DNA of 31,315 bases from a virus: the IMG/VR virus record IMGVR_UViG_3300037488_001629, positions 1 through 31,315 of that record, one strand, 5' to 3'. Each line of letters begins with the position of its first letter. Within the stretch, counting starts at the first letter, position 1. The notes below the pieces were generated by a model. It was given only the letters and a program-made list of their open reading frames with translations. It ran no database searches and was not told the DNA's origin. Of the stretch, positions 1 through 31,315 are shown in pieces. Position numbers and translations under genes: made by a program.

Positions 1-651
1 AACACTAAACAGGGTACATACACCCCAGCAACACTCCCAAGCAATTCATTAATACTTAAATCAAAACGTACTCGCGTCATAAACCCAAACGCACTAGATT
101 TACCATCAATGGTTATATGCTCTGTATGTAAAAAGCAAGTGGTTCTGTCTCGCTTCCAGCAATATTCATACGTTAAGCATAACAAAAGGTCTTTTATGCA
201 CCCTGAATGCTCCAAAATATTTTTTAAGGGTCAGCGCGGGATAGCATTACAGGTACGTAGGGATAAAAAGCTCATGGTTTCGCCAAAGAACCCCAATACA
301 GAGCTTAAATTAGTACATTACAAAGCTAAAAAGCCCCTGTCCGCTGCCGAAGCATCGGCGCACGGTTCAGAATATTTTGAGGCCCATTACCATAAAGTTG
401 GTAAAGATTTTTTACCCGATATAATTATTAACACACTTGAAGTATATGTCCCGATGCGTCTAACACTGATAGACCCCGACGAAGGGTTAGTTCTTAGTAT
501 AAAGCGCGCATTAGATGTACATACGTCTTTGGAGATATACTCCCAAGGCCCATCCTTTATATTGTTTGAAGTGCTGCCGCCGCAGCGTGGTAAGAGTACG
601 CCAAAGCGCAAACCGGGTACCCCTAAAGAATTTATACATGCATCATGGTAA
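1..651 (+). CDS. Partial unrecognised protein with a CxxC...HxxC cluster (5' end outside window)
   Basis: The reading frame is open from base 1, so the gene starts before the window; 216 residues are visible and it ends at TAA 649-651. The first in-window ATG (109) is internal, because the upstream codons continue without a stop. A CSVCKK motif just after that ATG and a HPEC motif about 27 residues later could make a Zn-binding knuckle (CxxC...HxxC). The C-terminus is rich in K, P and R, which suggests nucleic-acid binding. I do not recognise the family. It lies upstream of the promoter at 736-764 and so probably belongs to a different transcription unit from the genes downstream. The frame is certain; the function is unknown. 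Confidence 0.75.
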   Translation, partial: NTKQGTYTPATLPSNSLILKSKRTRVINPNALDLPSMVICSVCKKQVVLSRFQQYSYVKHNKRSFMHPECSKIFFKGQRGIALQVRRDKKLMVSPKNPNTELKLVHYKAKKPLSAAEASAHGSEYFEAHYHKVGKDFLPDIIINTLEVYVPMRLTLIDPDEGLVLSIKRALDVHTSLEIYSQGPSFILFEVLPPQRGKSTPKRKPGTPKEFIHASW

Positions 652-1378
652 CGCCCATGCACATAAGCATCACTAACGCATATCGCGCCATAATGCATAA
701 TTGCATCGCTGGGAAGCCCCGGAAACACTGGGGGGTTGACAAGCGAAACAGGGTAGCGTAGAATGCTTTCCATCGCTCGGTACTGCCAAGCGACCAGCAG
801 TAAACTTAAGGTACGCTAGATTACTGGCCTTGCCAGTACGATGGTTACGGACCACAGCGTATATCCGATCTTTAATAAATTAAGATCGCTGAATGTGAGT
901 TACACGAAGGATGGTTTTTCTTGCCTTTCTCGTTTCGGCTCTCGATAGAACTGTGAATTATATTTACTCCCGTAGTAATGCTACGGGCTGCGGGACACAC
1001 TACTGGTGCTACTGCATGGCAACATCTACTGGATGCGCAGTTTATATAAAACAGAGGCGAGGGTGTGGAGTTGTACACTGATAAGTAGCGGCAGTGTGCA
1101 GCGGCTACAGGACGATCAACCTGTAGTGCGGACGGTTAGGACAGTTTAACTTGATGTTGTGGTGTAACATTCAGCGGGGAACAGACGCCCTAGTTATGGT
1201 TTAGCACTCGTATGGCTGACGAGTGCGGTGGATATTTACGTTATCACTTATCTATTTCGTTATACGTCCCTCTGTAACGGGGGGACTTCTCATAAGCCGT
1301 TGGTTACTACTGCGTTACTACGCAGGGACGACTTATGGGCAGTCATTTTATTATTTTATATTTCTTTAGGAGAAAATC
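652..1378 (+). other. Gene-free, stem-loop-rich region; probable operon leader
   Basis: I find no convincing gene in these 727 bases; the short - strand frames have no ribosome-binding sites or recognisable products. The stretch contains a sigma70-like promoter (736-764) and then a series of perfect or near-perfect stem-loops: 822-838 (6 bp), 866-888 (7 bp), 969-987 (7 bp), 1073-1099 (8 bp with one G-U), 1105-1126 (7 bp), 1204-1226 (8 bp, 7-base loop), and an outer CATAAG/CTTATG pair at 1291-1337 enclosing a 5-bp stem at 1310-1325. None is followed by a T-run, so they are not intrinsic terminators. The region ends at the AGGAG of the gene at 1379. A long structured 5' leader or a small RNA is the simplest reading; this is inference. 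Confidence 0.6.
736..764 (+). promoter_or_regulatory. Sigma70-type promoter
   Basis: TTGACA at 736-741 is a perfect -35 hexamer. After exactly 17 bases comes TAGAAT at 759-764, one mismatch from the -10 consensus. It points rightward into the gene-free leader and the early gene block starting at 1379. It is the only near-consensus promoter I noticed in the window. Confidence 0.75.
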
Positions 1379-1603
1379 ATGCCTTTACATAATCGTGTGG
1401 AACAGCGCCGTATCGAGCGGGGCGAAGGGCGCAACAAGCCCTTCTTTGTTGTTGATTCCCTCGAATCAGCGCGTGAATATGCGTACTCAATGATCTTCAG
1501 CCTCGGTATTTGCACGCCAATGGACGCGCTTGATATCTTTATCCATTCCCAATGCGCGTTGTGGACCGAAATGCGCGATGAATTTATTGATGATTATATT
1601 TAG
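1379..1603 (+). CDS. Small unrecognised phage protein, first gene of the rightward block
   Basis: The frame encodes 74 residues. Its ATG follows a strong AGGAG with the leader tttaggagaaaatc, a sequence repeated almost exactly before the gene at 1904. The product is mixed in charge with a basic N-terminus (RRIERGEGR) and an acidic C-terminus (DEFIDDY); there is no signal peptide or membrane segment. I do not recognise the family. It is probably an early accessory protein, judging only from its position first after the promoter and leader. Confidence 0.75.
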   Translation: MPLHNRVEQRRIERGEGRNKPFFVVDSLESAREYAYSMIFSLGICTPMDALDIFIHSQCALWTEMRDEFIDDYI

Positions 1604-1612
1604 GAGTTAAAC

Positions 1613-1894
1613 ATGACTGACACAACACGCCACATCCGCGTATTTATTGACGCTGAAGAACAGCTTAGACTCCATGAGACAATCGGACAGCGGCAGGAGC
1701 TTGACCGTGCATTAGGTTACTTCGCTCAGTGGGGCCTTGGCTCGCAGCGATACCAGTTTCTGCGTATTTATACCCGTGATTATAGAACAGCCGAGTTGCT
1801 CGCTGTTTATAGCGACTCCGAAGATGGTCAATCGACCTTTGTTATTGGCGCTGTATGGGACGATGCGCAGCAGCGGTATTCGTTCCACTCTTAG
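1613..1894 (+). CDS. Small unrecognised phage protein
   Basis: The frame encodes 93 residues from an ATG preceded by TTTAGGAG at good spacing, nine bases after the previous stop. The protein looks soluble, with an N-terminal helix-prone stretch (EEQLRLHETIGQRQELDRAL) and a C-terminal half rich in beta-prone and aromatic residues. I see no catalytic motif and do not recognise the family. It sits in a run of similar small genes that share the same ribosome-binding-site style, so it is very likely co-transcribed with them. Confidence 0.72.
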   Translation: MTDTTRHIRVFIDAEEQLRLHETIGQRQELDRALGYFAQWGLGSQRYQFLRIYTRDYRTAELLAVYSDSEDGQSTFVIGAVWDDAQQRYSFHS

Positions 1895-1903
1895 GAGAAA
1901 ATC

Positions 1904-2134
1904 ATGCCCAACACATATCGAGTTGATCGCGTTAATAGCCCCCGTGTACCCTGCGGGATGAACAGCATCGTCCACATCGGCGATGATTGGTACAAAGCGC
2001 GTGCTGCGTTTCATGCTACTGCGCCGGGTAAAGACGAATGGAATCAACCAAACGCCGCTTATGGCGTCACCCTCGCTGTATGGTGTAGCATTAAGCGTGA
2101 TTATATTATCAAATGCCAGAAAGGATTATCATGA
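1904..2134 (+). CDS. Small unrecognised phage protein
   Basis: The frame encodes 76 residues. Its start is fixed by the leader ttaggagaaaatc, nearly identical to the one before the gene at 1379. The stop overlaps the next start as ATGA (2131-2134). The sequence has several Trp/Tyr residues and two Cys but no recognisable motif. The function is unknown. Confidence 0.7.
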   Translation: MPNTYRVDRVNSPRVPCGMNSIVHIGDDWYKARAAFHATAPGKDEWNQPNAAYGVTLAVWCSIKRDYIIKCQKGLS

Positions 2135-2445
2135 AAACCAAAGCCGCGCAGTATAAATTCGGTGATGCCCGCGTTAAGAAGGAAGGCACCACAACTCAAG
2201 ATGCGCACTTCACAAAATGGAGCGCAGAAATCACTGACACATTCGGCGGCGAAGCTGATTATAGCTGGTGTCATCGTTATAAAGCGACGTTGCCGACAGC
2301 GGCAACTGATCGCCAAGTAGTGCAGCATTTCAAAAAGCTCATGGGCTACACCGGCGTTCACTGTAAGCGCAGCGCGTTTGGCGAAACCATAGAACTGCGC
2401 CCTTATGGGGAGTGCGTTGTTATTTTTATTACACCTAATTATTAA
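2131..2445 (+). CDS. Small unrecognised phage protein
   Basis: The gene encodes 104 residues. I chose ATG 2131 rather than the in-frame ATG at 2113 because 2131 overlaps the previous stop as ATGA and has AAGGA upstream (within 2120-2125). The protein has a basic N-terminus and several His/Cys/Trp residues (SWCHRY, HCKR) but no motif I can assign. It is probably translationally coupled to the gene at 1904. Confidence 0.7.
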   Translation: MKTKAAQYKFGDARVKKEGTTTQDAHFTKWSAEITDTFGGEADYSWCHRYKATLPTAATDRQVVQHFKKLMGYTGVHCKRSAFGETIELRPYGECVVIFITPNY

Positions 2446-2455
2446 GGAGATCATC

Positions 2456-3115
2456 ATGGACCAAACCAAACTTAAAGAAATACTGGCAGCACATAAACTG
2501 TGGCTCGCAGGTAGCGCAATCGGGGGGCGCGCGGACTTACGGGGCGCGAACTTACAGGGCGCGAACTTACAGGGCGCGAACTTACGGGGCGCGAACTTAT
2601 GGGACGCGAACTTACGGGACGCGAACTTACGGGACGCGAACTTACGGGGCGCGGACTTATGGGACGCGGACTTACAGGGCGCGAACTTACAGGGCGCGAA
2701 CTTATGGGGCGCGAACTTATGGGGCGCGAACTTATGGGGCGCGAACTTATGGGACGCGAACTTACGGGACGCGAACTTACGGGGCGCGGACTTATGGGAC
2801 GCGGACTTACGGGACGCGAACTTACGGGACGCGAACTTACGGGGCGCGAACTTATGGGACGCGAACTTACGGGACGCGGACTTATGGGACGCGGACTTAC
2901 GGTACTGTATAGGTAATGGTGGTGAAATCAAAACATTGCAAACTTCTATATGGCTTATCGTGTACACTAAAGACAGGATGGCGATAGGGTGCCAGCAGCA
3001 TACGCTTAAACAATGGTTCGGCTTCGACGATGGGTCAATCAGTAACATGGACCCGCAAGCGTTGGAGTGGTGGCAGGTGTGGAAGCCGCTGCTTCAGCAA
3101 ATTACTGCACTTTAA
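2456..3115 (+). CDS. Pentapeptide-repeat protein with conserved C-terminal domain
   Basis: The gene encodes 219 residues. ATG 2456 follows TAAGGAGATCATC. The frame continues upstream to an ATG at 2405, but that one lacks a ribosome-binding site and overlaps the previous gene. A short N-terminal helix (to about residue 25) is followed by 25 consecutive pentapeptides of the form A(N/D)L(R/Q/W)(G/D), residues 26-150, which would fold as a right-handed quadrilateral beta-helix. The remaining 69 residues contain aromatic-rich motifs (WLIVYT, RMAIGC, WWQVWKPLL) that I recognise as a recurring C-terminal domain of phage pentapeptide proteins. Known family members can mimic DNA or bind gyrase; whether this one does is not shown. 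Confidence 0.9.
   Translation: MDQTKLKEILAAHKLWLAGSAIGGRADLRGANLQGANLQGANLRGANLWDANLRDANLRDANLRGADLWDADLQGANLQGANLWGANLWGANLWGANLWDANLRDANLRGADLWDADLRDANLRDANLRGANLWDANLRDADLWDADLRYCIGNGGEIKTLQTSIWLIVYTKDRMAIGCQQHTLKQWFGFDDGSISNMDPQALEWWQVWKPLLQQITAL
2531..2905 (+). repeat. 25 tandem 15-bp units encoding pentapeptides
   Basis: Each unit is close to GCGAACTTACGGGGC, varying mainly at the N/D, R/Q/W and G/D codons. The nucleotide identity is much higher than the protein repeat requires, since Ala is always GCG and Leu always TTA. That suggests recent expansion by slippage or recombination. Because 15 is a multiple of three, other frames are also open through the array, including a long - strand frame; those are artefacts of the repeat. 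Confidence 0.95.
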
Positions 3116-3130
3116 TTAAAGGAGATTATC

Positions 3131-3385
3131 ATGGGCAAACTGTGTATGGAGCGCGTCGAGCAGGATGTTTTCTTTGATTTCGTGAGCGATTATCACACGG
3201 TAGTATCTGCACCAGACGACAGCATTATGAAATTCACCGGCAAACATAGCGGCGATTGTGTTGGCCGCATCGTTTATGGTGAAGAACACAAGCGCTATTA
3301 TATTAACACAACCCACGACGAGCCGGCGATTGTGGTGAGTATCTCGGAAGACGGCGTTGTTTCACATGGCGTTGCTAAACGCTAA
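3131..3385 (+). CDS. Small unrecognised phage protein
   Basis: The frame encodes 84 residues. Its ATG follows AAAGGAGATTATC, the same leader type as its neighbours. The C-terminal half is beta-prone (VGRIVYGE, RYYINTT, AIVVSIS). There are no membrane segments or catalytic motifs and I do not recognise the family. It lies 15 bases after the pentapeptide-repeat gene and is probably in the same transcript. Confidence 0.72.
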   Translation: MGKLCMERVEQDVFFDFVSDYHTVVSAPDDSIMKFTGKHSGDCVGRIVYGEEHKRYYINTTHDEPAIVVSISEDGVVSHGVAKR

Positions 3386-3409
3386 TTTTATACTACTGGA
3401 GATTATATC

Positions 3410-3604
3410 ATGTCATTTCTGCGTATCAAACGCACCAAGCATAAGGGCTTAGCAGTCAACAACACAGCGCCGTTGCCGTGGTACAAACAGGCAATGAACG
3501 CATCTTCAGCCTCAATCGGAGCGCGTCTTACACACGAAGAAAAGATGCGCCTTGTCGTTGAAGAAATTAAATTCCATGAGCGGAGGTTAGGATGCTGCAA
3601 GTAA
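3410..3604 (+). CDS. Small unrecognised basic protein
   Basis: The frame encodes 64 residues with a good ribosome-binding site (ctggagattatatc before ATG). The protein is strongly basic, with a C-terminal amphipathic helix (HEEKMRLVVEEIKFHERRL). Its last 13 bases overlap the next gene. No known family is recognised; a DNA-associated role would be a guess from charge only. Confidence 0.65.
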   Translation: MSFLRIKRTKHKGLAVNNTAPLPWYKQAMNASSASIGARLTHEEKMRLVVEEIKFHERRLGCCK

Positions 3605-3780
3605 TCAACAACGAAGTGCAGTTCACGAATAATAAGCCACATCACTCCACCCCTAAGCAAACGCACCGTGAATTGGTGCGCAGTTTCAATACAGTGCTTA
3701 GTACCATGACGCCGACGCAGCGTGCGAAAGTTCAGCGCGAAACGGAAGCGTTGTGGATTTTAATTAATACATCATTCTGA
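3592..3780 (+). CDS. Small unrecognised phage protein
   Basis: The frame encodes 62 residues. The start lies inside the preceding gene and has GGAGG just upstream (within 3580-3586). A flexible N-terminus precedes one long predicted helix (residues 24-57). I recognise no motif. It immediately precedes the MoxR-like ATPase. Confidence 0.65.
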   Translation: MLQVINNEVQFTNNKPHHSTPKQTHRELVRSFNTVLSTMTPTQRAKVQRETEALWILINTSF

Positions 3781-3789
3781 GGTAACACC

Positions 3790-3962
3790 ATGAACATCTT
3801 CCAACTCGTACCCCGCTTAGTAACAACCCTGTCCGCTGGCCTTGTGCCTGCCCTATGGGGTAGCCCCGGTGTCGGCAAGTCCGACGTTGTTAAGGGTCTC
3901 GCTGCGCAGTTCAACCTTGAGGTTATCGACTTCCGCCTGAGTCAATGCGAATCAACTGACCT
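3790..3962 (+). CDS. MoxR-type AAA+ ATPase, exon 1 (split by a group I intron)
   Basis: This exon encodes residues 1-57 and two bases of codon 58. It carries the Walker A motif GSPGVGKS (residues 24-31), and the ATG follows TGAGGT. Read straight on, the frame would stop at 3970-3972 just past CESTDL, which is the expected MoxR-family region (TDLxGxP). Joining base 3962 (T) to base 4874 gives ...T-D-L-N-G-I-P-D-R..., restoring the motif and one frame of 351 residues (173 + 883 = 1056 bases). MoxR AAA+ proteins usually work with a VWA-domain partner to remodel a target, and such a partner follows directly. Confidence 0.9.
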
Positions 3963-4873
3963 TAACGCCTAACGGCACAGGGCTTCATGGGGGAAACCCC
4001 ATGTCGAAAATTGCCTAAACGGGGAAACCCCTTGCAGTTACATGGAACCTAGTCTATGATTTGGTTTTCCACTTTTTGTAAGGACAATCCCGTGCTAAAT
4101 ACTGATGATGTTTTGTGGAAGCCCGTCCCAGAATATGAAAATTTTTACATGGTTTCTAATACTGGGTTAGTTAAATCTATGGAGCGCACCGTAGTAAACA
4201 CACGTAGCTCTACTAGATTAATTAAAGAAAAGATTTTGAAAGGGCTACCAACAAAAACAGTGGACTATTTATATTTGTTTCTATACAAAGACAACAAGGC
4301 ACGACGGCACGCAATACACCGCTTAGTCGCATCTTGCTTTGTAGAGAACCCAGAAAACAAACCGCAGGTAAACCATAAAGACGGAAACAAGCGTAACAAT
4401 TTCGCTACTAATTTAGAATGGGTTACTATAACCGAGAACCATCAACATGCTTGGGCTAGCGGTCTTAATAATAGAGACCGATATGCATATATGCTAGGAG
4501 CTAAAAGCATTTCTAAATCCAAGTATCATAATGTTTGCTGGGATAAATCACGAAACAAGTGGATTGGTTCTGTTAAAGTTCTCGGTAAAATTCATGCACC
4601 TAAAAGATTTAGTGGAGAAGTTGATGCTGCTTTATATGTTAATTGGTTACTAGATTCTCTCGGGTTGTTTGATAGACCACGAAACATCATTAGTTAAATG
4701 CCTAACGATCATCCCGCAAGGGAGTAGGGTGCAAGCTAATGGCACTCGAAACGGTAATCCCCCTAACAGGTAGCGCTGAGGGGGTTGATATGATCTATTC
4801 TCATAAGCAATTATGAGCAGTCTACGTGGAAAATAGACGGTCGATACAGTTGCGCGTATTGGCGAATGCAAAG
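3963..4873 (+). ncRNA. Group I self-splicing intron (T4 td-like, subgroup IA2) with endonuclease ORF
   Basis: The core elements match the phage T4 td intron as I remember it. P2 is a perfect hairpin CATGGGG-GAAA-CCCCATG (3986-4003). CTAAACGGGGAA (4015-4026) is the P element and GACAATCCCGTGCTAAAT (4083-4100) the Q element, with ACGGG/CCCGT able to form P4. P7 is GATCAT (4707-4712) with ATGATC (4790-4795), where td has GACUAU/AUAGUC, a compensatory change. A TCCC-GCAA-GGGA hairpin lies near 4711-4722, ACTCGAAACG near 4744-4753, and the P9-like stem CTCATAA-GCAA-TTATGAG at 4800-4817. The chosen borders follow the U/G rule (exon ends in T3962, intron ends in G4873). The P1 pairing I can draw is short, so borders of 3967/4878, giving the same protein, remain possible. 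Confidence 0.92.
4056..4697 (+). CDS. HNH homing endonuclease of the intron (NUMOD4-HNH-AP2-like)
   Basis: The frame encodes up to 213 residues and lies in the loop between the intron's Q element and P7. Domain order: a NUMOD4-like start ([17 protein letters not shown], about residues 21-37), an HNH domain ([28 protein letters not shown], about 88-128), and an AP2-like DNA-binding tail ([15 protein letters not shown] onwards, about 155-205). Family members cut the intronless allele to drive homing, which would make its target the ATPase gene here. The start is uncertain: ATG 4056 would make the N-terminus overlap the Q element, and GTG 4092 or TTG 4113 sit just before the NUMOD4 motif. The stop at 4695-4697 lies ten bases before P7. 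Confidence 0.9.
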
Positions 4874-5756
4874 AAATGGAATTCCTGACCGTGCTGATGG
4901 CCGCTTGGTATGGCTTCCACCCGCCATTATCCCCTTAGCGCATGATGCGCTGCCCGAAGGTCGTGCCGGCTGGCTGCTGTTCCTCGATGAAGCAAACAGC
5001 GCGGCGGTAGATGTACAGAAAGCCGCTTACAAGCTTATCCTTGATCGTGCTGTCGGCCAGTATGCGCTGCACCCTAACGTGTACATGGTTGTTGCTGGCA
5101 ACCTCGCCTCTGACCGGGCCATCGTTAATCGTATGCCGACGCCGCTGCAATCCCGCCTTGTTCACTTTCAACTTGACGTTGATGTTGATGCGTGGCTGGT
5201 ATGGGCTGAGCAGAACGGCATTGATGATCGCATCATGGCATTCATGCGCTTCTCACCCGATTCATTGCAGGCATTTAAGCCTGACAGCCCAGAAAATACT
5301 TACCCATGCCCGAGAACATGGCACATGGCGTCCCGTATTCTCGCCGTTTCCAAAGACATTGATACCGAACTGCTCTCCGGTGTCGTTGGTCAAGGCGCGG
5401 CACTTGAATTTAACACGTTCACGGAGATGTTCGACAAGTTGCCGTCGCTTGATGACGTTATCAAGTCGCCGCAGCGTGCACCTATGGTTGACGAGCCTAG
5501 TATCACGCATGTTTTGTTCTCGCTGCTGATCAAGAAGATCGACGCGATCAACGCGAATGCAGTCGTTACCTATGCGTCACGTTATGCTGTCGAGTATCAG
5601 TTCTATCTGTTCCAGCAACTGCGTAAGCAGCGCGACTTGGCAAGCGGCCTTAAAGGCTCGCCGCCTGACCCTGTTAAACACGCTAGACTGAGAGGTGCAT
5701 TGCAAACTGCTGCGATGGTGGAGTGGATGCAGAAATATGCGGAGAAGATGTTATGA
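4874..5756 (+). CDS. MoxR-type AAA+ ATPase, exon 2
   Basis: After splicing this encodes residues 58 (third base) to 351. It carries Walker B LLFLDEAN (D96, E97 of the spliced protein), a sensor-1-like segment (YMVVAGN), and a PTPLQSRL segment with a likely arginine finger. A helical lid region follows. The apparent ATG at 4866 lies inside the intron and has no ribosome-binding site, so it should not be taken as a start. The stop overlaps the next start as ATGA (5753-5756), which couples this ATPase to its probable partner. The biological target is unknown; the fold assignment is firm. Confidence 0.9.
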
Positions 5757-6997
5757 CCGCATTACTGAAGAAGGATGACATCGAACTGGCAATGAGTAAA
5801 GCGCGCATCCAAGTAATGATGCACTCCGCTTTTTTCAGTTCATTGCTTTTGTCAACCCCGCTTCGTGCTGCTCCCGATAAAACAAAAACGATAAGCGCTG
5901 GACGCACATCAATGGTTTACAACCCGACGTGGTTGGAGAATACGGACCCTAAGTATTATTCGTTTCTTTTACTGCACGAAGCGTTACACATTGCGTTTGA
6001 GCATGGCGCTCGCCGTGGCGCGCGTGACCCTGATATCTGGAATTCCGCCTGTGATATATGGGTTAATGAAACTATCGCCAAGGGTATCCCGCTGCCGGTG
6101 CATCCTCAGTCGTTGCGTAATCCTGCGCTTGCTGACCAAAGCGTAGAGATTATCTACAAAATCCTGAAGGATATGCAGCAGGACAAGCCGAAGGATGACC
6201 CGCAGAATGACCCAAGTTCACCGCCTGACCCGAACGGTGCGCCCGGCAATGACCCAAACGCCACGCCAAGCCCCGGCAAGGGGTCAAACGCAGGGGTTAA
6301 AGGGTTCCCCGGTCCCGACATAGCCAGTGACCCCGACGATGCGCAGAATGATGGCCCAGCAGGCGCAGACGACACGGCTTCATCAGGGCCGAAGGCGATG
6401 CTTGCCCGTGCAGTACAGGCCGCAGTAATGGCGAACGAAATGGGCAACATGCCCGCTGAGTTACGCCGGGAAGTTGGCGAGGTGCTGGCACCCAAGGTGT
6501 CGTGGCAAGAAATGCTGCGCCGCTTTGTCAGTGAGCGCGTTAAGCATGGCGTAACATGGACCAAACGTAACCGGAGGTTTACGGACATCTACTTGCCATC
6601 ACACGAAACGCTGGGCATTAACGAGATCGTCATTGCCATTGACACATCGGGGAGTATCAATGCACAGCAGTTTGGCGCATTTATGGGCGAGCTTAATGCC
6701 ATCCGTGCCGAAGTGCATCCGCAGAAAACGCACGTTGTAATGTGCGATGCAAAAATACAGGATGCCAAACAGTTCGATGCTTATGAAGACATCAACATTA
6801 AAATAAAAGGCGGTGGCGGTACAAAGTTCGACCCGGTGTGGGACTTCGTTAAGAAGATGCCCGATAAGCCCGCGTTGATCGTGTATTTTACGGACGGCAT
6901 GGGGCGATGGGGTAATGACCCCGGTGTTCCTGTATTGTGGGCATTAACGGGGCGGAATGTGTCGCCGCCGTTTGGTGAAAAGACTTTTATTATTTAG
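5753..6997 (+). CDS. Zinc-metallopeptidase-like + VWA protein (DUF2201 type), MoxR partner
   Basis: The gene encodes 414 residues. ATG 5753 was chosen over the in-frame ATG 5723 because it overlaps the ATPase stop and has GGAG nine bases upstream. The N-terminal domain has HEALH (H75, E76, H79) followed by H84, a zincin-type motif, as in DUF2201_N proteins. Residues about 140-215 are a disordered Pro/Asp/Gly-rich linker. The C-terminal VWA-like domain has a MIDAS motif DTSGS (297-301) and a later TDGMG. In known MoxR/VWA pairs the VWA protein is the adaptor recognised by the ATPase. Whether the peptidase site is active cannot be told from sequence. Confidence 0.85.
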   Translation: MTALLKKDDIELAMSKARIQVMMHSAFFSSLLLSTPLRAAPDKTKTISAGRTSMVYNPTWLENTDPKYYSFLLLHEALHIAFEHGARRGARDPDIWNSACDIWVNETIAKGIPLPVHPQSLRNPALADQSVEIIYKILKDMQQDKPKDDPQNDPSSPPDPNGAPGNDPNATPSPGKGSNAGVKGFPGPDIASDPDDAQNDGPAGADDTASSGPKAMLARAVQAAVMANEMGNMPAELRREVGEVLAPKVSWQEMLRRFVSERVKHGVTWTKRNRRFTDIYLPSHETLGINEIVIAIDTSGSINAQQFGAFMGELNAIRAEVHPQKTHVVMCDAKIQDAKQFDAYEDINIKIKGGGGTKFDPVWDFVKKMPDKPALIVYFTDGMGRWGNDPGVPVLWALTGRNVSPPFGEKTFII

Positions 6998-7006
6998 GAG
7001 ATTAAC

Positions 7007-7126
7007 ATGATGGAGCAGTTCGTTGTAATTTATTGCCGGGGTATAAAGATGCTGCTATACACCCCGAGTACAGGCTACTGCATTTTATGGGGGCATCACG
7101 AATTCATTAAGGTTTTAGGAGATTAA
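7007..7126 (+). CDS. Very small unrecognised protein (39 aa)
   Basis: ATG 7007 (or the adjacent ATG 7010) follows a perfect TTTAGGAGATTAAC leader. Its last codons are formed by the ribosome-binding site of the next gene (the sequence reads L-G-D-stop). The peptide is rich in aromatic and aliphatic residues and has three His/Cys-type residues near the end (CILWGHH). It has no family I recognise. I accept it mainly because its translation signal is identical to that of its neighbours. Confidence 0.5.
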   Translation: MMEQFVVIYCRGIKMLLYTPSTGYCILWGHHEFIKVLGD

Positions 7127-7127
7127 C

Positions 7128-7241
7128 ATGTTGATTGACCACGATAAAGAACTGGCCCGGTATAAACGGGACATGCGCATCGTTAATAGCATCCTCGCCG
7201 GCTGTGCCATCGCACTGGTTGTGTTGCTCGTTTGGTTTTAA
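7128..7241 (+). CDS. Small single-span membrane protein (37 aa)
   Basis: ATG 7128 follows TTTAGGAGATTAAC, identical to the leader at 7007. A charged N-terminus (about residues 1-18) is followed by one hydrophobic segment (SILAGCAIALVVLLVWF) that runs to the C-terminus, so it is probably a tail-anchored inner-membrane peptide. The function is unknown. Small membrane proteins of this kind in phages can be lysis- or exclusion-related, but nothing here shows that. Confidence 0.6.
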   Translation: MLIDHDKELARYKRDMRIVNSILAGCAIALVVLLVWF

Positions 7242-7250
7242 GGGGGTAGC

Positions 7251-7676
7251 ATGCAAACTTTTCTACCCTACCCGAGTTTTATTAAATCCGCTATAGCATT
7301 AGACATGCGGCGCTTAGGTAAGCAGCGGGTTGAAGTGTTGCAGTTGTTGAAAGCGCTGCATGAAGGTGGCGCATGGGTGAATCATCCAGCGTGCAAAATG
7401 TGGCGCGGTTATGAGCAAGCACTAGTTGTTTATGGAATTTCTGTATGTTTAATATGGAAAGAACGCGGTTACAAAGATACATGCCTCAATAAAATAAAAA
7501 AATATTTAACCAAAGAAAATGCCGAATTAACAAGCTGGGTAAAACCTCCGTGGATAGGCAACGAAGCATTTCATGCAGCGCATAGATCAAATTTACTACG
7601 CAAAGACCCGGTGCATTACGGACAATTCAAGTGGACCGAACCGAATGACTTGCCTTATATCTGGCCGGTCAATTAA
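7251..7676 (+). CDS. Pyrimidine-dimer DNA glycosylase-like protein (MSMEG_6728 family)
   Basis: The gene encodes 141 residues, with ATG after AAGGGGGTAGC. The N-terminus MQTFLPYPSF, then LDMRRLGKQRVE, NHPACKMWRGYE and the ICLIW-type helix match what I know of the MSMEG_6728 family, related to the T4 endonuclease V (Pyr_excise) group. Members are predicted to excise UV photoproducts; catalysis in T4 endoV uses the N-terminal amine and a Glu. Here the mature N-terminus and conserved Glu residues are plausible but unproven. It stands alone between small genes. Family membership is fairly sure, activity is inferred. Confidence 0.75.
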   Translation: MQTFLPYPSFIKSAIALDMRRLGKQRVEVLQLLKALHEGGAWVNHPACKMWRGYEQALVVYGISVCLIWKERGYKDTCLNKIKKYLTKENAELTSWVKPPWIGNEAFHAAHRSNLLRKDPVHYGQFKWTEPNDLPYIWPVN

Positions 7677-7743
7677 ACTGTAGTACCACGCTGTACCCTC
7701 GCGGCTAGCGCCGCACGATACTTTTTAATATTGGAGAATTACC

Positions 7744-8586
7744 ATGTCTGAAATGCGTACTAAATTAATGCTGACCGCCGTTACCATTCGTAAATATGAG
7801 GCGCGTAAGCAGGACAAAGCAGTCACCGCCGAAGTCAACGAGTCGAAGCATGCACGGTCTGGTGCAGCACGGGTTAATAAAGACCTGTTTACCAAAGAAG
7901 CAATGGCGAAGGTGAACGAAGCAGCAAGTGCAGCACGTTTAGTGCATTATAAATACACAATGCCGTGGAGTGACGAAGGTTATCGTATCCTTACGACTGA
8001 TCTTTATTCCGAATTTCTTGCGAACATCAGTATCTGCCGGCAGAATTTCCTGACCGCTGCTGTTGAGTTCATCAAGAATTACGAAGGGCATAAAGCGGAT
8101 GCGCAGATTCACCTCGGCAATATGTGGAACGAAGCGGATTACCTTCCCGCTGCTGATCTGGTGAACAAGTTCAGCTTCGACGTTAAGTTGATGCCGCTGC
8201 CGCAAGCTTCGGACTTTAGGGTAGATATCGCCGATGACGAAATCAAAATGATTCAGGCGGATATCGAGCAGCGCGTTATGGCGTCACTCGCTGACGGTTT
8301 GAAAGCCCCCATCGAGAAGCTGTTCAAAGCAGTAAGCGCAATGAGTGAGAAACTCAGTGACCCTGAAGCACAGTTTCAATACACGTTGATTGAGAATGTG
8401 CGGGATATCGCTGCGCTGCTGCCGCGTTTCAACTTCGTCAATGACCCGCACATTAACCAACTGGCTGCTGATGCACAGCAACTTACACGGTTCAGCGCTG
8501 ACCAACTCCGCACGAATCCCGCTGCTCGCCAGCAGGTCGTGTCTCATGCAAATTCACTGATTAATAAGGCACAATCATGGCTCTAA
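7744..8586 (+). CDS. DUF3150-like phage protein
   Basis: The gene encodes 280 residues. ATG 7744 follows ATTGGAGAATTACC. It looks largely alpha-helical and soluble, with conserved-looking central segments (YKYTMPWSDEGYRIL, DLYSEFLANI) and a helical C-terminus with repeated short coils. The length, composition and position near a MoxR ATPase and a VWA protein fit DUF3150, a family seen with such modules in phages; I assign it from memory of that pattern, without a search. Its biochemical role is unknown, and it may be a substrate or third component of the ATPase/VWA machine. Confidence 0.65.
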   Translation: MSEMRTKLMLTAVTIRKYEARKQDKAVTAEVNESKHARSGAARVNKDLFTKEAMAKVNEAASAARLVHYKYTMPWSDEGYRILTTDLYSEFLANISICRQNFLTAAVEFIKNYEGHKADAQIHLGNMWNEADYLPAADLVNKFSFDVKLMPLPQASDFRVDIADDEIKMIQADIEQRVMASLADGLKAPIEKLFKAVSAMSEKLSDPEAQFQYTLIENVRDIAALLPRFNFVNDPHINQLAADAQQLTRFSADQLRTNPAARQQVVSHANSLINKAQSWL

Positions 8587-8822
8587 GCAAAGACGCACTG
8601 GCACGTAACTTCATCACACCGGACGAGGCATCGAAGAAGTGGTGCCCCCATGTCCGCAACCTGCACGAAATCAAGGGGATACCTGCATCGTCGGCGACGA
8701 CATCATATAACGCCGACCGCACACATAATAAGTGTATCTCCACAAACTGCATGATGTGGCACTCGGAGACCACGACGACAGGGTGTTGTGGTCTCAGTAA
8801 TACGCTTAATGTAGGGGTGTAA
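8577..8822 (+). CDS. Small Cys/His protein, probable zinc-binding
   Basis: The frame encodes 81 residues and overlaps the previous gene by 10 bases. Spaced motifs WCPHV, CISTNCMMW and GCCGL resemble a small phage family in which a WCP segment is followed by CxxxxCMxW and GxCGL motifs, suggesting metal binding. The ATG has AAGG a short way upstream. The function is unknown. Confidence 0.7.
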   Translation: MALSKDALARNFITPDEASKKWCPHVRNLHEIKGIPASSATTSYNADRTHNKCISTNCMMWHSETTTTGCCGLSNTLNVGV

Positions 8823-8837
8823 TTTTTAACCACAACG

Positions 8838-8854
8838 CCGGGGTTATGCCCCGG
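8838..8854 (+). other. GC-rich hairpin in the intergenic gap
   Basis: CCGGGG-TTATG-CCCCGG forms a 6-bp all-GC stem in the 49-base gap before the gene at 8872. The following sequence (TAATTTAGGAG) has only a broken T-run, so it is at best a weak terminator or a structure that influences the adjacent ribosome-binding site. Confidence 0.45.
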
Positions 8855-8871
8855 TAATTTAGGAGATTGAT

Positions 8872-9102
8872 ATGAACAAAACCGCATACCGTGCTTATGC
8901 CAAGGGTAACTTGTCTGCTACTGCGGACACCCCGAGACAGGCGGCGTACAAGTTCTTCGAGCAGTACCCGACAAAAAGAAAATGTTCGGTCATAACCGGC
9001 GAGATTGACGGCGCGTTCTTTGTTGTGCGCTATGGGCGGAAAAGCGTGCAGTCGTGGAATGACATTACAAAACATAATGCAAACGATTTACCTGATGCTT
9101 AA
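8872..9102 (+). CDS. Small unrecognised basic protein
   Basis: The frame encodes 76 residues, with the ATG after TTTAGGAGATTGAT, the shared leader type. It has the pattern YRAYAKGNLSATADTPRQAAYKFF and later GEIDGAFFVVRYG, which looks like a small alpha/beta fold. I recall similar short phage proteins but no function. No catalytic motif is visible. Confidence 0.68.
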   Translation: MNKTAYRAYAKGNLSATADTPRQAAYKFFEQYPTKRKCSVITGEIDGAFFVVRYGRKSVQSWNDITKHNANDLPDA

Positions 9103-9112
9103 GGAGCTAAAC

Positions 9113-9253
9113 ATGAACAAGAAAGAACTTCGTGCTGCTCTGGATATCTTCTGGCCTAGTTGGGCGAATGCAATCACCTTACCTAACAATGCAACGCAAG
9201 AAGAAATTCGAGCGTTAGCAGATAAAGGAAAAGCAGACTATGCCAATAGATGA
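9113..9253 (+). CDS. Small unrecognised protein (46 aa)
   Basis: ATG 9113 follows TTAAGGAGCTAAAC, a strong ribosome-binding site; the frame also runs upstream to 9005, but that part overlaps the previous gene without a start signal. The product is helix-rich with a short acidic centre (NATQEEIRALADKGKADY). It marks the beginning of a more AT-rich stretch that extends to about 10.1 kb. The function is unknown. Confidence 0.55.
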   Translation: MNKKELRAALDIFWPSWANAITLPNNATQEEIRALADKGKADYANR

Positions 9254-9425
9254 AAAATACCTTGCAGACTGGAAAAGTGAACGAACACATAAGAACCTAG
9301 GTACTGTGTTTATTACTCTGGAGTGTCTTGCTCTACAACTACATAATCTAGACCCTACAACCATTTTTGTTGAGCATGATGGTGAAATAAAGGAAGTCTC
9401 AAGATCAATGATGACAACTGATTGA
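9240..9425 (+). CDS. Small unrecognised protein (61 aa)
   Basis: ATG 9240 overlaps the previous gene by 14 bases and has AAAGGAA upstream. The predicted protein is acidic and may form one alpha/beta unit. It is followed 18 bases later by an intrinsic terminator (9444-9466), which supports a gene ending here. I recognise no family. Confidence 0.55.
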   Translation: MPIDEKYLADWKSERTHKNLGTVFITLECLALQLHNLDPTTIFVEHDGEIKEVSRSMMTTD

Positions 9426-9443
9426 TCCAGTCAATAACCAACT

Positions 9444-9466
9444 AAAGCCTCTTCGGAGGCTTTTTT
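9444..9466 (+). terminator. Rho-independent terminator with UUCG tetraloop
   Basis: AAAGCCTC-TTCG-GAGGCTTT is a perfect 8-bp stem with a UUCG loop, and six T residues (9461-9466) run from the stem. It is placed directly after the gene ending at 9425 and would at least partly interrupt the rightward transcript. I see no clear new promoter just downstream. Confidence 0.9.
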
Positions 9467-9485
9467 CATTTATGGGGTAAATAAG

Positions 9486-9782
9486 TTGATACTCAAATGG
9501 TGGATAGAAACAGTAGGCAAAGATGGTTTTGAGTTTGGTTTAGATATGGTAACTCCAGTAACTTGGAGATTATTCCACTCCCATAAACCAAGTAATGCAT
9601 ATCGTTGCTTGGGTTTACCTGAACCATTCAACAACCATAAATATAAAGAGTGGCTTAAAGAAAATAACAAGAAAGAAATCATTGCTTCTATGGCAGAACT
9701 TCAAGCAAAAATAGTTTCATTAAGAAATAACGCAATAGGAGTAACCAATGGGATACGGCCCAGTAGTAAACGGAAAACATAA
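9486..9782 (+). CDS. Small unrecognised protein in AT-rich patch
   Basis: The frame encodes up to 98 residues from a TTG start at 9486 (preceded by GGGG at modest spacing); the next in-frame ATG is internal, near 9546. Trp-rich N-terminus (ILKWWIE) and a C-terminal helix (MAELQAKIVSLRNN). Its base composition is more AT-rich than the replication genes. Its 3' end overlaps the next small gene. The coding call is reasonable, but the start is uncertain and the function unknown. Confidence 0.5.
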   Translation: MILKWWIETVGKDGFEFGLDMVTPVTWRLFHSHKPSNAYRCLGLPEPFNNHKYKEWLKENNKKEIIASMAELQAKIVSLRNNAIGVTNGIRPSSKRKT

Positions 9783-9891
9783 GCCTATTACTCCTTACAA
9801 AGGATCATGGGCTGACACAGTAAACAAACCCAAAGAAACCCAATGGAACAAGAAGAATCCTCCAGACGTAAAACCATCATTGATCGCCTAG
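9748..9891 (+). CDS. Small unrecognised protein (47 aa)
   Basis: ATG 9748 has a good ribosome-binding site (AATAGGAGTAACC) inside the preceding frame. The peptide MGYGPVVNGKHKPITPYKGS... is basic and rich in Gly, Pro, Lys and Trp, so probably unstructured. It overlaps another short frame beginning at 9843. I do not recognise it. Confidence 0.5.
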   Translation: MGYGPVVNGKHKPITPYKGSWADTVNKPKETQWNKKNPPDVKPSLIA

Positions 9892-9917
9892 AAAGAAACA
9901 AGGCTACACCGGCTTAA
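9843..9917 (+). CDS. Possible N-terminal fragment of a frameshifted HTH-type protein
   Basis: This 24-residue frame (M-E-Q-E-E-S-S-R-R-K-T-I-I-D-R-L-E-R-N-K...) ends at TAA 9915-9917. In the -1 frame at its end, the sequence continues with QGYTGLTRREYQQCMRDF and then the frame annotated at 9941. The two parts read as one plausible protein if a single base is missing near 9900 (ACAAGG instead of ACAAAGG). It may be a remnant, a sequencing error, or a frameshift site; on its own it is not a convincing gene. Confidence 0.3.
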   Translation: MEQEESSRRKTIIDRLERNKATPA

Positions 9918-9940
9918 CCCGCCGCGAGTATCAGCAATGT

Positions 9941-10123
9941 ATGCGGGACTTTCTCCCTCGCGGCGAGCAGTGCGTCAACCATATTCTTACTGAGGAGATA
10001 GTTAAAAAGATTCGCGAAAACAAAGAAAGAAAGTCTCTTGCTCAGTGGGGCAGGGAGTTAGGTATTCCGTGGACTACGCTGAGAGACGCCCGTAATTATA
10101 TCACTTGGAGCCACCTACCATGA
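9941..10123 (+). CDS. Small helix-turn-helix-like protein, probably lacking its true N-terminus
   Basis: The frame encodes 60 residues from ATG 9941, but this ATG has no ribosome-binding site. Conserved-looking sequence (TGLTRREYQQCMRDFLPRGE) begins upstream of it, after a TGA near 9879-9881, with no usable start codon. The C-terminal part (LTEEIVKKIRENKERKSLAQ, then GRELGIPWTTLRDARN) looks like a helix-turn-helix of the kind used in small phage regulators. The missing N-terminus is best explained by a shift from the frame at 9843. The stop overlaps the next ATG as ATGA (10120-10123). Confidence 0.5.
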   Translation: MRDFLPRGEQCVNHILTEEIVKKIRENKERKSLAQWGRELGIPWTTLRDARNYITWSHLP

Positions 10124-10332
10124 CTGTTGATTACAACGATGCAATGCAGATTCTCGAAGACCCAAAGGCGGCTGCTTGGGAACTAAGGGACTTGGCAAAG
10201 AGTTTGCTGGAAGAATTGCAAGTAGCTAAGGCAGCAGAGCGTGAACGATGCATTGCTGCATTAAAAGAATCTGAATGGTATTCGTGTTTTGATATTGAAA
10301 CAATAATCCGAGCACTAGGAGACCAGCCATGA
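10120..10332 (+). CDS. Small unrecognised helical protein (70 aa)
   Basis: ATG 10120 overlaps the previous stop and has TTGGAG nine bases upstream; the TTG at 10105 in the same frame is less likely. The central segment (LRDLAKSLLEELQVAKAAER) is a strong amphipathic helix, and the end (CFDIETIIRALGDQP) resembles the tails of small phage proteins rich in Arg/Cys helices. Stop and next start overlap as ATGA. The function is unknown. Confidence 0.62.
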   Translation: MTVDYNDAMQILEDPKAAAWELRDLAKSLLEELQVAKAAERERCIAALKESEWYSCFDIETIIRALGDQP

Positions 10333-10760
10333 ACAAATGGCTATCCATCGGCGTAACGCCGCCAGCTATATTAGCGCAGATAAATGTAGTATCAATGGAT
10401 AGCGATCTTCTCAAAGCAACTACTAAAAGATACAAACCTAGAGGCACTAGGAATGTTATCTTTGATTACCCAAAGGTAGTTGCAGAGATAGCAGCACTAT
10501 TCCCCAATGAGTTCACGATACCAGACTTAAGCGAGCATAACCCTGATATCCACTGGGCGCAGTTTATTAAGCGGCTGCGTACTGTGTGCCCTGAAATAAT
10601 TACAGTAATAAGATCAGAACCAAGAGGGCGCAACAACGGCGGCTTATGTTTTGTTTACAAAGTACATCTGGAGGAAATACCAACACTCATCAAAGCGCAG
10701 CACGATAGGAAAGTAGCAGCAGAAGCAGCGAGACATCGCAACTTTAGGAGAAAGGTATGA
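10329..10760 (+). CDS. Unrecognised phage protein (143 aa)
   Basis: ATG 10329 has TAGGAG upstream and overlaps the previous stop. The protein is basic overall. A central region (VVAEIAALFPNEFTIPDLSE) followed by WAQFIKRLRTVCPEIITVIR looks like a small DNA-binding, winged-helix-like fold, and the C-terminus is a charged helix. The assignment to a fold is my inference. It lies in a tightly overlapping set of genes (10120-11421). Confidence 0.65.
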   Translation: MNKWLSIGVTPPAILAQINVVSMDSDLLKATTKRYKPRGTRNVIFDYPKVVAEIAALFPNEFTIPDLSEHNPDIHWAQFIKRLRTVCPEIITVIRSEPRGRNNGGLCFVYKVHLEEIPTLIKAQHDRKVAAEAARHRNFRRKV

Positions 10761-10972
10761 CTGACAAAACAGGTGGTCCGGCATTCCCGGTCGTGTTTGA
10801 GCACAACGAATGCACTTCGGAGCAGGAGGGTATGACACTGCGCGACTACTTCGCAGCGAAAGCGATGCAGGGTATGTGCGCCGTAGATGATGGTGATAGC
10901 GTGAATATTCAATATATGTCTGGCGTTGCTTATGAAATCGCCGACGCTATGCTTAGAGCGAGGGCATTATGA
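10757..10972 (+). CDS. Conserved small phage protein with GMTLRDYFAAKAM motif
   Basis: The frame encodes 71 residues with ATG after TTTAGGAGAAAGGT. The pattern GGPAFP near the N-terminus, GMTLRDYFAAKAMQG in the middle and a YEIADAML helix at the end occurs in many phage and prophage proteins that I know only as hypothetical. No enzymatic role has been attached to it that I can defend. It is translationally coupled on both sides (ATGA at 10757 and 10969). Confidence 0.8.
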   Translation: MTDKTGGPAFPVVFEHNECTSEQEGMTLRDYFAAKAMQGMCAVDDGDSVNIQYMSGVAYEIADAMLRARAL

Positions 10973-11421
10973 GCGATTTACCCTGTGTAACATGCGTTAG
11001 CGGCGTGCGTGGTATGCCGTGCATACTTGACGTAGTCTGCCATCCACGGGACAAGGCGTCGAGCTACCAGCCCATAACTCTTACGGAAGTTAATGAGGAC
11101 ATAATTAAACAGGGCGCTGTTGAAGACGATGAATACACGAAGATTTTTCAGCGCGTCGCCGCTGCCGGTGATATATATGCACCAGATGAAGCACCCACGC
11201 AAACCAGCGACGGCAGCACTGCCAGATACTACCAGCTTCCAGCCGGTGCTACTGAACTACAACATCTGATATCCTATCGGGATATGAATGCACAGATCGG
11301 CGAGATTTTCAGGGCGTGCTACCGTTACGGCATCGCATCGCACAGTGATAAACTACGTGATGCGAAGAAAATTCGTTTCTATGCTGAAGCAGAGATAGCA
11401 CGACTGGAAAAACAGGTGTAA
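10969..11421 (+). CDS. DUF3310-like protein with N-terminal Cys motif
   Basis: The gene encodes 150 residues. The N-terminus carries CVTCVSG and PCILDVVC, a possible metal site. The C-terminal 60 residues (LPAGATELQHLISYRDMNAQ, then IGEIFRACYRYG and DKLRDAKKIRFYAEAEI) resemble the DUF3310 helical domain, common in phages and sometimes annotated as a nucleotide-kinase-related domain. That annotation is weak and I do not adopt it as a function. ATGA overlap with the preceding gene. Confidence 0.65.
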   Translation: MSDLPCVTCVSGVRGMPCILDVVCHPRDKASSYQPITLTEVNEDIIKQGAVEDDEYTKIFQRVAAAGDIYAPDEAPTQTSDGSTARYYQLPAGATELQHLISYRDMNAQIGEIFRACYRYGIASHSDKLRDAKKIRFYAEAEIARLEKQV

Positions 11422-11478
11422 CATGGGCCACCCTGCCCCACTAAGCAGGGGTTTGCAACACTTCATGGAGCAACAAAT

Positions 11479-11700
11479 ATGCCAGTCAATGTTGTAGTTT
11501 CTGAAACTGAAGTTCAGGATGCCCTCGATACCGCCAGCGAAGCAATTAACGACTGCATTACCATTTACGATGATCGAACCTATGAGGATGGCGTTGTCAA
11601 CACGATCAAATGGATGACTGCCGAAGGGGCCGCGCCGCCGTTTGAAGACGGCGACGTTGAGGCCGCATACGATGCAGAGAGCGACTCCGACGAAGATTGA
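11479..11700 (+). CDS. Small acidic protein (73 aa)
   Basis: The frame encodes 73 residues from ATG 11479, with TGGAG ten bases upstream. It is very acidic, ending in a DAESDSDED run, and could mimic nucleic acid charge, though this is only an inference from composition. No family is recognised. A 57-base gap precedes it, with one short stem but no clear terminator. Confidence 0.62.
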   Translation: MPVNVVVSETEVQDALDTASEAINDCITIYDDRTYEDGVVNTIKWMTAEGAAPPFEDGDVEAAYDAESDSDED

Positions 11701-11731
11701 TGATAGTTCCCTTTAACCCGCGAAGGAGCCT

Positions 11732-11959
11732 ATGAGCAATGTTGTCCCCCTGAACAATAGCAGTAGCTGCATGACTGCTGAAATGTTGCTTGACAAAGCA
11801 AAAATGCATGCCGATAATATGGACGGTGTTCTACTCGTCTGGTATGAGAAAGGCACAGCAAAAAGCAACTTGCAGTATTTGACTAGCAGTTTAACCCCGC
11901 AGGATGTGAATTGGTTTGTAGATGAAATCAAGACGCTACTGCACTCCCGGTCGTTGTAA
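11732..11959 (+). CDS. Small unrecognised phage protein (75 aa)
   Basis: ATG 11732 follows CGAAGGAGCCT. The protein has a helical N-terminal half (MTAEMLLDKAKMHA) and a second part (GVLLVWYEKG, LQYLTSSLTPQDVNWFVDEI) that looks like a small alpha/beta unit, and I recall similar sequences among phage hypotheticals. No function can be given. Confidence 0.7.
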   Translation: MSNVVPLNNSSSCMTAEMLLDKAKMHADNMDGVLLVWYEKGTAKSNLQYLTSSLTPQDVNWFVDEIKTLLHSRSL

Positions 11960-11994
11960 TTTTTTCGTTTTTTCATTTTTCAGGAGTTTTCCAA

Positions 11995-12231
11995 ATGTCT
12001 TTCAACATCGAAACCAATGTCGGCATCCCCAGCGGTCGTGGCACCTATGATTTCAGCGCGTTCACCGCTCCCGGCCAGTCTGCCTTCATGCCCGCCACTG
12101 ATCGTGCCAAAAAGGCGGCTTCACTGCGTGCCTCGGCCCGTCGCTGCACTGAAGAAACCGGCGTGACCTTCATTGTCCGCGCCGTGGTCGAAAACGATGT
12201 GGCCGGCGTGCGCATCTGGCGCACCAACTAA
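11995..12231 (+). CDS. Small basic phage protein (78 aa)
   Basis: ATG 11995 has CAGGAG upstream after a T-rich stretch. The N-terminal part is Gly/Ser/Phe-rich and flexible. The central RAKKAASLRASARRC segment is a basic helix, followed by two beta-prone segments (TGVTFIVRAVVEN, GVRIWRTN). It is probably nucleic-acid binding, judged from charge only. An intrinsic terminator follows 25 bases after the stop. Confidence 0.68.
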   Translation: MSFNIETNVGIPSGRGTYDFSAFTAPGQSAFMPATDRAKKAASLRASARRCTEETGVTFIVRAVVENDVAGVRIWRTN

Positions 12232-12255
12232 GCAGTAATTTTTCGGTCGGTGTAC

Positions 12256-12282
12256 AATGGGCGGCTTCGGTCGCCCATTTTT
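12256..12282 (+). terminator. Rho-independent terminator
   Basis: AATGGGCG (12256-12263) pairs with CGCCCATT (12272-12279) around an 8-base loop, with a run of T residues at 12278-12282. It separates the small-gene cluster from the nuclease-polymerase block. Confidence 0.85.
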
Positions 12283-12294
12283 ATGGGGTGCACG

Positions 12295-12612
12295 ATGACA
12301 CCTGAAGGTGAAGTAAAAGAAAAAGTAAAAAAGCTGTTACATAAATACGGAGTGTATTATGAAATGTATGTGCCATCCGGGTACGGAAAGCAATCACTGG
12401 ATTTTGTGTGTTGTGCGTTTGGCACATACTTAGCAATTGAAACGAAGCAGGCGGGTAAGAAGCTTACCCCACGGCAACAAAAGACGGCGCTCGATATGCG
12501 CAAAGCAGGCGCACTTGTTGTTGAAATTATCGGGCTTGATTCACCTAATTTCGAGAAGCTTGAGCAATGGCTAATGACACTCCAAGCAATGAAGAACTTG
12601 CAGGGCTTGTAA
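12295..12612 (+). CDS. VRR-NUC-like PD-(D/E)xK nuclease
   Basis: The gene encodes 105 residues. I chose ATG 12295; the same frame extends back to a GTG at 12250, but that lies inside the terminator. The core has the layout of a small VRR-NUC domain: an N-terminal helix, then SLDFVCCAFG (active-site Asp), LAIETKQAG (the ExK pair) and PRQQKTALDMRKAGALVVEI. Such nucleases act on branched or flapped DNA in phage replication or recombination. Its 3' end overlaps the polymerase start by 46 bases, so the two are coupled. Confidence 0.8.
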   Translation: MTPEGEVKEKVKKLLHKYGVYYEMYVPSGYGKQSLDFVCCAFGTYLAIETKQAGKKLTPRQQKTALDMRKAGALVVEIIGLDSPNFEKLEQWLMTLQAMKNLQGL

Positions 12613-15398
12613 CAATAGACTTCGAGACTTATTACGATAAAGAATATAGTCTCAGCAAGCTTACAACAGAAGAGTACGTTCGCAGCCCGTTGTTTGAGGT
12701 TATTGGTGTTTCAATAATTACGCCGCGCGGCGTGTATTGGCTTAGTGAAAGCGAATTCCGCGATCTAGCATCCAAAGTCGATTTCAGTAAAACACTCCTT
12801 CTGGCGCACAATACGCAGTTCGACGGTGCGATACTTAGCTGGCACTATGGGGTGCGCCCGAAGATGTGGCTAGATACGCTGTCGATGGCCCGAGCATTGC
12901 AGAACAACGAGAAATCAAATTCCCTTGGCGCACTGGCTGAACAGTTCGGTCTCGGCGTTAAGGGTAACGAAGTTGTAACTGCACTCGGTAAGCGTAGAAA
13001 AGACTTTACCCAGCGCGAGTGGGAGCAGTATGGCGTGTACTGTAAAAATGACTCGCAACTTACGCTGGACCTGTTCACGATGCTGGTCAAGCAGTTCCCC
13101 ACCAGCGAGCTACAGATTATTGACATTACGCTGCGCATGTTCATTGAGCCGCTCATCGAGCTTGATCAGGACATGCTCAGCGAAGCGTATTATGAAGAAG
13201 TTGATGCGTTGGAAGCGCTGCTGCAACGGCTTCAAATTTCAGAAAAAGACTTAGCCAGCAACGATAAGTTCGCGGCGATACTGCAAGGGTTGGGTGTTGA
13301 CCCGCCAACAAAGATCAGCCCGAAGACTGGCAAACAAGCGTTCGCGTTTGCAAAAACGGATATCGGGTTTCAGGAACTCGCCGATTCATCCGACCCGCAG
13401 ATTGCGCTACTCTGTGATGCACGGTTGAAAGCAAAAAGCACGCTGATGCGTACACGTTCGCAGCGACTGTATGACATCGCGACACGGGGCGCACTTCCAG
13501 TACCCTTGCAGTATTACGGGGCGCACACTGGCAGGTTCGCAGCAAGTAAGCAGCAAGCCATTAACATGCAGAATCTGAAGCGTGGCAGTAAGTTACGCCG
13601 CGCGATTCTTGCCCCCAAGGGCATGATGTTCGGCGTTGGCGACTTGAAGCAGATTGAAGTGCGCGTATTGGCAACACTTGCAGGGTTTGGTGAACTGCTT
13701 AAAGTGTTGGAGAATGATGACCCATATGCTATTTATGGTGCGGAGATGTTTAACGTACCGGGGATGACTAAAGAGACACACCCGTTATTGAGGCAAGCTG
13801 CAAAGTCGGCTTTACTAGGTGCAGGATATGGTCTCGGCGGATTTGCGTTCGCAGCGCAATTACTGTCTGGCTTCATGGGTGCGCCTCCGGTGCGCTATGA
13901 AATGCCCTTCATCAGCACGATGGGCTACGATGTTGTTGATGTTATGGAGTGGCTGAAAGATACCAAGCTGACCGAAAGAATACTTACAATTCCTCACGGT
14001 TGCACTGATAATCAGCTTTTGATTCATGCGTTTGCTGCATTCAAGATCATTGAGAAATATCGTAATAAATCGGTGCCTGTTGTTAATTTGTGGGGTGAAT
14101 GCAAAAAGGCAATAAAGCATATTGAGCGCGATTGCAGAACCACTTTTCTGGATGATTCTTTCGGGCTACTACTCGAACACCATAAAATACAACTACCTAA
14201 TAAAATGTACCTGCGGTATCCTGACCTTCGGTACATCGAAGAAGACGGCGAGCGCAAACAGGTGTACGGTAAGCGCAGCAAGAAGATTTACGGCGGTGCA
14301 TTATGTGTATCTGGTGAAACATTAGTGCTTACTTCCCGTGGGTGGGTTGAGCTTAGGTGCGTTAAAGATGTGGACCTTGTACATGATGGTAATTCTTTTG
14401 TAAGCCATGAGGGTGTAGTATATAAGGCAGCGCAGCAATGCGTTTCGATAGACGGGGTTTGGATGACCCCAGAACATGAGGTATTGACAAATGAGGGATG
14501 GAAACCTGCATTGGAAAAACCGGAACCTTACCGGCCAAATCTTCGGGATGTTGACTGCGCTACGCCCAATGGAATCAAACGGGAAAAAGATGCGGTGGGA
14601 GTACCTGTGCACTTGCGGAAAAACAGTAGTAAAAGTTGGGGCGGATGTTACGAAAGCATTAAAAAATGGTGGAGTACCAAACTGCGGGTGTTTGACAAAG
14701 ACACTGCAAATGAAAGCAAAGAGTCATGGCATGACAGGCCACCCTGCTTATTGGGTGTGGCGCAGCATGCAAGACCGCTGCCGCTTACCTACGCACCAAG
14801 CATGGAAAAACTATGGCGCGCGTGGAATATCTGTTTGCATACAGTGGGGGAGCTTCGAGACCTTTTGGGGAGATATGGGGCCGACGTATGTAGCAGGGTT
14901 GCAGCTAGACCGGATAGACAACGACAAAGGGTATTACAAAGAAAATTGCCGGTGGGTAACGCCACGAGAAAATTCGATGAACAGGCGGAGCAGTATTCGC
15001 TGGGTGGATATACCAACGATAGCCACAACAACAGGTATATCTCGCTCAACGCTTTATTACCGTTTAAAACACAGCATACCTTTGACATAGTTAATTGTGG
15101 CCCCTTAAAGCGTTTTGTTGTATTAGGTAATGCTGGACCCTTTATTGTGCATAACTGTGAAAATATAACACAAGCAGATGCCCGTATCGTAATGACTGAT
15201 GCGATGTTGCGCATCGCCAAGGAGCTTCCGATTGTTCTCACGGTACACGACGAAATTGTGTGTCTTGTGCCTGAGAATGACGCGGAAGCAGCGACGAACT
15301 GGATGCATGAACAGATGATTGTGCATCCGCCATACTTACCCGCGATTAAGCTGGCGGTTGATGGCGGGTTTGGTAAAATTTATGGAGATATAAAATGA
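12567..15398 (+). CDS. Family A DNA polymerase with 3'-5' exonuclease, interrupted by an intein
   Basis: The precursor has 943 residues, 659 after removal of the 284-residue intein. The exonuclease motifs are TIDFET (D18, E20), LLAHNTQFD and YCKNDSQLTLDL. Polymerase motif A is GDLKQIEVR (catalytic D359). Motif B begins RQAAKSALLGAGYG (from about R409). Motif C is VHDE (about 893-896). The intein lies between motifs B and C, in the conserved YGGxL-CEN segment. There is no separate 5'-3' exonuclease domain, as usual for phage enzymes. ATG 12567 lies within the previous gene; the stop overlaps the next start as ATGA. It is the replicative polymerase of this phage. Confidence 0.95.
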   Translation: MANDTPSNEELAGLVTIDFETYYDKEYSLSKLTTEEYVRSPLFEVIGVSIITPRGVYWLSESEFRDLASKVDFSKTLLLAHNTQFDGAILSWHYGVRPKMWLDTLSMARALQNNEKSNSLGALAEQFGLGVKGNEVVTALGKRRKDFTQREWEQYGVYCKNDSQLTLDLFTMLVKQFPTSELQIIDITLRMFIEPLIELDQDMLSEAYYEEVDALEALLQRLQISEKDLASNDKFAAILQGLGVDPPTKISPKTGKQAFAFAKTDIGFQELADSSDPQIALLCDARLKAKSTLMRTRSQRLYDIATRGALPVPLQYYGAHTGRFAASKQQAINMQNLKRGSKLRRAILAPKGMMFGVGDLKQIEVRVLATLAGFGELLKVLENDDPYAIYGAEMFNVPGMTKETHPLLRQAAKSALLGAGYGLGGFAFAAQLLSGFMGAPPVRYEMPFISTMGYDVVDVMEWLKDTKLTERILTIPHGCTDNQLLIHAFAAFKIIEKYRNKSVPVVNLWGECKKAIKHIERDCRTTFLDDSFGLLLEHHKIQLPNKMYLRYPDLRYIEEDGERKQVYGKRSKKIYGGALCVSGETLVLTSRGWVELRCVKDVDLVHDGNSFVSHEGVVYKAAQQCVSIDGVWMTPEHEVLTNEGWKPALEKPEPYRPNLRDVDCATPNGIKREKDAVGVPVHLRKNSSKSWGGCYESIKKWWSTKLRVFDKDTANESKESWHDRPPCLLGVAQHARPLPLTYAPSMEKLWRAWNICLHTVGELRDLLGRYGADVCSRVAARPDRQRQRVLQRKLPVGNATRKFDEQAEQYSLGGYTNDSHNNRYISLNALLPFKTQHTFDIVNCGPLKRFVVLGNAGPFIVHNCENITQADARIVMTDAMLRIAKELPIVLTVHDEIVCLVPENDAEAATNWMHEQMIVHPPYLPAIKLAVDGGFGKIYGDIK
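14478..14482 (+). promoter_or_regulatory. Ribosome-binding site for the out-of-frame endonuclease
   Basis: GAGGT lies eight bases before ATG 14491, inside codons of intein block B (H-E-V-L-T). It gives the nested frame its own plausible translation signal, independent of the polymerase. Confidence 0.6.
14491..15090 (+). CDS. HNH-type homing endonuclease nested out of frame inside the intein
   Basis: The frame encodes 199 residues, offset by one base from the polymerase frame (14491 is 1 modulo 3; the polymerase is 0). It starts just after block B and ends (TAG 15088-15090) inside block F. The sequence is clearly protein-like: LTGQIFGMLTAL, then a YLCTCGK...CGCL zinc knuckle, HGMTGHPAYWVWRSMQDRC, NYGARGISVC, SFETFWGDMG, and the core LDRIDNDKGYYKENCRWVT. 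That is the pattern of phage HNH/AP2-associated endonucleases. The C-terminus (DIPTIATTTGISRSTLYYRL) is a helix-turn-helix like those that help homing enzymes bind DNA. The likely target is the intein-free polymerase gene. Confidence 0.9.
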   Translation: MRDGNLHWKNRNLTGQIFGMLTALRPMESNGKKMRWEYLCTCGKTVVKVGADVTKALKNGGVPNCGCLTKTLQMKAKSHGMTGHPAYWVWRSMQDRCRLPTHQAWKNYGARGISVCIQWGSFETFWGDMGPTYVAGLQLDRIDNDKGYYKENCRWVTPRENSMNRRSSIRWVDIPTIATTTGISRSTLYYRLKHSIPLT

Positions 15399-15550
15399 AA
15401 TGGCTTAAAAAGAAAGTATGTGAACTTTTCGGACACAAAATTGTTTGCCAAGTACGTGTGCATGAAGGGCTAGGAACACACTATTACCACTCACACGACT
15501 ACTGCGAACGCTGCGGTGAAAAGTGGGTTCCATTTTACATGGGTGATTAA
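15395..15550 (+). CDS. DUF1660-like small zinc-ribbon protein
   Basis: The frame encodes 51 residues and overlaps the polymerase stop as ATGA. The N-terminal VCELFGHK and C-terminal CERCGEKW motifs match the DUF1660 pattern of phage and prophage proteins, in which a C...H...CxxC set probably binds zinc. No function is established. It has no ribosome-binding site of its own beyond the coupling, so it should depend on polymerase translation. Confidence 0.72.
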   Translation: MKWLKKKVCELFGHKIVCQVRVHEGLGTHYYHSHDYCERCGEKWVPFYMGD

Positions 15551-15559
15551 GGAGCTGAA

Positions 15560-15853
15560 ATGGAAATTGACGACAAGCTGGTTCAGAGGCTTAAAGCTGA
15601 ACATTACGAAGCAGTCAGTATCCGCCACGAACTTGAGGCGGATGTGCGGGGACTCGAAGCGAAAACCGAGCAGTTAGAAGAAGAAATATCAAAACTCGAA
15701 AACGAACTCAGTTCGTACCGCAACGACACTCGCTACAGCGATATAATTGAGGACATGAATGACATTTATGAATTACTCACCGGCAAGCGTTACGCTGAGC
15801 TTTTCAAAAAACTCAGCGACGTTATTTACCAAACTATCGGGAGGGTTGTATGA
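15560..15853 (+). CDS. Coiled-coil protein of unknown function
   Basis: The frame encodes 97 residues, with ATG after ATTAAGGAGCTGAA. Residues about 15-55 form a clear coiled coil with heptad-like Leu/Ile/Val spacing (ELEADVRGLEAKTEQLEEEI). A second helical part follows (YELLTGKRYAELFKKL). It is placed between the polymerase group and the RecB-like nuclease and overlaps the nuclease start by four bases (ATGA). A scaffold or adaptor role is possible but not shown. Confidence 0.7.
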   Translation: MEIDDKLVQRLKAEHYEAVSIRHELEADVRGLEAKTEQLEEEISKLENELSSYRNDTRYSDIIEDMNDIYELLTGKRYAELFKKLSDVIYQTIGRVV

Positions 15854-16500
15854 AATATAGTTACTCAGGTATCAGCCAGTTCAAACAATGCCCCCGCAAA
15901 TTCAAGGCGAAATATGTTGATTACACTTACACTGAGCCCAAGAGCGAGCAGCAGAACTGGGGTATCAAGGTCCACGCACACCTTGAGGCGCGTTTCAAGG
16001 AGGGGACTGCCCTACCCCCTGAGATAGCCGCGTTCACCCCCATAATCGACACGCTGGCCGCTGCGCCGGGGCAGATTTATGTCGAGCAGAAGCTTGCGAT
16101 GGATGACCAGTTTCGGCCTGTTGATTACAAGGACCGCACCGCACATGTCCGCACCATCATTGACATCACGAAGATCAACAATGACCGGGCATTCATCGGC
16201 GATTACAAGACCGGCAAGATCAAATACGAATATGATCAGCTTGCGCTATCGTCGGTTATCTTGATGGTCAACTACCCCGAGATTACTTCGGCGCTTGGCA
16301 TGTTCTTTTGGAGCAAAGTAGGACGGCGTACATCGAAGGAATACAGTAAAATGGATTTGAACAAGACGTGGCTACCGTTCGGCGCGGATATTCACCGTAT
16401 TGAACAGGCGTTAAGTTCAGATAATTTCCCGCCGAAACCGACGCCGTTGTGCGGATGGTGCCACCTACGGACTTGCGAGCATTGGAATCCCCACGATTAA
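15850..16500 (+). CDS. RecB/Cas4-type PD-(D/E)xK nuclease with four-Cys pattern
   Basis: The gene encodes 216 residues. The N-terminal YSGISQFKQCPRKF motif, the RTIIDI active-site strand and IGDYKTGK (D118, K120) define the PDDEXK_1 superfamily. One Cys near the N-terminus (C14) and a C-terminal LCGWCHLRTC (C201, C204, C209) give the arrangement that holds a 4Fe-4S cluster in Cas4 and AddB. That makes an iron-sulfur exonuclease a reasonable inference. It precedes an SF2 helicase with one small gene between, so the pair may process DNA ends or branched replication intermediates. No Cas1/Cas2 gene or CRISPR array is visible. Confidence 0.85.
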   Translation: MKYSYSGISQFKQCPRKFKAKYVDYTYTEPKSEQQNWGIKVHAHLEARFKEGTALPPEIAAFTPIIDTLAAAPGQIYVEQKLAMDDQFRPVDYKDRTAHVRTIIDITKINNDRAFIGDYKTGKIKYEYDQLALSSVILMVNYPEITSALGMFFWSKVGRRTSKEYSKMDLNKTWLPFGADIHRIEQALSSDNFPPKPTPLCGWCHLRTCEHWNPHD

Positions 16501-16510
16501 GGAGCCTGTA

Positions 16511-16693
16511 ATGGCAAAGGCACTCTATGAATTTGTCGAAGAAGTCCGTAAGAAACTCGAATCTTTTGAAAAGGAATGGCGCGAGAACAATATTATAGAC
16601 CCCGAAAATTGGCCGCTGGTATTGGATGAATCCAATGCGGGGTTATGGTGGGAGTTTTTTGTGGGTAGTAACTCCGAAGACATAGAAACTTAG
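16511..16693 (+). CDS. Small acidic protein (60 aa)
   Basis: ATG 16511 follows ATTAAGGAGCCTGTA. The N-terminal half is one helix (YEFVEEVRKKLESFEKEWRE) and the C-terminal half is Trp-rich and acidic. It sits between the nuclease and the SF2 helicase. I recognise no family; a small partner protein of either neighbour is conceivable. Confidence 0.68.
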   Translation: MAKALYEFVEEVRKKLESFEKEWRENNIIDPENWPLVLDESNAGLWWEFFVGSNSEDIET

Positions 16694-16701
16694 GAACTAC
16701 G

Positions 16702-18282
16702 ATGTACGGTAGCAAAGAGTTTAATAAACTCGTTATTCAAACTGACCAGATATCACGGCTGCAAAGCGTTGTGCCTGAGACTGTCGTATCCCGGCAGTTT
16801 CCCAACATCGCTTATGTGCCGTGGGAACTGGACGTATGCACGAAGTTGGAGAAGCTTGGCTTCAAGCGCATAGTCTCACCCGTTTTCAAAAACTATGCAT
16901 GGTCAGGTAATAAAACGCCGTACAAGAAGCAGGCCGAGATAACCGGGTTTTGTTCACTCAACCCCCGTGGCTTTGTGATTACTGGTATCGGCAGCGGCAA
17001 GACGAACGGAACTCTATGGGCCGCAGATTATTTGATGTCCATCGGTGCTGTTCGGAAGTGCTTGATTATTACCACACTATCCACGGTTGATGTGGTATGG
17101 TCCGATACGCTGTTCTGTGATTATTACCATCGGCGGCATGCGGTGCTGACTGGCACTGCTGAGCGGCGGCAGCGGTTATTCGCAGATACAAACAATGATT
17201 TTTACATAATCAACCATGATGCGTTTTCAATTATCCGCAATCAATTTTTGCAGCGCAACGACATTGACCTGATAATCATAGACGAAAGCACTGCCTATAA
17301 AAACGCAGGTACAAAGCGGTTTCAGCGGCTTGAAAAAGCAATATTGGTAAAACAGCCGAAATATGTGTGGGCGCTTACCGCCACGCCGACACCCAACGAG
17401 CCCACGGATGCATGGGGGCAAGCGAAACTTTTAGGGCTAAACAAGGGCGTGTCGTTCAGTCGGTTCAAAGACTTGACGATGCGCAAGGTTACGAACTTTC
17501 GATGGGAGCCATTACCTGAAGCGCATAAATATGTAGCCAACATCCTTACGCCGTCGATACGCTTCGCAACCAGCGAGTGTGTTGATCTGCCACCATGCAT
17601 CTACTCTGCCCGCAAGGCGTACCTTACTGGTGCGCAGATGGCGATGTTCAAGGAAATGACGAAGAAGCTGACTGTTGATTTTGCGAACGGTCAGGCGAAT
17701 GCAGTCAATGAAGCTGACAAACAGAATAAGCTACTTCAGATAGCGTGCGGTTTTATATACTCACGTGATGCAAATAACGAAGTAGTGACGCAGCATGTTG
17801 ACCCGACTGCACGGCTTGCGGTACTCGATGAAATACTTGGCACACTGCCGGGGAAAGCGATAATCTTCGTCCCCTACACAGAGCTTATCGGGATACTGGT
17901 GAAGCACTTGACACCCCGAGGGAACTGCGCTACAGTGTACGGCGAGATTAGTCGGAACGACCGGGTAGATATTTTCAGGGATTTTCAGCAAACGAATAAT
18001 ATAAAATACATAATTGCGCATCCAAAAACAATGGCGCATGGCGTTACACTTACAGCAGCAGCGACGATTATCTGGTACGCTCCATACGCAAGCAACGAAG
18101 TTTATGAGCAAGCGAATGGGCGCATCAATCGACCGTCGCAGGTTAATACAACCAACATCGTGCATATTGAAAGCACAGAATTGGAGAAGCGAATTTTTGC
18201 CAAACTAGCACGGCGTCAGAACACTCAGGGGACGCTGCTTGATTACTTGTCGGAGTTGCAAAATGCCCGAACAACTTATTGA
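16702..18282 (+). CDS. SNF2-like SF2 helicase/translocase
   Basis: The gene encodes 526 residues, with ATG after TTAGGAACTACG. Motif I is GIGSGKT (about residues 95-101), motif II is DEST (about 194-197), motif III is ALTATPTPN (about 225-233), and the C-terminal lobe has ANGRINRPSQ (about 470-480, motif VI). The overall layout fits small phage SNF2/DEAD-type ATPases that remodel DNA-protein complexes or branch-migrate replication forks. There is no extra nuclease domain in the protein. The next gene's start lies inside its 3' end, so these are co-translated. Confidence 0.9.
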   Translation: MYGSKEFNKLVIQTDQISRLQSVVPETVVSRQFPNIAYVPWELDVCTKLEKLGFKRIVSPVFKNYAWSGNKTPYKKQAEITGFCSLNPRGFVITGIGSGKTNGTLWAADYLMSIGAVRKCLIITTLSTVDVVWSDTLFCDYYHRRHAVLTGTAERRQRLFADTNNDFYIINHDAFSIIRNQFLQRNDIDLIIIDESTAYKNAGTKRFQRLEKAILVKQPKYVWALTATPTPNEPTDAWGQAKLLGLNKGVSFSRFKDLTMRKVTNFRWEPLPEAHKYVANILTPSIRFATSECVDLPPCIYSARKAYLTGAQMAMFKEMTKKLTVDFANGQANAVNEADKQNKLLQIACGFIYSRDANNEVVTQHVDPTARLAVLDEILGTLPGKAIIFVPYTELIGILVKHLTPRGNCATVYGEISRNDRVDIFRDFQQTNNIKYIIAHPKTMAHGVTLTAAATIIWYAPYASNEVYEQANGRINRPSQVNTTNIVHIESTELEKRIFAKLARRQNTQGTLLDYLSELQNARTTY

Positions 18283-18682
18283 TACTGAGCGGCTTCCCAT
18301 CGACGTACTTGTGTTTAAGTACATGAAGCTGCGTGACACGAAGGAAAGTATCACCCGCGAACTTACTCAAAAGGGTAAGATTATTGACATGATGATGGAG
18401 GAAATCGAGAGCACCATAAATGCCCGTGCTTTGGAAGATGGCGCTACGTCCTACAAAACCCCGTATGGTACGGCATTCTTTACCGAGACAGCGCGTGCCA
18501 ATGTGGCAGATTGGGAAACAGTGCTGCGCTGGATACGCGAGAACGACGCATACGATATGCTTACAAAGGCGGTCAAAAAAGATGTCGTGTCCAGCATTTT
18601 GGAAACACAAGGTTTTGTGCCACCGGGAATTAATTACTCCCGAGTGCGTACATTCAATTGTCGGAAACCAACCGGCGATTAG
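18263..18682 (+). CDS. Conserved phage protein of unknown function (139 aa)
   Basis: ATG 18263 has CGGAG seven bases upstream and overlaps the helicase gene by 20 bases; the earlier in-frame start at 18239 lacks a ribosome-binding site. The protein is mainly helical with a beta hairpin in the middle (SYKTPYGTAFF). A C-terminal PPGINYSRVRTFNCRKP segment resembles the endings of a group of phage proteins found next to replication genes. The function is unknown. Its position suggests a role with the helicase or the gene that follows. Confidence 0.7.
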   Translation: MPEQLIDTERLPIDVLVFKYMKLRDTKESITRELTQKGKIIDMMMEEIESTINARALEDGATSYKTPYGTAFFTETARANVADWETVLRWIRENDAYDMLTKAVKKDVVSSILETQGFVPPGINYSRVRTFNCRKPTGD

Positions 18683-18734
18683 TTGTTGCAGTACCTACAT
18701 GGCCTGTAGTTATTTTCTTAATTAGGAGCTTCAA

Positions 18735-20108
18735 ATGAACGACCTTCAAACTACCGTTGTCCCTTCATACTTCCAGCAATCCGCAGTGGCTGATGCTGTT
18801 GTTGCGGGTATTGGCGGGCAGCAAAATCCGCGTATCTCGATTCGTGCCTCACGTTTCCGTATCGTGGACGGCGGCAGCGAGGAAACTTTGGATACACTGG
18901 CAATTCAAGTTGTTGTGGTAGGTGCGAACCCGACGATTTCAAAAGAATACTATGCTGGCAAGTGGGATCCCGAGAATACCGAAGCGCCGGATTGCTACAG
19001 CAACAATGGCGTAGTCCCGGATATGTCAGTAGCAGTGCCACAAGCCGCACTTTGCGCACAATGCCCGCAGAATGTGTGGGGCAGCAAGATCAGCGATCAG
19101 GGTAAGGAAATCAAAGCTTGCGCTGACAAGAAGCGTTTGGCGATTGTGTCGGCGGATGATGTCGGCGGCACCGTGTACGAACTGGCAGTGACACCCGCAG
19201 CGCTGAAGAACTTGGGTGAGTATGCTGACAAACTGCGCCGCCGCAATATCCCGCTCGAAGGCGCGATTACCAAGCTGAGCTTCGATGACAAGGCGAGCTA
19301 TCCGCTGCTCACGTTCGACTTCGCTGGCTACTTGTCGCAGGATGCATACCTGACCGCCAAGAGCGTTGCCGAGTCCGATCATGTTCAGGCGGTTATCCGC
19401 TTTGCCCCGGCACCGGATGCGCAGGCCATTCAGCGGCTTGCAGCGCCTGTTGCTGCCCCGGCATTGCCCGCACCGGCACCTGTTCCCCAGCCGCAGCAGT
19501 TCGCCCCGCAGCAAGCCCCGGCACCGCAGCAGTTTGCTCAGCCCGCACCGGCACCTATGCAGCAGCCGCAGTTCGCCCCGCAACCGCAGGCTTTTGCCCC
19601 GCAGCAAGCCCCGCAGGGTATCGCCCCGGCACCTACGCAGATTCCTCCGAAGCGTGGTCGCCGTACCAAGGCTGAAATGGAAGCCGCAGCGGCAGCAGCA
19701 CAGGCTCAGCAAGCACCGCAGGCCTTTGCCCCGCAACCCGCGCCGATGCAGCAACCGCAGGCCTTTGCCCCGCAACCGGCACCGGTTCAGCAGTTCGCCC
19801 CGCAGCAACCGCAGGCTTTCGCCCCGCAGCAACCGCAGGCTTTCGCTCAGCCGGCACCGGTTCAGCAGTTCGCCCCGCAACCGGCACCGGTTCAGCAGTT
19901 CGCCCCGCAACCGGCACCGGTTCAGCAGTTCGCCCCGCAACCGGCACCGGTTCAGCAGTTCGCCCCGCAGCAACCGCAGGCTTTTGCCCCGCAACCGGCA
20001 CCGGTTCAGCAGTTCGCCCCGCAGCAACCCGCAATGGCCCCCGCGCCTACCGCAGCGTTTGACCCCGCCGCTTTTGAAGCGGAACTTCGGGCGCAACTGG
20101 GCGGTTAA
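18735..20108 (+). CDS. Phage DNA-metabolism-type protein with long Q/P/A/F-rich disordered tail
   Basis: The gene encodes 457 residues from ATG 18735 (TTAGGAGCTTCAA). Residues 1 to about 230 form a folded part with a beta-rich start (ISIRASRFRIVDGG, AIQVVVVGA) and a Cys set (CYSNNG, CAQCPQNVWG, ACADKKR) that could bind zinc. From about residue 235 to 435 the chain is a low-complexity tail of Q-x-F-A-P-Q and P-A-P-V-Q-Q elements. It ends with an acidic-tipped segment (FDPAAFEAELRAQL), reminiscent of SSB-like tails that recruit partners. Single-strand DNA binding is my inference from position and layout, not from a recognised domain. Confidence 0.75.
   Translation: MNDLQTTVVPSYFQQSAVADAVVAGIGGQQNPRISIRASRFRIVDGGSEETLDTLAIQVVVVGANPTISKEYYAGKWDPENTEAPDCYSNNGVVPDMSVAVPQAALCAQCPQNVWGSKISDQGKEIKACADKKRLAIVSADDVGGTVYELAVTPAALKNLGEYADKLRRRNIPLEGAITKLSFDDKASYPLLTFDFAGYLSQDAYLTAKSVAESDHVQAVIRFAPAPDAQAIQRLAAPVAAPALPAPAPVPQPQQFAPQQAPAPQQFAQPAPAPMQQPQFAPQPQAFAPQQAPQGIAPAPTQIPPKRGRRTKAEMEAAAAAAQAQQAPQAFAPQPAPMQQPQAFAPQPAPVQQFAPQQPQAFAPQQPQAFAQPAPVQQFAPQPAPVQQFAPQPAPVQQFAPQPAPVQQFAPQQPQAFAPQPAPVQQFAPQQPAMAPAPTAAFDPAAFEAELRAQLGG
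19851..19970 (+). repeat. Four tandem 30-bp repeats (PAPVQQFAPQ)
   Basis: Four consecutive 30-base units encode PAPVQQFAPQ and are identical except for the final base of the last copy. Partial and diverged copies flank them from about 19480 to 20030. The near-perfect nucleotide identity points to recent expansion of the tail. Confidence 0.9.
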
Positions 20109-20117
20109 GTCGCCGTA

Positions 20118-20173
20118 AGCTACTGCTTAAAAATCAGTAGCTGGGGGCCGCGATGAATTTCCATCGCGGCCCC
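20118..20173 (+). terminator. Two adjacent strong hairpins, probable transcription terminator
   Basis: AGCTACTG (20118-20125) pairs with CAGTAGCT (20135-20142), and directly after it GGGGCCGCGATG (20144-20155) pairs with CATCGCGGCCCC (20162-20173), a perfect 12-bp stem with a 6-base loop. A canonical T-run is absent, so termination may be weak or the element may act as an RNA-stabilising 3' end. The following 127 bases up to the primase gene hold no clear promoter that I can see. Confidence 0.6.
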
Positions 20174-20300
20174 TTGCCATTATGGGGTCTTGCGTACTAA
20201 GCTGATACCTCACCCCGGCGCATAGAATTAAAAATATAAGTTGCGCACATATTTTACGGGTGAGTTTACGTTACCCACAATTTAACGAACGCGGCGAACC

Positions 20301-23171
20301 ATGCAGACTTTTCTAAGATCAGTATTGCCAGCGACGGGTGTTTATTACGCAGTAGTATTTAATGGCGTAAACAAAAAACACTACGCATGTGACACGTTTG
20401 AGCAGCTTGAAAAAACATTAGCACATTGGGACTCGCAGGGTGCTGAAGTTTATTTTGCGTGCTCTGCATTTAAGGAGCATCATGTACTAGAATACAGCGC
20501 CAAATTCGGGAAGGAGATAAAGAAGTACCGAATAAAATCAAACGCACGGGCAGCTAAGTCGCTTTGGCTTGATATGGATATCGGGCCTGAAAAAACGTAC
20601 AAAACGCGAAGTGAAGGAATCTCGGCACTCGCTGCTTTTACAAAGGCATCAGGCTTACCCGCTCCGTCAGTTATATCCTCGGGCAACGGCTTCCACCTGT
20701 ACTACCCATTTGATAATGAAGTGCTTCCTGAAGTATGGGAAGCAGCAGCGGCGAGGCTCCATCATTTATGCGCTGAGAAAGGCTTTTATGTAGATCATTC
20801 ACGAACAACAGATATCAGTAGCATACTCCGGCCAGTTGGAACATATAACCATAAAAACAAAGCGAACCCCCTCGCAGTCCAGCAGGTTTACACTTCAGCA
20901 AGTAACCATAATGACAAGTTCTTCAAGCTTCTCGATGTAAACGCAGGGTCGATAACAAAAGCAGTAGCAAAAGAGCACACAACGAAAGCAAGCTCGATTA
21001 TCGACAACATTCTCGCCGGACGAAATTACCCGCCCGTTGACGCAAATAAAGTCGCTACACGCTGCGCGCAGATGTACCACTGCGCAAGTACACGCGGCAA
21101 CGTATCAGAACCTTTGTGGTACGCAATGCTGGGAATTCTGGCATTCAGCGAGAACGGAGAGGCTTTTGCGCAAGCGTGGAGTTCTGGGCATCCGAGCTAC
21201 AGCGTGCAGGAAACGAGCAATAAATATGCACAGTGGAAGAGCGCAGCAGGCCCGACAACATGCGACACGTTTAACAGGCATAACCCATTGGCTTGCGATG
21301 GATGCGCGCATAAAGCGAGCGTAAAGAGTCCATTACAGCTTGGCTGGGTGCAGCAGAAACTGGCATTACCCGCAGCAGCGCAAGCATCCAAAGTACCGGA
21401 CCCGCCTTACCCATACTCGCGCACACCGCAGGGCTTGATGGTGAAAACAAAGGACGACCCGGTAGGCTCGATCTTTTTCGATTTTGACTTATTTGTATCA
21501 GACATAATCACTGACCCCGCAGAGGGAGAGCAACTTGTAATTTCATATAACAAGCCCCACGTTGGATGGCATAACATCATCGCCAAGTCCACAATATTTA
21601 CCAAGCAAGATAAGACATGGGAGTATTGCGCAAGCAAAGGAATCTACTTACGAACTGAATCGGATGCAAAACACATGACAGCATATATACGGGGCTACGC
21701 GGCAGAGCTTCAGAAAATAAAGGCATCGCTCGAAACATTCCGCAACTTCGGCTGGAAGAGTGACGGCAGTTTTGTTGATGGCCCATACATCATTTCAAAA
21801 GATGGGTCCGTGGTAGTCAATCCGACGCTCAAGCAGTCGATACCCGTTGCGGCCAATATCTCCCTGAAGGGCTCGCTGGCGGCATGGACGGCGCAGACAC
21901 AGCTACTGGCGAACCCCGATCTTGTCGAGTACGCCTTTGCCCTGCTGTGCGGCTTCGCAGCGCCCTTATTCAAGTTCACCGGGCATGGGGGCGTCATGGT
22001 CAACCTTGTTGGCGAAACGGGTGTCGGCAAGTCCACGATACAGCGCATGATCAACAGTATTTGGGGAGACCCTGAGGGGTTGATGCTGGCCGCGAAAGAT
22101 ACCGAGGCATCCAAGCTGGCGCGTATCAGCTACATGAATAACCTGCCCGTGTGTATTGATGAAATGGGTAACATGCCGGCGGATTTACTCGGCGGGTTGT
22201 TGCTTAAAGTCACTCAAGGTATGGACACGCGGCGGTTACGGCAGGACGGTACTGAACGCGAACAGCGCGAATGGAATACCATAGTTATAACAAGCTCAAA
22301 CCATTCGTTTATTGGCAAGCTGAGTACCAAGAAAGCAAACTCGGAAGCTGAGTTGATGCGGCTTGTCGAAGTGAAAGCGCCGGCTACTGCATATTTTGGC
22401 GTGAAGGATAATGCCATCGCACTGAACCGCGCGATCATGTCGAACTATGGCTACGCGGGTATCGCCTTCGCAACACTGGCAGTTAAGCAGCAGGGTACGA
22501 TACAGGCCGACATTGATGCAGCGTATCAGTATTTCAAAACAATGAATATTAACTTTGTAGCACGCGAACGCTTTTGGGAGGCGGCGTTGGCAACCGCACT
22601 TGTCGCGGGTAGAATCGCCTATGCGAACCGTTTGATCATGTTCGACCCCGAGCCGGTAGTTCTTGATATGTGCCAGAAACTGCTGATGCAGCGCGGCGCG
22701 ATTGATAGTCAGACGCTGAATAACGAGGATGTAATCAGCCTCTTTACCAACACAAACATGAACAAGGCGCTGTATATCGAGGTTCGCAAGGGGAGCATGC
22801 CGAGGTATATTCGTGAGCCGCGCGGCGATGATCTTGCAGTGCGCATCGAAGTTACACTTGATGCAAGCGGTAATGTTTCAGCGGCTACAATGACCATAAG
22901 CACATGGCACTTGAGCGCATTTTTAACAGGCATCCATGAGGACTACATTACCTTCAGAAAGAATGCTTATGCACAGGGTTACTTGATAAGCGAGAGCAAG
23001 AAAAACCTTGGGGAAGGCACAATTTATAACACCCCGGCAGCAAAAGCAATTACACTAAATCTGCTGCACCCCGCATTGAATTCAATGTTTACCGGCGTTC
23101 ATCAACTTAGCGCCACTACCAAACCCGCAGATACGACCGCGGCGAATGTAACTCAACTTAGGAGAGCATAA
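20301..23171 (+). CDS. Primase-helicase (AEP-type primase fused to SF3/DUF927-like helicase)
   Basis: The gene encodes 956 residues. The N-terminal third has AEP primase motifs: LWLDMDIG (D-x-D, about residues 90-95), SSGNGFHLYYPF (about 128-139), and DISSILRPVGTYNHK. The C-terminal part has Walker A GETGVGKST (about 571-579), Walker B VCIDEMGN (about 618) and a sensor segment VITSSNHSF, as in SF3/DUF927-like phage helicases. It would synthesise primers and unwind the fork for the polymerase. The region just before ATG 20301 has only a weak ribosome-binding site. Its stop overlaps the next start (TAATG). Confidence 0.9.
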   Translation: MQTFLRSVLPATGVYYAVVFNGVNKKHYACDTFEQLEKTLAHWDSQGAEVYFACSAFKEHHVLEYSAKFGKEIKKYRIKSNARAAKSLWLDMDIGPEKTYKTRSEGISALAAFTKASGLPAPSVISSGNGFHLYYPFDNEVLPEVWEAAAARLHHLCAEKGFYVDHSRTTDISSILRPVGTYNHKNKANPLAVQQVYTSASNHNDKFFKLLDVNAGSITKAVAKEHTTKASSIIDNILAGRNYPPVDANKVATRCAQMYHCASTRGNVSEPLWYAMLGILAFSENGEAFAQAWSSGHPSYSVQETSNKYAQWKSAAGPTTCDTFNRHNPLACDGCAHKASVKSPLQLGWVQQKLALPAAAQASKVPDPPYPYSRTPQGLMVKTKDDPVGSIFFDFDLFVSDIITDPAEGEQLVISYNKPHVGWHNIIAKSTIFTKQDKTWEYCASKGIYLRTESDAKHMTAYIRGYAAELQKIKASLETFRNFGWKSDGSFVDGPYIISKDGSVVVNPTLKQSIPVAANISLKGSLAAWTAQTQLLANPDLVEYAFALLCGFAAPLFKFTGHGGVMVNLVGETGVGKSTIQRMINSIWGDPEGLMLAAKDTEASKLARISYMNNLPVCIDEMGNMPADLLGGLLLKVTQGMDTRRLRQDGTEREQREWNTIVITSSNHSFIGKLSTKKANSEAELMRLVEVKAPATAYFGVKDNAIALNRAIMSNYGYAGIAFATLAVKQQGTIQADIDAAYQYFKTMNINFVARERFWEAALATALVAGRIAYANRLIMFDPEPVVLDMCQKLLMQRGAIDSQTLNNEDVISLFTNTNMNKALYIEVRKGSMPRYIREPRGDDLAVRIEVTLDASGNVSAATMTISTWHLSAFLTGIHEDYITFRKNAYAQGYLISESKKNLGEGTIYNTPAAKAITLNLLHPALNSMFTGVHQLSATTKPADTTAANVTQLRRA

Positions 23172-23755
23172 TGCCCAACAAAGACGTTCACGTAGTTCTT
23201 GATCTGGAAACGATGGGCAACACGCAGAGTGCTGCAATTGTGGCGATAGGCGCAGTGGCATGCACCGTGGAGCAGGGCATTTTCAGCCAGTTTTATACTG
23301 AAGTGTCACTCGATTCCTCAGTGCGACAGGGGCTTACAATGGATGTTTCCACGGTGCTTTGGTGGCTTAACCAAGATAAAGATGCGCGGGCTATTTTCCA
23401 GCATAACCATAAGGTCGCGGACCTGACCACTGCGATTAGCGACTTTGATAACTGGTTCCGCTTGGCAGGTGAGCCGAAAGGAATACTGGTATGGGGCAAC
23501 GGTGCTGATTTTGATAATGCGATTCTGCGTAACGCATATACTGCGGTTAATCGCGAGCTTCCGTGGATGTACTACAACAATCGCTGCCTGCGTACTCTGC
23601 GCGCCGAGAACCCCGATGTCGCCAAGCCCGCGTTTGTTGGCACGCCTCATAATGCACGCGACGATGCATGGAATCAAGCTAATCACCTGCTAATTATCAA
23701 GAGAAAGGCGCTGTATGGTGCGAACCCGACTGGCGCTTTGAGGAAGTTGACATGA
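23171..23755 (+). CDS. DnaQ-like 3'-5' exonuclease (Rv2179c type)
   Basis: The gene encodes 194 residues, starting on the last base of the primase stop codon. Motifs are VVLDLETMG (exo I, D-x-E), VWGNGADFDNAILRNAY (exo II) and HNARDDAWNQANHL (exo III, DEDDh-like with His). The LTMDVSTVLWWLNQ segment is typical of Rv2179c-like enzymes. It may degrade RNA or DNA 3' ends. Proofreading for the polymerase is less likely, because that enzyme has its own exonuclease. Confidence 0.85.
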   Translation: MPNKDVHVVLDLETMGNTQSAAIVAIGAVACTVEQGIFSQFYTEVSLDSSVRQGLTMDVSTVLWWLNQDKDARAIFQHNHKVADLTTAISDFDNWFRLAGEPKGILVWGNGADFDNAILRNAYTAVNRELPWMYYNNRCLRTLRAENPDVAKPAFVGTPHNARDDAWNQANHLLIIKRKALYGANPTGALRKLT

Positions 23756-23889
23756 TGGACTTAGTGTTGAAATTCAGATTGCTTCAGGAAAAGAAAGAAG
23801 CAGAACTACCCACTATTAATGGGTACAGATTTGGTTGGGTTGACCCGCGTAAAACGCTTGAAGAACTTTTAGTGGTAAAACTGACATGA
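23752..23889 (+). CDS. Very small protein (45 aa)
   Basis: ATG 23752 overlaps the exonuclease stop as ATGA, and the stop overlaps the next start in the same way. The peptide M-M-D-L-V-L-K-F-R-L-L-Q... is helical at the start and charged. I recognise no family. The coupling on both sides supports it being translated. Confidence 0.6.
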   Translation: MMDLVLKFRLLQEKKEAELPTINGYRFGWVDPRKTLEELLVVKLT

Positions 23890-24077
23890 CAAACAATCGC
23901 GATGATTTTGACGACACTGGTAACTCGCGTTCGCGGCAAGAAGCGCGGCCCTTAACAGATTATGAACGTGGGAGAAGTGATATGCGTGATGAAATAATAG
24001 CGAAACTTGGCGGATATGATGCAATTAAATGTGCACAGATTGCCGCATCAATTCCTGTGCGTAGGGAGTTGACATGA
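23886..24077 (+). CDS. Small unrecognised protein (63 aa)
   Basis: The frame encodes 63 residues and is coupled on both sides by ATGA overlaps. A charged flexible N-terminus (to about residue 22) is followed by a helical region (YERGRSDMRDEIIAKLGGYD). I do not recognise it. Confidence 0.62.
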   Translation: MTNNRDDFDDTGNSRSRQEARPLTDYERGRSDMRDEIIAKLGGYDAIKCAQIAASIPVRRELT

Positions 24078-24304
24078 CCGAACAAACAGAAGTAGTACCT
24101 GAAGTAATCCCCGCGTCGGAACCGGAAATCCCGCTCGATGAGATTATCGTGCAGGAGATTTTTGCACTTCACGATTTTCGTGACTGGTGGCGTGGGGTTA
24201 ATTCCCTGCACCCGAACCAGTTCCGGTACAAAATGCCGCGTAGCGAGTGGGAGGCGGCAGTCCGGGCTTATAAGAAATTGAAGGCACAAAGTGTCCGAAC
24301 TTGA
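24074..24304 (+). CDS. Small unrecognised protein (76 aa)
   Basis: ATG 24074 has TAGGGAG upstream and overlaps the previous stop. The N-terminal third is acidic and Pro/Glu-rich; the rest is Trp- and Arg-rich (DFRDWWRGVNSLHPNQFRYK). The function is unknown. Confidence 0.62.
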   Translation: MTEQTEVVPEVIPASEPEIPLDEIIVQEIFALHDFRDWWRGVNSLHPNQFRYKMPRSEWEAAVRAYKKLKAQSVRT

Positions 24305-24509
24305 AAAACTACAAGCAGAAAACGCGAGGCTACGCGAATACATAACAAAACTAGCCGGGCAGGTGCGGCAGGTCAATGCCGAGTACCAAGCTACAACGGA
24401 CTTTTGCCTGCATTTAATGGCACGGTATGAGAAGCGGAAAACTGAAGACGCGCTATGGCTTATTAAGCATAACGCTGTGATGCGAAGTCAACCTTTGGAG
24501 AAAATGTGA
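24291..24509 (+). CDS. Small coiled-coil protein (72 aa)
   Basis: The start is a GTG at 24291, overlapping the previous gene by 14 bases. Leu-rich heptads (LEKLQAENARLREYITKLAG) form a coiled coil at the N-terminus. No function is recognised. Confidence 0.58.
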   Translation: MSELEKLQAENARLREYITKLAGQVRQVNAEYQATTDFCLHLMARYEKRKTEDALWLIKHNAVMRSQPLEKM

Positions 24510-24832
24510 TGGGTATGCGCAGACTTAGTACAAGTACATATTCAGAAAAGCAAGAACTACCAAACCCCGACCCTACAAAATACAAAATATTAGAGTGGTA
24601 TATAGTCAATAACGCACTAATTCTTAGTGTGCAATATACTGGATGCATAAATTACGAGGGTAAGAAAATTCTTGTTTATGAAAATGCTAAAGCCGCCGCT
24701 GAATGGATTATGCAACATCGCAATATAGACCCACATTTTTGTGACACAGTAGGGGCATGTTCGCCAGTAGCACGCTTTGAACCCACGCATCGTGGTATGG
24801 TGTGGGCGTGCATATTTGCAAAAAATCTTTAG
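24509..24832 (+). CDS. Conserved small protein (107 aa)
   Basis: ATG 24509 overlaps the previous stop as TGATG; GTG 24506 is a less likely alternative. The pattern NPDPTKYKILEWY, CINYEGKKILVYE, IDPHFC and SPVARFEPTHRGMVWAC matches a group of phage and bacterial hypothetical proteins I recall, with a beta-rich fold. No reaction is known. Confidence 0.72.
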   Translation: MGMRRLSTSTYSEKQELPNPDPTKYKILEWYIVNNALILSVQYTGCINYEGKKILVYENAKAAAEWIMQHRNIDPHFCDTVGACSPVARFEPTHRGMVWACIFAKNL

Positions 24833-24840
24833 GAGAAAAT

Positions 24841-25194
24841 GTGGTGGGTAAAACTACGGATATGGTGCGTGAAGAAACTGAAACATTCATTATTGATCTT
24901 GAGTTCATGTATAAGTTTACGCGTGTTGAAGCAATCGGCGCGTGTATTGTACTGCTCGAAGGACACCGCATAGCTTGCCAAGCACCAATTAGTTTTGCGT
25001 ATAGGATAAGAAAACTTACGAGAAAACAGCTTCGCAAAGCGTATCTGGAGCTAATAAATGATGTAAAAGATATGTGGCCCTGCGGTACTGAGCTTTACTG
25101 GCGCAAAACACCCGCGCTTTTTAAGGAAATAACTTTAGGGTCAGATGAATGTATATACACACTTCGTATGAGAATAGGAGCCGCTAATGTCTAA
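24841..25194 (+). CDS. Unrecognised protein (117 aa) with GTG start
   Basis: I chose GTG 24841, because AGGAG (24831-24835, overlapping the previous stop) lies five bases upstream. The frame continues upstream to 24802 inside the previous gene but has no start signal there. An ATG at 24838 reads in another frame and soon stops. The protein is alpha/beta in pattern and neutral to basic, with a central basic helix (YRIRKLTRKQLRKAYLELIN). No family is recognised. Confidence 0.62.
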   Translation: MVGKTTDMVREETETFIIDLEFMYKFTRVEAIGACIVLLEGHRIACQAPISFAYRIRKLTRKQLRKAYLELINDVKDMWPCGTELYWRKTPALFKEITLGSDECIYTLRMRIGAANV

Positions 25195-25471
25195 TACCGC
25201 AGAAAACACTATGGATACCATTGATCTTGTATGGGCCTCTTTTGAAGAAGTGCTGAGTGCTGAGGGGTTTGATGAGCGTGGAACTGCACTTGCGAAAATG
25301 TGCTTCTTCAATGGCGCAGATGCCATGCTGCGGCTTATCGTGCACTCCGGGAATACTGGCGGCTTTGAGGCACACCGGGACATGATCATCCGCAGTGCCG
25401 CGTCGTGTGAATTCGTGCTGGCCGATCTTGCCGGTGAAGAACCACGCCGCACTGAGGCAAGGGTGGACTGA
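25187..25471 (+). CDS. Small unrecognised protein (94 aa)
   Basis: ATG 25187 follows AATAGGAGCCGCTA and overlaps the previous gene by eight bases. It is acidic and helical, with the segment ALAKMCFFNGADAMLRLI. The stop overlaps the next start as TGATG. Its family is similar to small phage proteins I know only as hypothetical. Confidence 0.68.
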   Translation: MSNTAENTMDTIDLVWASFEEVLSAEGFDERGTALAKMCFFNGADAMLRLIVHSGNTGGFEAHRDMIIRSAASCEFVLADLAGEEPRRTEARVD

Positions 25472-25629
25472 TGTCCGCTAAGGAATTACCGAAAGAAATA
25501 TCCTTACGCCCGTACAATGGGCGCTTATTTGTTGCGCGGACAAAGAAAAAATATACCCGCGTGCATAAGGCGCTTTTTAATACACCAGATTTAGCCCCGG
25601 CACTTGACATCAGCACCCAGCCCGAGTAA
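25471..25629 (+). CDS. Small unrecognised protein (52 aa), last + strand gene before the terminator
   Basis: ATG 25471 overlaps the previous stop (TGATG). The sequence is basic in the middle (RTKKKYTRVHKAL). It is followed by the double-hairpin terminator at 25647-25694. No family is recognised. Confidence 0.62.
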   Translation: MSAKELPKEISLRPYNGRLFVARTKKKYTRVHKALFNTPDLAPALDISTQPE

Positions 25630-25646
25630 TCTGCTTTACCTCCCTG

Positions 25647-25694
25647 CCCGCGCAACGCGGGATTTCTGCCCCGGCGCTGTCGGGGCATTTTTTT
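25647..25694 (+). terminator. Strong rho-independent terminator of the rightward block
   Basis: CCCGCG-CAA-CGCGGG (25647-25661) is immediately followed by TGCCCCG (25667-25673) pairing with CGGGGCA (25681-25687) and a seven-T run (25688-25694). It lies between convergent gene blocks and is oriented for + strand transcripts. Confidence 0.92.
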
Positions 25695-25710
25695 GTCCGA
25701 AAGGTGGCTT

Positions 25711-25788
25711 ATGAAAGACTGGATTTCTGAATTTCTCGAAACTACGCGCAGGTACTTTGAAACACCCGATGTATCTACTTCCGATTAA
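25711..25788 (+). CDS. Doubtful 25-aa frame after the terminator
   Basis: ATG 25711 has AAGGTGG upstream and the frame ends at TAA 25786-25788, overlapping the end of the - strand gene by 14 bases. It lies beyond a strong terminator, so expression would need readthrough. I list it only because it has a plausible ribosome-binding site. Confidence 0.2.
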   Translation: MKDWISEFLETTRRYFETPDVSTSD

Positions 25789-26035
25789 AACTTCGGTTCG
25801 CGCTTTTCGGCTTTGCGCGTAGATTACCCGGCGCGTTCGTTCCGCCTGAACGTATGGGTTTTTTGTGGTCAACGTCCTTGCCATCGCCTTTTGACACCGC
25901 ACCCTTCTTTACCATCGCAGCGCGTGCAGCATTACGTTGTGCGCGCTTTTTCTTTTGTTCTTCCGTGCCTTGGTATTTGTCATACTCTGCACGGTAGTTG
26001 CGGCCATGTGCTTTGTCTTTGTTACTTACGCCCAT
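25775..26035 (-). CDS. Small HNH-like protein downstream of the giant virion-type protein
   Basis: The gene encodes 86 residues from ATG 26035 (a GTG three bases earlier is possible). The start overlaps the preceding stop as TGATG, with ACAGGAG upstream on the - strand. After a basic, helical N-terminus the core GDGKDVDHKKPIRSGGTNAP followed by NLRAKPKSANRSF matches the D-H...N...N pattern of small phage HNH-type proteins. It is often found beside structural or packaging genes. Whether it cuts DNA is unproven. Confidence 0.75.
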   Translation of the reverse strand: MGVSNKDKAHGRNYRAEYDKYQGTEEQKKKRAQRNAARAAMVKKGAVSKGDGKDVDHKKPIRSGGTNAPGNLRAKPKSANRSFNRK

Positions 26036-29000
26036 CACTCTTCTCCTGTAGCAATCTCTTCTTCAAAATACTTCCGCATTTCTTCAGGAAGTTTCTTGGC
26101 ACCGCGTCGTGACAACGTATCGCGGGCATCCATCGCCAGTTCATTAACCGTATCCATATTCGGTTCTACGCGAATTGGTATGCCTGCATCACGGTAAATG
26201 CTGTTAAGCTCTTTCGCTTCGTTACGCAAGTGGCTAACCAAGTCCGTGTCGCCATCCGCTTTCGCAAGGCCCATCTGGTTATTGTAGCTGCGAACGAGGT
26301 TGTTCTGAATATCCTTGAAAATCTGAATCCGGTCACGCCGGCCATATTCTGCAACGGATTCAGTCGGTCTCCATCCGAGGAACTGCATGAAGGCGTCGAA
26401 GTTGTCGAGTTCGGTCGCCACTGTCTTGCCATCCCGAGACCGCGCTTCCCCGGTCGAAGCAACCAGTGCGCCGTTGACTGCGTTGCGCACAGCGCTTATC
26501 GGCAGGGTCTTCAGGGTCCGCATGAAATACTCTGATGGGTCTCTGCCCAGCGCAGCGGCCATCGCCATATCGGCGGCATTGCCAGTTGACGTCAACGTGG
26601 CATCAAGGAAGCCCCCTATAGGGCCAAGAAGCGGGAAAATGTCGCTGCCAGTACCTGAGTCTAGGCCGCGTGCAAAACCGTGAAATCCGAGCTTCCCTGA
26701 GCCGTCCGCGCCGGTTATCGCGTTGAACATGCCCTTACGAACAAGTTCCCCACCGTCTTCGCCAGCCCACTGCATCAAAGCATCTGTGTTTTCAACGTAC
26801 CACTGTTTCACATTTCCACTGAATGCCATGCTACCGAAGCGCCCGAAAACCTGCGGGAACCGGCGCGTAAGTGCGTCGAGCAGATTCTCGATATCCTCCT
26901 TGAACGGAATGCCATCGAGACCGGCCAGCGCAGTAAGTAGCGCGAGATACATGGCTTGACCAGCCAGCGGCATCGCCTTCAGCAACTGCACTTGCACCAA
27001 TGGGTAATGCATAAACATGGTGAGCGCGCGGCCCCACCCTTTTTGTAGCCAAGGTGCGCGAGCCCACTGCGAGTAAATGCCCTGCGAATGTTCGACAGTT
27101 TCATCCGCTTCGCGTGCGATACGCTTAAATACTGGGTCGTTATACGTCGAAGCGCCTGCGTCGAGAATACGCTTCTTGTCCGCAGCCGGCAGGGCATCAA
27201 ACGCGAGGTTGAACGATGTAACCCACGAAGCCATGCGAATGTACGCTTCCGACAGTGCGAAGGGCTTCATAAACATTTCAGTGTACTTGTTTACTTTCCT
27301 GCGCTGTGGAGAGAAACCTTTCCAATACATGTCGGTTACTTCCATAACCTGACCTACCTGCAATTTCCCCTCTTTTACTTCTTTAAGCACGTAGTCCCAC
27401 ATCAACTTATCGCGCCCAGTCAAGTTGGCGTTTTTAAGCTTGTCTTCCATCACGCGCTCGAATGACTGCGTAGCGTTCCCCGTGTTCAGGAACAGCTTCA
27501 TTTTCGATATACTGCGCATGCTGCGTGATAGTTCTTTCGCTACATTCGTAAACCCGTATCCACCACCATAGCCGGACGGCGTATGCTTCGCGCCGAGATA
27601 CGACATGGTGAGAATCGGCAAGCTCATAATCTGCGTTACCGCTGTTGAGACATTACCAATAAGGAATGACGTTGCCGCGAAGTGCATCGTGTTGTCGAAT
27701 ATATTCGGCGCGCGGCCTGCTTCAGCGCGATATTCAGCAAAGACCTTTTTAGCAAGGTCTTGTACGTTGTTCGCGAACTCGGCATTTTTCTTGTTCAGCG
27801 CTACGCCTTCGGTAAGCTCGCGCACCATTTCAGCCTTCTCGGGCGAGTCGTCCATCAACGCCGTGTTTTTCAGCATGGTCTCGACTTCAGTAGCGCTCCA
27901 GCTTGACTTGTACAAAATGTTGTCAAACTCAACTTGTGTGTAGTTGTTCGCCACAATATAGGCGTTACCGTTGAGGTATGCGCCAAACGCGCGCCAGATG
28001 TCTTTATCTGCGCCTTTTGCAGCGCGGTATTTCAGCGCTTTAAGCTGCTTGGAGGTACGGTTGGCGAGTGCCTTTACAAGCTGTTCGCGCTGGACGCCGG
28101 TAAGGTTGACGTTGCTACGCTCCAGTTGGTTGGTAAACGTAAACAGGTCGAAGTACGGTGCGGGTGCTTTCGCCAAGGCTTCATAGTCGTTGCGCACTGC
28201 TTCGAGAACGATCTTGGCGCGGCGCTTGTTGCCACCACGATCAATAACTTCGATACGCAGTTCCTGCGCGTTCGGGTCAGTCGCATACCATTTCGCGAAG
28301 TCCTGTGCTTCTTTGAATGTATCGAAGCCCTGCACGAAAGACGGGTATTTGTCGAAGTCCACGCGCACCGGCTCGCCGTCATCATCCACAAGGCGCGAAT
28401 AAACGCGGTTCGTGCTGCTGCGCTGGTGAGCGATATAGAAGTGCGCGACAGTATCCACGGCTTTCGACATGTACTGCGACGATTCCGCGCGAGTAGCGGC
28501 GACGTTGTTGAGCAGCGCGCCAAGGCGCTGTTGCAGAATATCACGCTTTGTCGGGTCCAGATCGCGGCTTATAGAGTCAATAACTGCCTTGTTATCTGTG
28601 TACAGCTTGAATGCCTTCGCTGCGCGCTCCTTGGCTTCCGAAGGAACAACCGGGGCCATATCGGCCATTTCTTCATCTACAGTCTGCGCCTTCGGCGTAG
28701 CATCATAAGTGGTATCTTTACCCTTTTCCTGATTCTCGATATGTTTTTGTATCGTGGCGAGAAACTGCCGCGCAACTTCCACATCATCCGCATACGCACC
28801 GCTGAAGGTATCAACAAGTTTATGCATCGAATTCCGCGCATCACTCGGGTAGCGCAGATACACCTTATTGGCGAGTTCGTTCGTGGACTCTTTGGCGTAC
28901 AAATTCGACTGCTGGTGCTGCGATATCGCGCGCTCCAAGGCCGCAATAACGAGCAGTTTATGCGATTTTTTCGCAATCTCCATCGCGTTTTCGGAGTACG

Positions 29001-31315
29001 CGAAGTCGTGTACATCGGTCTCAGCGGGGACGCCAGTACCCTGCATATTCTCGCGCCAGTACGTTGCGCGGAGTTTCCCTTTTTTAAGGTCCGGCTGGCG
29101 TGCAAGCGCAGTTTTCCAGAAAAGATCGACAATGGCGTCAACTTCTTCAGACTTCTGCAATTTGGCAAAGCGCGTTTCCACATCCAGACTGGCATCCTGC
29201 TCAGTGCGCGTGGCAATCTTTGTAACCATATCCGTGAATGATTCGCGCAGTGCCTTATCGTGCGACACCACGCCGATCATGTCATCCGAGATAATGCGCA
29301 TCGCGATTGACGCAGCGCTGGTATCCTTCTTCAGCGGGGCAGTGTCGCCATAGTTCAGCAGCGATATGGGTACAACATCTTCGAGATATTTTGTGTAGTT
29401 TGATTTCGAGTAATTTACCAAAGAGTCATGTTTCTGCGTAAGGCGCTTCAGCAACCTACCAAAGTAATTCTTGTTCAGAGTTTCGTTGAAGGGTACTGCC
29501 AGCCGCTCCCATACCGTTGCGCCGAAGTCGAGTGCTTTCGCACCCCCCGGTACTTTTTCACGCAGGAAATTGGATGCCCAGCGCGACATTTCCGTGAACA
29601 GGTACACTTCACTTTCGTTGCCAGCCTGAAGCGCGCGTTCGTGCGGAGTAAACTCGCTATTCTCGCCGATGCGCTCAATCTCGCGAAGATGCTCAGCCAT
29701 GCGCACCGCCCCCGGAGCGGCTTCTTTTGATGCAGATAACTTCGCAGCCGCTGCGGCATCAGCTTTTTCAGCTTTACCCTTGGCTGTGCTGGCGAGGGCC
29801 ATCTTACCCCCACCCGGCCCCGGTGTAGAGTTCTCAATCCATGACTGCGCAGCGCCACGGGCGAGGTTAATCGCCGCTTCCAGCCCGGTCGGCTTGTTGA
29901 TGTCAATATTGAAGCCATGCGACATCAGCCACTTCTTCACCGCTGCCACCATACGGGTCCAGAGCGGCAGCTTCTGCTGCATCCCTGCGCCTTCTTCGAT
30001 GAAGTAGGCCATCAGTTCGTGCGGCTTGGCCCGTTCGCTGGTCGTGTCAGGAATGCGGTTCTCGGCGGCGCGGACAAGCTTTTCGAGCGGGGTTGCCGGC
30101 TCCCTGCCGGCGATGCGTTTCTGCACTGCCTGAAGCTCAGAAAGAATGTTCTGATACGCCGGATTGAAAATCTCGTACATCCCCGCGTGGACACCGATAT
30201 CGTGCAGCAGCACACCGTCAGTTTCTGCAACAGCGGTATTTTCAGCGATGATATGCACTGTACCGTTGTGGTACAGCGCTTGTGCAGTTTTCGGATACCA
30301 CATACCCACCGCACCCGTAAAGCCGAGTTCTTCGTAATACGCTTGGCGTACAGCCTCAGACAAGTCCTTACCTGTTTTTACGACAATGAGCGAACCGCGC
30401 TTAATCGCGTTGTCAATATTGCCTTTACCATAGGTATCGTTCAGATGCTGCGTTACTGAGGCGAGAGTATGCGTTTCGCCTTTATCGCGAGCTTCGCGGG
30501 CTAGGGGGATATCGCCTTCGTCAGTAGCGCTGAGTTCATCAAGTTCCGCTTTGGACATTGACTTCTCAGGCTTCGGCTTTACTTGGTACGCAAGAATCGT
30601 ATCCGCGTCGTTCAGAATCGCTTTAAGGTCTTCGATACTAACGAAGGGGTCAGCGGCTGTCTGTTGCGATTCTTCGGCAAAGTCGTTTATAGCTTCCTGC
30701 TGCGTGGATGAATAGATGTGCGTATTCATCTTACGTGCAATCGCAGTAAGCTTTTGGCGAATCATCGACTTTTTGGAAGCGATATCTTTTGCTTCGTTAA
30801 GCGATGGCGCGGGGGCAGCAGTTTCCAGCGGCTTCGGTTCTACCTTAGTAGCAGTTTCGCGCGCCTTGTTGATGGTCGGTGCAGGTGCTTTCTCTGCCGC
30901 TTTTGGTTCTTCAACCGCCTGTTTCAGAGTAGGTACTTCCTGTGCCGGAGCGGGTGCTTCTTGCACTGGTGCAGGCGTAACTTCCTTCGCTTTCGCGCCT
31001 TTGTTACGTGCAAGCTGTTCACCCATGAAAGCGTCGGCCAAATCTTGCGTGCGCGCATCAGGAGCAATTACACCCCACTGGTTACGCAAATCTGAGTCAA
31101 GATCGCCAAACTTTATCTTTGTTACATTATCCGCGTAAGTGGAAAAATTCGTATCCCAATCTTGCGCAACACTTGCGCGCCCACGCTGCTTAATCGCCCG
31201 TTCGATGGGGTTCGGTGCAGGTGCTACAGGCGCAGGTGCTACAGGCGCAGGTGCTACAGGCGCAGGTGCTACAGGCGCAGGTGCTACAGGCGCAGGTGCT
31301 ACAGGCGCAGGTGCT
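26035..31315 (-). CDS. Giant virion-associated/polyvalent protein with PLxRFG-type C-terminal domain (5' end outside window)
   Basis: The - strand frame is open from the right edge to TGA at 26035-26037; about 1,759 residues are visible. The apparent TTG start at 31089 is internal, since the frame continues upstream through a P-A-P-V-A repeat. The visible order is: the repeat, a Pro/Ala-rich linker, a region with LLHDIGVHAGM (near 30178-30210, a degenerate zincin-like motif), a long helical middle, and a C-terminal 500-600 residues resembling the PLxRFG (tail-700) domain of giant phage proteins (SFLIGNVSTAVTQ, HYPLVQVQLLKAM, hydrophobic LALLTALAGL, FGRFGSM). Such proteins are carried in virions and may enter the host with the DNA. 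Family assignment is from memory of the pattern. Confidence 0.75.
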   Translation of the reverse strand, partial: APAPVAPAPVAPAPVAPAPVAPAPVAPAPVAPAPNPIERAIKQRGRASVAQDWDTNFSTYADNVTKIKFGDLDSDLRNQWGVIAPDARTQDLADAFMGEQLARNKGAKAKEVTPAPVQEAPAPAQEVPTLKQAVEEPKAAEKAPAPTINKARETATKVEPKPLETAAPAPSLNEAKDIASKKSMIRQKLTAIARKMNTHIYSSTQQEAINDFAEESQQTAADPFVSIEDLKAILNDADTILAYQVKPKPEKSMSKAELDELSATDEGDIPLAREARDKGETHTLASVTQHLNDTYGKGNIDNAIKRGSLIVVKTGKDLSEAVRQAYYEELGFTGAVGMWYPKTAQALYHNGTVHIIAENTAVAETDGVLLHDIGVHAGMYEIFNPAYQNILSELQAVQKRIAGREPATPLEKLVRAAENRIPDTTSERAKPHELMAYFIEEGAGMQQKLPLWTRMVAAVKKWLMSHGFNIDINKPTGLEAAINLARGAAQSWIENSTPGPGGGKMALASTAKGKAEKADAAAAAKLSASKEAAPGAVRMAEHLREIERIGENSEFTPHERALQAGNESEVYLFTEMSRWASNFLREKVPGGAKALDFGATVWERLAVPFNETLNKNYFGRLLKRLTQKHDSLVNYSKSNYTKYLEDVVPISLLNYGDTAPLKKDTSAASIAMRIISDDMIGVVSHDKALRESFTDMVTKIATRTEQDASLDVETRFAKLQKSEEVDAIVDLFWKTALARQPDLKKGKLRATYWRENMQGTGVPAETDVHDFAYSENAMEIAKKSHKLLVIAALERAISQHQQSNLYAKESTNELANKVYLRYPSDARNSMHKLVDTFSGAYADDVEVARQFLATIQKHIENQEKGKDTTYDATPKAQTVDEEMADMAPVVPSEAKERAAKAFKLYTDNKAVIDSISRDLDPTKRDILQQRLGALLNNVAATRAESSQYMSKAVDTVAHFYIAHQRSSTNRVYSRLVDDDGEPVRVDFDKYPSFVQGFDTFKEAQDFAKWYATDPNAQELRIEVIDRGGNKRRAKIVLEAVRNDYEALAKAPAPYFDLFTFTNQLERSNVNLTGVQREQLVKALANRTSKQLKALKYRAAKGADKDIWRAFGAYLNGNAYIVANNYTQVEFDNILYKSSWSATEVETMLKNTALMDDSPEKAEMVRELTEGVALNKKNAEFANNVQDLAKKVFAEYRAEAGRAPNIFDNTMHFAATSFLIGNVSTAVTQIMSLPILTMSYLGAKHTPSGYGGGYGFTNVAKELSRSMRSISKMKLFLNTGNATQSFERVMEDKLKNANLTGRDKLMWDYVLKEVKEGKLQVGQVMEVTDMYWKGFSPQRRKVNKYTEMFMKPFALSEAYIRMASWVTSFNLAFDALPAADKKRILDAGASTYNDPVFKRIAREADETVEHSQGIYSQWARAPWLQKGWGRALTMFMHYPLVQVQLLKAMPLAGQAMYLALLTALAGLDGIPFKEDIENLLDALTRRFPQVFGRFGSMAFSGNVKQWYVENTDALMQWAGEDGGELVRKGMFNAITGADGSGKLGFHGFARGLDSGTGSDIFPLLGPIGGFLDATLTSTGNAADMAMAAALGRDPSEYFMRTLKTLPISAVRNAVNGALVASTGEARSRDGKTVATELDNFDAFMQFLGWRPTESVAEYGRRDRIQIFKDIQNNLVRSYNNQMGLAKADGDTDLVSHLRNEAKELNSIYRDAGIPIRVEPNMDTVNELAMDARDTLSRRGAKKLPEEMRKYFEEEIATGEE
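31220..31309 (-). repeat. Six perfect 15-bp tandem repeats encoding PAPVA-type units
   Basis: GGTGCTACAGGCGCA on the + strand is repeated six times without change, and a partial seventh copy runs off the window at 31315. On the - strand it reads as the N-terminal Ala/Pro/Val repeat of the giant protein. The array probably continues beyond the window. Confidence 0.95.

Follow-up and report, generated by a model that had tools for sequence, protein, structure and literature searches.

The window (31,315 bases) spans one entire IMG/VR virus record, which is probably fragmentary, and it carries a family A DNA polymerase gene interrupted by an intein, within which a gene for an HNH endonuclease is read in another frame. 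The features of the locus, by position in the window, are as follows.

12567 to 15398, plus strand: family A DNA polymerase gene, the intein host (phrog_17, Pfam DNA_pol_A)
12567 to 14303 and 15156 to 15395, plus strand: N-extein and C-extein, the flanks of the intein in the polymerase gene
14304 to 15155, plus strand: class 1 intein of 284 residues (splicing residues, Hint fold)
14304 to 14555, plus strand: N-terminal half of the Hint splicing domain, residues 1 to 84, with blocks A and B (pLDDT, N/S)
14454 to 14501, plus strand: intein block B (GVWMTPEHEVLTNEGW), with the nested gene's putative ribosome-binding site and start codon inside it
14478 to 14481, plus strand: GAGG, a Shine-Dalgarno-like sequence 9 nt 5' of the HNH ATG, in the block B His-Glu-Val codons
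14485 to 14487, plus strand: TGA, a stop for the HNH reading frame, located two codons 5' of the HNH start
14491 to 15090, plus strand: nested HNH endonuclease gene, 199 residues, in the +1 frame relative to the polymerase and intein (phrog_374)
14556 to 15053, plus strand: polymerase-frame linker between the intein halves, residues 85 to 250, predicted to be disordered; it encodes the HNH protein
14902 to 14988, plus strand: HNH core of the nested protein (LDRIDND..Y..NCRW..N.R), with the invariant residues
15054 to 15155, plus strand: C-terminal half of the Hint splicing domain, residues 251 to 284, with blocks F and G (pLDDT, N/S)

The polymerase open reading frame codes for 943 residues, is free of stops from 12567 to 15398, and matches both phrog_17 (E 3e-62) and Pfam DNA_pol_A (E 4e-22). 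The 852-bp intein is in the same frame, and host gene and intein form a single continuous reading frame rather than the pieces of a fractured gene or split intein. The spliced polymerase aligns without a gap across the junction with all 80 of the 80 intein-free viral polymerases compared (∼40% identical), and the insertion point falls in a conserved polymerase segment, YGG-x-L / (C)EN-x-x-Q. The class 1 splicing residues are complete (Cys1, T55-P-E-H58 in block B, His283-Asn284, and Cys+1) and are conserved in relatives; the first-pass annotation had placed intein blocks with Cys 1, HN, and Cys +1 in the polymerase frame at 14304 to 15155, and these coordinates and residues all check out. Sequence families barely see the intein, with phrog_26005 at E 0.0013 and no match of the window intein to a Pfam intein family; Pfam and NCBIfam named neither the intein nor the HNH protein, and both were instead named by PHROGs together with structure prediction. 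With 35 aligned intein-frame sequences as input, AlphaFold2 assigns pLDDT values above 90 for residues 1 to 80, block means of 85 to 96 for residues 251 to 284, and values below 50 for the linker (residues 85 to 250). The ordered parts are predicted to make up a Hint domain, with 112 residues superimposing on the Mtu RecA intein (3ifj) at Z 15.4 and rmsd 2.2 (VIA-align).

The nested frame matches phrog_374 (HNH endonuclease) with an E value of 6.9e-52, confirming the earlier reading of 14491 to 15090 as a 199-residue HNH-type open reading frame lying one base out of frame, with about 600 bases open in two frames; this is not a sequencing error. The nested protein is predicted to be well ordered (mean pLDDT 87, AlphaFold2, 38 sequences), and across the same number of sequences the HNH core residues N144, Y148, N152, C153, W155, N164, and R166 are invariant and Cys40, Cys42, Cys65, and Cys67 are nearly so. 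There is a weak sequence match to I-HmuI (PDB 1u3e; E 0.011), and a Foldseek search of the PDB with the HNH model returned no solved HNH structure, only meaningless matches. No HNH match is found in the intein-frame linker, where a fused in-frame endonuclease would lie; the linker, disordered by prediction, is the predicted folded HNH protein read in another frame.

The intein frame is open to a degree that chance does not explain. In the window it has no stops where a mean of 6.8 is expected when the HNH codons are permuted synonymously, and it stays open in 5e-5 of such permutations (one draw among the 20,000 run), so the original estimate that a frame of this length stays open by chance with a probability of about 7 in 100,000 was about right. 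In the 145 overlaps available the intein frame is open in every one, against ∼2.8 expected under the same permutation, and in a dereplicated set it is open in 97 of 97 against 0.85 expected. The third frame contains 12 to 16 stops, matching expectation, and all 77 control HNH genes of the same family, which lie on viral contigs but not in inteins of this kind, have stops in both alternative frames. These counts support the proposal that the need to splice is what keeps stops out of the intein frame.

Related loci are numerous. A tblastn search with the intein found full-length relatives in the annotated phages Shewanella SFCi1, APSE, and Caulobacter RLK, RW, KcrB, and GB2A, a second tblastn query added ∼160 further records, mostly Salmonella and Escherichia phages, and alignment-based scans of viral contigs contributed ∼130 more loci; the window intein as a lone query reached two viral contigs, and alignments were required for more. 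With a profile of the nested HNH, the endonuclease is out of the host frame in 144 of 147 intein loci (57 in +1 and 87 in +2) and genuinely in frame in none, although 144 to 0 is no census of phage inteins because the scans were seeded with full-length sequences in which the two genes already overlapped and were ranked by likeness to them, and in-frame relatives may be under-sampled. Two loci (L091 and L137) have no HNH. The host proteins are family A polymerases, with three neighboring or distinct insertion sites, and SNF2/DEAD-type helicases (L131, L138, L140, and L142); the intein of one further locus, L121, passes the Pfam Intein_splicing cut-off. Beyond what the first-pass annotation described, the layout defines a large class that uses two different frames, occupies several insertion sites, and interrupts two host proteins. 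Two findings had been named there as grounds for rejection: in-frame fusion of the same endonuclease in relatives, and a lack of homologues for the nested frame. Such fusion is seen in 0 of 147 loci, homologues of the nested frame are abundant, and the reading is not refuted on either count.

These relatives bear directly on the simplest alternative, that an ordinary in-frame HNH intein has been shifted by one base through sequencing error or a recent indel. For a single sequence just one base would be needed, and in one locus (L122), scored as in frame by a regular-expression count, the frame does appear to switch within the HNH; that switch, however, coincides with an N, an ambiguous position of the assembly, and was rejected as an in-frame case. 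One indel cannot leave the two splicing halves sharing one frame with the HNH in another, the layout is common to 144 of the 147 loci across many contigs and isolated phages, and no in-frame relative was found among them. Its conservation in the isolates Ent1, SETP3, APSE-1, RLK, and SFCi1 already refutes this explanation, to which we give virtually no credence.

Several of these isolates have GenBank annotations that touch on one half of the element or the other. In APSE-1, P46 (HNH) is annotated inside P45 and no intein is annotated; in Sodalis phage SO-1, gp38 and gp39 are overlapping open reading frames labelled a 'type I self-splicing intron'; and in Salmonella phage vB_SenS-Ent1, the gp37 intein is described as 'encoding splicing domains' only. 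None of these three records recognizes both the intein and the HNH halves. The APSE-8 polymerase is recorded as 'partial; missing large internal portions'. The present reading corrects such annotations, both for the Salmonella phages credited with splicing domains only and for the aphid-symbiont phages whose intein-free polymerases are called partial.

The SO-1 label corresponds to a distinct explanation, in which a self-splicing RNA intron carries the HNH gene, and phage HNH endonucleases do often reside in group I introns. No Rfam match was obtained in positions 13900 to 15500 of the window with E values up to 1, leaving no group I intron recognizable there, and no Rfam intron match was found in L083 to L085 or L226, whereas the insert is open in frame and the intein blocks are under selection in the polymerase frame. 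We regard an RNA intron as exceedingly improbable.

Selection acts differently on the two frames. A comparison of synonymous with non-synonymous change in each frame, as had been suggested at the outset, places the nested frame under purifying selection: among close pairs, substitutions in the overlap land on the third position of HNH codons, and N/S in the HNH frame is 0.23 (+1 group) and 0.27, against 2.1 and 1.3 in the intein frame, these and the following N/S values being simple ratios against single-change expectations rather than the product of fitted dN/dS models. In the polymerase frame, N/S in the splicing blocks is 0.21 to 0.35, with 0.35 for the N-terminal Hint half in the +1 group and 0.27 for the C-terminal half. 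Ten Salmonella and Escherichia phages (Jerseyvirus/Kagunavirus) give polymerase-frame values of 0.09 for the N-extein, 0.16 for the N-blocks, 0.94 for the overlap, 0.10 for the C-block, and 0.14 for the C-extein, with an HNH-frame value of 0.29 in the overlap. This pattern indicates that the splicing blocks are constrained as host-frame protein and the HNH is constrained in its own frame. Within the overlap, the host frame looks to be constrained mainly against stops, with its amino acids not kept. The two-frame layout, its wide conservation, and the constraint on each product in its own segment are legible in the sequences themselves.

Empty sites and decayed copies also occur. The 918-nt intein, and nothing else, is missing from four APSE records that share ∼97% identity with APSE-1, and in Salmonella phage skrot, at ∼95% identity, the missing stretch is exactly 897 nt; this exact absence in near-identical phages is as homing predicts, and the presence/absence evidence comes from the APSE and Salmonella members of the class rather than from near relatives of the window phage. 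In the mini-inteins L124/L223 and L130, deletion took most of the HNH and the splicing frame was retained, and in an Arsenophonus prophage copy (L224) both the HNH and the polymerase are broken. Inteins pass through a homing cycle of invasion, endonuclease decay, and reduction to a mini-intein, and the mini-inteins and the broken copy fit this known cycle. Gapless empty sites, presence/absence polymorphism, and HNH-loss deletions that keep the intein frame are all on record for this class, as read from its genomes.

These data also weigh on a reading in which the HNH alone matters, the insertion stays unspliced, and the intein likeness is decorative or dead. The polymerase-frame overlap is disordered by prediction and appears unconstrained, as in the insertion of this kind known from mycobacteriophage ShiLan (PMC11855218). 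Against this, the splicing residues are all conserved, the predicted Hint fold is recovered at the Z score given above, the splicing blocks have N/S values of 0.10 to 0.35, and the mini-inteins keep these blocks after HNH loss, and a dead intein is in our view very improbable.

How the nested protein is translated is suggested by block B, where both putative start signals, the ATG and the GAGG, are written in the codons for H-E-V-L-T-N-E-G-W. The GAGG and its spacing recur in many +1 loci, and codon choice in the +1 group favors the signals: the Asn/Asp codon that forms the ATG is T-ending (AAT/GAT) at a ratio of 23:2, compared with 718:1377 in the upstream polymerase, and the block B Glu codon is GAG over GAA at 26:3, compared with a background of 828:584. 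The corresponding Fisher p-values, 3e-9 and 4e-4, treat related loci as independent and are too small because the loci are related, but the direction of the codon bias is clear.

Programmed frameshifting from the polymerase/intein frame would instead yield an N-extein/intein/HNH fusion and no free protein. The two frames overlap as this would require, and some +2 loci have an HNH frame that stays open well upstream. The TGA at 14485 to 14487 argues against expression of the window HNH by a frameshift from upstream, and a stop in the HNH frame directly 5' of the start region is present in 31 of the 57 +1 loci; the synonymous codon choices favoring a start codon and ribosome-binding site likewise speak against frameshifting. 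In some +1 loci, APSE-1 and RLK among them, there is no ATG/GAGG pair at offset 187, with a candidate start at offset 202 that has no clear ribosome-binding site, and in the +2 group the HNH start codon is ambiguous; frameshifting is possible in these loci for those reasons. As a general account we consider it improbable, and we favor independent translation of the HNH protein.

Three supported clades stand apart in the HNH tree (63 rows): the main +1 group, the +2 sequences, and a minor +1 group (L086, L090, and L140). Separate origins of the +1 and +2 layouts, as had been expected, did not hold up as a conclusion, since an AU test leaves a single origin unrejected (p-AU 0.61). One origin of the nested HNHs would entail at least one change of HNH frame relative to the intein, without fusion.

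Taken together, the locus is very probably a composite mobile element, in which a self-excising polymerase intein is combined with a separately translated, out-of-frame HNH homing endonuclease. We infer protein splicing, independent HNH translation, cleavage of empty sites, and homing, and the proposed cycle would run as follows. The polymerase-frame product would be a precursor with a ∼165-residue disordered linker, from which the intein would excise itself and restore the polymerase. The HNH protein would be translated independently, using the ATG and the GAGG ribosome-binding site inside the block B codons, and would cleave an intein-free polymerase gene carried by a co-infecting phage; repair after the cut would then copy the whole 852-bp element.

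More broadly, it is likely that these loci represent a large unrecognized class of phage inteins with splicing in the host frame and the homing enzyme in +1 or +2, that the window's group places the endonuclease ribosome-binding site and start codon in block B, that the arrangement is group I intron-like but with protein splicing, and that evolution has arrived at this layout, or shifted its frame, on more than one occasion, given the two frames, several sites, and two host proteins. This design of two proteins in one stretch of DNA turns out to be widespread in phages and mostly overlooked. Splicing and endonuclease would here be genetically uncoupled yet locked together in the DNA by overlapping frames, a point relevant to the joining and parting of splicing domains and homing endonucleases. 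It also predicts that inteins recorded without an endonuclease deserve re-reading in all frames. The overlap of ∼600 nt between two apparently functional genes has close phage relatives that allow selection to be measured per frame.

Inteins are usually described as one polypeptide, with the endonuclease a fused domain that is spliced out with the intein. As in the in-frame endonuclease inteins of this type, Sce VMA (PI-SceI) and TliVMA, the Hint domain of the window intein is divided between blocks B and F by DNA that encodes an endonuclease, and it occupies a conserved site of an essential gene with Cys1, TxxH, HN, and Cys+1; in contrast, the endonuclease here is in another frame, is no part of the intein polypeptide, and requires a translation start of its own. 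Dassa et al. in 2009 are said to have described split inteins in fractured genes, with a free-standing endonuclease lying between the two intein halves. The endonuclease there is likewise translated apart from the intein, but the host gene and its intein are divided among separate genes, whereas here one reading frame overlaps the endonuclease. Gosselin, Arsenault, and Gogarten reportedly reported in a 2025 bioRxiv preprint actinobacteriophage inteins of 'non-canonical architecture', and a prior description is possible. APSE-1 P45/P46, SO-1 gp38/gp39, and Ent1 gp37 are members of the same class as the window locus.

Group I introns with an HNH open reading frame offer a second parallel. I-PfoP3I is coded by the HNH open reading frame of a group I intron in a phage DNA polymerase gene (PMC3428280), and these introns, including that of I-HmuI, share with the window element a splicing part and a separately translated HNH homing endonuclease, and in the case of I-PfoP3I a DNA polymerase host. 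Unlike in group I introns, the endonuclease gene here must overlap a translated, stop-free frame, because splicing is by protein.

The nearest published case is the ShiLan insertion, which has an HNH out of frame but no intein. In the open-access literature searched, this insertion and a methylase of the same sort described in a genome note (PMC12613952) were the only out-of-frame HNH precedents found, and priority is not certain. The ShiLan domain and the Pacc40 insertion sit in DNA methylases of mycobacteriophages and encode their HNH out of frame (Arsenault, Gosselin and Gogarten 2025, PMC11855218); the authors found neither a splicing domain nor a ribosome-binding site in the ShiLan insertion, which is considered to stay in the host protein (PMC11855218). 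This insertion shares with the elements described here the out-of-frame HNH, an insertion open in the host frame, and a sporadic distribution. The elements described here differ in that a complete Hint domain is predicted and a full intein would remove the insertion, and in that they occupy polymerase and helicase genes in many phages rather than mycobacteriophage methylases.

The deletion that removed most of the nested HNH gene from the mini-inteins of three related loci (L124, L223, and L130) left the splicing frame intact, and remnants of the HNH gene persist in the +1 frame in all three. The helicase of a further related locus, L142, seems to carry a second intein, with PF14890 at ORF positions 172 to 440. 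Other ORFs noted in the window, a helicase among them:

4056-4697, ORF matching an HNH endonuclease family (phrog_59)
5723-6997, ORF matching an HNH endonuclease family (phrog_1314)
16702-18282, SNF2-like phage helicase (phrog_62)
26035-31089, minus strand, 1684-aa ORF; weak match to phrog_11358 (unknown function) and no other match

In the window helicase the LLQIACG segment is unbroken, and it resembles the intein-bearing site of the related locus L131. Several plus-strand ORFs overlap the 1684-aa ORF.

The gp38/gp39 region of Sodalis phage SO-1 (L226:1094-4282) is labelled a type I self-splicing intron in its record; it holds an intein with an HNH in the +2 frame, and Rfam returned no intron match for it. 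The polymerase genes of Salmonella phages VT223 (L319) and Ijeoma (hit H52) are annotated as 'endonuclease', and the intein region is perhaps the source of this label. An APSE-like polymerase intein is also present in an Arsenophonus endosymbiont prophage (L224), but there neither the HNH nor the polymerase is intact. The polymerase of Hamiltonella phage APSE-8 (L308; LR794148.1) has no intein and is recorded as 'partial; missing large internal portions'; the absent segment is the 918-nt intein, including its nested HNH.
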